Origin: Acidobacteriota bacterium
GTDB taxonomy: Bacteria > Acidobacteriota > UBA6911
DNA: 48,289 bases
Reading direction: 5' to 3'
NCBI GenBank assembly: GCA_003225335.1
Contig: QHZE01000439.1
Span: 1-48,289, forward strand
Of the stretch, positions 1 to 48,289 are shown one piece after another. Every line of letters begins with the position of its first letter. Within the stretch, counting starts at the first letter, position 1. The position numbers and the translations under genes are program-made. The notes under the pieces are model-generated. The model had not been told where the DNA came from. It was given only the letters and a program-made list of their open reading frames with translations, and made no database searches.

Positions 1-1697
1 GCTCGCACAATTCCCTCCACGACGGGATTGACCCACTCCAGATGGCTGGGATTGGGAGCGACCGAGACGCGGACTTCCGTTTCCTGCGCGGTCCTGAATG
101 TCCCTGCGGAGCTCAGGTGATACTTGACGTCTCCGGAGCCCTGCGTCACGAGCGGCTCGACGTTCTCTTCGAATTCGGAGAAGATTTTTTCGAAAGGCTT
201 TCCGATGATGTTCGCCAGAACATTCAACCTGCCCCGGTGGGCCATGCCGATGACCGCTTCCTGGACGTTGTTCAGCGCGGCTTCGGACAAAATCCACTCC
301 AGTACCGGGATGGTAGTCTCTGCCCCTTCCAGGCCGAATCTCTTGTGCCCGATGAACCTGGTGTGAAGAAACCTCTCAAACCCCTCGGCCGCCGCGAGGC
401 TGCGGAGAATCTGCCGCTTGGTTTCTGCGTCCAAAGGCGCCCGATTTTCCGCCGGCTCCATACGCTCCTGAATCCAGCTCTTTTCTTCCGGGTGCTGAAT
501 GTGGCGGTATTCGACGCCGATCTTCTGACAATAAGTCTGGCGCAGCACGGCAAGGATCTGCCGGAGCGTGCCGCGAGGGAGTCCCCCGAGGCCCCCTGTA
601 ACAAACTCCCGGTCCAGATCCCAGACAGTCAGACCATAGGTCGCAGGGTCCAGCTCCGGATGGTAGAAAGCGTGCTCGCCCAAAGGGTCCAGGTTCGCAA
701 TGAGATGTCCGCGCACCCGGTAGAGATTGATGAGCTGGAGCACGCCGGCCTGCTTTTCCAATTCATCCTTTGCCAGCGGTCCTCCGAACCGGGCGGGGCT
801 CTGGTCCAGAGACAACGGTTTGTCCGGCAGTCGCAGATCCTCGAAGACGCGCTCGTAGAATCCATCATGTCCGAGGAGCAGCTCCTGGATCCTCCCCAGG
901 AACCGGCCCGACTCAGCCCCCTGGATGACCCGGTGATCGTAGGTGCAGCTGATGTTCATGACCTTGCTCAAACCCAGGCCGGATAGAGCCTGGGGCGACC
1001 AGGCATGGTACTCGGCGGGATAACCGATGGCGCCTGTGGCAATGATGGCTCCCTGACCGGTCATGAGGCGCGGCTGTGAGGCTACGGTCCCCACCGTTCC
1101 CGGATTCGTCAGCGTCACGGTCGTGTCCTGAAAGTCGGCGGGTTGGATCGCCCCTTTTCGAACTCTACCGACCAAATCGGCATAGGCGGCCAGAAATTGC
1201 TGGAAAGTCAGCTCGCCGGCGCCCTTGATGTTCGGCACAAGCAGGGAGCGCGTGCCGTCCTTCCGTTCGACATCAATGGCGACACCCAGGTTGATGGAGT
1301 GCCGGGTCACACGGTGCGCGGCCCCATCGGCGAACTGAAAGAACGAGTTCAACGCAGGGAATTCTTTGAGAGCCTGCACGATTGCCCACGCGATGATGTG
1401 AGTGTAGGAAACCTTTTCCCGGTTGCCCGAGGCCGGATGCTCGTTGATGGTCTGGCGGTTTTCTTCCAGTAGCTTTACCGGAATGGCGCGGTAGGAGGTC
1501 GCTGTCGGGATTGTGAGGCTGGCCTCCATGTTCTCGACGATCCTCGCGCTGGCGCCGCGCAGCGCGGTAATCTCATCCTGAGAAGCAGGCGGCGCCGAAG
1601 CCTCGCGCAACGAAGCCGATGCGCCCTCGGACAGTCCCGCGGATTTTGAAGCCATCGGAGTCCTTCGGTTTTCCGTGGTGAGTTTTTTCCCCGCCAT
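1..1697 (-). CDS. kgd: Multifunctional 2-oxoglutarate decarboxylase/dehydrogenase (fused E2-E1), 3' truncated by window edge
   Basis: The visible 565 residues hold a dihydrolipoyl succinyltransferase (E2) catalytic domain followed by the start of a 2-oxoglutarate dehydrogenase E1 domain, the order found in mycobacterial Kgd. I read on the minus strand: E2 motifs TLTNPGTVGTVASQPRLM and YDHRVIQGAESG (the catalytic His is kept), then E1 motifs RVRGHLIANLDPLG and GMAHRGRLNVLANI. Family members are about 1200 residues, so half the protein, including most of the thiamine-diphosphate site, lies beyond base 1. The role is conversion of 2-oxoglutarate toward succinyl-CoA in the TCA cycle, in the cytoplasm. 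No lipoyl domain precedes the E2 part, as in Kgd. Two in-frame ATGs are possible, 1697 and 1655; the second has a better Shine-Dalgarno (AAGGA, 5 nt away), so the protein may be 14 residues shorter. Confidence 0.93.
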   Translation of the reverse strand, partial: MAGKKLTTENRRTPMASKSAGLSEGASASLREASAPPASQDEITALRGASARIVENMEASLTIPTATSYRAIPVKLLEENRQTINEHPASGNREKVSYTHIIAWAIVQALKEFPALNSFFQFADGAAHRVTRHSINLGVAIDVERKDGTRSLLVPNIKGAGELTFQQFLAAYADLVGRVRKGAIQPADFQDTTVTLTNPGTVGTVASQPRLMTGQGAIIATGAIGYPAEYHAWSPQALSGLGLSKVMNISCTYDHRVIQGAESGRFLGRIQELLLGHDGFYERVFEDLRLPDKPLSLDQSPARFGGPLAKDELEKQAGVLQLINLYRVRGHLIANLDPLGEHAFYHPELDPATYGLTVWDLDREFVTGGLGGLPRGTLRQILAVLRQTYCQKIGVEYRHIQHPEEKSWIQERMEPAENRAPLDAETKRQILRSLAAAEGFERFLHTRFIGHKRFGLEGAETTIPVLEWILSEAALNNVQEAVIGMAHRGRLNVLANIIGKPFEKIFSEFEENVEPLVTQGSGDVKYHLSSAGTFRTAQETEVRVSVAPNPSHLEWVNPVVEGIVR

Positions 1698-1783
1698 TGA
1701 AACTCTCTGGAGCCGTTTTCGATGATCTCGAAAAACGTAGATTTGGATTTTAGCACATCGAGAACGAGATTCGATTGGCGTGA

Positions 1784-1826
1784 GACAGGATAGACAAGAT
1801 GAATGGACAGGATAACGGGATGGACG
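1784..1826. repeat. Short tandem repeat, ACAGGATAGAC type
   Basis: Imperfect tandem copies of a roughly 10-base unit (ACAGGATAGACAAGATGAAT, then GGACAGGATAACGGGATGGA). It fills the space between the kgd-like gene and the small membrane protein gene. It is one of several short-period intergenic repeat families in the window. Confidence 0.5.
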
Positions 1827-1832
1827 GGGTCG

Positions 1833-2033
1833 TCAGGCCCCGCCGAGCTTGCGCAACAGCCGGGCCGGCAAGAGGATGATCTCCTTCACGAGCTCGAGCG
1901 CGCCAGTTACGGCTATTCCCACCAGCCGGAAGGGGAGCAGGAAGAGCCAGACAAATGGATACAGTACGAGCGCCAGCAGCGCCAGCGGCCAGCACAGGAC
2001 GAGCAGGATGCACCACAGCACAAACTTAATCAT
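1833..2033 (-). CDS. Small hydrophobic membrane protein, unknown function
   Basis: A 66-residue protein that is almost entirely hydrophobic. Residues 4-22 and about 24-50 form one long or two short membrane segments, with basic residues at the C-terminal end (LLPARLLRKLGG). The ATG at 2033 is preceded by GAGG about 8 nt upstream, a plausible ribosome binding site. It lies 41 bases downstream of the kinase-like gene on the same strand, so the two may be cotranscribed. I do not recognise a family. Reality is supported by the membrane-like composition and the ribosome binding site only. Confidence 0.55.
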   Translation of the reverse strand: MIKFVLWCILLVLCWPLALLALVLYPFVWLFLLPFRLVGIAVTGALELVKEIILLPARLLRKLGGA

Positions 2034-2074
2034 GATCCGACCTCACGGACCGTCTGTTCATTTTGTGCAATGCG

Positions 2075-3070
2075 CTAGCCCGATTTCTTCCACAGGAAGT
2101 AAAGGGCGAGAAGGACAAGGAGGACCGCTGCCAGCGCCACTATAGAATAGCGAAAACGACCGGGGGACCGTTCAGGTCTTGAAGCGTCACGAACAAGACC
2201 GGCCGCTTCGGGTGCTTGTCCGCGGTCCCTGACTTGCCGAAGCTCGACGAGAAGCGCGTGCATGTTCGGATGCCGTCCCTCGGGAGCCTTGGCGAGCGCC
2301 CTCTGCAGAACAGGGTTCAACTCCGGCGGGAGTGGAACGCCCCTGGATGCTACCAGGGCAGGGTCTGCTTCGAGAATGGCATGCATGCGAGACAGGGAGT
2401 TGCGCGACTCAAAAGGATGAGATCCAGTCAGCATTTCGTACAACATGACTCCGAAGGAGAAGATATCCGAGCGGTAATCCACCGGGCTGCCGCGCACCTG
2501 TTCCGGTGACATGTATGCCAGGGCCGCCATCGGTATGATGGCGTCTGCGAACTCCAGTTTCCTTTTCGACGGAAGAGTCATTCGCCCGCCCTTTTCCAAC
2601 TCGGTAAACCGGGCCATTCCGAAGTCCGTGACCACGACTTGCCCATCTTTCAAGATCCAGAAATTGGCCGGCTTCAAGCCTCGATGCACTGCTCCCGCTG
2701 CGTGCCCCGCCGCAAGAGCTTCTCCTGCGCGGATAGCGATGTCGAAAGCTTCCTTCCACGGCAAGGCGCGGCCGCTCATGTATTGGTCGAGCGTTTGTCC
2801 TTCCAAAAATGGCATCACGACAAAGAAGTCGTCGTTGTCGTCGCCAATTTCGAGTATCGGGCAGATGCCGGGATGCCGGGCTTCGCTGGCGGCAAGCAAA
2901 CCCTGCAAAAAGCGCTCGCGCTTTTCAGGGCTGTACAGAGTGTGAGCTTTGACGAGCTTGAGGGCGACCAGCCGTCCCGCCGTTGGGTCCTCGGCTTTGT
3001 AGACGCTCCCCATGCTGCCGGTCCCCAGGTTTTCAAGGATGGTGTATTTGCCCAGCTTCTCGCCGATCAT
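2075..3070 (-). CDS. Membrane-anchored Ser/Thr protein kinase-like protein, probable pseudokinase
   Basis: A 331-residue Pkn2/STPK-type kinase fold with a C-terminal membrane helix (about 306-326) followed by KKSG, so the kinase domain would be cytoplasmic. Seen: glycine-rich loop GTGSMG (16-21), VALK lysine K38, DFG at 149-151, SPEQV activation-segment end, and the Asp of DYRSDIFSFG. Two core residues are missing: the catalytic-loop HRD reads HRG (G131; codon GGC, one base from GAC), and the alpha-C Glu that should pair with K38 is Gly57 (RFLQGLLAAS where the family has RFLQEA). K133 and N136 are kept. I infer a pseudokinase or a very weak kinase. The start at 3070 is chosen because the upstream in-frame stretch is intergenic repeat sequence (family A) and the kinase fold begins directly after it. 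Confidence 0.88.
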   Translation of the reverse strand: MIGEKLGKYTILENLGTGSMGSVYKAEDPTAGRLVALKLVKAHTLYSPEKRERFLQGLLAASEARHPGICPILEIGDDNDDFFVVMPFLEGQTLDQYMSGRALPWKEAFDIAIRAGEALAAGHAAGAVHRGLKPANFWILKDGQVVVTDFGMARFTELEKGGRMTLPSKRKLEFADAIIPMAALAYMSPEQVRGSPVDYRSDIFSFGVMLYEMLTGSHPFESRNSLSRMHAILEADPALVASRGVPLPPELNPVLQRALAKAPEGRHPNMHALLVELRQVRDRGQAPEAAGLVRDASRPERSPGRFRYSIVALAAVLLVLLALYFLWKKSG

Positions 3071-3077
3071 ATCAGTT

Positions 3078-3235
3078 CGATTGACGATTGACGATTTACG
3101 ATTTGAATGACCACCTTCGTACGTCAATCGTCAGTCGTCAATTGTCGCACTTCCAATGACAATTTACGAATCACGATTGAGGAGGACGAGTCTTTTCATT
3201 CGTCAATCGTCATTCGTAAATCGTCAATCGTCGTA
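3078..3235. repeat. Family A inverted short-period repeats (TGACGATTGACGA / TCGTCAATCGTCA)
   Basis: Two face-to-face pairs of blocks: TTGACGATTGACGATTTACG (near 3080) against CGTCAATCGTCAGTCGTCAA (near 3122), and CAATTTACGAATCACGATTG (3160) against CGTCAATCGTCATTCGTAAA (3201). Each block is a tandem of 7-8-base units, and facing blocks would form long hairpins. The same family recurs at 6511-6592. It lies between the kinase-like and nucleoside hydrolase genes, both on the minus strand. Confidence 0.75.
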
Positions 3236-4930
3236 TCAACGGGCCGCAAAACAAAAATAGTTCCAGGGAATACGCTGCTTCTCGTGAAACGGAAAGTTCC
3301 AGTAGAGATTCAGAAGATACTGTCCGCCACGTTGCAGAAATGAAATACGTACCGGGTGCAGGCCTTTGTCCAGATGCACCCGTGAGGCCGCGCGCACACT
3401 TCCCGCTCCCAGGTCTGCTTCAACGAGAAGGCGCCCGTCCAGTTCGATCCGCGCGGCATCGTCCGCATAACATGAGATTTCGTATTCGTGCTTGAATGGA
3501 ACCTCCAGATTGCCTTCAAGTATTACTACAAACATAGCCTTTAAGCTGCTTTCAATAAATGATTTTCTAGAGTTTGAGAGCCAGAGCTCAAGCGTCTGCC
3601 CGCGAAAAACCGCGGCGCGGTCCGAAAGCTCAGGCACGGGCAACTTCGTGAGCTTGGACCCCGCAGCGTAGAGGGTGGCGCGCAAGCCGTCGTGCATTTC
3701 GGGTTGCGGTTGGAAGCGGAAAGTGTTACGCGGCCCTACGGGGTTGCGGGCGACATCCCGAACTTCAGAACAGGCTACGGTGTATGCGGTGGAGGGATCC
3801 AAGCTCGCTGCCAGCTGCAGGCGGACTGTTCTCGCATCCACGAGCTGTACCGCGCGCACGGGAACATCGGGCTGCAGGCGGAAGCCGGAAAGGGATCGGA
3901 CGGAATCAGGATCCAGGTCCTCGTTGAAAGTCAGGGTAACAGCGCGCGGATCATCGCGGCTGCAGGCCAACGTCAGGTAAGGAGGATCCAGGTCCGCCGT
4001 TGGCGGAAAGCGGGCGTAGAAATCGGCGAAGATCTTTTCCCGGTCGAGGCCGGTGCAGACCTTCATGCGCGCACCCTCAGGATTCGGGATGTACTTCAGG
4101 GTCGCCTCATCCACCCGGGGCGCCGGAACGTCCGTGATAGTAAAGAACCTCTTTCCCTCAGTTTGCTGGAGCAGGCAAGCAACTGCGGTAATGTCCCAGA
4201 TAACTTTTTGGTCGTGGCCGTAATCGCGGTACAGATCGATGAGGTAGTCGGCCACGGCGTTGCGGTGCCTGAGCCGCCGCTCCGTTTCGGCGAACGTAGT
4301 CGTCAGCTGTTGAGCGCACGTTTCTGTCGGGATCTGCGTCAGATCCAGGCCTGCTTCGATGATGCACTTGACAGCCGCTCGATCGTTGACGGCGTTGAAC
4401 TCGGAAAGCGCCCCTTCCGGCCACCGGCTTCCCCCGAGCCAGATAATACGGATTCGATCGCGGATTTTCTTGTTTTCGAGGTACGCGGAAGCGACGTTGG
4501 TCAGGGCGCCAACAGCCAGGATGTGCAGCGGCCGGGGATCTTTCGCGAGCGCCCGCTCGACGATGAACCGGCTCGCCGGAGAGGAGCGGGGCGTCTGCGG
4601 GTCTGGCATTGCTGTGTCGGAGCCCATGCGAAGCGGTATCCTGCCGCTCATGCCCATGAGGTTCAGGATGCGTCTGGCCTCATAATAAGATTCATCGACA
4701 GAGGCTTCGGTGACGCGGTACTGGGTGGCGCAGATGCCTTCGATCTCGAAACGCGGTTCCATCAGCGCGTAGGTTACGAAGAACTGGTCGTCCATTTCGT
4801 TGAAGGTATCCGTGTCGAGAAGCACCCGGACCCTTGAGGACTCCGCCGGGGCAGGATTTCCGGTGGGTCGGAGGGCAAGGGCGACCGAGGATGCCATCAG
4901 GAGTATAACGCGGATATTGGGATGCATCAT
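3236..4930 (-). CDS. Secreted nucleoside hydrolase fused to Ig-like and PA14-like domains
   Basis: A 564-residue protein. After a signal peptide (about 1-30) comes an inosine-uridine nucleoside hydrolase domain (about 32-320): the metal-binding DTD-x5-DD motif is seen as LLDTDTFNEMDDQ, followed by VGALTNVA, WLGGS, FNAVNDRAA and VIWDITAVA. The family hydrolyses the N-glycosidic bond of ribonucleosides with bound calcium. A bacterial Ig-like stretch follows (about 325-420, VTLTFNEDLDPDSV), then a C-terminal module resembling PA14 (about 425-564, with YADDAARIELDGRLLVE and GLHPVRISF), a carbohydrate-binding fold. I infer a periplasmic or surface enzyme that may use a glycosylated or sugar substrate instead of a free nucleoside. 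Several ATGs cluster (4939, 4930, 4927); a GAGGG just upstream favours 4930 or 4927. Confidence 0.85.
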   Translation of the reverse strand: MMHPNIRVILLMASSVALALRPTGNPAPAESSRVRVLLDTDTFNEMDDQFFVTYALMEPRFEIEGICATQYRVTEASVDESYYEARRILNLMGMSGRIPLRMGSDTAMPDPQTPRSSPASRFIVERALAKDPRPLHILAVGALTNVASAYLENKKIRDRIRIIWLGGSRWPEGALSEFNAVNDRAAVKCIIEAGLDLTQIPTETCAQQLTTTFAETERRLRHRNAVADYLIDLYRDYGHDQKVIWDITAVACLLQQTEGKRFFTITDVPAPRVDEATLKYIPNPEGARMKVCTGLDREKIFADFYARFPPTADLDPPYLTLACSRDDPRAVTLTFNEDLDPDSVRSLSGFRLQPDVPVRAVQLVDARTVRLQLAASLDPSTAYTVACSEVRDVARNPVGPRNTFRFQPQPEMHDGLRATLYAAGSKLTKLPVPELSDRAAVFRGQTLELWLSNSRKSFIESSLKAMFVVILEGNLEVPFKHEYEISCYADDAARIELDGRLLVEADLGAGSVRAASRVHLDKGLHPVRISFLQRGGQYLLNLYWNFPFHEKQRIPWNYFCFAAR

Positions 4931-4989
4931 GACCCTCATATCATGACCGAAGGCAAAACGCCACTCAACCTCTACTTCGCCGAAAATCC

Positions 4990-5067
4990 TTTGCCGCAAA
5001 GACACGGAGACACAGAGAAGAGGTTTTAGTTTTTCTCCGTGGCTCTGTGCCTCAGTGGCAAACAGTC
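4990..5067. repeat. Inverted repeat, CAGAGACACAGAG / CTCTGTGCCTC type
   Basis: CTTTGCCGCAAAGACACGGA and following bases face TTTCTCCGTGGCTCTGTGCC and following bases, giving a long imperfect hairpin around a short AT-rich loop. It sits between divergently transcribed genes (nucleoside hydrolase to the left, sigma factor to the right). Half-copies of the same type occur near 30680 and 39935. Confidence 0.6.
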
Positions 5068-5075
5068 GGCGGAAG

Positions 5076-5104
5076 TGTAACCTTTTGGCTATGCCTCAGT
5101 TTAC
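5076..5104 (+). promoter_or_regulatory. Possible ECF-type promoter for the sigma factor gene
   Basis: TGTAACC at 5076-5082 resembles an ECF -35 element (AAC core). About 16 nt downstream is GTTTAC, immediately before the ATG at 5110. If this is the -10 element, the transcript would be nearly leaderless. Weak assignment by eye only. Confidence 0.25.
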
Positions 5105-5109
5105 ATAGG

Positions 5110-5700
5110 ATGAACGCACTGTTAGCGACAGACGGGAGTACCGTGAATTCGCCAGCAGATCATGCAGTGATGCTCGAAGTACGCGATGGAGACGTGACCA
5201 AGCTGGGCCTGCTTTTCGAGCGGTATCAGGCGGCGCTGTTTAACTTTTTTCTGCGCCTTACCGGAAACAGGCAAACCAGCGAGGACCTGGTACAGGACGT
5301 CTTTTTCCGGATGCTCAAGTACCGGCACACCTACCAGGATGGGAGCGATTTCACGACGTGGATGTATCAGATAGCGCGCAATGTCCGTTTTGACTGTTTC
5401 AGGAAACGAAAGCGAGAGGTCATGCTGAACGAGGAAGAGAACGAGCGGGTGAGCCCGGGGCCGGGGCCGGGGGAGAAACTCGAGCGCGAGCAGGAACTCG
5501 TCCTGTTGCGCGGCGCCCTGGCGCGGCTGCCTGAAGAAAAGCGTGAGGTCCTCGTCCTCAGCCGGTTTCAGAATCTTAAATACGACCAGATCGCAAAGAT
5601 TCTGTGCTGTGACGTAGGAACCGTAAAAGTGCGGGTGTACCGGGCAGTAAGGGAGTTGGGAGAAATCTTTTTTCGGCTTTCCGGTGAGAGAGTGTCATGA
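5110..5700 (+). CDS. ECF-family RNA polymerase sigma factor
   Basis: A 196-residue sigma-70 factor of the extracytoplasmic function group. Region 2 is seen at about 30-100 (LFERYQAALFNFFLRLTG, SEDLVQDVFFRMLK, FTTWMYQIARNV) and region 4 at about 130-185 (LARLPEEKREVLVLSRFQ, DQIAKILCCDVGTVKVRVYR). Between them is a Gly/Pro linker. It directs RNA polymerase to a small regulon, usually for envelope stress. The ATG at 5110 follows AGG closely; an in-frame start at 5047 would add residues from the upstream inverted repeat and is unlikely. The stop overlaps the next start (ATGA), so it is translationally coupled to its anti-sigma factor. Confidence 0.93.
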   Translation: MNALLATDGSTVNSPADHAVMLEVRDGDVTKLGLLFERYQAALFNFFLRLTGNRQTSEDLVQDVFFRMLKYRHTYQDGSDFTTWMYQIARNVRFDCFRKRKREVMLNEEENERVSPGPGPGEKLEREQELVLLRGALARLPEEKREVLVLSRFQNLKYDQIAKILCCDVGTVKVRVYRAVRELGEIFFRLSGERVS

Positions 5701-6509
5701 ACTGCGAGCAAATGCACGAACGGTTGCCCGATTATCTGGTCGATGATCTGGACGAGTCCGAGAGGACGCAGGCGCATCTTCATCTGTCTGCATGTCCCCG
5801 GTGCCGGGAGACGGCGGATCGCTTTCTGGAAATCTGGCGGAAACTGGAGATGCTTTCCGCGGAAGAACCAGGGGTTGCGTTACGGGCACGGTTTGACGCC
5901 ATGCTCGAAGCGTACACGCAAGGACTGGGTGAAGCCAGAACGGATGCTTTGAGGCAAAGGTTCGACAGGTGGATCGGCGGCTTCTGGCCGCGCCGGCCGG
6001 CGTATCAGGTCGGCCTTTGCTCCCTCTTTCTCCTTCTGGGTCTGGCGATCGGTCACATAGTGAAGTCCCGTCCATCTGCCAACGGAGAGCTGGCCGAGCT
6101 CCGCCAGGAAGTCCACAACATGTATCAGCTGGTGACGCTGTCCCTGTTGCAGCAGCAGTCTGCGAGCGAGCGCATCCGAGGGCTCAGCTGGAGCCAGCGC
6201 GTGTCACAGCCCGACCCGCAGGTGCTTTCGGCTCTGCTGCAGGTTCTTGACTACGATCCCAATGCGAATGTGCGCCTGGCGGCTGTGGATGCGCTGCAGC
6301 AATTCTCCGATCAGTCCATGGTGAGGCAGGGACTGGTTCAGGCGCTGACCCGGCAATCCTCGCCTCTCGTTCAGATCGCGCTGATCGATCTGCTCGTACA
6401 GATCCAGGAGAAGCGATCCGTCGATACATTCAAACGCATGATTGCCGACGAAAACCTGAACGATGCGGTGAAGCAGCGCGCCGAGCGGGCCTTGAAGCAA
6501 CTGAGTTGA
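5697..6509 (+). CDS. Membrane anti-sigma factor with N-terminal zinc finger and C-terminal HEAT repeats
   Basis: A 270-residue protein. The N-terminus is an anti-sigma zinc finger (zf-HC2 type): C3, H29-x3-C33-x2-C36, which in this family clamps the cognate sigma factor in the cytoplasm. One membrane helix follows at about 102-121 (GLCSLFLLLGLAIGHIV), then a short coiled stretch, then HEAT-like helical repeats from about 185 (DPNANVRLAAVDALQQF, SSPLVQIALIDLLVQI). By topology the HEAT part would lie in the periplasm, where it could sense a partner protein. The start overlaps the sigma stop by 4 bases. Anti-sigma identity is firm from the motif and gene order; the sensing role is inference. Confidence 0.9.
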   Translation: MNCEQMHERLPDYLVDDLDESERTQAHLHLSACPRCRETADRFLEIWRKLEMLSAEEPGVALRARFDAMLEAYTQGLGEARTDALRQRFDRWIGGFWPRRPAYQVGLCSLFLLLGLAIGHIVKSRPSANGELAELRQEVHNMYQLVTLSLLQQQSASERIRGLSWSQRVSQPDPQVLSALLQVLDYDPNANVRLAAVDALQQFSDQSMVRQGLVQALTRQSSPLVQIALIDLLVQIQEKRSVDTFKRMIADENLNDAVKQRAERALKQLS

Positions 6510-6510
6510 G

Positions 6511-6592
6511 TGACGATTGACGAATGACGATTGACGAATTGCCGCGAGCTGACCTGTCTGATCCTATGCGTCAATCGTCATTCGTCAATTGG
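6511..6592. repeat. Family A inverted repeat between anti-sigma and first DUF4097 gene
   Basis: TGACGATTGACGAATGACGA faces GCGTCAATCGTCATTCGTCA around a short spacer, the same family as at 3078-3235. It ends 14 bases before the next ATG, so the hairpin would lie in the leader of the DUF4097 gene and could weaken coupling to the sigma operon. Confidence 0.75.
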
Positions 6593-6605
6593 ACGGGGGT
6601 GCCTG

Positions 6606-7460
6606 ATGAAAAACCTATTGTTGAAATGCTGCCTGACGTTGTCGTTGGCGGTATGCCTGGGAGCGTCCGGTCTGGATGTCGAGGAGAAGGAAACCATTCA
6701 GAAGACCTTCAACCTCGCGGCTGCAGCGAGAGAGCTCAGAATAGACAACATCGACGGCGCGATCCATGTGGCGGGGCAGGCCGGTTCCGATATTGAGTTC
6801 GTCATCGAGAAAACGTTGCGCGCAGAATCCAGAGAGAAGATCGATTTCGCCAGGCAAGAAGTCAAACTCGATCTATCTCAAAAGGAGAACGTGGTCCAGG
6901 CCTACGTAGACGCCCCGTGGAGATGCCGGGACGGAGGCATCAATTATCGCGGCTGGCGCTTCCACGGATATCGGGTTCGCTTTGACTTTGAGGTGAAGGT
7001 CCCTCCTTCAACCAGGCTCTTCTTGAGAACGGTCAACGACGGCGAGATCCGGGTGGAGAACACGGCGGGCGAGTTCGACATCGAGAATGTAAATGGCGGG
7101 ATAGAAATGACCGAGATCGCCGGGTCGGGAAGGGCCTATGCCCTCAATGGGAAAGTCAGAGCGGTTTTCAGCCAGAACCCGAAAGCCGAGTCGTTCTTTG
7201 GCTCGCTCAACGGCAAGGTGGAGGCGCTCTTTCGGGAAGGCCTTTCTGCCGACCTGCTCTTCAAGACTTTCAACGGAAACGTTTATACCGACTTTCCCGT
7301 GACCTCTCTTCCCAGCCGTCCTCCGATAAGCGAGCGGCGGGACGGGAAATATGTGTACAAGAGCGACGGTTTCTTCGGAGTGCGCGCAGGCAACGGGGGT
7401 CCGGAGCTGAAGTTCGATGCGTTCAACGGAAACATTCACGTGCTCAAGGGACAAAAATGA
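6606..7460 (+). CDS. Secreted DUF4097 family beta-repeat protein
   Basis: A 284-residue protein with a signal peptide (MKNLLLKCCLTLSLAVCLG, cleavage near residue 21) and a DUF4097 (adhesin-like) right-handed beta-repeat body. Repeated short strands are visible: VNDGEIRVENTAGEFDIENV, NGGIEMTEIAGSGRAYALNG, FNGNVYTDFP, FNGNIHVLKG. No enzymatic motif was seen. It is a paralogue of the next gene, with matching NGxI/NGxV strand motifs. The position directly after a sigma/anti-sigma pair suggests an envelope protein whose level the sigma factor controls, possibly interacting with the HEAT domain; this is inference. The ATG at 6606 is chosen because the signal peptide starts there. Confidence 0.85.
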   Translation: MKNLLLKCCLTLSLAVCLGASGLDVEEKETIQKTFNLAAAARELRIDNIDGAIHVAGQAGSDIEFVIEKTLRAESREKIDFARQEVKLDLSQKENVVQAYVDAPWRCRDGGINYRGWRFHGYRVRFDFEVKVPPSTRLFLRTVNDGEIRVENTAGEFDIENVNGGIEMTEIAGSGRAYALNGKVRAVFSQNPKAESFFGSLNGKVEALFREGLSADLLFKTFNGNVYTDFPVTSLPSRPPISERRDGKYVYKSDGFFGVRAGNGGPELKFDAFNGNIHVLKGQK

Positions 7461-7490
7461 CTGGCAGAGGAGCATGGGAGCAATTTCTTC

Positions 7491-7569
7491 AAATGACCAA
7501 TGACCAATCCCGGGGCAAGCCCCTCACTCTATTTTTCATTTGGCATCGCTCATTTGTCATTGGTCATTT
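7491..7569. repeat. Family B inverted repeat (AATGACCAATGACCAA / TTTGTCATTGGTCATT)
   Basis: AAATGACCAATGACCAAT faces CATTTGTCATTGGTCATTT. The outer flank CAATTTCTTC matches, in reverse complement, the flank seen in the copies at 26281 and 30961 (TTTTCAA-GAAACTGCTGAC). This points to a dispersed element with defined ends. It lies between the two DUF4097 genes. Confidence 0.7.
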
Positions 7570-7623
7570 CGAGTTCGGGGCTGGTCTGGAAGAAGCCCTT
7601 ATGCTCAATTCTTGGAGACGACA

Positions 7624-8466
7624 ATGATCATTCGAACCTTACGTCCTGCATTGATTTCATTCCTGCTCCTTGTGATGGGATTGACGGGAAGCTCCCAGGA
7701 AGCATCTTCTGAGAAGGTTTCGGTGGCTTTCAGCGACCCAGCGCGGCCGGGGTTGCTCAAAGCAGGTCTGATCACGGGAGGCATTAGCGTAACGGGTTAC
7801 GACGGGAAAGACGTCGTCATCGAAGCTCGCGCCCGGCAGGGCCGCCTCTCCCGACGCGAGCGGTCGGGCGAAGGGATGGAAGGGATGACGCGGCTGCAAA
7901 ACCTGAGCAGCGGCTTGACGGTCGAAGAGGAAAACAACGTCATGACGGTCCACGTCGGCGTGATGAACCGGGAGATCGACCTGAACATACAGGTGCCGTT
8001 TAAGACCTCCCTCAAACTGAGCAGCGTGAACGACGGCGATATCAAGGTCCAGAGGGTTCAAGGTGAGATCGAGGTCAACAACGTCAACGGCGGAATTACC
8101 CTGACGAACATTTCCGGGTCCGCAGTGGCGGGTACGACCAACGGAGACGTCGTCGCCACTTTTGACGCAGCCACTCCGGGTAAATCCATGTCCTTCAGCT
8201 CCTTTAACGGCAAGATCGATGTGACTTTCCCGCCCGAGATGAAGGCGAACGTGGTGATGAAATCGGATGAGGGGGACATCTACAGCGACTTCGACATCCG
8301 GATGGATTCGGCCTCGCGCGCGCCGATCGTGGAGGACTCCAGGTCGAAGGGGGGCAAGTACCGAATCCGCCTGGAAAAGTCCTTGTATGGGACGATCAAT
8401 GGCGGGGGACCTGAGATGCACCTTAAGAATTTTAACGGCGACATCTACATCCGTAAGAAAAAGTAA
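7624..8466 (+). CDS. Secreted DUF4097 family beta-repeat protein, second copy
   Basis: A 280-residue paralogue of the preceding gene. Signal peptide at about 1-25 (TLRPALISFLLLVMGLTG, then SSQEASSE). The body has DUF4097 strands: VNDGDIKVQRVQGEIEVNNV, NGGITLTNISG, SFNGKIDVTFP, FNGDIYIRKKK. The ATG at 7624 has GGAGACGACA just upstream as ribosome binding site. Gene duplication within the island seems likely, with divergence in the middle region. Function unknown; probably periplasmic or outer-surface. Confidence 0.85.
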   Translation: MIIRTLRPALISFLLLVMGLTGSSQEASSEKVSVAFSDPARPGLLKAGLITGGISVTGYDGKDVVIEARARQGRLSRRERSGEGMEGMTRLQNLSSGLTVEEENNVMTVHVGVMNREIDLNIQVPFKTSLKLSSVNDGDIKVQRVQGEIEVNNVNGGITLTNISGSAVAGTTNGDVVATFDAATPGKSMSFSSFNGKIDVTFPPEMKANVVMKSDEGDIYSDFDIRMDSASRAPIVEDSRSKGGKYRIRLEKSLYGTINGGGPEMHLKNFNGDIYIRKKK

Positions 8467-8535
8467 GCTTCGCGACGACGCCTCGGTGAAGAAACGCGCA
8501 AATCCATCATTGACGCGCCTACGGATTCGATGGAA

Positions 8536-8580
8536 AACCCTTCGCGATTCTTTGCGTCTTCGCGTCTTGGCGGTGACGTG
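8536..8580. repeat. Family C repeat, single arm (TTTGCGTCTTCGCGTCTT)
   Basis: One arm of the family C element, CTTCGCGATTCTTTGCGTCT followed by TCGCGTCTTGGCGGTGACG. A weak partial partner lies at about 9452-9475 (AGGACGCGAAGACACAAAGA), on the other side of the ABC ATPase gene, so the gene is flanked by inverted arms. Confidence 0.5.
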
Positions 8581-8640
8581 AAGAGCTCGGGAACTATTTT
8601 CGGAATTTTCTCGTTACTTATCCCGGTTTCTTATTTTGGA

Positions 8641-8667
8641 CCAACTGTTTTGACAGGCAGCGCGTCT
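8641..8667 (+). promoter_or_regulatory. Possible ECF sigma promoter before the ABC ATPase gene
   Basis: CCAAC (8641-8645), 17 nt, then CGTCT (8663-8667), followed by a 31-nt leader with a good GGGAGGAG ribosome binding site before the ATG at 8699. The AAC-N16/17-CGTC pattern is typical of ECF promoters. It would tie the ATPase to the sigma factor at 5110, but this is read by eye. Confidence 0.3.
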
Positions 8668-8698
8668 AAGAAATGGACCTATCACCAGGGAGGAGAAT

Positions 8699-9418
8699 AT
8701 GAATCAAGCGGAGCAGCCCGTCATCCGCCTGGAGGGTGTCACAAAGGTATTCATGACCGATGAGGTAGAAACTCACGCGCTTGCAGGAATTCACTTGGAG
8801 ATAAACAGCGGGGAGTTTCTCTCGATTGCCGGCCCCTCGGGATGCGGCAAGTCCACTTTGCTGTCGATCCTGGGCCTCCTGGATTCCCCTTCGGATGGGA
8901 ACTACTGGCTCAATGGGAGCCCGGTTGATAACCTGAAGCTTTCCGAACGCGCCAGGATCCGGAACCGCGAAATAGGATTCATATTCCAGAGCTTCAACCT
9001 GATCGGAGACCTGACCGTCTTCGAGAATGTGGAATTGCCGCTCACCTATCGAGGCATGCGGGCAGCGGAGCGAAAGGCCCGAGTCACCGAAGCGCTCGAG
9101 AAAGTTGGCATGGCCCACCGTTCCAAACATCTTCCCAGCCAGCTCTCCGGCGGGCAACAGCAGCGTGTAGCCGTTGCCCGCGCCCTCGGAGGTCAGCCTC
9201 TGATCCTGCTGGCGGACGAACCCACGGGAAATCTCGATTCAAAAAACGGCGAAGCGGTCATGGAACTGCTCAGCAACCTGCACCGTGAGGGAGCGACAAT
9301 CTGCATGGTCACCCACGATCCACGCTTCTCGCGCTTTGCGGAACGCACCGTGCAGGTCTTTGACGGCCGTATCGTGGAAGAAAGCGCCGCGTCGCTTGCC
9401 GGCGCACAAAGCGCCTGA
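8699..9418 (+). CDS. ABC transporter ATP-binding protein, MacB/LolD type
   Basis: A 239-residue ATPase with all motifs intact: Walker [11 protein letters not shown]-loop [10 protein letters not shown], signature [15 protein letters not shown], Walker [15 protein letters not shown]-loop VTHD. The GFIFQ, FNLI and [11 protein letters not shown] sequences are characteristic of the MacB/LolD/FtsE group, which works with FtsX-like permeases in lipoprotein release, efflux or envelope remodelling. No permease gene is adjacent in the window, so it is an orphan here. It is 232 bases downstream of the second DUF4097 gene. The ribosome binding site is GGGAGGAG. Confidence 0.92.
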
Positions 9419-9643
9419 ACAGGGGTGGATTCGGCTCAGCTTTTACCTCCAGGACGCGAAGACACAAAGAATAACTATCATTGAAAGGTACTTCACCATA
9501 AAGACTTTAAGAAAAGATTCAAGCTGCTAATGAATCCCGAAGAAAGACTGCCGCGCGCCGCGTTCTCCGTGACTCCCGTACTAATAGCCCGAAAGTCCTT
9601 TGCAATCTGGCAGGGATTTTTCCAAGATTCTTGTGGTTCTTCT

Positions 9644-9738
9644 TTGGAGTGCGCACGCTTGCTTGCGCCTTGACGGACTCGGAACAAACTCCACACGAAG
9701 AAAAGCGGCAGCGAGCTAAGCAAGCTGCCGCACTCCAG
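9644..9738. repeat. Family H inverted repeat (GGAGTGCG ... CGCACTCC)
   Basis: GGAGTGCGCACGCTTGCTTG near 9646 faces CAAGCTGCCGCACTCC, ending at 9736, with a nested GGCAGCGAGC...AAGCTGCC palindrome. A related copy is at 45814-45890. Confidence 0.6.
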
Positions 9739-9813
9739 ACAGCACAGTGGACCATAGTTTTGCTTGCTGCTATGCCGCGCTAGGTAAATTTTGGCTTTGC
9801 GTTGGAATCCGTC

Positions 9814-9860
9814 GGGGCGGCCCTGCGTGGGAGGCCTTGGGGGCCACGCAGAGCCGCTCC
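9814..9860. repeat. Strong GC-rich hairpin upstream of the DUF2911 gene
   Basis: GGGGCGGCCCTGCGTGG (9814-9830) pairs with CCACGCAGAGCCGCTCC (9844-9860), a 17-bp stem with one G-U pair and one mismatch and a 13-nt loop. There is no T-run, so it is unlikely to be an intrinsic terminator. A -10-like TACAAT follows at 9880. Confidence 0.6.
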
Positions 9861-9907
9861 TACGAAGGCGGTTGTGCGCTACAATGCACCCCACATAGGA
9901 GGAACTT

Positions 9908-10519
9908 ATGAAACACCTGCTCACTTTTCTCGCAACTCTACTGCTGTCTCCATTGGTCGTTCATGCGCAGTCGCAGAAACCGGAGTTGGTCGCGGAAGAT
10001 GGAGGGGTACAGGAACGGGGCTCGAGCCGGGTGCTTTACTGGAATCCGCGGGCGGATACGGCCCTTGGACAGTTCGCTTTCGATTACGGGCGTCCCGTGT
10101 GGAAGAAGGAATACGAAGATCCTGCCAAGTTCGATGCGATGACCAAGGGCAAAGTGTGGCGGTTCGGCAAGGATTTCTGGACCAGTCTCGACACTCAACT
10201 CGCGCTGAAGATCGGCGGCAGGGAGGTCGCGCCTGGCTGCTACTATTTGGCCCTGCACCGCTCGGCTGATGGAACCACGTGGAGTCTGGCCTTTATCGAT
10301 CCCGCAAAGGTACGCAAGTCGCGACTGGATGCCTTCCAGATCGAGCGAGCGCCGATCGAGTTTCGGATCCCGATGGCTCTGGAGCAGACAGGAGAGGTGG
10401 CTGAGAAACTGACAGTCACACTGGCTTACGCAAAGGAGAAGCCCAAGGATGTGCGCTTGAGGATCGCTTGGGGAAAAATACGATTGGTTGTTCCGATTCA
10501 GGTGAGCGTAGGAAGCTGA
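9908..10519 (+). CDS. Secreted DUF2911 domain protein
   Basis: A 203-residue protein with a signal peptide (MKHLLTFLATLLLSPLVVHA). The body matches DUF2911: the YGRP strand (FAFDYGRPVWKKE), GKVWRFGKDFW, IGGREVAPGCYYLAL and WSLAFID correspond to the family's YSRP, GKxWRTGxN, GKxLPAGTYxL and WTIIFN motifs. The family is secreted and has no assigned activity. AGGAGG sits 4-5 nt before the ATG. A -10-like TACAATGC at 9880 suggests its own promoter. It converges with the small minus-strand gene that follows. Confidence 0.8.
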   Translation: MKHLLTFLATLLLSPLVVHAQSQKPELVAEDGGVQERGSSRVLYWNPRADTALGQFAFDYGRPVWKKEYEDPAKFDAMTKGKVWRFGKDFWTSLDTQLALKIGGREVAPGCYYLALHRSADGTTWSLAFIDPAKVRKSRLDAFQIERAPIEFRIPMALEQTGEVAEKLTVTLAYAKEKPKDVRLRIAWGKIRLVVPIQVSVGS

Positions 10520-10567
10520 CGAAACCCTCAGGCGGCGAGGACCAGGGAGTCGCGCCGCAGAGGTTAA

Positions 10568-10846
10568 TCAGAAGTTGGGCTCGATGTTGTGTTGGGCACA
10601 CTGGAGCCGTGCTTCCAGCGTGGTGACGAAAGGATTCTTGCTTACTTGAACCAGGCGAGAAGCGCCTGCGCTTTCCTTGTGGATTATCGGGGAGGAACCC
10701 GGAATAAGCGCCTCCTTGGGGATGCGATAGAGATCGCCGGACCCGCGCTCAACGTATGCGCCAGGTTCTACGATTTCTTCCCAGCTGACTTCGGGAAGCG
10801 CATATCGAGATCTGGGTTCTACCGAGGTATTTTTCACTTGTTGCAT
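10568..10846 (-). CDS. Small soluble protein, unknown function
   Basis: A 92-residue acidic-to-neutral protein without signal or membrane segment. Visible features: VSWEEIVEPGAYVERGSGDL (residues 21-40), a Tyr/Arg-rich region and a C-terminal CAQHNIEPNF. The ATG at 10846 has a good ribosome binding site (AGGAGAG, 5-6 nt away); an upstream TTG would overlap that site and is not used. I do not recognise a family. The start site and codon use support a real gene. It is divergent from the regulator gene beginning at about 11059. Confidence 0.65.
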   Translation of the reverse strand: MQQVKNTSVEPRSRYALPEVSWEEIVEPGAYVERGSGDLYRIPKEALIPGSSPIIHKESAGASRLVQVSKNPFVTTLEARLQCAQHNIEPNF

Positions 10847-10958
10847 AGTTGCTCTCCTTTTCAAATCTGTATCTATTTATCTCTGTCTATGTATCAGCGC
10901 ATGACTCCCTGGTCCTGACCGACAGCGCAACATTAAGGTGGGCGCCCGCATCAAACAA

Positions 10959-11103
10959 GTTACCTGAGGGCACGTAACGGTTACTTCACGTAACGGTTAC
11001 GCGACCGGCAAGCATGCTCCTATGTGCTTGAAAATTGCGGGGGGATCAGGTTACCCTAATGTCGCCGTTACCGATTCGTTACCCGTTTTTCGGAGAGCGT
11101 AAC
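10959..11103. promoter_or_regulatory. Cluster of GTTAC/GTAAC half-sites, probable operator
   Basis: Two 16-base tandem copies of CACGTAACGGTTACTT/GC at 10971-11002; each contains the inverted repeat CGTAAC-G-GTTAC(G), perfect at 10989-11001. More half-sites follow: GTTACC at 10959, GGTTACC at 11049, CGTTACC at 11066, CGTTACC at 11077 and GCGTAAC at 11097. Seven sites fall in 145 bases at the divergent promoter region, and some run into the annotated start of the regulator gene. This looks like binding sites for a dimeric regulator, perhaps the regulator encoded here. Confidence 0.6.
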
Positions 11104-12972
11104 AAGTTGCAGGGGACTGGACGCGCAGCCCGTTCGAAGGAAGTGGGGGGCCGCGGCGACGTGTATCCGCATCTTCCCGCCGGCGTCTCCACCGAGTCGG
11201 TCCGCGCCCAACTCGAAAAGATCCTCTCCAGCCAGCTCTTCGCCAGGTGCGAGCGACTGGGCCGCTTCCTGCGCTTCACTATCGATCGGGCCCTTCGCGG
11301 CGAGGTGGACAAGGTCAAAGAGTTCCAGGTCGGCGTTGAAGTTTTTGATCGGGAGGAATCATTCGACCCACGGATTGATTCCATCGTACGCGTCCAGGCC
11401 GGCAGACTGCGTGCGAGACTCCAGAAGTACTACGATACGGAAGGAGCCGAGGATCCTCTCGTGATCCAGTTCCGCAAAGGGGGTTATATCCCGGACTTCA
11501 CTCTGCGAAAGCCGCCCATTCAGCCGGAAAAAGACTCTCATTCCGAGTGGAAGATAATCGCAGTACTACCCTTTGCGGACCTGAGCCCTGGAAAGGATCA
11601 GGAGTTCTTCTGCGACGGGATGACGGAAGAGCTGATCAATGCTCTGTCAAAAGCTCCGGGCATGAGGGTGGTCGCACCGACCTCGGTTTTCCAGTTTAAA
11701 GGAAAGGCCGAGGACGTTCGCAAGATTGGCCGGGAGCTCGAAGTCGACGCGGTTCTTGGAGGGAGCGTGCGGAAGGCCGACGATCGGTTGCGGATCACGG
11801 CAAACCTTGTTCAGGTATCCACCGGCTACGTTCTCTGGTCGGAGACCTACGAGAGTGAGCTTAAAGACGTGTTCGCGATCCAGGACCAGATTTCGAGAGC
11901 CATCGTCAAGGCGTTGAGTATCGAGCTGAAGTGCGAGCAAGCGCCCCTCTTGAAGCGTTCGAGCGAAAACCTTGAAGCGTATCATCTTTATCTGCGCGGA
12001 CGTTATCACGCGAGAAAGCTGACTGAAGAGGGGTTGACGAATGCGGTCAGGCATCTTGAGGAAGCGATAGCCATGGATCTCGGTTACGGGCAGGCGTGGG
12101 CCGCGTTGGCCAGGGCGTATGGCTTAACGGCTTTCTACGCCGCGCTGGAGCCGGGGGAGTTTCTCAAGAAGGCAAAGAAGGCAGCGCTTAGGGCCCTCGA
12201 GATAGATGATGAGCTGGCGGAAGCCCACGCTGTGCTTGGTTTGACCGGATTCGTCCATGATTGGAACTGGCAGGAAGCCGAACGAATGTTCAAGCGCGCG
12301 ACTGAACTCAACCCCGGCGACGCCACTGCCCACACTTTGTATGCCCTTCACTTGGCCTGCCTGGCGCGCCTGGATGAATCGACCGTAGAGGTTGAGCGAG
12401 CGTACGAGCTGGACCCGATCTCTCTTTTCATAAACACAAATATGGGTTGGATCCTGTACTTGAAGCACGAGTACAACCGGGCACTGGAGCAATACCGTAA
12501 GGCGCTGGAGCTGCATCCAAACTCGTACCTGGTGTACCTCGGCCTCGGATTGACCTATGAAGCACAGTCCATGTTTGACGAGGCCATCGCGGCTCTTGAA
12601 AAGTCCCAGTCCCTCTCTCGGGGCGTGTTGCAGGTAGTCGGGGCTCTCGGTCATTGCCTGGCGGCGGCGGGCAGGCGAGAGAGGGCTCTGGAGTTGCTCC
12701 GGGAGCTGAAGGGGTTGTCGAAGCAACGGTCCGGCTCCGAGTTTCAGATGGCGCTCATTCACATAGGCTTGGGTTCGAAAGATCCAACGCTGGAATGCCT
12801 GAAGAGGGCCTGCAAGGAACGTGATCCCTGGCTCGTTCACCTGAAGGTGGATCCCCGGTTTCATGGTCTGAAAGCACGCTCGGAATTTACCGCTCTGTTG
12901 AGGAAAGTGGGACTGGAAGCGCCAGTGGCAGCGGAAGCGAAGGCGCGAAAAAGCTTCTTCACCAGCAAGTGA
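11059..12972 (+). CDS. Acidobacterial-type regulator with TolB/FlgO-like domain and TPR repeats
   Basis: A 637-residue protein. N-terminal domain at about 40-150 (VRAQLEKILSSQLFARCERL, FLRFTIDRALRGE, IVRVQAGRLRARLQKYY, FRKGGYIPDF) is a module often found at the start of Acidobacteria and Proteobacteria TPR proteins. A TolB/FlgO-like alpha/beta domain follows (about 160-290: IIAVLPFADLSPGKDQEFFC, DGMTEELINAL, VDAVLGGSVRKADDRLRITA), then at least six TPRs to the C-terminus (ALEIDDELAEAHAVLGL, ALELHPNSYLVYLGLGL). A signalling or regulatory role is inferred. The start is uncertain: TTG 11035, ATG 11059 or GTG 11161; the conserved domain begins after residue 35, and GTG 11161 would put all the GTTAC sites in the promoter. 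Confidence 0.85.
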   Translation: MSPLPIRYPFFGERNKLQGTGRAARSKEVGGRGDVYPHLPAGVSTESVRAQLEKILSSQLFARCERLGRFLRFTIDRALRGEVDKVKEFQVGVEVFDREESFDPRIDSIVRVQAGRLRARLQKYYDTEGAEDPLVIQFRKGGYIPDFTLRKPPIQPEKDSHSEWKIIAVLPFADLSPGKDQEFFCDGMTEELINALSKAPGMRVVAPTSVFQFKGKAEDVRKIGRELEVDAVLGGSVRKADDRLRITANLVQVSTGYVLWSETYESELKDVFAIQDQISRAIVKALSIELKCEQAPLLKRSSENLEAYHLYLRGRYHARKLTEEGLTNAVRHLEEAIAMDLGYGQAWAALARAYGLTAFYAALEPGEFLKKAKKAALRALEIDDELAEAHAVLGLTGFVHDWNWQEAERMFKRATELNPGDATAHTLYALHLACLARLDESTVEVERAYELDPISLFINTNMGWILYLKHEYNRALEQYRKALELHPNSYLVYLGLGLTYEAQSMFDEAIAALEKSQSLSRGVLQVVGALGHCLAAAGRRERALELLRELKGLSKQRSGSEFQMALIHIGLGSKDPTLECLKRACKERDPWLVHLKVDPRFHGLKARSEFTALLRKVGLEAPVAAEAKARKSFFTSK

Positions 12973-13066
12973 AACCACGGCTTTTCCACAACGTGCTGTG
13001 GGACACGGGCGCACCCTTTACCACAAAGTTTCCATGATCCTGCGGCTCGCCACTGCGAATGAAAAT

Positions 13067-13221
13067 GGGGAGGGCACGACTTCGGTCGCGAGGCAGGAGA
13101 GACCCACCCTCAAGAGGCTTTAGCCTCTGAGGGCTTTCAAGCATGTTCCCGAGGGCGCCTCAGGGGCTAAAGCCCCTGCTCAAGACGCCCCGTGACGGCA
13201 CGACTGAAGTCGTGCCCTCCC
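13067..13221. repeat. Family G composite palindromic element
   Basis: Outer arms GGGGAGGGCACGACTTCGGT (from 13067) and GACTGAAGTCGTGCCCTCCC (to 13221) are inverted. Inside are two perfect palindromes, AGAGGCTTTAGCCTCT (13113-13128) and CAGGGGCTAAAGCCCCTG (13161-13178). A non-coding, about 155-base mobile-like element in the gap between the regulator and the lactate permease. Confidence 0.7.
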
Positions 13222-13255
13222 GCACTCACCAGTACCGAAAGCTAATTTTTCATCG

Positions 13256-13399
13256 GAGACGTGAAGACACAAAGAATGACCGAATTCTTTTTGGCAACAC
13301 GTCGCTCCCAGGGACTCTCGCGTCTCTACGGTGAGATTCGTTTTGGTTGCGGCCATGCCGCGCCAGGATCCTTCGTGTCTTTGCGTCTTCGTGGTGGAT
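13256..13399. repeat. Family C inverted repeat upstream of lactate permease
   Basis: GAGACGTGAAGACACAAAGA faces TTCGTGTCTTTGCGTCTTCG around a spacer of roughly 100 bases. The right arm ends 30 bases before the permease start codon, so it lies in the promoter or leader. Confidence 0.65.
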
Positions 13400-13428
13400 A
13401 GAAGCACCACTTGATAGAGGAGCAGGGA

Positions 13429-15138
13429 ATGCAGCCGTTTCACCAGATGTACGATCCGTTGGGGAGCGCGTTGTTGTCGACGCTGGCCGCGGGCCTCCCG
13501 ATACTCGTGCTGCTCTATTTTCTGGCGCTGCACCCGCATCGGGACCGTGCCGGAGTCCTGCACCGGGGGATCGAAGCGCCCAAGGCGGGCGCCTTCGGCG
13601 TTGTGAGCGCGATCCTGGTTGCGATCTTTGTCGTGCGCATGCCCTGGGAGTCGGCGCTTTCGGCATGGCTGGACGGCGCGGCTTTCGGAATGATCGGGAT
13701 CGGATGGATCGTGGTGGCGGCGATGTTTCTCTACACGATGACTCTGATCACCGGAAGGTTCGAAATCGTCAAGGAGAGCATCACAAGGCTTTCGGGAGAT
13801 CGGAGGATCCAGGCGCTGCTGATTGCCTTCTCCTTCGGCGCCTTCATCGAGGGAGCGGCGGGATTCGGTACGCCAGTCGCCATCGCCGGCGCCATGATGG
13901 TCGGTCTCGGTTTCAACCCGCTCTCTTCGGCCGTGCTTTGCCTGATAGCGAACACGGCGCCGGTGGCCTTTGGCGCTCTTGGGACCCCGATCGTCACTCT
14001 CGCAGGGGTAACCGACCTGCCGAAAGACGCTCTCTCTGCAATGGCGGGGCGCCAGCTTCCTTTCTTCTCACTGCTCATTCCGTTCTGGTTGACGGCTACA
14101 ATGGTCTGGATGAACAGGGGGCACTGGCGCGACGTCTTTGAAGTGTGGCCTGCCATTGTCGTTTCGGGCGGGAGCTTCGCAATCACACAGTTCCTGGTTT
14201 CCAACTATATCGGACCGGAACTGACGGACATCCTGGGCGGCGTGCTGTCGATGGCGTGCCTGGCCTGCCTGATGCTGGTCTGGAAGCCGAAGAGACCCTT
14301 CTCGCTCCCCGGAGAACTTTCTAATGGACCGTCTGTACAGGTGGTTTCACGTTCGACTTCGGAGGTCGTCAACGCCTGGGTCCCCTGGATAATACTTACC
14401 GTGGCTGTTTTCATCTGGGGTCTCCCACCTGTGAAAGCCATGCTGAACAAGGTAACCCTGAGTTTTCCCTGGCCGTACTTGCACGGTCTTGTCTTCCGAA
14501 CTCCGCCCGTCGTCCCGAAAGTCGAATTGGAGAAAGCGATCTTTAACTTCAACTGGCTCGCCGCACCGGGCACCGGTGTTCTGGCGGCGGCGCTATCGAC
14601 CGGCATTTTCCTGAGACTCTCGCGGAACCAGTGGGCCCATGCAATCCGGCGCACGAGCCAGCGCATGAAAGTCCCCCTGCTTACGATCGGTCTGGTTCTG
14701 GGTCTCGGTTTCGTTACGCGCTATTCTGGCACGGATGCCATCATCGGATTGGCCTTCACAAAAACGGGAACATTCTACCCGTTTTTCGCCGCGGTGATCG
14801 GCTGGCTGGGGGTCTTTCTTACGGGTTCGGACACGTCGTCGAATGCGCTGTTCGGCTCGCTCCAGAAGATCACGGCGCAGCAACTGCACCTCGATCCCGT
14901 TCTCATCACCGCCGCCAATTCCACGGGAGGGGTCATGGGGAAGATGATCGACGCCCAGTCGATCGTCGTGGCCACCGCGGCCTGCTATGAAGACCGGGTG
15001 GAGGGAGCGAATGCGGTGGGGCCGATTTTCCGGAAGGTTTTCTGGCATTCCGTCGCATTGGTAGTCCTCATGGGGCTCTTGGTCTTGGCCCAGTCGACAG
15101 TCCTGACTTGGATGATCCCGCACTACGCCACCCGCTGA
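13429..15138 (+). CDS. lldP: L-lactate permease family transporter
   Basis: A 569-residue integral membrane protein with about 13 hydrophobic segments. Family motifs are clear: GAFIEGAAGFGTPVAIAGAM, IANTAPVAFGALGTPIVTLA, FVTRYSGTDAIIGLAF, TGSDTSSNALFGSLQ and STGGVMGKMIDAQSIVVA, all characteristic of LctP/LldP proton-lactate (or glycolate) symporters of the inner membrane. Length fits the family (about 550). ATG 13429 has an AGAGGAGCAGGG ribosome binding site; a TTG start at 13411 is less likely. It has no lactate dehydrogenase neighbour here and probably stands alone, so the substrate could also be glycolate. Confidence 0.93.
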   Translation: MQPFHQMYDPLGSALLSTLAAGLPILVLLYFLALHPHRDRAGVLHRGIEAPKAGAFGVVSAILVAIFVVRMPWESALSAWLDGAAFGMIGIGWIVVAAMFLYTMTLITGRFEIVKESITRLSGDRRIQALLIAFSFGAFIEGAAGFGTPVAIAGAMMVGLGFNPLSSAVLCLIANTAPVAFGALGTPIVTLAGVTDLPKDALSAMAGRQLPFFSLLIPFWLTATMVWMNRGHWRDVFEVWPAIVVSGGSFAITQFLVSNYIGPELTDILGGVLSMACLACLMLVWKPKRPFSLPGELSNGPSVQVVSRSTSEVVNAWVPWIILTVAVFIWGLPPVKAMLNKVTLSFPWPYLHGLVFRTPPVVPKVELEKAIFNFNWLAAPGTGVLAAALSTGIFLRLSRNQWAHAIRRTSQRMKVPLLTIGLVLGLGFVTRYSGTDAIIGLAFTKTGTFYPFFAAVIGWLGVFLTGSDTSSNALFGSLQKITAQQLHLDPVLITAANSTGGVMGKMIDAQSIVVATAACYEDRVEGANAVGPIFRKVFWHSVALVVLMGLLVLAQSTVLTWMIPHYATR

Positions 15139-15157
15139 TCCCGCGGCAGAGTATGTA

Positions 15158-15450
15158 TGAAACCACAGATGAACATAGATGAACACGAATCTGTGTTTAT
15201 CTGTACTACTAACGGGCAAATCCTTTGCCGCTTGGAAAGAATTCTTCTTCGCAGATTCTTCGCGCTCTTCGCGTCTTCGCGGTTAATTCCTGACAGCGCT
15301 TTCACCGCTAAGACGCGAAGGACGCAAAGAAAACGCTAAGAGTCGCGAAGATTCTCAGCGAATAAAGACTTGCCACGAATTTCACGAATTGACACGAATT
15401 TCTTTCACTCACTCGAAATCATTTTCGTCGAATTCGTGTAATTTGTGGCA
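15158..15450. repeat. Three stacked inverted repeat families (E, C, D)
   Basis: This gap of about 430 bases contains, in order, a family E pair (ACCACAGATGAACATAGATG against CTGTGTTTATCTGT, 15158-15204), a family C pair (CTTCGCGTCTTCGCGGTTAA against CCGCTAAGACGCGAAGGACG, about 15250-15346), and a family D pair (GCCACGAATTTCACGAATTG against GAATTCGTGTAATTTGTGGC, 15371-15450). No gene was seen in it. Confidence 0.75.
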
Positions 15451-15572
15451 GAGCTTTTCCGGATTGGTGTTGATTCGCAGCGGGTGAATTTGCGGTAGAA
15501 TGCGCGCAGTTTCGTGACAGAGCGGTGGTTTATAGTCTCCGTGTCGGGAGATTCATTTTTATGGGAGCCACT

Positions 15573-16583
15573 ATGAATTCAAAATCAAGGCGGGAGTTCT
15601 TCGAATTAGTCTTCGGATCCGCGCTGGCGGCTTCGCTCGCGGAAAACGTCCTGGCGCAGACTTCAGCCGGCGCCACCGGCATTCCGACCCGTGTCCTGGG
15701 CAGGACCAAGGAGCGCGTCTCCATCCTCTGCCTGGGAGGCTGGCACATTGGATCCGTCAAGGAAAAGGGCGAAGCTGTCCGGATCATGCATGCGGCGATC
15801 GAAGAAGGGATCACCTTCTTTGACAACGCCTGGGATTACCACGACGGGCGCTCGGAGGAGTGGATGGGCGATGCGCTGGCCATGGAGGGCAAGCGCAAGA
15901 AGGTTTTCCTGATGACCAAGAACTGCGAGCGCGATTACTCCGGTTCCATGAAGTGCCTCGAGAACAGCCTGCGGCGTTTGAAAACCGACCACCTCGACCT
16001 GTGGCAGTTTCACGAAATGGTGTATGACAGCGACCCTGATTGGGTGATCGAGAAAGGCGGCCTCAAGGCCGCGCTTGAGGCGCAAAAGGCGGGGAAGGTC
16101 CGCTACATCGGTTTTACGGGCCACAAAGACCCGCGCATTCATCTCAAGATGCTTTCCAAGGAACATCCCTGGGACACGGCGCAGATGCCGATCAACGTCA
16201 TGGACGCCCACTACCGGAGCTTCCAGAAGGATGTCGTTCCCGTGTGCTTAAAGAAGGACGTGGGGATAATCGGCATGAAGAGCCTGGCCGGCGGGTCGCC
16301 ACGTGGGCGTATACCCACCGCCACGGGAGTGACGGCCCAGGAATGTATCCGCTACGCCCTGAGCCTCCCGATCGCCTCGCTGGTCGTAGGAATCAACTGC
16401 GTGGAGGACTTGAAACAGGACGTGGAGATCGCGCGGGGCTTCAAACCGATGCCCGACGGCGAAAGGACGGCGCTGTTGGAACGCGTGCGCGAGGAGGCAG
16501 AGGACGGCCGCCACGAATTGTTCAAATCGACGCAGACCTTCGACGGGCCACATCACAGGCGTCAGCACGGCTTCGCTGTTTAG
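15573..16583 (+). CDS. Tat-exported aldo/keto reductase family protein
   Basis: A 336-residue protein. The N-terminus carries a twin-arginine signal (SRREFFELVFGSALAASL, cleavage near AQ at 29-30), then an aldo/keto reductase barrel: FFDNAWDYHDGRSEEWMG (catalytic Asp and Tyr: D-x4-Y), the Lys in FLMTKNCERDY, LDLWQFHEM and YIGFTGHKDP. C-terminal SLPIASLVVGINCVEDL is also typical. The family reduces aldehydes and ketones with NAD(P)H, although exported members may act as sugar or heme-linked dehydrogenases. ATG 15573 has GGGAG upstream. It converges with the DUF1501 gene, separated by a repeat hairpin. Confidence 0.9.
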   Translation: MNSKSRREFFELVFGSALAASLAENVLAQTSAGATGIPTRVLGRTKERVSILCLGGWHIGSVKEKGEAVRIMHAAIEEGITFFDNAWDYHDGRSEEWMGDALAMEGKRKKVFLMTKNCERDYSGSMKCLENSLRRLKTDHLDLWQFHEMVYDSDPDWVIEKGGLKAALEAQKAGKVRYIGFTGHKDPRIHLKMLSKEHPWDTAQMPINVMDAHYRSFQKDVVPVCLKKDVGIIGMKSLAGGSPRGRIPTATGVTAQECIRYALSLPIASLVVGINCVEDLKQDVEIARGFKPMPDGERTALLERVREEAEDGRHELFKSTQTFDGPHHRRQHGFAV

Positions 16584-16597
16584 CCTCTTACACTGCG

Positions 16598-16712
16598 TTC
16601 ACCGCTAAGACGCAAAGACGCGAAGAAAGCGCTAAGAAGATTTTTTTTGTTGCGCCTTTTTGGCAAAAGTTCTTTTCGTTTCTTTGCGTCTTCGCGTCTT
16701 TGTGGTGAGAAG
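16598..16712. repeat. Family C inverted repeat between convergent genes
   Basis: TTCACCGCTAAGACGCAAAG plus ACGCGAAG faces TTTCTTTGCGTCTTCGCGTC plus TTTGTGGTGAG; the arms are almost perfect inverted copies of about 28 bases, with T-rich stretches (16641-16650) in the loop. Being between convergent genes, it may serve as a bidirectional terminator. Confidence 0.75.
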
Positions 16713-16715
16713 ATG

Positions 16716-18164
16716 TTACGCGAGGATTTCCCTGACGATGTTGCCGTGGACGTCGGTCAGGCGCATATCGCGCCCGCTGAAGCGATAGGTGAGCTTCGTG
16801 TGGTCGAGGCCGAGCAGGTGGAGAATCGTGGCATGCAGGTCGTGCACGTGGACCTTGTCCTTGATGGCGAAATAGCCGTACTCGTCGGTCTCTCCGTAGA
16901 TCGTTCCCCCCTTGATCCCTCCGCCTGCAAGCCACATCGTGAATCCGAACGGGTTGTGATCGCGCCCTACTTCCTTGACGTAGCCGTCGTCCGGTAACTG
17001 CGCTGTGGGAGTTCTCCCGAATTCGCCGCCCCAGACCACGAGCGTATGACGGAGCAGTCCGCGATCTTTGAGGTCCTTCAGCAGCGCCGCGATGGGGCGG
17101 TCGGCGGCTTTGGCATTGATCCGATGACCGCTTTCCAGGCTTCCGTGCTGGTCCCACCGGTCGATGCCTTTTCGAAAGGGCGGAAGCAATTCGACAAACC
17201 GGACCCCCCGCTCGACCATCCGGCGCGCCAGCAGGCACTGGCGGCCGAACTCTTCGGTGTCTGGTTCGTCGAGGCCGTAAAGCTTTCGTGTCGCTTCGGA
17301 CTCTCCTTTCAGGTCCAGCAGCTCCGGGACTGCCGACTGCATGCGGAAGGCCAGCTCGTAATTCGAGATCGTGGCCTCGAGCTCCGTCACGGCGCCGAAT
17401 CGTTCCAGGACGCCTCCGTTGAGCCTGTGCAAGAGGGCCAGTTTGTTTCTTTGCAGCTCGGGGCCTTTCTCGCGCGGCGCGACGTCGGCGATGGGGTACT
17501 CCCCTTTTCGAAACAGAGTTCCCTGGTAACTGGCCGGAAGAAAACCGCTGCCGAAAAGGTCCATGCCGCCCGGAGGAACCAGGCCGCTTTCGAGAACGAT
17601 AAATCCGGGCAGGTTCTCCGACTCGCTTCCCAGGCCGTAGGTCAACCAGGCCCCCATGCTGGGGCGGCCCTGGAAGCCGGAACCCGAATGCATAAAATAG
17701 TTCGCCGCCGTGTGCTCGGAATGATCGGCCACCATGGAGCGAATGATGGCCATGTCGTCCACGCAGGAGGCCAGATTTGGAAACAGCTCGCTCACGTCGG
17801 CTCCACACTGGCCGTACTTCCGGAACTTGTAGGGCGACGCCAGGATCTTGTTGCTGATATTGAAAACAGTGGTCGGCGTCTCGAACGGGATTGCCTGTCC
17901 GTTTTCTCTTTCGAGCCGGGGCTTGGGATCGAAGGTGTCGATTTGAGACGGCCCGCCATCCATGAACAGAAAAATGACGGACCGGGCTTTAGGCTCATAG
18001 TGTGGAAGGCGAGGGGCCAGGGGGTTCCTCTCGGCGAGGGCGGCCGCGGAGGCGATTTTATCCGCGACGAGGTACGCGAGGGCCAGGCCTCCGAAGCCGT
18101 TGGCGCACTTGCACAACATCTCTCTTCGGCTCACTCCCGCCCTCGAGAAATCAATTCGGTGCAT
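16716..18164 (-). CDS. DUF1501 family Tat-exported protein (sulfatase-like)
   Basis: A 482-residue protein of the DUF1501 family, an alkaline-phosphatase/sulfatase-like fold common in Planctomycetes, Verrucomicrobia and Acidobacteria. A Tat signal is visible (VSRREMLCKCANGFGGLALA), then VIFLFMDGGPSQIDTFDPKP (metal-site region), FFMHSGSG-like FMHSGSGFQGRPSMGAWLTY, LVVWGGEFGRTP and DHNPFGFTMWLAGGG, all family hallmarks. The substrate is unknown; in Planctomycetes these genes pair with DUF1549/DUF1553 cytochrome-like genes, as here (114 bases apart, same strand). The ATG at 18164 is used because the in-frame upstream codons come from a repeat (family F). Confidence 0.93.
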   Translation of the reverse strand: MHRIDFSRAGVSRREMLCKCANGFGGLALAYLVADKIASAAALAERNPLAPRLPHYEPKARSVIFLFMDGGPSQIDTFDPKPRLERENGQAIPFETPTTVFNISNKILASPYKFRKYGQCGADVSELFPNLASCVDDMAIIRSMVADHSEHTAANYFMHSGSGFQGRPSMGAWLTYGLGSESENLPGFIVLESGLVPPGGMDLFGSGFLPASYQGTLFRKGEYPIADVAPREKGPELQRNKLALLHRLNGGVLERFGAVTELEATISNYELAFRMQSAVPELLDLKGESEATRKLYGLDEPDTEEFGRQCLLARRMVERGVRFVELLPPFRKGIDRWDQHGSLESGHRINAKAADRPIAALLKDLKDRGLLRHTLVVWGGEFGRTPTAQLPDDGYVKEVGRDHNPFGFTMWLAGGGIKGGTIYGETDEYGYFAIKDKVHVHDLHATILHLLGLDHTKLTYRFSGRDMRLTDVHGNIVREILA

Positions 18165-18169
18165 GTCTT

Positions 18170-18276
18170 TGATTTCGGATTGTGGATTGCGGATTGCGGA
18201 TTGGGGATTTCGGATTCTCATGATCGATAAGCTGTCCATTAATTCCAAATCCGCAATCCGCAATCCACAATCCAGC
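18170..18276. repeat. Family F inverted repeat (GGATTGCGGATTGTGG)
   Basis: GGATTGTGGATTGCGGATTG (near 18177) faces CCGCAATCCGCAATCCACAA (near 18250), a tandem of about 8-base units in two orientations. It occupies nearly the whole space between the DUF1501 gene and the DUF1549/DUF1553 gene and codes a spurious N-terminal extension in frame with DUF1501. Confidence 0.75.
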
Positions 18277-18278
18277 CG

Positions 18279-21200
18279 CTACCTGACGTAAATGAATTCG
18301 GCGGAGTTCATCAATACATGGCTCAGATCCGACCAGGCATCCAGAGTGTCGTTTGACGCAACGCCCGGATCCTGCGCCGAGTCATAACGTGATTTCTGCG
18401 TTTTGACGAACGCCAGCGTCTCTTTGATCTCCCATTCCTCTGCGGGGCGGCCGAAGGCGCTCAAGAACATCCGCTCGACGCGCCTGCGAGAATCTCCTTC
18501 TTCAGCGACGATGCGGCGCGCCCACTGCTGTGCCTGGAAAGCCACGAGCTCGTTGTTCAGCATCATGAGCGCCTGGGCTGGGACCGTCGATGTGCTGCGG
18601 CTTCCGATCGTCGAGATCGGAAGCGGGTAATCGAAAGCGAGAAACATCGGCGTAATAAAGTTGCGGCGCACCTGAATGTACACGCTGCGCCGGCCGTTGC
18701 CGTCTAGAGGACCCGGCTCCGGCTTGCCCCGCCCGTCCTGGTACTTACTTATGTATGGCGTGACGCTCGGACCATACAAATGGCGGTCCAGGGTTCCTGC
18801 GATGGCCAGGATGGAATCGCGCACGGTTTCTCCTTCCAGCCTCTGGACCGGCATGTGCTGGAGAAGGCGGTTTTGCGGGTCGCTCCTCAAGGCAGCTTCA
18901 CTCGGGCTGCTCGACATCGCATACGCGCTGCTGAGCACGAGCATTCGGTGCAGGGCTTTCACCGACCACCCCGCCTCGACAAATCGGTTCGCCAAAAAGT
19001 CCAGCAATTCGGGATGGGTGGGCTCCTCCCCGGTCTTTCCGAAGTTATCCAATGACCGGACAATACCCTGGCGTGCGATCCATTCTGCGAGCGGCAGGCG
19101 GCCGCTGCCGTGAAGAACGGGGGACTGGTCGCTTCCCGCGACCACCTGGAGGAATCGCCGCGGAACTTCATCGCCCAGATTCTTGTGGTTTCCCCGGATG
19201 TGCACGCGGACGTCGCGCGGGTTTTCGTCCCTGGCAATCATGGCGAACGCCGATTCCGGGATCCGGGAATCGAGGCTGCTGCGCCGTTCCTTGAGCCGGA
19301 CGCACTCTGCCACTGTCTCGGACGGAAGAAAGATGGACAGGTCTTCGAGTCTTCCCGCGGGGTTCAGCGCCTCGATCAACGCGGATGCGTTCGCACTTTC
19401 TGCGGCCTGGAAAGCGCTGCTGAAGAGCTCCTGGTAAGCTTCGGCCAGCGATTCCAAGGAGTTGATGCCGGGCCGGGAAAGGAGCGCCAGAATGTGCGGG
19501 TCGGGGCTGGATGCGAGAGGTGGCGGATCCTTCACGTCCGAAAGGACGATCTTGTCGATGACGATGTGCCCTTCGCGGCTGCGATCGACAATCTCGAAAT
19601 AGCAGAGACGGCCGATTTCCTTGGTCATGCGCACCGTCTTCCACTGGAGATGGGCGGCTCCATCGGGAATGAGGTGCTGGCTCTTGTGACCGTCCGCAAC
19701 CACGGTGAATCGCAGCGGAGTCCTTTCTCCCGCGGGCTTTTCTTTGCTGCCTGTCATGCGCACGTGGACGTAGAGCTTCGGCATCTTGAACTTGGCCGAC
19801 GTCAGACTGCCCACGATTCTGTCCGATCCGCCGCCAAACGAATTGGCCAAACCCTGTCCTCGATAGCCGCGCAGGCACTGGTTGGGAGCGAGGGAACGGT
19901 GCGGACACTCTCCAAAAGCCTGACCCGAGACAGCCCAGGTTTCGTAAGTCAAGCCCTCGAAGTCTTCAAAGGTTATGTCGCCTCTTCGTTTCTGTTCCGG
20001 ATGAATCGGGCTCGACCGGGCGATCCGTTCGTCCAGGTCCTTGCGCAGATCCATGATGGCGTCGCGGACCGACGTGGATCGATCTCGCGCGAGCCGGTCG
20101 GCGACGGCGACAAAAGGATAGAAGACGTTCTCGGGTTCTTCGCGCGCCTGGGCAAGGCTGGTTCTCCAGGCCTTCAACAGATTGGGACTCAGACCTCTCG
20201 CCTTTGGCGGCGCATCCTCCGGGGGAGAGTGTTCTGCATCTTCTTCCGCGAGATTCCGGACTGCAGCCAGGAGATACGGCTTGATCTGCTGCGCCAGCTT
20301 GCGCTGGGCAGGACGAAGCAGTTTCTTGATCTGGGCGTTGGTGTCCGATATCTGCTGGCGGAGAGAGGCAATTGCGGCCGCGCGCGACGGCGAATCGATA
20401 ACGTTCTCCGTGATGCCGGTGCTGTGCATGATTCCGGCAAGGGCGTAGTAATCCGCGGCCGGAACGGGGTCGAACTTGTGATCGTGGCAGCGCGCGCATG
20501 CCACGGTCAAGCCCAGGAAGGCCTTGCTGAGAACGTCGATCTGGTTGTCCACCTCGTCGGCGCGGGATTTGACGGAGTCGGTCGCGCTGTTGACGACCTC
20601 GCCGAACCAGTAAAAGCTGGTGCCCAGGGGCGACTCCCAGTGTGAGCCGTCGGCGCTGAGGCGCTTTCCGGGGAGCAGATCTCCGGCAATGTGCTCTCGA
20701 ACAAACTGATTGTAAGGAACATCCTCGTTGAATGCGCGAATCACGTAGTCTCGATACCGCCAGGCGTCTAGCTTGTCGTTGTCGAATTCATGCCCGTTGG
20801 TCTCGGCGAAGCGCACCAGGTCCAGCCAGTGGCGTGCCCAGCGCTCGCCGTAGTGAGGCGAGGCGAGGAGGCGGTCGACGACTTTTGCGCAGGCATCCTG
20901 AGAAGCGTCAGTTACGAAGTTTTCAATCTCGTGTGCGGTGGGAGGCAAACCGGTCAGATCCATCGTGACCCGTCTGAGCCACGTGTATTTATCCGCCGCC
21001 GGAGCGGGCGCCAGGCCCTTGTCCTCCAGCTTCGCAAGTATGAAGTAGTCAATCGGCGAGCGCGGCCAGTCCTTCTGCTTAACATAAGGAAGCGCGGACT
21101 CTCGCGGCGGCCGGAAGCACCAAAAGGCTCGCGCCTTGTCCGGGTCGAACGGACCCGAGGAGGCGAGGGATACAGTCGCGGACGCCCCGGCGGCGCCGGG

Positions 21201-21596
21201 GCCCGGCCCTCCCATTTTCACCCAGGATGCGAAAGCCGCGATTTCCTCGTCACTGAGCTTACCCTTCGGCGGCATCTTGAGCCGGAGGTCCTGGTAGGAA
21301 ATGGCTTTGATGAGCAGGCTCTTCTCCGGATCACCCGGTGCAAGAAGCGGGCCGCTGTCACCCCCTCGGCGCAGCGCTTCCGTGGAGTCCAGCCTCAAGC
21401 CTCCCATGGGATTTTTCGATTGAGAGCTGTGACAGGGGTAGCACTTTTCCACAAGGATGGGCCGGATTTTCTTTTCGAAGAAGTCCTGCTCCTCTTCGCC
21501 GGACGCAGACGCGTTCCGGATCGAGGCGAGTGGAAGCAGAAAGGCGATGATGACAGCCGTAACGAACCATCGCGTGTTCGTACGATGTATGCTCAC
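18279..21596 (-). CDS. Secreted PSCyt1/DUF1549/DUF1553 cytochrome-like protein
   Basis: A 1105-residue protein. After a signal peptide (about 1-32) is a planctomycete cytochrome C domain (PSCyt1) with CYPCH heme motif at 52-56 and MPPKGKLSDEE. Next is DUF1549 (LPPTAHEIENFV, SPHYGERWARHWLDLVRFAE, second heme-like motif CARCHDHKFDPV), an inserted beta-rich module of about 170 residues near the middle (FEGLTYETW to HIVIDKIVLSDV), and C-terminal DUF1553 (RLPLAEWIAR, VRRNFITPMFLAFDYP, ALMMLNNELV). Thought to be surface proteins of polysaccharide utilisation or electron transfer, with unproven activity. The start is a GTG at 21596 with a weak ribosome binding site. Paired with the DUF1501 gene. Confidence 0.93.
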   Translation of the reverse strand: MSIHRTNTRWFVTAVIIAFLLPLASIRNASASGEEEQDFFEKKIRPILVEKCYPCHSSQSKNPMGGLRLDSTEALRRGGDSGPLLAPGDPEKSLLIKAISYQDLRLKMPPKGKLSDEEIAAFASWVKMGGPGPGAAGASATVSLASSGPFDPDKARAFWCFRPPRESALPYVKQKDWPRSPIDYFILAKLEDKGLAPAPAADKYTWLRRVTMDLTGLPPTAHEIENFVTDASQDACAKVVDRLLASPHYGERWARHWLDLVRFAETNGHEFDNDKLDAWRYRDYVIRAFNEDVPYNQFVREHIAGDLLPGKRLSADGSHWESPLGTSFYWFGEVVNSATDSVKSRADEVDNQIDVLSKAFLGLTVACARCHDHKFDPVPAADYYALAGIMHSTGITENVIDSPSRAAAIASLRQQISDTNAQIKKLLRPAQRKLAQQIKPYLLAAVRNLAEEDAEHSPPEDAPPKARGLSPNLLKAWRTSLAQAREEPENVFYPFVAVADRLARDRSTSVRDAIMDLRKDLDERIARSSPIHPEQKRRGDITFEDFEGLTYETWAVSGQAFGECPHRSLAPNQCLRGYRGQGLANSFGGGSDRIVGSLTSAKFKMPKLYVHVRMTGSKEKPAGERTPLRFTVVADGHKSQHLIPDGAAHLQWKTVRMTKEIGRLCYFEIVDRSREGHIVIDKIVLSDVKDPPPLASSPDPHILALLSRPGINSLESLAEAYQELFSSAFQAAESANASALIEALNPAGRLEDLSIFLPSETVAECVRLKERRSSLDSRIPESAFAMIARDENPRDVRVHIRGNHKNLGDEVPRRFLQVVAGSDQSPVLHGSGRLPLAEWIARQGIVRSLDNFGKTGEEPTHPELLDFLANRFVEAGWSVKALHRMLVLSSAYAMSSSPSEAALRSDPQNRLLQHMPVQRLEGETVRDSILAIAGTLDRHLYGPSVTPYISKYQDGRGKPEPGPLDGNGRRSVYIQVRRNFITPMFLAFDYPLPISTIGSRSTSTVPAQALMMLNNELVAFQAQQWARRIVAEEGDSRRRVERMFLSAFGRPAEEWEIKETLAFVKTQKSRYDSAQDPGVASNDTLDAWSDLSHVLMNSAEFIYVR

Positions 21597-21963
21597 TTGG
21601 AATACCCGGATGAGTGTAGGGCAGCGCCGGAACCGCTGTCAACAAACCCGATCGGCACTCTCTTCACCACGGGGACACGGAGTACACAGAGCAGTGGAGC
21701 CGCAACCAAAAGTATGAACGAAACCACCGATGAACACAGATGAACACCGATCGGTTTCATCGGTGTTCATCGGTGGTCGCATTTTGTGCGGTCTATGGAG
21801 ACGAAAATCGTTGCCAGTCTGCGAAGGATTTTTGGCTTGCAGCCTGAAGGCTGAACTCCAAACACTGATGGGCGGGGGATTACTCGAGACAAGAATTTGC
21901 TCTGGTTAGGACGTGTGCGCGGCGGTAAGCTTTTGTCTTGTGTGTAAGAAGGGCAGGGCACTC
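21597..21963. other. Interval without a clear gene; divergent promoters and repeats
   Basis: Apart from the family E hairpin (21721-21778) and a single family G arm (CAGCCTGAAGGCTGAACTCC, 21840-21859), I see only non-coding sequence. It separates the minus-strand DUF1549/DUF1553 gene from the plus-strand tonB region, so both promoters should be here; none is obvious. Confidence 0.4.
21721..21778. repeat. Family E hairpin (ACCACCGATGAACACAGATG)
   Basis: AAACCACCGATGAACACAGA and TGAACACCGATC face GTTTCATCGGTGTTCATCGG plus TGGTC. The right flank continues as CATTTTGTGCGGTCTATGGA, matching the outer end of the copies at 28932 (AACTGCACAAATTGAAACCA, inverted) and 40089 (CATTTTGTGCAGTTTATG). The element therefore extends beyond the hairpin and has a defined end. 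Confidence 0.75.
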
Positions 21964-22296
21964 TTGATTATCTCTCTGCTGGCGCTCGCGCTCGCCTGTT
22001 CGGCCGCATGCGGTTTCGCCGATCCGGAATCCCCGCCCTCGCCGGCGGAGGGCCTGAGTCGCGCTCCGTCAGAACCGCACGATTCCTCCAGCCTTGAAAA
22101 GGATTCTGCGACGATCAGCGAAGACGGTGTCAGCCCCAGGAGCGTCTTCGAGTTCGCCGCGCTGACTGAGATACCGGAATCGCCCGGACCCGCGAAATGT
22201 GGCTCCCTCTCCGGGGCAAGGCGCGAACTGCCGTTCTCCCGTTTGCGCGACCCCCGAATCCCCGCGCGAAGTCCTCCGCTCCTCTCCTCACTCTAG
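21964..22296 (+). CDS. Possible small secreted protein or lipoprotein
   Basis: About 110 residues, if started at TTG 21964. The N-terminus IISLLALALACSAACGFAD looks like a lipoprotein signal with a Cys near residue 11-15, and the rest is Ser/Pro-rich (ESPPSPAEGLSRAPSEP). AGGGCAGGG lies about 8 nt upstream. It ends 59 bases before tonB. The sequence has no recognised domain and the start is uncertain; it might be a non-coding leader. I give it modest weight because of the signal-like start and its position. Confidence 0.35.
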   Translation: MIISLLALALACSAACGFADPESPPSPAEGLSRAPSEPHDSSSLEKDSATISEDGVSPRSVFEFAALTEIPESPGPAKCGSLSGARRELPFSRLRDPRIPARSPPLLSSL

Positions 22297-22355
22297 GCTC
22301 GCAGCTTCTCAGATCGCAAACCGGCCAATTTCTCCCGCGGAGAAAGGAGCGGTGT

Positions 22356-23528
22356 ATGGCCGCAATTTCAAAGCGCAGGACTTTGCTCTTTTGGAAGAGA
22401 ACCTCCGAGCCGCGAACGCAGGCGTCCCTCTTCCATTACATCAAAGAAGAACCGGAGCCAAGCATTTGGACGGAGCTTGACTTCAGCGTATTGAAACATC
22501 CACTCCGGTTCTTGATGGAGGAGTGGCGGGCTCCGCGGACCCGGCCATCTCTCTTCCATTACATTGAGGATCAGAAGGAAGAACCCTTCCGCTGGGGCGA
22601 GTTTGTCAAGGATTTGATCTTCGGCTCTCCGCCTCCTTCTTTCATACCCTCGGTGCTTTCAGATCCAAGAGAGGTGGCCGTCGATCCCGCCGAAGTGCGG
22701 GCCGCGAGAAGGAGGGCGCTGTTGATTTCGCTTCTCGCCCACCTGGCACTGGTTGTGATCGCGATAGTGCTGGTTTACGTACATGGTACGCCTTTGCCCC
22801 AGAAGGAGAACATAGTCTTCGTGAGCCCCCCTTTTATCTCTCCCTTCGAAGGGACGGGTCCGGATGGAGGGGGCGGTGGCGGCGGCGGAAAGGGCGAAAA
22901 AACGCCCCCGTCCCCGGGAAGAATGCCGCAAACGACGCGAGTTCAGCTGACACCGCCGGATCCCGAGGAACCCAAACCGCTCGTGCCGGCAGAGGATCTG
23001 ACCTCGCCCAGCGCCAGCGTCGTGATGCCGATAGACATACCCCAGGATGAATCTCTGCCGATCGGGGACATTCAGGCGCCTCCAATTGACTCGAAATCGT
23101 CAGGCCCCGGCAGCGGAGGCGGCATCGGTACGGGCAAAGGGACCGGTGTCGGACCGGGGTCCGGCCCCGGTGTGGGACCCGGCGACGGTGGCGGGATGGG
23201 TGGAGGATCGGGGGGCGGCATCGGAAGCGGGCACGGACCCTATGTTGTCGGCGGTGGCGTGCGCCCCCCCGTTGCGATAAACCAGCCCCTGCCCATGTAC
23301 ACCGAAGAAGCCCGGAAAGCAAAGGTAGAAGGGCTGGTGCTGATTCAGGCCATCGTGCGGAAGGACGGCAGCGTCGACAGCTTCAAAATCCTCAGGGGGT
23401 TGGGCTACGGGCTGGATGAAGCGGCCATCAACACGATAGCGACCAAATGGCGCTTCCGGCCGGGGACGTATAACGGGCAGCCGGTAGACGTGCAATGCAG
23501 CATCGAGGTTTCTTTTCGTTTGTACTGA
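22356..23528 (+). CDS. TonB family energy-transducing protein with long N-terminal cytoplasmic region
   Basis: A 390-residue protein. One membrane helix at about 130-148 (ALLISLLAHLALVVIAIVLVYV), a long Pro/Gly-rich periplasmic linker (GPDGGGGGGGGKGEK, then repeated GxGPGxG), and a TonB C-terminal domain at about 310-390 (LPMYTEEARKAKVEGLVLIQ, LGYGLDEAAINTIATKWRFRP, VSFRLY). The C-domain contacts TonB boxes of outer-membrane receptors. The unusual N-terminal 125 residues contain a duplicated motif: RTQASLFHYIKEE and RTRPSLFHYIEDQKEEP. The ATG at 22356 has AAAGGAG 7 nt upstream. exbD follows 79 bases later; no exbB is present. Confidence 0.92.
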   Translation: MAAISKRRTLLFWKRTSEPRTQASLFHYIKEEPEPSIWTELDFSVLKHPLRFLMEEWRAPRTRPSLFHYIEDQKEEPFRWGEFVKDLIFGSPPPSFIPSVLSDPREVAVDPAEVRAARRRALLISLLAHLALVVIAIVLVYVHGTPLPQKENIVFVSPPFISPFEGTGPDGGGGGGGGKGEKTPPSPGRMPQTTRVQLTPPDPEEPKPLVPAEDLTSPSASVVMPIDIPQDESLPIGDIQAPPIDSKSSGPGSGGGIGTGKGTGVGPGSGPGVGPGDGGGMGGGSGGGIGSGHGPYVVGGGVRPPVAINQPLPMYTEEARKAKVEGLVLIQAIVRKDGSVDSFKILRGLGYGLDEAAINTIATKWRFRPGTYNGQPVDVQCSIEVSFRLY

Positions 23529-23607
23529 ACTCGTTCGCTGCCCCTTTGCGTCCTTTAGGCGTGAGCGGTTTCTTCTTTAAGGAACAGGAACTCTACGGAG
23601 AAAACAA

Positions 23608-24048
23608 ATGGGAATGGTGGTAGGGAAAAAAGGGGTGAAGTCCGATATCAATATCACACCCTACATTGATATCTTGCTGGTTTTGCTGATCATCTTCATG
23701 GTGGCATCGCCTTTGAGGAAGCATGACGAGGAAGTCCGTGTGCCCCAACCACCGCCTCCCAACCAGGAAAAGGTGAAGACAGATTTCATTGTCGTCGAGA
23801 TCGGCTCCGATCTTTCCATCCGGATCAATCAGCAACCGGTTACCTTGGACGCTCTCGGCGAGAAGCTGTTTGAGATCTATCGCGCCCGCGCCAACAAGAA
23901 CATGTTCATACGTGGGGATGCGGGTTTGCCTTATGGCGAGGTCTTCAAGGTACTCGACATCGCCAAACGGTCGGGGGTCGGCGACATTGCGCTCCTGTCG
24001 CAGGAAGGTCCTGTCAAGAGCCCTCAGAACGTAAAAGGCAGCCGCTGA
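23608..24048 (+). CDS. ExbD/TolR family biopolymer transport protein
   Basis: A 146-residue protein with one membrane helix near the N-terminus (about 21-37) and a periplasmic domain. The proton-channel Asp is seen in INITPYIDILLVLLIIF, and the C-terminal half has VVEIGSDLSIRINQQPVTLD and FIRGDAGLPYGEVFKVLDIA. With ExbB it energises TonB with the proton motive force. The stator partner exbB is not next to it, which is unusual; it must lie elsewhere. The ribosome binding site is weak (CTACGGAGAAAACAA). Confidence 0.93.
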   Translation: MGMVVGKKGVKSDINITPYIDILLVLLIIFMVASPLRKHDEEVRVPQPPPPNQEKVKTDFIVVEIGSDLSIRINQQPVTLDALGEKLFEIYRARANKNMFIRGDAGLPYGEVFKVLDIAKRSGVGDIALLSQEGPVKSPQNVKGSR

Positions 24049-24089
24049 TCATAATCCCGTTCGAGCCGGCTCAAGTCAGAAAAAAAACC

Positions 24090-24186
24090 TGCCACGAATT
24101 TCACGAAAGTCTTCCGGTAATGCTGGTTAGTTGTCGTGATGGCGGACCAAGGCTGTTTCGTGTAATTCGTGAAATTCGTGGCAAGT
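24090..24186. repeat. Family D inverted repeat (GCCACGAATTTCACGAA / TTCGTGAAATTCGTGGC)
   Basis: GCCACGAATTTCACGAAAGT (24091) faces TTCGTGTAATTCGTGAAATT plus CGTGGCA (to 24182). The spacer of about 60 bases is not repeated elsewhere in the window. It follows exbD and precedes the ammonium transporter. The rest of the gap (24187-24439) shows TTGACA at 24225 without a convincing -10, and no sigma-54 promoter. Confidence 0.75.
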
Positions 24187-24439
24187 TTTGCGAAGTGGTT
24201 GTCGTGAAGCGCCACACTATTGTCTTGACACCGTTCGGACGCATGCCGTAAAAGAACTGAAATCGATATAAAGGCCTGTATCAGAAAAATGAAGGTTTCG
24301 ATCCGGAGCGGGGTCGGTTCCTTCCCATTCCGGCAGTGGAGTCCTGCCTGACAAAGACGTCCAGCTGTGAGGGCTCTCCCTTCGAGGCATGGGCGTTTTC
24401 TGTTTCTTGCGCGATCAGTTCAAAGCAAAGGAGGAGAGA

Positions 24440-26151
<1,712 letters not shown>

Positions 26152-26152
26152 G

Positions 26153-26395
26153 CGAGGGGCCAAGGGGTCAAAGGGCAGGGTTTCGGCAAAGTCGCCAATC
26201 CCCCAATGAACAAATGACCAATGACAAATGACAAATAGACCGGATCGGATTGCCCCCCGGGGATTTGTTATCTGTCATTGGTCATTTTCAAAATTGCTGA
26301 CTTTGCCGTGACCCTGAGCCCGGCGAATCCCCGGGATTTGTCATTTGTCATTTATCATTTATCATTTTCGAGCGACCCCTTGGCCCCTTTGCCCC
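26153..26395. repeat. Nested inverted repeats, family B plus outer arms, between glnB and glnD
   Basis: Outer arms GGGGCCAAGGGGTCAAAGGG (26156) and GACCCCTTGGCCCCTTTGCC (26374) enclose family B arms AAATGACCAATGACAAATGA (26212) and GATTTGTCATTTGTCATTTA (26335), with a further ATTTGTTATCTGTCATTGGT block inside. The internal part closely matches 30903-30987, including the tail TGCTGACTTTGCC. The right end runs into the reading frame of glnD. Confidence 0.75.
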
Positions 26396-26471
26396 TGAAG
26401 TTAGCGCGGAAATAGGCCAGTCGCATGCTGCGGGCGCAACCGGGGCCCAGGTCGCTGCCGCGCTGACCGTC

Positions 26472-28926
26472 ATGACCGACGGAATGGTGACGCGGCTGAC
26501 CCACACAGCCGTTGCCGGATTAACGAAGGCCGATGCGTCTGCCTTTGAATCGGAAATGGCGTTGGTCGCGTTGGGGGGATACGGACGCGCCGAACTGTCC
26601 CCCTTCTCTGACGTGGATCTGATGTTTTTATACCGGCCGGGAGCCAGGCGGGGAGCTGAGGAGCTGTGCAATCGGCTGGTCCGAGACCTCTGGGATGCAG
26701 GGCTGGTGCTCGGTTCGAGTCTTCGCACTCTGGTGGAATGCGTCACGCTGGCGAGGCGCGACCTTTCGGTGCACACCGCTCTGCTCGAGGGGCGCCACAT
26801 TTTGGGGAGCTCCTGGTTGACAGGCGAATTACGCGAGAGGATCGAAAGGCTCACGCGCGGCCGCCGGGCAGACAGGTTCGTAGAGGTGATGCTGCTCGAA
26901 CGCGCGGCGGAACAGGCGAGGTTTGGATCGAGCGCCCATCTGCTCGAGCCCAACCTGAAACTGTCCAAAGGCGGGTTGCGCGAGCTGCACCTGATCCGCT
27001 GGATCGCCCACGTGCGGTACGGCGTCGCCGGGTTCGACCGGCTCGAGCAGGAGCGGCTTCTTTCAGCGGAGGACGCTGCGATGCTGGCCGAGGCCCGCGA
27101 GTTCATACTGCGGGCGCGCAACGACTTGCATTTCAAGGCAGGCCGCGCGCAGGACGTGCTCACTCTGCACGAGCAGGTGCGGCTGGCGGCGGCATTCGGC
27201 TTTCGAGATCGTCCCGGCCTGCTCGCCGTCGAGCAGTTCATGCAGCGCTTCTACCGTCATAGCAGCGCGCTCGAGGAAGTGGCCGAGCGATTTGTCCGGC
27301 GCTGTCGCGGCAGCTCGTTGTGGCGCCGTCTGGGCAGGTTCCTGACGCAACGGCGAGTGAATGGGCAATACGTCGTGACCGGCGGCGCGCTGGCCCCCGT
27401 CCCCGAAGCGCGCCCGGCGGTGTTGAGCAACCTGGAGCGTCTGGTCAGCCTCTTCTCTCTGGCCAACCAGATGGGACTCGAAGTGGACGACAGCTTGTGG
27501 GAACAGATCAGGAACGCCGTTTCGCTTCTGGACGGTCAGGACGCTACGGCGGCCCGGCGTGTCTTTCTGGCAATGCTGGCAACGCCGGGTCATCTGGATT
27601 CGACCGTTCGCCGCCTGGCCTCGCTCGGCGTTCTGGAAAAATTGATACCCGAGTTTGCGCACGCCCGGGGGCTGATTCAATTCAACCAGTATCACAAATA
27701 CACGGTCGACGAGCACACGCTGCTGTGTGTCGCCCATGCGGAGGCCTTCCAGGACGATCCGGGACCCCTCGGCCATGCGTACCGCGGCATTCACCATAAA
27801 GAGATCCTGCATCTCGCGCTTATCCTGCACGACCTGGGCAAGGGCTTCGAGGATGACCACAGCGCGCTGGGATATGACATCGCGCTTCGGACGGCCGATC
27901 GGTTCGGGCTCGAGGCTCATCTTCGCGATATTCTGGTTTTTCTGGTGCGCCACCACTTGTTGATGGCTCATCTCGCGTTTCGCCGTGATACTTCCGACGA
28001 GCAATTGCTCGCGCGGTTCGCCCGAAGCCTGGACGACGTGGAAAGCCGACGTGCTCGGCGGGCTCTATGCCCGGACCATGGAAAAACTGACCGGTGATTT
28101 CCCGAGCCTTCACCCGGATGAAGATGCTGCGGCGGTGCGCGAACAAGTCTTCCGCTCGCTTGCTGGGGACGTGCGCGAAGACTGGCTGCAAAAGCACATA
28201 GAGTCCATGACGCCTCACTATCTGCTCTCGAACCCTGTCGAGCGGATCATCGAGCACCTGCGCACGATGTATCGCGCGCCCGCGGGAGACGTCCAGGTGA
28301 CCACTGCCTACCACCCCTCGACACGAGTAACCGCATACACCGTCTACACTCTAGACCGGATTATGCCCGGACTCTTTTCCAAGATTGCCGGCGTGCTGGC
28401 GGCCAGCGGACTCCAGATCCTTAATGCGCAGATCAGCACGCACCAGGACGGCGTGGTAGTGGACCGCTTCGAAGCGATCGATCTTGATTACGAAGGCGAA
28501 CCTCCGCCTGCCCGCCTGTCCGGCGTCAGCGCCACGGTCCGTCAGGTGCTTCTCGGTCAGAAAACTGTAGAGAGTCTGTTCTCCCACTCCAACCGCATAG
28601 GGTCGCGGTACCAGAAACCGGAAGGCATGCCCCAGGAGCCCACGCAGATTCAGATCGACAATGATACCTCCGAGAGATTCACAATACTGGAAGTGTTCGC
28701 CAATGACCGGCAGGGTCTGCTTTACGTTGTGGCGCGAACGATCTTTGAGCTCGGCTTATCGGTTTCTCTGGCCAAGATCACAACCAGTCTCGACCAGGTG
28801 CTGGACGTATTTTACGTCACCGATCTGTCGGGCAAGAAGGTGACGCGGGAGCGGCGCCTCGAGGAGATCCGCGCAAGGCTCGCGGAGTCCATCGAAGAAT
28901 TCGAAGCGCAATCCGCGCAGCCCTGA
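26472..28926 (+). pseudogene. glnD: PII uridylyltransferase/uridylyl-removing enzyme, broken by an internal deletion and frameshift
   Basis: Two reading frames join into one GlnD. The first (to about 28040) has the nucleotidyltransferase motif ALGGYGRAELSPFSDVDL and the HD-domain motif LALILHDLGKG. The second (from about 28020) has two C-terminal ACT domains (DRIMPGLFSKIAGVL and EVFANDRQGLLYVVARTI). At 28016-28040 frame 1 reads LLARFARS while frame 2 resumes at EAWTTWKADVLGGLYARTME. GlnD proteins have about 22-25 more residues here (helix with LTVADIRA), so roughly 70 bases are missing and the frame shifts. The protein would lose its ACT domains. The 5' end is also uncertain: the reading frame stays open and protein-like back to about 26398 without a start codon, and ATG 26472 has no ribosome binding site. 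Real gene decay or an assembly error. Confidence 0.85.
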
Positions 28927-28929
28927 CAA

Positions 28930-29086
28930 CAGAAACTGCACAAATTGAAACCACCGATGAACACAGTGCAGCCCGGCCCAGCCGCAACCCAAAAAATCCA
29001 CCGCGAAGACGCGAAGAACACGTTAGTAGTACAGATGAACACAGATCTGTTTCATCTGTGTTCATCGGTGTTCATCGGTGGTTTAG
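28930..29086. repeat. Family E inverted repeat with family C half-arm
   Basis: AACTGCACAAATTGAAACCA then CCGATGAACACAG (28934-28966) faces ATCTGTGTTCATCGGTGTTC then ATCGGTGGTTT (29054-29084), with a family C arm inside (ACCGCGAAGACGCGAAGAAC, 29000). The right arm overlaps the 3' end of the sodium/solute symporter gene and supplies its last codons. Confidence 0.7.
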
Positions 29087-30500
29087 TTTTAGACCTCCGC
29101 GCGCGAAACAACGTGACTCCCCACAGAACGACAAACGAAACGGCAATGCCCGCCACAAGGGGGTTCAAGAATCCGAGCACCCGGGCTCCAACACTATTAT
29201 GGAGCGCCAGAGTTGTCACGACGGAGGTCAGGATAGCCGCGCGCGCGGCGGCGGCATCCGGACGGCGCGAGTAAAGGCCGGCAACAACCGGCACAAAGAG
29301 GGCGACGGAAACCAGACCATAGAAGATGGTCAGGACACCGATAATCGACGGCACGGCTATGGCAACCGCAACCCCCAGAGATCCGCCGGCGAGTGCGGCG
29401 ATGCGGTTCGCTCGCAGCAGGACCCTCTCGGAGGCGCTCGGGTTGACGAACGTCCGGTACAAATCCATTGCCAGCGAAGTGGAAAGCATGAACAGGACCG
29501 CGTCGCACGTGCTGATCTCGGCCGAGAAGACCGCCGCCAGGCCCAGGACGCCAAGCCAGGTGGGGAGCAGCTCGAACATGACTTTCGGCAGCGCCATTTG
29601 CGGGTCCTCAAGGCCAGGAAAGCGCGCCGCTGCAATCATGCCCAGGGCCGGTGGAATCGCGGCGAAGAGAAGGAGGGCGATCCCGTTCCAGTTGACGCCC
29701 GCCCGCGCCGCCTTCGCCGAGCGCGCGCCGTATATCTTTTGAATCAGTCCGGGCGACACTATGAACGATGGACTCAGGAGCGCGACATAGTACAGCACTC
29801 CCGCGATACCGAGTCCGAAGGGGCTGAAGTACGTGGCGGCCACCGAGTGGCCCAGGTGCTCGGAGGTCTGCCTTACGACCACGTCCCAGCCGGAGCATGC
29901 CGCCAGGGCATAGGGGAGCGCAAGGATGAATCCGGCGAGGAGGACTGCGAGCTCCAGCAGATTGATCCAGGCTGAGCTCAAGAGCCCGCCCGCGGCGTAG
30001 TAGAAAACCACTACCAGCCCGCCGAAAATGCAGCCCTCCCACCGGGGGAGGCCCGTCACGATGTTCAAAATGATCGAGATGGCAATCAGTTGCGCGGCCA
30101 GGAGACCAACGGTTCCGCCCCACAGGATCACCGCTATCCAGCCGCGCACCGATCGGTCATAGCGATATTCAAGATAATCGCCGAGAGTGGCAAAGTTTTC
30201 CGCTTTCGCCCAGTACCAGATGCGCGGGCCAACCGTGTTCGCCAGAATCAGACAGCCGAGGCCGGCCGCGCCCACCCACCACCATGCCGACCAACCCATC
30301 CGGTATCCGAGGGCGGCCGCGTTTACCGTGGAACCGGCCCCGATGTTCGCCGCCAGAAACGTCGCAAAAATCAGGCCCGCTCCCAAACTGCGGCGCGCGA
30401 CCAGAAACTCCGAGGCGAACTTCACTCTGCGCGAAAACCATGCGCCAAGACCGATGAGAAGGGCGGAGTAAAGGAGAATACAGGCCAGGTAAAGATTCAC
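29052..30500 (-). CDS. Sodium/solute symporter family transporter
   Basis: A 482-residue member of the SSS (SLC5-like) family with about 13 membrane segments. Family features: FASEFLVARRSLGAGLIFAT, NIGAGSTVNAAALGYRMGWS (substrate and sodium site region), FATLGDYLEYRYDR, VSPGLIQKIYGARSAKAARA and AVFSAEISTCDAVLFMLSTS (conserved TM8 sodium-site Ser/Thr). The substrate (sugar, amino acid or organic acid) cannot be assigned. The last residues (KPPMNTDEHR) are encoded by the family E repeat, so the original stop was lost and the repeat supplies a new one. Convergent with glnD. Confidence 0.9.
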   Translation of the reverse strand: MNLYLACILLYSALLIGLGAWFSRRVKFASEFLVARRSLGAGLIFATFLAANIGAGSTVNAAALGYRMGWSAWWWVGAAGLGCLILANTVGPRIWYWAKAENFATLGDYLEYRYDRSVRGWIAVILWGGTVGLLAAQLIAISIILNIVTGLPRWEGCIFGGLVVVFYYAAGGLLSSAWINLLELAVLLAGFILALPYALAACSGWDVVVRQTSEHLGHSVAATYFSPFGLGIAGVLYYVALLSPSFIVSPGLIQKIYGARSAKAARAGVNWNGIALLLFAAIPPALGMIAAARFPGLEDPQMALPKVMFELLPTWLGVLGLAAVFSAEISTCDAVLFMLSTSLAMDLYRTFVNPSASERVLLRANRIAALAGGSLGVAVAIAVPSIIGVLTIFYGLVSVALFVPVVAGLYSRRPDAAAARAAILTSVVTTLALHNSVGARVLGFLNPLVAGIAVSFVVLWGVTLFRARRSKTKPPMNTDEHR

Positions 30501-30552
30501 GCTTCGCCTCGGTCTCGCGAGGAACCTCGGGGAAGAAAACGCCAGAAAGATT

Positions 30553-30676
30553 TGCCACGAATTTCACGAATGACACGAATTCTTTTGGTCACAGACGGTG
30601 TATCCCGTTATTGAGCGTGATGCAAGAGTTCAGCGGCCCTGGCAGCCTGTTTCGTGTAATTCGTGAAATTCGTGGC
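30553..30676. repeat. Family D inverted repeat
   Basis: TTGCCACGAATTTCACGAAT plus GACACGAATT faces TTTCGTGTAATTCGTGAAAT plus TCGTGGC. Same arms as at 15371, 24090 and 39961, with an unrelated spacer of about 60 bases. Confidence 0.75.
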
Positions 30677-30854
30677 CAGCTTTTCTCCGTGGCTCTCTGT
30701 CCTTGTGATCTCCGTGGGGAAGCTGCGCGCGAATTTCCCGAGCGCCCCTTTTTGTTCAAGATTTCTTCTCCCCATGGAGGGCTTGTGTGGTTGATAATGT
30801 GGACATTTCGAAGGCGCCTGCGAAGACGCATCTGGATCCTGAACGCCCAGAACT

Positions 30855-30987
30855 CGAAATGATCAATAACAAATGAAAAATGACAAATGAAAAATGACAA
30901 ATAAACCCGGACGGCTTTCCGCGGGATTTGTCATCTGTCATTGGTCATTAGATCATTTGTCATTTTCAAGAAACTGCTGACTTTGCC
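30855..30987. repeat. Family B element upstream of the APC permease gene
   Basis: AAATGAAAAATGACAAATGA arms face GATTTGTCATCTGTCATTGG then TCATTTGTCATTTTC, followed by AAGAAACTGCTGACTTTGCC. The loop ACCCGGACGGCTTTCCGCGG resembles the loop at 26238-26262. The best-matching second copy is at 26211-26307. Confidence 0.75.
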
Positions 30988-31021
30988 CAGATCCTTTGAA
31001 TTCCTGCGAGGGAGGTGAACA

Positions 31022-32477
31022 TTGAACGAGGCTCCGGCTGTTGCTCAGGACAAAACCACCGGCTTTATCCGCGGGCTCGGACTCCTGGATTCAACCATGA
31101 TCGTGTCCGGCTCGATGATCGGATCCGGCGTTTTCATTGTCTCCGCTGATATCGCTCGCAATGTGGGGTCGGCAGGCTGGCTGCTCCTCGTCTGGATCGT
31201 GACCGGTCTCCTGACCATTGCGGCGGCTCTTTCCTACGGCGAGCTCGCGGGAATGATGCCGAACGCCGGCGGCCAATACATATATCTGCGAGAGGCCTAT
31301 TCCCCATTGTGGGGCTTTCTCTACGGCTGGACCCTGTTCTGGGTGATCCAGACAGGAACGATCGCCGCGGTCGCTGTGGCCTTTGCGCGTTTCCTGGGTA
31401 TTCTCGTACCTGGAGTCTCGCCCAATATCTGGATCGTCCGGCCCATCAACGTTTCTTCGGGTTACGCGGTCAGCCTGACTTCACAACAGCTCGTCGCGAT
31501 CCTCTTGATTCTGGTTCTGACGGGGTTCAACACGCGCGGCTTGCAATGGGGCAAGGTGATCCAAAATGTGTTCACCTCGGCCAAGACTCTTTCGCTCCTC
31601 GCGCTTGTTCTCATCGGAATCGTGCTCGGACGGAACCAGGCGGCCATAACGAGCAACTTCAACGACCCCTGGACACCCCGGCAGGTGCTGACCGTAAAAC
31701 CGGACCTTCCCTTCCTGCCGGTCGCTGCCGCAACATCAGGCGCGCTGGGCCTCTTTGTAGCATTTTGTGTGGCGCAGGTCGGATCGCTGTTTTCGGCGGA
31801 TGCCTGGAACAACATCACCTTCACCGCCGGGGAGGTGAGGGAGCCTCAGCGCAACATCCCGCTCTCGCTGTTTTTCGGCACGGTTCTTGTCATTAGCCTG
31901 TACGTCCTGGCCAACGTCGCTTACCTCGTAACTCTGCCTCTGGCGGACATTCAAAATGCGCCCGACGACCGGGTCGCAACCGCCACCCTCAAGGTGATCC
32001 TCGGCGACGCCGGCGCCACGGTGATGGCAATTGCCATCATGATCTCGACTTTTGGCTGCAACAACGGGCTGATCCTCGCCGGCGCCCGGGTTTACTATGC
32101 GATGGCGCGCGACAATTTGTTTTTGAAATCTGCGGGGAGTCTCAAAGGGAGTACCGCTCCTCGATCCCGCCACCGGCGTGGAGCAATACGGCAATCTGTA
32201 CGGCAATTTGTTGGATTACGTGGTCTTTGCGGTTCTCATATTCTATGTCCTCACCATCGGCGGTCTCTTCATCCTCCGCCGCACGAGGCCGGATGCCGGC
32301 AGACCGTATCGCGCGTTCGGATACCCCTGGATCCCGGCTTCTTACATCGCCGCCGCGACAGCCATCATGGTCGTGCTGATCCTTTACAAGACGCAAACCA
32401 CCTGGCCCGGATTGCTTATCGTTTTTTCCGGCATTCCGTTCTATCTCGTATGGCGCCGGGGCTTTCAGCGGTCATGA
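31022..32477 (+). pseudogene. APC-family amino acid permease, broken by an internal deletion and frameshift
   Basis: The first frame carries about eight membrane segments of an APC-superfamily transporter (STMIVSGSMIGSGVFIVSAD is the TM1 substrate motif; ALSYGELAGMMPNAGGQYIY; STFGCNNGLILAGARVYYAM). It fails at about 32140-32160. The next frame then continues normally: DPATGVEQYGNLYGNLLDYV, FYVLTIGGLFILRRTRPDA, PYRAFGYPWIPASYI, LVWRRGFQRS to 32477. Homologues have some 25 more residues between LFLKSAGSL and the YGNLL helix, so about 70-80 bases seem lost together with the frame. Start is TTG 31022 with GGGAGGTG upstream. Read literally, frame 1 would continue to 32509 with a nonsense basic tail. 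Confidence 0.85.
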
Positions 32478-32502
32478 TGATTTTTCGACCGATGGAAAAC
32501 TC

Positions 32503-32592
32503 TGCGTGATTCTTCGCGTCTTAGCGTCTTCGTGGTGGGTTGGTACCCAGCCTTTACCACGAAGACGCGAAGACACGAAGAATCGCCAAGTT
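32503..32592. repeat. Family C inverted repeat
   Basis: TGATTCTTCGCGTCTTAGCG plus TCTTCGTGGTGGG faces TACCACGAAGACGCGAAGAC plus ACGAAGAATCGCC around GTTGGTACCCAGCC. A near-perfect 30-base-arm hairpin just after the APC permease gene. Confidence 0.75.
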
Positions 32593-32620
32593 TTTGGTTG
32601 CGGCTTTGCTGGTCTGTGAT

Positions 32621-32920
32621 GCTAGCTGAGCTAGTTTCTGGCGCGAAACTAGCCCCGCAGGGGCGACTCAGGAAAGCCCAGGGCGCAAGCCCTGGGAACA
32701 AGCACAGTAACAAGGGAAGCCCCGAAGGGGCGATGCAGTTGGTCCCGGTACCAAAAGGAGGCGCCTTATGACGAGCATTTATCTGGAGTTGAGATCGAAC
32801 TCCCTGCGCCGCCCTTTCAGGGCTTTCCGCAATTTGGACCTTGAACCCAGGGCTTGCGCCCTGGGCTGTCCTGCTGGACCCCTTCGGGGTCCTTGGTTTC
32901 GCGCCAGAAACGAGCTAGGA
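32621..32920. mobile_element. MITE-like 300-base palindromic element
   Basis: Terminal inverted repeats of about 22 bases: CTAGTTTCTGGCGCGAAAC (32631) and, inverted, GTTTCGCGCCAGAAACGAGC (32896). Inside are CCCAGGGCGCAAGCCCTGGG (32677-32696), GCCCCGAAGGGGC (32719-32731), CCCAGGGCTTGCGCCCTGGG (32846-32865) and GGACCCCTTCGGGGTCC (32876-32892). No transposase is encoded. The right terminus provides the stop codon of the DedA gene (CTAG at 32915-32918). Confidence 0.65.
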
Positions 32921-33628
32921 GGCATCCTGATCTATGCGGGAATCGGACGGCACGAGGCCGTGACCCGGAGCGGTGGGAGCCTTTGCCGTCTGTCTCCTGG
33001 AGCGAAGGTATTCGGCCACAGGAGGAAGGCAGGAAATCACGATGATCGCGACGATCACGAAGTGGAAGTTCCGCTTGACTACGGGAATGTTTCCGAAGTA
33101 GTAGCCTCCCAGCAGGAAAGACAATACCCAGAGAATCCCGCCTGTTATGTTGAAGAAAACGAAACGCCCGTAGCGCATCTTTCCTATCCCTGCGACGAAC
33201 GGAGCGAATGTCCGAATGATTGGAATGAAGCGGGCCAGGATGATGGTCTTGCCCCCGTACTTTTCGTAGAATTCCTGGGTACGGAGGAGGTGCTTGCGGT
33301 TCAGGAAGCGTGCTTCTTCGCGCGTGAAGACATGCGGTCCGATGCGGTAACCGATGGCGTAGTTTAGCGAGTCGCCCGCGATGGCGGCGATGCACAGCAG
33401 CACCGCGACCACCGTAAGATCGAGAGGCGAGTTCTGCACGGATGTCAGGGCGCCGATGGCAAAAAGAAGCGAGTCGCCGGGCAAGAACGGAGTGATGACC
33501 AGACCTGTCTCGCAGAATATGACCAGAAACAAGACCACATAGAGCGAGTGACCGAGGGTACCTGCCCACTGGGTCAGATGGGCATCGAGGTGAAAGAAAA
33601 CGTCTACGAGCTGGCGAATCAGTTCCAT
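32915..33628 (-). CDS. DedA family membrane protein
   Basis: A 237-residue VTT/DedA family inner-membrane protein. Motifs: VIFCETGLVITPFLPGDSLL (conserved E and the F/PxLPGE/D motif), IAAIAGDSLNYAIGYRIG, FYEKYGGKTIILARFIPIIR (conserved R-F-x-P-x-x-R), TFAPFVAGIGKM and FFNITGGILWV. Family members are linked to undecaprenyl phosphate and phospholipid flipping and to proton-dependent processes. ATG 33628 is preferred over a GTG four codons upstream. The stop lies in the terminal repeat of the MITE-like element, so the extreme C-terminus may have been altered by its insertion. Divergent from the antiporter gene. Confidence 0.93.
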   Translation of the reverse strand: MELIRQLVDVFFHLDAHLTQWAGTLGHSLYVVLFLVIFCETGLVITPFLPGDSLLFAIGALTSVQNSPLDLTVVAVLLCIAAIAGDSLNYAIGYRIGPHVFTREEARFLNRKHLLRTQEFYEKYGGKTIILARFIPIIRTFAPFVAGIGKMRYGRFVFFNITGGILWVLSFLLGGYYFGNIPVVKRNFHFVIVAIIVISCLPPVAEYLRSRRQTAKAPTAPGHGLVPSDSRIDQDAS

Positions 33629-33709
33629 CGCAGGATCCACTAATTACTTCGGGCCGACAAACTCTTATCGGCTATCTTGGTGCGCCGGGCAAGTTAAAAA
33701 AAGGGAGCG

Positions 33710-34831
33710 GTGAAGGTCATGCCCGTGCTGCGGCGGGAGTGGGCGCTTGGCGTCAACCTGGTCACGACGGCTCTTTTCATCGGGTTCGGTCCCGGCTGGC
33801 TCGCGGGCCTGTCCAACCCCGCCTGGTTCACTTTCGTCCTTTTGTGGCTTTTCGGTGCGATTCTGTTGTCGGCCCTGGCGGTTGTCCGCCACGCCGAAAG
33901 CGTGGCGGTGAAGCTCGGCGAGCCGTTGGGGACGCTTGCCTTGACGCTGTCGGTGATAGGGATCGAGGTCATGATGATCGGCGCGGTCATGTCCACGGGG
34001 CAGGGCAATTCCGCGCTGGCGCGGGACGCCATGTTCGCGGTGGTGATGATCGTGCTGAACGGCATGGTCGGCCTGTCCCTGTTGCTCGGCGGGCTACGGT
34101 ACCACGAACAGACGTACAACCTCCAAGGTGCCAACGCCTTCCTGGCCGTGATCGTACCGCTGGCCGTGCTCGGCCTGGTCCTGCCGAATTTGACCGTATC
34201 CTCTCCCGGTCCGACGTTCTCGCCTCTCCAGGCCACCTTCCTCATTCTCATGTCTGTCGGGCTGTATGGCGTGTTCCTCGCGATGCAGACCTGGCGCCAC
34301 CGGGATTATTTCGTCGCGCCGTCGTCTGCCGAGCCGGCCGAGCGGCCCGGCCCGGAGGCGCATGCCGGCCACGAAGTCCGGTCGGTTGCTTATCACACTT
34401 CGCTCCTGCTGGCGTACCTGTTGCCGCTCGTGATTCTTTCCAAGCAAATCGCGGTGCCGATCAACTTCGGCATCCACGTACTGCACGCGCCGCCCGCTCT
34501 GGGCGGGTTTCTGGTCTCGGCGCTCGTCTTGTTCCCCGAGTCCGTGAGCGCGGCCCGCGCGGCGCTGGCCAATCAGCTCCAGCGTTCTGTGAACTTGTTG
34601 TTGGGGTCGGTGCTGGCGAGCATCAGCCTGACGATCCCGGCCGCGCTTACCATCGGGTTCATGATGGACCAAACCATCATTCTGGGCCTCGACGCCGTTG
34701 ACACGACCCTCCTGCTGTTGACGTTGGGAGTGAGCATGTTGACGTTCGCGAGTGCGCGGACGAATGTGTTGCTCGGCGCCGTGCATTTGTTGCTGTTCCT
34801 CGCCTACCTGATGCTTATCTTCGAGAAGTAG
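33710..34831 (+). CDS. ChaA-type calcium or sodium/proton antiporter
   Basis: A 373-residue CaCA-superfamily (ChaA) protein with about 11 membrane segments. Two inverted signature repeats are seen: HAESVAVKLGEPLGTLALTL (first alpha-repeat, with Glu in GEPLGT) and ALVLFPESVSAARAALANQL (second repeat, Glu in FPESV), both in the positions used for cation binding in this family. An acidic, His-containing loop (EPAERPGPEAHAGHEVRS) separates the halves. It exchanges cytoplasmic calcium or sodium/potassium for protons at the inner membrane. The start could be GTG 33710 (after AAGGGAG) or ATG 33719. Confidence 0.9.
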   Translation: MKVMPVLRREWALGVNLVTTALFIGFGPGWLAGLSNPAWFTFVLLWLFGAILLSALAVVRHAESVAVKLGEPLGTLALTLSVIGIEVMMIGAVMSTGQGNSALARDAMFAVVMIVLNGMVGLSLLLGGLRYHEQTYNLQGANAFLAVIVPLAVLGLVLPNLTVSSPGPTFSPLQATFLILMSVGLYGVFLAMQTWRHRDYFVAPSSAEPAERPGPEAHAGHEVRSVAYHTSLLLAYLLPLVILSKQIAVPINFGIHVLHAPPALGGFLVSALVLFPESVSAARAALANQLQRSVNLLLGSVLASISLTIPAALTIGFMMDQTIILGLDAVDTTLLLLTLGVSMLTFASARTNVLLGAVHLLLFLAYLMLIFEK

Positions 34832-34913
34832 GGCGAGAGCTCCGGCGAAGACTGCGAGAGAGGCCGTGGCTACAAATAGGCCGATTGGCCACCCGGCGGA
34901 ATTGTGGTTCCCT

Positions 34914-35160
34914 TATAATAGACGTCAGCTTCCATTCCCGGCCAGGAGCCAGCACTCCCGCTTACAGGATAAATAGCTGAGTCGCTAGCGCTTGCCAGCA
35001 ACAGCCGGCGATTTGCACACGGCTTGCCCTCCCTAACCCGGAAGCTTTCCCCCCGAGAGGGAAATCGATGCGGTGAAGAACAGTCACTCAACTCTCCCCC
35101 CAAAAAAACAGAAGCCTTAGATGTCGTTAACGAGGTTCAACCTTTTTTAACGACGGATCG
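34914..35160 (+). ncRNA. Candidate structured RNA between convergent genes
   Basis: A 522-base gap lies between the ends of two convergent genes, where neither needs a promoter, yet it holds a perfect TATAAT at 34914-34919. Downstream, AGCTTCC (34927-34933) can pair with GGAAGCT (35040-35046), enclosing smaller stems: GCTG/CAGC (34976/34996) and AGCCG/CGGCT (35003/35020). A further hairpin, TTCCC/GGGAA, is at 35047-35063, and a T-run (TTTTTT, about 35145) follows a weak stem. I do not recognise a known RNA family. The rest of the gap up to 35353 holds family C repeats. Speculative; no -35 is evident. Confidence 0.25.
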
Positions 35161-35237
35161 GGTCTCCCTCCACTCCCACCGGACGGCAAATCTTCGTCAA
35201 GCTGAGTTACCTGTTCCGCTTCTAAGAACAATAAACC

Positions 35238-35336
35238 TTCGCGGTTCCTTTGCGCCCTTAGCGCCTTCGCGGTAAAAACTGACCCGGAATTTCACCGCCA
35301 AGACGCGAAGACGCAAAGCCTCGCGAAGGTTTTGAT
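35238..35336. repeat. Family C inverted repeat
   Basis: TTCCTTTGCGCCCTTAGCGC plus CTTCGCGGT faces ACCGCCAAGACGCGAAGACG plus CAAAGCCTCGCGAAGG. It is followed by GTGCAATCGGTGGCTTCATG, which resembles the outer end of family E and runs into the 3' end of the flavin oxidoreductase gene. Confidence 0.7.
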
Positions 35337-35353
35337 GTGTGCAATCGGTGGCT

Positions 35354-36814
35354 TCATGCGGGGCTGGTCTGTTTTCGGAGGCGGGCCTTGATTTCCTTCA
35401 GTTTTTCGGCCTCCGAGAGAGCCTTGTAAAAAGGGTCAAAGGGATAGCACCCGGAGACCATGCCGTTGCGCGGAGCGGTCGTGCAATCGCTGAAGGTGCG
35501 GCACAGGCGGGAGGTTTTCAGCGGCAGGCCTTCCATCATGTCTGCCGGCAGGTCGTGGTAAGCCAGCACCATCCGTCCGAGGCCTACAAAATCTGTCCAG
35601 CCCTGCCGCACCGCCGCCTGGGCCGCATGGGGAAGGTATTCCTGAAGATACGTGTATCCCGAACCCGCAAAGAGAATATCCGGAAACTTTCGCTTCAGAG
35701 CCGCAGTCGCCCGAATCTGCCGCGCGACACCTGCCAGCGGATCCTCTGGCGGCTCATACCCGTCCGAGGGGGGAAACAGAGCAGGTCTCTGGATATGGGG
35801 GTTGTAGTAAGGGCTTCCAGCCGAGATACAGACGAGGTCGATGTCCAGGCTCTTCAGCAGACGCAAGAATTCCTCACTCTCTTCCAGCGATACGGCAACG
35901 GGATTCTTGCGATCGCAACCGAACCCGTACCGGTATTCTCCGTTGACGGCTTCAGGCGCCCCGAGCCCATCCTCATCCTTTCGAAACGGCACGAGATCAA
36001 ATGCGCTCACGCGAACGGCCAGATCGAGCCCGGGGACTTCCGCACGCGCCCCTTGCACAATTTCTCTCAAGAATCGGGTGCGATTTTCGAAGGAGCCGCC
36101 GTAGTCTCCCGGGCGATCGACCGCCGACAGAAATTCGTGCCCCAGGTAGCCATGACAATGCTTGACGTCCACGAAGCTGTAGCCGCAATTCCAGGCGAGG
36201 CGGGCCGCGTTTACGAACAGGTCGATGATGCGCCGGATTTCTGAATCCTGGAGCACGGCATAATCGGGTGGGATGCCAAACTTCGCGTCCAGGATAGGAT
36301 GGCGGTACAGAATCTTGGGCTCCAGGCGGTCTTTGAAGTTCGGGCGGCAGAACCTGCCGGAGTGGGTGAGTTGAAGCCCGACGAGCAGATCGTCGTCGCG
36401 CTGGAAGCGCTCCCGGTGTGCGCGAACCAGTTCGTCACGGATGCCGGCGAATTGCTTCTGGCTTTCGGTCCGGATCCATAACTGGTTGGGGTTGGCGCGA
36501 CCCTCATGGCACACGGCGACGGCCTCTCCGCCCCATATCAGCTTGGCGCCACTCTGTCCGAAGTGGACCCAGCGCCGCTGCGTGGTGGGGCTGGGCCTTC
36601 CGTCGGCCTCTCCGTCCCAGCCTTCCATGGGGAGAATGCACCAGCGATTGCCGATCTTGTGCCCCTTCCAAGCGGCGGCTCTCGAGAGCGGAGAAAGAGC
36701 GGGCGGGTCCAGCTGATCGTCAATCGGGATCTCGGCTCCGATGCTCTCCAGGTGTTTCCGGAAGGCCTCTACCGTTTTCAGCGAGGCCACGCGCGGATAA
36801 TGGATCGCGGTCAC
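35354..36814 (-). CDS. NADH:flavin oxidoreductase, old yellow enzyme family
   Basis: A 486-residue FMN-dependent oxidoreductase of the OYE type. Seen: [20 protein letters not shown] (FMN-binding N-terminal strand), [28 protein letters not shown] (His/Ser region of the second strand), [20 protein letters not shown] (catalytic H-x-C-H-G-Y-L variant of the H-x2-H/N-A-x-G-Y-L motif), [10 protein letters not shown] and [15 protein letters not shown]. The C-terminal cysteines [18 protein letters not shown] may bind an iron-sulfur cluster, as in larger relatives. It reduces activated double bonds with NAD(P)H. GTG 36814 (GGAGAAGG upstream) is preferred to GTG 36841. Confidence 0.88.
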
Positions 36815-36847
36815 ACCACCTTCTCCACAGAATTTTTCCACTGATCG

Positions 36848-36972
36848 AAAACTCTTCGTGATTCTTCGCGCTTCTTGTTTGGAGTTCAGGCTTTAGCCTG
36901 CCCGGGTCAGTGCAGCCTGAAGGCTGAACTCCATACCTGGCACAAATGGTCTCGTGCGTCTTTGTGGTGAAA
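36848..36972. repeat. Family C arms flanking a family G hairpin
   Basis: GGAGTTCAGGCTTTAGCCTG (36881-36900) faces CAGCCTGAAGGCTGAACTCC (36913-36932) with a 12-base loop, a very strong hairpin. It is bordered by family C-like arms (AACTCTTCGTGATTCTTCGC and GTGCGTCTTTGTGGTGAAAG). It looks like a family G insertion into an older family C element. Confidence 0.7.
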
Positions 36973-36984
36973 GAGAGGCTTGGG

Positions 36985-37719
36985 TCACGGGAGAACTCCT
37001 TGCGCATGGAATAGGGTTCGAATGCGGCTGCTGTATTCGGCTATCTGTGGCGTGGTCCCCTTGTCCATCCGTCTGGGTCGCGGCAGGGGAATCGGGAAGA
37101 CCTGCACCACCTCGGCGGGATGGGGCGACAGCACGGCCACTCGATCCGAAAGCTGCACCGCTTCCCGAATGTTCTCCGTGACAAGCACCGCTGTCGTCCC
37201 GGCCGACATCCAGAGATGTTGCAGGTCCATCAGAATCCGCTCTCTGGCAATAGGATCCACAAACCTGAATGCATCGTCCAGGATCAGCAACGGCGGCTCG
37301 TGGACCAGGGCGCGGCAAATGGAAACGCACACCTTTAGGTAAGGCGTGAGTTCGCAAGGTCTGCGCTCTTCAGAGCCCGAAAGGCCGAAGGCCGCAAGCA
37401 GGCGCCGCGCCCTCGCTTCGTGCGCTGTTCGACGAAGCCCGCGTACTTCGGCCTGCAGAAGCACATTGCTCAAAGCGGTGCGCCACTCCAGAAGAGCCGG
37501 GTTGGAGAAGATGAATCCCGTTTCCGTCTGCGGGCCCGTGACGCGCTTGCCGGAAATCAGGATTTCTCCCGGCGCCGCTGGAATCAATCCGGCGAGCATT
37601 CGAAGCAAGCGGGTTTTACCGCACCCGCTCGGACCCACAAAAGAAAAGAATTCCCCTTCGCCGATTTCCAGGCTGGCGCATCCCAGAATGTTTCTCAATT
37701 CGACTCGGGCCAAACTCAT
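36985..37719 (-). CDS. Degenerate ABC transporter ATP-binding protein, SsuB/TauB-like
   Basis: A 244-residue protein aligned with nitrate/sulfonate/taurine ABC ATPases. Walker A is intact (GPSGCGKT, 29-36). Other motifs have decayed: Q-loop reads FSNP where VFQ-x-P is expected (Gln to Ser72); the signature LSGGMRQR is LTPYLKVC (124-131); Walker B ends LDD, with Asp149 for the catalytic Glu; and the H-loop reads VTENIREAV with Glu182 for His. ATP could bind but hydrolysis is doubtful. Its presumed permease (39062-39874) has normal motifs. ATG 37719 directly follows a family C repeat, which supplies the AAGG ribosome binding site. Reading frame and codon use are still gene-like, so it is either recently relaxed or repurposed. 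Confidence 0.85.
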   Translation of the reverse strand: MSLARVELRNILGCASLEIGEGEFFSFVGPSGCGKTRLLRMLAGLIPAAPGEILISGKRVTGPQTETGFIFSNPALLEWRTALSNVLLQAEVRGLRRTAHEARARRLLAAFGLSGSEERRPCELTPYLKVCVSICRALVHEPPLLILDDAFRFVDPIARERILMDLQHLWMSAGTTAVLVTENIREAVQLSDRVAVLSPHPAEVVQVFPIPLPRPRRMDKGTTPQIAEYSSRIRTLFHAQGVLP

Positions 37720-37722
37720 CTT

Positions 37723-37802
37723 CGTGCCTTCGCGTCTTTGCGGTGAGCTCAGGCTCAGTTTCACCGCGAAGGCGCTAAGTCCGCGAAGGGAATCGCGGCT
37801 GA
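37723..37802. repeat. Family C inverted repeat between divergent genes
   Basis: TTCGTGCCTTCGCGTCTTTG plus CGGTGAG faces TTTCACCGCGAAGGCGCTAA plus GTCCGCGAAGG. It lies between the divergent ATPase (minus) and MFS (plus) genes, so part of it is in both leaders. Confidence 0.7.
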
Positions 37803-37857
37803 GAGAGTCACGAATTCGTTTTGCCGGCAACGCGCGTAGCATATATCATCTGGCCCA

Positions 37858-39111
37858 ATGCCGACAGTTCGGAATCAAAAAACCACCAGCGCGGATCGGC
37901 AACCCGAAAACGCGGATATTCCATCGCGTTTGGGCGGCGCCCGGATACACGTAGCCATTACCGCTTTCCTGGCGCTCTTCTCAATTGTCGGAGTGGCACT
38001 GTACGGCCTGCCGTTCTTCTACGATTTCATGGTCCAGGACTTTGGCTGGACCCGGCGCAAGGTCACGTCCGGGAATGCGTACAGCAAGTTGCTCGTCGGC
38101 CCCGCCTTCGGTTTCCTGGCAGGGTGGATTGTGGATCGCATGGGGCCGCGCCGGCTGATGCTGGCGGGGATAATGATGGCCGGTACCGCCCTGGTAGGTC
38201 TGGGATCCATCTCCACGTTGGGCATGTTCTATTTCTTTTATCTGTTCAACGCGCTCGGGTACGTGTGTGGGGGGCCGCTCCCCAACCAGGTCCTGCTCTC
38301 GCGCTGGTACGACAAGGCGCGCGGGAAGGCGATGGGGTTCGCCTATCTCGGCATAGGGATAGGGGGGACTATAGTGCCTCGTCTGGCCCACTGGCTGACA
38401 CAGACACTCGGGTGGCAGGACGCGCTCAAGACCCTGGGTCTCTTGATGATTGTGGTGGCGTTTCCGACGGCTTTCTTTGTCAAGGAGTCTCCCAATCCTC
38501 TTGGCGGGAAAGCCGGCGAGCGGCCGGAGTACGCGCCCGTGGGTCCCGTTTTCCGGAACCCGGCTTTCTACTTGCTCGCCTTGGGAAGCATGTGTTCCAT
38601 TGGCGCGGTGGGCGGCACCATGCAAAACCTCAAACTTTTTCTGAGCCTGGACCAGAAACTTCCCCAAGGACAAATAGCGAATGTGCTTTCGCTGGTGTTG
38701 CTGGGCAGTATTGCAGGACGCCTCTTGATGGGTTGGCTCGCCGATCGCTACCCCAAGAAATATGTGATGCTCCTGATATACACTATCGTTGCTTCAGCGG
38801 TCCCTCTGCTGTTCTATGCCTCGGTGCCCGGTCTTTTGTACGCGTTCGCCATCATATTCGGCATCGGTCTCGGCGGGGATTACATGATCATTCCGCTGAT
38901 GGCGGCGGAGTTATTCGGGATCAAGGTGCTGGGTCGTCTCATGGGAGTCATTCTGACCGCGGACGGTGTGGCGGAGGCTCTCTCCCCGATGCTGGTAGCT
39001 ACCATCCGGGATTCCAGCGGAAGCTACGCTTTCGGTTTCTCCCTGCTGATAATTCTCGCGATCATCGGGGCTGTTTCTGTTGCGATGCTTCCGAGACGCA
39101 GGATTGCTTGA
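37858..39111 (+). CDS. MFS transporter, oxalate/formate or monocarboxylate-like
   Basis: A 417-residue major facilitator with 12 membrane segments. Features: loop 2-3 signature GWIVDRMGPRRLMLAG, SRWYDKARGKAMGFAYLGIG (typical of OFA/monocarboxylate families), DALKTLGLLMIVVAFPTAFF, and second-half loop LLMGWLADRYPKKYVM. FGIGLGGDYMIIPLMAAELF and EALSPMLVATI are also family-like. It likely moves an organic anion with protons. It lies in opposite orientation between the ABC ATPase and its permease, and its last 50 bases overlap the 3' end of the permease gene. Confidence 0.9.
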   Translation: MPTVRNQKTTSADRQPENADIPSRLGGARIHVAITAFLALFSIVGVALYGLPFFYDFMVQDFGWTRRKVTSGNAYSKLLVGPAFGFLAGWIVDRMGPRRLMLAGIMMAGTALVGLGSISTLGMFYFFYLFNALGYVCGGPLPNQVLLSRWYDKARGKAMGFAYLGIGIGGTIVPRLAHWLTQTLGWQDALKTLGLLMIVVAFPTAFFVKESPNPLGGKAGERPEYAPVGPVFRNPAFYLLALGSMCSIGAVGGTMQNLKLFLSLDQKLPQGQIANVLSLVLLGSIAGRLLMGWLADRYPKKYVMLLIYTIVASAVPLLFYASVPGLLYAFAIIFGIGLGGDYMIIPLMAAELFGIKVLGRLMGVILTADGVAEALSPMLVATIRDSSGSYAFGFSLLIILAIIGAVSVAMLPRRRIA

Positions 39112-39874
39112 CCTGGTACCAGGGAATAACCTCCCGCTCCACGACTCGAATTGCCCCGATCAAAAGAGGGGCAGCGAAACTCAGGCAGACTAACGCTGCG
39201 AAGAGAAGAGGCGAGTTTAGCTTGTTATGAGCCGCCAGGAGAAGGTAACCCAATCCCTTGTCGGCCGCCACGAGCTCACCCACGATCGCTCCCACCACGG
39301 CCGGAGTCGCAGCAGCCTTCAGGCCCTTGAAGAGATCGGGCAAACACGCGGGAAGGCGGACTTTGAGAAATTCTTGCCAGCGGGTTGCCCCCATCGTGTG
39401 CAGCAGGTCTTGAACTTCAAGTGGCACGGAGTGGAGACCCTCTGCCGTGCCGCTCACGATCGGGAAGAAGGAAAGCAGGGAAACCAGCAGCACCTTCGAC
39501 AGGGTTCCGAAACCAAACCAGATGAGTAACACCGGGGCTGCTGCGACGAGCGGCAGATAACGCGGGCACGCAAGTATCGGCTCGACAAGTCTGTCGAGCC
39601 CGGGGAACATCGCGGCAGTGAACGCCAGAGGGATGGCGAGAAGGGCAGCCAGAAAGAAGCCGCCGGCTATCTCGCCACACGTAACCCGGGCGTGAGCGCT
39701 CAACTGCGGCCACTCCTTCCAGATCTCCAGGGAAATTCTGGAAGGAGTGGGCAGCAGGTCAGTCCGGAGCTGATAGAGGCGTCCTGACAACTCCCAGGTC
39801 ACGACGGCTCCAATAATGAGGGCGAGAGCTCGCGTACGGCGGCCCAGGATTTGAGGGACTCTGGTTGAGTTCAT
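39062..39874 (-). CDS. ABC transporter permease, SsuC/TauC-like
   Basis: A 270-residue BPD_transp_1 type permease with six membrane segments. The EAA loop is intact: LLHTMGATRWQEFLKVRLPA plus CLPDLFKGLKAA, along with VVGAIVGELVAADKGLGYLL, characteristic of nitrate/sulfonate/taurine/pyrimidine-precursor transporters. It would sit in the inner membrane with a SsuB-type ATPase and a periplasmic binding protein; no binding-protein gene is in the window. The ATPase gene at 36985 is the likely partner but has lost key motifs. Tail-to-tail overlap of 50 bases with the MFS gene. Confidence 0.92.
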   Translation of the reverse strand: MNSTRVPQILGRRTRALALIIGAVVTWELSGRLYQLRTDLLPTPSRISLEIWKEWPQLSAHARVTCGEIAGGFFLAALLAIPLAFTAAMFPGLDRLVEPILACPRYLPLVAAAPVLLIWFGFGTLSKVLLVSLLSFFPIVSGTAEGLHSVPLEVQDLLHTMGATRWQEFLKVRLPACLPDLFKGLKAAATPAVVGAIVGELVAADKGLGYLLLAAHNKLNSPLLFAALVCLSFAAPLLIGAIRVVEREVIPWYQVKQSCVSEASQQKQPR

Positions 39875-39929
39875 CAGAGAGCACTTCTATCACCATCAGG
39901 AGACCGCACAAAGATTTTTTCAATTCATT

Positions 39930-40110
39930 GGCCGCAGAGACACAGAGCCACCGAGAAAACTTGCCACGAATTACACGAAAACAGGATGGCGCTCAATTTC
40001 GGATTTCGGGCTTATTCGTGTAATTCGTGAAATTCGTGGCAAGTCTTTCTGTGGTCAATTCTTTGCCCCACATGATTTCATCGGTGGTTTCATTTTGTGC
40101 AGTTTATGCA
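39930..40110. repeat. Family D inverted repeat plus family E outer end
   Basis: CAGAGACACAGAGCCACCGA (39936), then TTGCCACGAATTACACGAAA (39961) facing TTCGTGTAATTCGTGAAATT plus CGTGGCAAG (40017-40042), then CATCGGTGGTTTCATTTTGT plus GCAGTTTATG (40080-40108), which is the outer end of family E. The remaining 40111-40340 shows no gene. Confidence 0.7.
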
Positions 40111-40340
40111 GACCAAATTTCTTTCGAAGGGGACAACGAGGTTCCACTAATGGGACCCGGGATTCCACTGTCCACTTCAAAGCGGCGCGACATTGGTTTC
40201 GTGCCCGCAGCTAACTCCCATCGCCTCTCACATTTCGGAATCTGGAGCTACGTTCTGCTGCGCGGTATGGGGTTTGCTTTAACGGTGCAGATAGTGGTCC
40301 CTCCCCTTTGTTAATTTCTGCGGTGCGGCAGTTTGAGCGC

Positions 40341-40368
40341 TTGACTTCCGTGGTGCTTGTCATACAAT
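40341..40368 (+). promoter_or_regulatory. Housekeeping-type promoter for the large TPR gene
   Basis: TTGACT (40341-40346), 16-base spacer, TACAAT (40363-40368). Transcription would begin near 40375, giving a leader of about 70 nt before GTG 40446. A similar -10 (TACAATGC) precedes the DUF2911 gene at 9880, and TAGAATGC precedes the aldo/keto reductase at 15496. Confidence 0.55.
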
Positions 40369-40445
40369 GCGGGGCATCTTCGGGTGACCCACAACCCCCC
40401 AGGTTTTCCCGGCGCCTCTTCCGGCTACTCGCAGGAGGCAGTGAA

Positions 40446-43400
40446 GTGTGTAAGCTTCCGTTTAGGGTCAAATCTTCACGCTGTGGACTCGCTGCAATCC
40501 TCGCTTGTTTCAGCTGTGCATTCCTTTCGACGGCTCTCACGGCTGCCGAGGGAAGCGCTGTTTTCTACCTTTCGGTCTCTCCTCGGGACGGCCAGTCGCT
40601 GGATGCCGGATCCGTTTTTTCCGCTGGCCTGGAGAATGCTCCCCTGAAAATCATTTCCGCGACCCCTTTCGGGAACCGGCGTCCCATCGTTTTGGTAGTC
40701 GATCCGGGTTCTTATACTCGCGCCGAAGCACGTCAGCGCATTGCCGCGTTAGCAAAAGCCTTCGCGGCCCGCGCCGCGGTGCAGGGAGTCTCGCTGAGGA
40801 TCCGCATGGGTATTCCCGTGCTCGACGGTGTCTTGAGTGATCTGCTGGCGGACCCCAAAACTCTGGCTCAGGGTTTGGATAAGTTAGTCGACAGCTACTT
40901 TCCGGGCGGCGCCGACAGAGAACAGGTCAATTTCAGCCGAACGTTGGATTTGATCGCCGCGCTGGTTCGAAAGGCCGAGCAGGAAGCGGGACCGGTAGAT
41001 TGCCTTGTGGTGGCGCGCGATCGCCGCTTCTTGGGAGACGAGGCTTCCTATCTAAATGCCAGCACGGAGCGCCAGTTTCTTGACGTTTCGCTTGGCAAGG
41101 GAAGCACGTTCCATGGTTGGATCGGTGGTACCGGAATGCTCCGTCAGATCTGCGCTGCAACCGGCGGGCTCACATTTTCCGAACAACAAGCGCCCGAAAG
41201 CGTGGCGCGACAGGTGCTGGACGCGCAGGCGCGCGGGTTCTTGCTGGAGATCGAGAAACCCGCCGCACCGGCAACGGGTTCTCGCTCGAGCCTGAGCATC
41301 CAGGCGCGCTCCGGCAATGGCTCGAAGGTGGAGGTCCGCGCCCCGTCGGCGTTCTGGCTTCACCCCGGCGGCAGCCGCGTCCCGGACCAGTATCACACGC
41401 GTCAGGCGTTGGACTGGATACGACGCGCGCGGGAATCTGTGGAAGATGAGAACCTCACTTCCGCGTTGCGTTTCATCGACCACGGAATCGAGGAAGACAG
41501 CTTGAACCCGGAAGCCTTCTACCTGGGCGGGCGCATTGCTGCCGGACTCGGAGACCTCCAATTGTCCGCGTCTTATCTGGCGCGGGCGCTAGATCTCGGA
41601 AATCCGGACGAACGCACGCTGGTCCTGTTCAGTCAGGTGTCCCACAAGCTGGGAAGGTCGCGCGCGGCTTTGGAGACCCTTCAGTCCTCGATCAAGGCAG
41701 GGCTCGCACCCACGCCGGCGCTCAAGCTTGAGATGGCGCGGCTGCTGTCGGCGTCCGGCAAAGACAACGAAGCCGCGACGGTATACGCCGAGCTGTTTGC
41801 GGCCGGACAGGACGATGTCACGGCTCGCTCTGAATACGGGCGGACCCTCTGGCGCCAGGGAAAGGCATCGGAAGCCGCGGGCCAGCTTCAGACCGCGCTT
41901 GCGAAGGACCCGAAGAATATCGTCGCTCTCGCCGTTCTGTCGGAGATGAGCCTGGCCCAAGGCAAGCATCAAGAGGCAGTCGAATGGGGCCTTCGAGCGG
42001 TACAGGCCAATCCCAAAGATCCGGACGGTCAGGCACAGATGGGCAAGGTTGAGGCGGGACAGGGGAACTGGACTTCGGCATCGGGATACTATCGCACGGC
42101 TTTCGCGTTGGCGCCGGCGCGCCGCGATTTCCTGGATCTGCTGGTTCAATCCTTGACGCGGGAAGGAAAGCTCGGCGAAGCCGAGGAGATGTTGCGCAGA
42201 GTGCTGGAATCGGATTCGGCGGACACGGGCGCCTATCGCAGCCTCGCTCAGATCCAAACTCGAAGCGGCGAGATAGGCGAAGCGGTGTCCACCCTGGAGA
42301 TTGGGGCTGCCCAGGGCTCCCGACAGGCTCATGAGCTGTACCGCGAGGCCGCCGAACTTCGAGAGAGGCGGGGCGAATACGGTCAAGCACTGCTGGACTA
42401 CCGCGCGATGCTGCAATCTTCGCCTCCGGAGATCATTCACAGCGAAGGGACCACGCTTTCTCACCACCTGTCTTTCCTCGCGCGCTTCCTTCGCAATGAC
42501 AAGGACACGACGCAGGCGTCCTCTCAAGTGAAATCTTCCGGGATGATCGTGCCAGGCGGAGTTTCCCTTCTGGCGCGCACGCTGGGAGTTGATCCGGCAC
42601 TACTGAAGGAAGCGGATGGGGTCGAGCGGATGTTCGCTTTCATCATGGAGGTAGCGCCAAGCCAGAGCAATCGGCTTCAAGACAATCCCATTCGGCGCGA
42701 CCTGTTCTTGTATCTGCGCCATTACGATGCTCTCGTGAAGCACTTGAGGAAATCGAATCTGTTGCCGGAGCACTTCGAGCCTGCGAAAGGGCACGAGCTT
42801 GTTTTTCCCCTGATAGGAGAGGGCGAGGACCTCAAGAGGACCAAACAGCTTCTCGGTTTCTTTGGAATCGGGTTCAAGGGCGGGCGCGGCAAGGATGGCA
42901 ATTACGAGGTCGCTCTCAATTTGAAACAGAGCCGCGGCGCATCCGAAAGGCAGCAGCTATTGAGAAACCTTGGAGTCAACGTGCTCGACCGCAACGCGCG
43001 CGCGATCCGCTTCACGGCTCGCGACGAGGAAATGCCGCTGCTCTTCGACGCCGAAACCTGGTCCAACAAAATCCTCGCGGGTGAGAAGGCGAAGACCCTG
43101 CCCCTGCTCGGGCGTTTCGTGGCGAATGTGCGGGCGATGCGTTTGTACCTTGCGCTGGCGGGATGCTCGGAGTCCACGCGAGAAGGATTGGTCCGATACA
43201 CCGCGCCGGGCGAGCTGATGACCCTGCTGGATGCTGTTTCCGTGTACGGCCGGTACCTCGAATTCAAAGACGGCAAGCTTCGCCTTCCCGGGTCGAACAA
43301 AGCCTGGGAAGCTCTGGTGGGCGCGCCGCCCGACGATCCGGCAAAGTTCATCCCCGCCCTGCTTCGCCACGACGAAGGGCGCCCCATGCTGCTTTATTAC

Positions 43401-45740
43401 GCTCTGTCTGTGGCTCCCGCGCCCGTGCAAAAGGTCCTCACGGCGTCCGCGGAGCGGCTGCTCGAGCTTTACCAGCTCCTCCCGGCCGCCTCCCCGCCCC
43501 AAGCTCAGAACGCGGGCCGGCGGCAGGACCTTGGCCGGCTGCTTCAACAAATGAAAGCTGACGATCAGACTTTGCTGCTGGACGTGGGAGGCCGCTTCGG
43601 CAAGTACCTTTTGGCGTCTGAAGCCAAGGGATCCGCGGCGAGCCAGGACTCCGCAACAGTGCGGGTTCCCATAAAGGCGTTGCCCCGGCTTCTGGAACAA
43701 AGGGCAGTTTCCAGCACGCATTCCATGGCATCCGTTGCAGAGGTTGTCGAATTCATACGGTATCTCCATGTCTGGAATCCTGAGGTAGTGGAGGACGGGG
43801 CAGCGGATGCGATCATGCGCGATCTGGACCAGTCGCCCGTGTTTCTCGACCTGATATGGGACCTCCGCCCTCCGGCGAGCCTGCTCGCGAAGTACCTGGC
43901 TTATTGCGAAACGCTTTCCAGCAAAGGGGCGCGCGGTTGGAATGAAAACCAGACGCGCACGAGCCAGGCGTTGTTTCACATCATCTCACTTCTGCACAGG
44001 GAAGGGACGCTTTCACGAGAGCAGGGCCTCAAGCTCCTCGCAACTGCGATGGAACAGATGGCGGCCGAGGATGAGGCCACGTTTGCGTTTCAGGTGGCGG
44101 GCTTCGTTTCCGATCATCTGCTCCCGCTTCTCGCCGCACAGGTGGGCCCACCCGCCGAGAAGACGGATCTACTCCTCCAGGGTCTGGCGGGTCCTGCGCA
44201 GATCAGGGAGTTTTCGTTCGACGGCAAGCAGCTTCAGTTCGACCCGGCCCATTACAAACTGCAGCGCATGAGTGGAGCCATCCAGCAACAACGGTACACG
44301 CCTCTCAGCAGCATCCTTGAAGTCTTCAAGATGCTTCATGAGGTTCGGGCAGGCAAGGAGCTTCCCCGCAATTTTCCGGAGGAGCTCGCGAGCGCGCTCG
44401 GCAGAATTCAGAGCGCCGAGTTCGCACCGGAGACTCCCTCATCGGTCAAGGCTATGGTGGCGCATGTGGACGTAGCTTCTTTGGTGGAAAAGGCGCGCCG
44501 GCCCAGTAAGAGCAAATCCAGTAACCCCCAGGAGATTTTTGCGGCTCTTCACACCGAGTTGGGTGTGACCCTGCTCACGTACTGCTACGCGTATCATGGC
44601 GCGGCGGAGACCGATGCGCTGGCCTTTGACGCAAACTTTGTCCGCAAACACAGTTTTTATGACCGGAGCAACACGAAGGGGGCGGGCTGGACTGCGGCCC
44701 GTCTGGAGGAGAAAGAGGGTCTCGGGGCTCATATCGTAGGTTCTGTCTCTGGCCTGGGTTTTGAGCTCTCCAACCTCGAGACCGCTCAATCGGCGCAGAG
44801 TTTTGGACGAAGGGAGGGCAAGTCCCTCGTCCCGACGATTCTCTCCGGGTTGCGCGCGATGCACCGGACGCTGCTCAGCGATCGGGCCCAGGAATATGTG
44901 GCGCTTTCGGTCCGCTCCGGCCGGGAGGCGCTGGCTCTGTCGGGTATTTTCACGGAGGTGCGATCCTGGTGCGACAGTTTTCTGTCCAACCTGGTGCCTC
45001 CGAAGAGGCGCGAACGCGCCATGGCCCTGGCAAAGGACGGAAACTCGAGCGGCGCGGCGGAAGTTCTGTCCCCCTCGGAGTTGTTTCTCGTAGGAGAGGC
45101 ATTCGTCAAATCCCCGCCGTCTCCCTCTTCCATCTCTTCGATGCCGGACCTGCCGGGCGGCGGAACCGGCGGTCTCCTGTCGGGTCCTGTGGCTCCGCCA
45201 GGCGGGGAGGCGGGCGGGTCAGGTGCAAGCCCGGGAACGGCCTCTGAGGAGTCGAGCTCGCTCGCTTCAAAGGAAAGCGACTGCCCGGTATCCCGCCGGC
45301 TAAAGGATATGGCGCCGGACGGCGGCACTCCTGAAGCCTGGGAATTCCGCAGGGAGCTGGAACAGTACGGGGTCCTGCTTCGAAAACGCCTCGGTCTCAA
45401 CCAGCTCTCGCTGTCCATTGCGGATTCTTACGAGCAGCTGGAAATCAGCGCGGGCGAAGAAGTGCTTTTCGAGCGAATCTGCGATCTCAAGATCCGGATG
45501 GCGGAGCTTAACCATGCAGTGGGCCTGCCGGCGTATCTTGCCGAGGTGTTGGGCGAGCTCGCCATTCGCGACATCCTTCCGAAGACCACTGCGGTCCGCA
45601 CAAACAGCTGGAAAATGGCTATCGAGCAGATCGGGCGCTTGGGAACGGAGAACGCCCGGAACTGGGTCGATGAACTGCTGAACCGGGGGATATTGGCGAT
45701 CTCCACTCGCGCTGCCGGCGACAAGGGGACAGGCTCATGA
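40446..45740 (+). CDS. Very large secreted protein: VWFA-related start, TPR array, unrecognised C-terminal region
   Basis: A 1764-residue protein with a signal peptide (CGLAAILACFSCAFLSTALT, to about 35). Residues 36-330 resemble a degenerate VWFA-related domain (AVFYLSVSPRDGQSLDAGSV, RRPIVLVVDPGSY where active members have LxDxSxS). A TPR array follows at about 330-690 (ALRFIDHGIEEDSLNPEAFY, WGLRAVQANPKDPDGQAQMG, LVQSLTREGKLGEAEEMLRR). The C-terminal thousand residues are mostly helical with no domain I can name, and include a Pro/Gly-rich linker at about 1560-1595 (LPGGGTGGLLSGPVAPPGGE). GTG 40446 has a perfect AGGAGG 7 nt upstream. Followed 212 bases later by the VWFA-related gene. An envelope scaffold or secretion-linked role is only a guess. 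Confidence 0.85.
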   Translation: MCKLPFRVKSSRCGLAAILACFSCAFLSTALTAAEGSAVFYLSVSPRDGQSLDAGSVFSAGLENAPLKIISATPFGNRRPIVLVVDPGSYTRAEARQRIAALAKAFAARAAVQGVSLRIRMGIPVLDGVLSDLLADPKTLAQGLDKLVDSYFPGGADREQVNFSRTLDLIAALVRKAEQEAGPVDCLVVARDRRFLGDEASYLNASTERQFLDVSLGKGSTFHGWIGGTGMLRQICAATGGLTFSEQQAPESVARQVLDAQARGFLLEIEKPAAPATGSRSSLSIQARSGNGSKVEVRAPSAFWLHPGGSRVPDQYHTRQALDWIRRARESVEDENLTSALRFIDHGIEEDSLNPEAFYLGGRIAAGLGDLQLSASYLARALDLGNPDERTLVLFSQVSHKLGRSRAALETLQSSIKAGLAPTPALKLEMARLLSASGKDNEAATVYAELFAAGQDDVTARSEYGRTLWRQGKASEAAGQLQTALAKDPKNIVALAVLSEMSLAQGKHQEAVEWGLRAVQANPKDPDGQAQMGKVEAGQGNWTSASGYYRTAFALAPARRDFLDLLVQSLTREGKLGEAEEMLRRVLESDSADTGAYRSLAQIQTRSGEIGEAVSTLEIGAAQGSRQAHELYREAAELRERRGEYGQALLDYRAMLQSSPPEIIHSEGTTLSHHLSFLARFLRNDKDTTQASSQVKSSGMIVPGGVSLLARTLGVDPALLKEADGVERMFAFIMEVAPSQSNRLQDNPIRRDLFLYLRHYDALVKHLRKSNLLPEHFEPAKGHELVFPLIGEGEDLKRTKQLLGFFGIGFKGGRGKDGNYEVALNLKQSRGASERQQLLRNLGVNVLDRNARAIRFTARDEEMPLLFDAETWSNKILAGEKAKTLPLLGRFVANVRAMRLYLALAGCSESTREGLVRYTAPGELMTLLDAVSVYGRYLEFKDGKLRLPGSNKAWEALVGAPPDDPAKFIPALLRHDEGRPMLLYYALSVAPAPVQKVLTASAERLLELYQLLPAASPPQAQNAGRRQDLGRLLQQMKADDQTLLLDVGGRFGKYLLASEAKGSAASQDSATVRVPIKALPRLLEQRAVSSTHSMASVAEVVEFIRYLHVWNPEVVEDGAADAIMRDLDQSPVFLDLIWDLRPPASLLAKYLAYCETLSSKGARGWNENQTRTSQALFHIISLLHREGTLSREQGLKLLATAMEQMAAEDEATFAFQVAGFVSDHLLPLLAAQVGPPAEKTDLLLQGLAGPAQIREFSFDGKQLQFDPAHYKLQRMSGAIQQQRYTPLSSILEVFKMLHEVRAGKELPRNFPEELASALGRIQSAEFAPETPSSVKAMVAHVDVASLVEKARRPSKSKSSNPQEIFAALHTELGVTLLTYCYAYHGAAETDALAFDANFVRKHSFYDRSNTKGAGWTAARLEEKEGLGAHIVGSVSGLGFELSNLETAQSAQSFGRREGKSLVPTILSGLRAMHRTLLSDRAQEYVALSVRSGREALALSGIFTEVRSWCDSFLSNLVPPKRRERAMALAKDGNSSGAAEVLSPSELFLVGEAFVKSPPSPSSISSMPDLPGGGTGGLLSGPVAPPGGEAGGSGASPGTASEESSSLASKESDCPVSRRLKDMAPDGGTPEAWEFRRELEQYGVLLRKRLGLNQLSLSIADSYEQLEISAGEEVLFERICDLKIRMAELNHAVGLPAYLAEVLGELAIRDILPKTTAVRTNSWKMAIEQIGRLGTENARNWVDELLNRGILAISTRAAGDKGTGS

Positions 45741-45813
45741 GAAGCGAATCAGAAGTGCGAGTCGCGTCATGTGCCGCTTTGGTGAGGTGCAAATGAATAA
45801 TCATGGCTCTTTT

Positions 45814-45890
45814 GGAGTGCGGCGGCTTGGCGCCGCTATGGTCCCGGCGCCAAAACAAAGACGGCGACAAGTCGCCGCGATCCACGCCGG
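45814..45890. repeat. Family H palindromic repeat in the spacer before the VWFA-related gene
   Basis: Contains GCGGCGGCTTGGCGCCGC (45819-45836) and CGGCGACAAGTCGCCG (45862-45877), bounded by GGAGTGCG and GATCCACGCC. Related to 9644-9738. It would form a hairpin in the intergenic leader between the large TPR gene and the VWFA-related gene. Confidence 0.6.
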
Positions 45891-45952
45891 AGTCGTCATT
45901 TGTCCGTCCTTTACGCCGGATCGTGACTCGCACTCTTGGTCGCGCCAGGATT

Positions 45953-48289
45953 ATGAAGTCTCGAGTCTTATTTTCTGTTGGTCTCGTGGCGCTGCTGTTC
46001 GTCACGGGAACCGCGAGCGGGCAGCAGGAGAAACCGGATCTGACCCCGCAGGATTTTACCTTCCGCGTGCAATCCCAGTTGGTCCAGATCTACCTCACGG
46101 TGACGGAAGGGACGCGGAGGGTAACCGATCTGAAGCTCTCTGATTTCCAGCTTGGCGAAGACGGGACGCCCAGGGACATCGATCGCCTGGACAGCGGAAC
46201 GGTTCCCCTCCAGATAACTATGCTTCTCGATACCAGCGAGAGCATGCGTGAAGCTCTGCCCACCACGCAGGAGGCTGCAGTGTATTTCGTGGAGTCGATG
46301 AATCCGGGCGACCGCGTGACTTTGATTCCATTCAATACCGACATTCGAAAGATTCCACAACTCACCGACGATCCGGCCCCGATAGTCAATGCCATCCGCG
46401 GCACCCAGGCGCGGGGGGCGACAAAGCTCTATGACTCCGTGCTCTCCGCGATGAAACACCTGAATGGGAAGGAGGGGCGGAAAGCTATCGTTGTCTTTTC
46501 CGACGGAGAGGACACGGGCCGGGGATCCTCCTTGAACATCGTGCTCAGCGCCGCCGCGCGCTACGGGTTCCCGATATACACCATCGGAGCCGGAGCCGGT
46601 CTGAAACGGGATTCTCTGAAGCGCGTGCTGCGCCAGTTGGCCGACATCAACAGCGGGAAGGCCTACTTCGTCGAGGATCCGCGGGATTTGCGCGCGGCCT
46701 TCGAGGAAGTAGCTTCGGAGCTTCGCTCGGCCTATGTGCTGAACTACTACACCCAGGCGCCATTTGACGGGCGATGGCACGACGTCAAGATTACGGTTTC
46801 GAATCCGAAACACAGGGTACACTGCAGAAAAGGCTTTTACGCCAAATCGGGCAACTCGGGCGGGTTGCTGACGGATCTCGGCGAGCCGGATTCCAAGGTC
46901 CCTGTAACGGCTCCGGGCGCGCAGTCCGCCATTCTTCCTGTCGAAGAACGATCGGCGCGCGTGGCTGCGGCCGAAATCTTGAAGGCCCCGCTCGCGTTTC
47001 GAGACGTTGACGTCAAGCCGCTCCGGCTGTTCGCTTCCCGCGATTCCTCGGAACGCCGCAAAGAGGACAGGAGGCCGGTTTTCAAGGTGGAGTCCCGCTT
47101 CGTAGAGGTCCCGGTGCTTCTCGAGTCTCTGAACGGCAAGGAACTGCCCGACCTCACGGAGAAGAATTTTCGCGTCTATGAAGACGACGCGCTTCGCGAA
47201 GTCGCCTTTTTCAGCAAAGACGTCACGAAGCAGAGCATCTCCCAGATCAGAGAAAAGGCGCTCAAGAAAGTGAGCTCCACAGGCCCGGCCGCGCTGCTGT
47301 CCAGCGAGACGCAGGATCTTCTTCTCGGCCGTTACTATCTGGTGCTCGACGATCTGATGTCGGAGACGTCCGCGTTTCTCGAGGGCAAGAAGGCTGCCGA
47401 GAAACTTATACGCGAGTATCACAATCCTCTGCGGCCCCTGTCGGTTCATTTTACGAGTCAGGGCGAAGCGGAGATTGCGCCCGAACCCAACCTCGAGGTT
47501 CTGCTGGAAAGAGTCCGCAAAGCTTCACCGCGCGCCGATCGCGACCTGACCACCAATGACAATATCATGACGGTCTATGAGGCCTACTTGATCGAGAGAG
47601 GCGACCGTCGGACGATGGAACTGGCGGAATTGCGCCTCGCTTCCAATATGATGGTGCGCTACAGAAATGAACTGGGCGAGGTGGAAGGGCAAGAGGGCAC
47701 GAGCCCGGAGGTGATCCAGACACAGGTGGTCAACCTCAGCCGCCAGCTGCTCATGACTAATTTTGGCCATGTTTCGCGGATGATGGACGGGCTGCGCGCC
47801 GTCGTCAGCGCGGCTTCGGCTGATCCGGGGACTTATCCCAAGGTGGTTGTCTTTATTTCGTCCGGCTTCTCCCTGGGCAGGGGGAGCGCGCGCGCCGACC
47901 TGGCGGGGATGCTGGAGAAGGTGATCGCCCAGGCGAAACAGGGCGGGACGCGGGTCTATACCATTGACGCCTCGGGGTTGACCGTCGATGAGCCTTTGGG
48001 GATCGGCGCCAGCGGGGCATTTCTGGTTCGCAACCCTCATCTCAGCTCCATACTCGCGGAGCATTCGCACAGCTGGCGGCAGGACAGGCAATCTCCGCTC
48101 GGCCAGATCGCCGACGAAACGGGAGGGCGGTTTCTCAGCTCGACAAATGACCTCGCCGGGGCCGCGGGTCATGCCCTGCGTACCGTCGGCCAGCTTTACT
48201 ATCTGGGATACTTGTCGAAGCAACCTGCCGACGGGCGATTCCATCGAATCCGCGTCACCACTTCGCTCGACGGCGTTCGAGTGCACGGC
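45953..48289 (+). CDS. VWFA-related domain protein (TIGR03436-like), tandem domains, 3' truncated by window edge
   Basis: The visible 779 residues begin with a signal peptide (SRVLFSVGLVALLFVTGTAS). First VWFA-related domain: VQIYLTVTEGTRRVTDLKLS, then MLLDTSESMREAL (DxSxS-type metal site), AIVVFSDGEDTGRG and the tail LRSAYVLNYYTQ. A second, diverged copy starts near residue 365 (KVESRFVEVPVLLESLNGKE, YYLVLDDLMSETSAFLEG, VVVFISSGFSLGRGSARADL, GQLYYLGYLSKQP). Such domains are widespread in Acidobacteria and presumably bind proteins outside the membrane. ATG 45953 is chosen because the signal peptide begins there, although AGGA is only 3 nt away and an in-frame GTG at 45923 is possible. The gene continues beyond 48289. 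Confidence 0.9.
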   Translation, partial: MKSRVLFSVGLVALLFVTGTASGQQEKPDLTPQDFTFRVQSQLVQIYLTVTEGTRRVTDLKLSDFQLGEDGTPRDIDRLDSGTVPLQITMLLDTSESMREALPTTQEAAVYFVESMNPGDRVTLIPFNTDIRKIPQLTDDPAPIVNAIRGTQARGATKLYDSVLSAMKHLNGKEGRKAIVVFSDGEDTGRGSSLNIVLSAAARYGFPIYTIGAGAGLKRDSLKRVLRQLADINSGKAYFVEDPRDLRAAFEEVASELRSAYVLNYYTQAPFDGRWHDVKITVSNPKHRVHCRKGFYAKSGNSGGLLTDLGEPDSKVPVTAPGAQSAILPVEERSARVAAAEILKAPLAFRDVDVKPLRLFASRDSSERRKEDRRPVFKVESRFVEVPVLLESLNGKELPDLTEKNFRVYEDDALREVAFFSKDVTKQSISQIREKALKKVSSTGPAALLSSETQDLLLGRYYLVLDDLMSETSAFLEGKKAAEKLIREYHNPLRPLSVHFTSQGEAEIAPEPNLEVLLERVRKASPRADRDLTTNDNIMTVYEAYLIERGDRRTMELAELRLASNMMVRYRNELGEVEGQEGTSPEVIQTQVVNLSRQLLMTNFGHVSRMMDGLRAVVSAASADPGTYPKVVVFISSGFSLGRGSARADLAGMLEKVIAQAKQGGTRVYTIDASGLTVDEPLGIGASGAFLVRNPHLSSILAEHSHSWRQDRQSPLGQIADETGGRFLSSTNDLAGAAGHALRTVGQLYYLGYLSKQPADGRFHRIRVTTSLDGVRVHG

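Follow-up and report, generated by a model that had tools for sequence, protein, structure and literature searches.

Degenerate nucleotide sites of ABC transporters are best known in asymmetric exporters and in the fused nucleotide-binding domains (NBDs) of some importers. The exporters with such sites include TM287/288, TmrAB, and ABCC1, in which one site holds ATP without hydrolyzing it, under selection, and a second, canonical site drives transport (PMC7756269, in the excerpt available). RbsA and NupO of Bacillus subtilis are fused importer NBDs in which the second Walker A lacks its Lys (PMC11466899, in the excerpt available). The multitask ATPase MsmX is encoded elsewhere and serves several permeases that have no NBD gene of their own (PMC7658222, in the excerpt available).

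We present here an ABC ATPase of an Acidobacteriota bacterium that, to judge from its sequence, appears distinct from these known cases: a free-standing importer NBD in which Walker A is kept and most other motifs are lost. Its likeness to the asymmetric exporters is in a predicted nucleotide site that would hold ATP without hydrolysis while under selection; it differs in being a single NBD with defects for both sites, and no paired NBD gene adjoins the permease/ATPase pair. RbsA and NupO are also importer NBDs that have lost motifs at one site, but they are fused and their second Walker A lacks its Lys, whereas this NBD is free-standing and retains Walker A. Unlike the permeases described for MsmX, the permease here has an NBD gene, albeit a degenerate one. 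In an open-licence literature search, judged by title and the start of the abstract, no paper was found on this permease/ATPase pair in an F420 cluster or on a NitT/TauT-type importer with a free-standing NBD unable to hydrolyze ATP.

The gene was analyzed within a window of 48,289 nucleotides, the whole stretch of DNA studied, which is contig C158 of a 7.54-Mb genome (G000; 795 contigs, 96.7% complete).

Gene, fold, and motifs of the ATPase

The ATPase gene (36985..37719, minus strand) is a single open frame of 244 amino acids, in agreement with the first-pass annotation, which had noted no frameshift or stop. By descent and fold, the product is a NitT/TauT-type (SsuB/TauB/NrtD-like) ABC ATPase. 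It matches PF00005 (ABC_tran) in Pfam at 72.9 bits (cut-off, 25). The AF2 model (pLDDT, 87.2) is that of an ordinary NBD, with CmpBCD/NrtBCD as the closest PDB structure by Foldseek, and CmpD is also matched by sequence (E = 4e-37). The nearest NCBIfam models are TauB and SaoA, at 148 bits each. The curated equivalog cut-offs (TauB, SaoA, SsuB, and others) are missed, the best score being 148.1 bits versus 357, and the protein lies under the cut-off of every model among the best 25 of 164 NCBIfam rows. It resembles TauB, SsuB, and SaoA (and, by structure, NrtD and CmpD) in sequence, fold, Walker A, the Walker B Asp, and permease type, but differs from them in having lost the Q-loop Gln, the signature Ser and Gly, the catalytic Glu, and the H-loop His.

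Among the motifs that mark competence for hydrolysis, Walker A is present (GPSGCGKT, residues 29 to 36; 37612..37635, minus strand), and the Q-loop Gln, LSGGQ/M, catalytic Glu, and H-loop His are absent. The Q-loop position is Ser72 (37504..37506, minus strand), where 98% of relatives have Gln. The signature LSGGM reads LTPYL (residues 124 to 128; 37336..37350, minus strand), at positions where relatives have S in 100%, G in 93%, and G in 100%. Within Walker B, Asp148 is kept and the catalytic Glu149 is replaced by Asp (37273..37278, minus strand), and the H-loop His is replaced by Glu182 (37174..37176, minus strand), with His in 97% of relatives. The D-loop Asp (D155) is retained, and the Pro of the DEP motif is also gone. 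Motif inspection and alignment thus bear out the four alterations recorded at first pass (Q-loop Gln, LSGGQ, catalytic Glu to Asp, and H-loop His to Glu). The accompanying statement that only Walker A is intact holds for Walker A itself and is slightly overstated in its "only," since the Walker B Asp148 and the D-loop Asp155 are kept as well.

The protein has a short N-terminus without an A-loop counterpart and starts just after a dispersed intergenic repeat. An inverted pair of this repeat (37728..37779, unstranded) abuts the start codon, and the usual beta1/A-loop coding region is absent; inspection of the upstream sequence by eye, in all three frames of this strand, gave nothing that corresponds to an A-loop. 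The repeat, ACCGCAAAGACGCGAAG, has 18 near-copies in the 48-kb window versus 0.28 expected, often as inverted pairs (for example, at 15267-15320, 32512-32572, and 35257-35310, besides 37728-37779). Elsewhere in the window, glnD (TIGR01693; 26418-28896, plus strand) is split, with model positions 6-546 and 562-850 in different frames and residues missing at the junction. A second glnD-like copy, on contig C604, is split in the same region. The split in glnD may be a real lesion or an assembly artifact. An APC-type amino acid permease frame (31022-32509, plus strand) appears, by eye, to lose frame in its last quarter.

Orthologues, conservation, and coding constraint

In the orthologue search, 10 of 60 genomes matched at E ≤ 1e-40, the window's own genome included. 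Orthologues are present in two genomes of a single other genus in the family, G003 (55% identical) and G006 (52%), and both are degenerate at the same motifs: the Q-loop residue is E or D, LSGG is LPPG (LPPGT and LPPGA), and the H-loop residue is C or S. Walker A is intact in each (GPAGCGKT and GPPGSGKT). Asp148 is retained in all three proteins, and position 149 is D in the window, E in G003, and Q in G006. The best matches after these two, at 45% identity or less, have canonical motifs. In a maximum-likelihood tree of 60 rows, the three ATPases form one clade with support of 100/99 (bootstrap not fully settled); canonical relatives sit outside it and have other gene contexts wherever their surroundings were read. 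The first-pass annotation had named as contrary evidence an orthologue that occupies the same locus with canonical motifs; none turned up, both orthologues found being degenerate. Sequencing or assembly error as the origin of the motifs was ruled out, since the pattern recurs in two independent genomes.

A profile of the three ATPases was run against 396 genomes of the phylum; six candidates per genome were scored, and motifs were read in those rows that came back as loci. The window, G003, and G006 came out on top (458 to 491 bits), followed by G035 at 260 bits with canonical motifs; no fourth degenerate member occurs among the rows with motifs read. The combined motif loss is likewise absent from the at least 80 loci listed in a contig scan, the patterns of which cover the Walker A region and the stretch before it, such that relatives without Walker A could be missed. 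The degenerate lineage is known here from three genomes in two genera. Partial departures were seen in other relatives. L085, L091, and L094 (Polynucleobacter, UBA7447, and a Nitrospirae metagenome-assembled genome) carry DEPFRGLD and have the H-loop His replaced by Thr or Ser. In two Acidimicrobiia relatives (L064 and L069), the Q-loop Gln is missing (LARS for FQ..) and the signature is LSQGM instead of LSGGM. Their other motifs are intact, and none of these loci displays the full combined loss.

The Q-loop Gln, LSGG, and the H-loop His are needed for ATP hydrolysis by ABC proteins. Because all are lost in all three orthologues, hydrolysis by the degenerate ATPase would be very unlikely. Selectivity of the loss was assessed against 90 nondegenerate relatives (after removal of degenerate rows, identical sequences, and any row scoring below 120 bits), in which 40 positions are conserved at 90% or more. 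Six of these 40 are lost in all three orthologues (Q72, S125, G126, M128, R131, and H182), 21 are kept in all three (the Walker A G/K, D148, W79, N85, and others), and 13 are kept in part. With a catalytic set (Q72, 124-128, E149, D155, and H182) picked from general motif definitions after the alignment had been viewed, loss in all three affects 5/9 catalytic positions versus 1/31 elsewhere (Fisher p = 0.001), and loss in at least one of the three affects 8/9 versus 9/31, as tallied for the test (p = 0.002). Pro126 is fixed in all three degenerate ATPases and found in 0/90 relatives; R152, C135, N183, and F111 are also fixed in all three and rare elsewhere. At Q72, E149, and H182, the replacement residues differ between the window, G003, and G006, and these sites therefore seem free to drift rather than fixed for a new role. 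Two segments are conserved above average, 73-95 after the Q-loop (15/23; p = 0.047) and 132-142 (9/11; p = 0.014), with both values uncorrected and ten regions tested. From general NBD anatomy, we take segment 73-95 to hold the permease-docking groove.

The ATPase frame is open in all three genomes, at 52 to 63% identity. Third codon positions differ by 58 to 65%, so that dS is saturated, and codon-position differences and branch ratios relative to uvrB were used in place of dN/dS. Between the window and G003, the ATPase differs by 0.39/0.27/0.63 at first, second, and third positions, and third positions vary about twice as much as the mean of the first and second. The branch ratio window/(G003 + G006) is 1.15 for both the permease and uvrB and 0.94 for the ATPase; the window branch is therefore not accelerated. 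In absolute length, the window branch is 0.47 for the ATPase versus 0.14 for uvrB, the ATPase being faster. The F420 genes give ratios of 0.60 to 0.86 and are less suitable as rate controls because cofE is broken in G000.

Given the open frames, the third-position excess, the lack of acceleration, and the degeneracy common to the orthologues, the loss appears to be of long standing and maintained, not a case of fresh decay. The earlier judgment that the changes amount to more than random decay usually leaves is thereby supported, on the grounds of degenerate orthologues, a single clade, coding constraint, and losses concentrated in the catalytic motifs. Slow decay, in which the transporter ceased to function either in the common ancestor of the three lineages or in that of the window, leaving a remnant yet without a stop, is possible but unlikely. 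The catalytic positions vary freely among the three ATPases, as a remnant's would, and the window has in addition a split operon, a shortened N-terminus, and neither the catalytic Glu nor the DEP Pro; other genes of the assembly also carry lesions (cofE on contig C410 and glnD). Such a remnant is hard to square with frames kept open in three genomes at that level of divergence, with the third-position excess, with a window branch no faster than that of uvrB, and with losses that fall preferentially in the catalytic motifs.

Permease, gene neighborhood, and candidate partners

The permease, a BPD_transp_1 protein (PF00528, 87 bits) of the TauC/SsuC/SaoP-like type, is encoded at 39062..39874 on the minus strand. 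It is orthologous to the permeases adjoining the degenerate ATPase in the sister genus and is the sole match to the A3 profile in G000 at 1e-25. Its EAA (coupling-helix) loop (39314..39415, minus strand) has an ordinary sequence, as do the EAA loops of the G003 and G006 permeases. Identity to the permeases of the sister genomes is 36% and 32%, a greater divergence than that of the ATPase. Between the ATPase and permease genes, on the opposite strand, lies a major facilitator superfamily (MFS) transporter gene of the oxalate/formate-lactate type (37858..39111, plus strand; PF07690, 133.6 bits; NF049980, 142 bits, under its cut-off of 320), the 3′ end of which overlaps the permease gene by 50 bp. 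The distance from the permease end (39062) to the ATPase start is 1.34 kb. The ATPase had been described at first pass as beside an intact permease; the permease is indeed normal, but the two genes are not directly adjacent.

In both G003 and G006, the ATPase gene directly follows the permease gene on the same strand. The gene order is F420 oxidoreductase, CofD, CofC, CofE, PNPOx-type protein, permease, and degenerate ATPase, followed by a radical-SAM gene on the other strand (named by Pfam for G006 and by homology for G003). The F420 genes of the window genome are on another contig, C410. There, cofE (L158; 6899-7578) has an internal TGA and a deletion that changes the frame; the frames of fno, cofD, and cofC are open, a suspected break in cofC having been rejected because the apparent stop is the natural gene end. 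A review of F420 mentions a putative ABC transporter, possibly an exporter, that adjoins the 3PG-F420 cluster of P. rhizoxinica (PMC8498797, in the excerpt available), and the papers found in the open-licence literature search say little about F420 transport.

Candidate partner genes were sought near the pair and elsewhere. Matches to the substrate-binding family NMT1 (PF09084) number five in G000, G003, and G006, none of them on the contig of the permease/ATPase pair. Neither the window nor the portions of G003 and G006 that were read show a second NBD gene adjoining the pair. A second intact SsuB-type ATPase, which the first-pass annotation had proposed seeking in the genome, does exist: canonical SsuB-type ATPases are encoded elsewhere in G000, the nearest, on contig C607, being 39% identical.

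A canonical NBD encoded elsewhere might pair with or replace the degenerate subunit, forming either a powered heterodimer or a powered permease with a regulatory pseudo-ATPase. The SsuB-type ATPases of the genome, the normal EAA loop, and the precedent for NBD sharing set by MsmX (PMC7658222, in part) speak for this reading, which we nevertheless rate as distinctly unlikely. In a heterodimer, the lost LSGGQ would spoil one composite site and the lost Gln, Glu, and His the other. Since the same subunit lacks both the signature and the catalytic residues, neither composite site would be fully canonical if it paired with a canonical NBD, unlike in asymmetric exporters, where NBS2 stays canonical (PMC7756269, in part). 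A homodimer of canonical NBDs on the permease is untouched by this argument.

Proposed role and implications

With both composite sites spoiled on pairing, a nonhydrolyzing docked subunit is favored. We give about an even chance to the ATPase being a maintained pseudo-ATPase, that is, a permease-docked NitT/TauT-type NBD able to bind ATP but not to hydrolyze it. With Walker A and the Walker B Asp in place, Mg-ATP binding is probably retained, and ATP hydrolysis is predicted to be absent. The protein would dock on its permease and, rather than driving it, may act there as a clamp or gate, either structural or responsive to nucleotide. The observations behind this proposal are the motif pattern, the common inheritance, the constrained frame, a permease gene in all three genomes, and the intact EAA loop. 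Counting against it are the split pair and lost A-loop in the window, possibly early signs of decay, the restriction to three genomes, the drifting catalytic sites, and a permease more diverged than the ATPase.

The possibility raised at first pass, that of a transporter deprived of its motor, is in line with these results. The alternative offered with it, a regulator or ATP sensor, did not gain comparable footing: the EAA loop on which an NBD docks is normal in the permease, which makes a permease-bound subunit at least as likely. A degenerate ATPase that has left the transporter and acts alone as an ATP-binding regulator would be consistent with a kept Walker A, lost hydrolysis motifs, and a window gene that no longer adjoins the permease. 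We consider it quite improbable, since the permease gene is adjacent and on the same strand in both sister genomes, the 244 residues include no added regulatory domain by Pfam, and the docking segment is conserved.

A further, improbable reading gives the nonhydrolyzing NBD a specific task as an ATP-gated valve on an importer-type permease, which would move F420 or a precursor in the sister genus without ATP-driven pumping; this cargo is suggested because the pair is part of the F420 cluster there.

If the maintained pseudo-ATPase is real, a permease of this type can work with a nonhydrolyzing subunit. Lineage-wide loss of the hydrolysis motifs beside an intact permease would then offer a natural test of what an NBD contributes besides energy. 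Should the F420 link seen in the sister genus hold, it would point to a transporter of the cofactor or a precursor.
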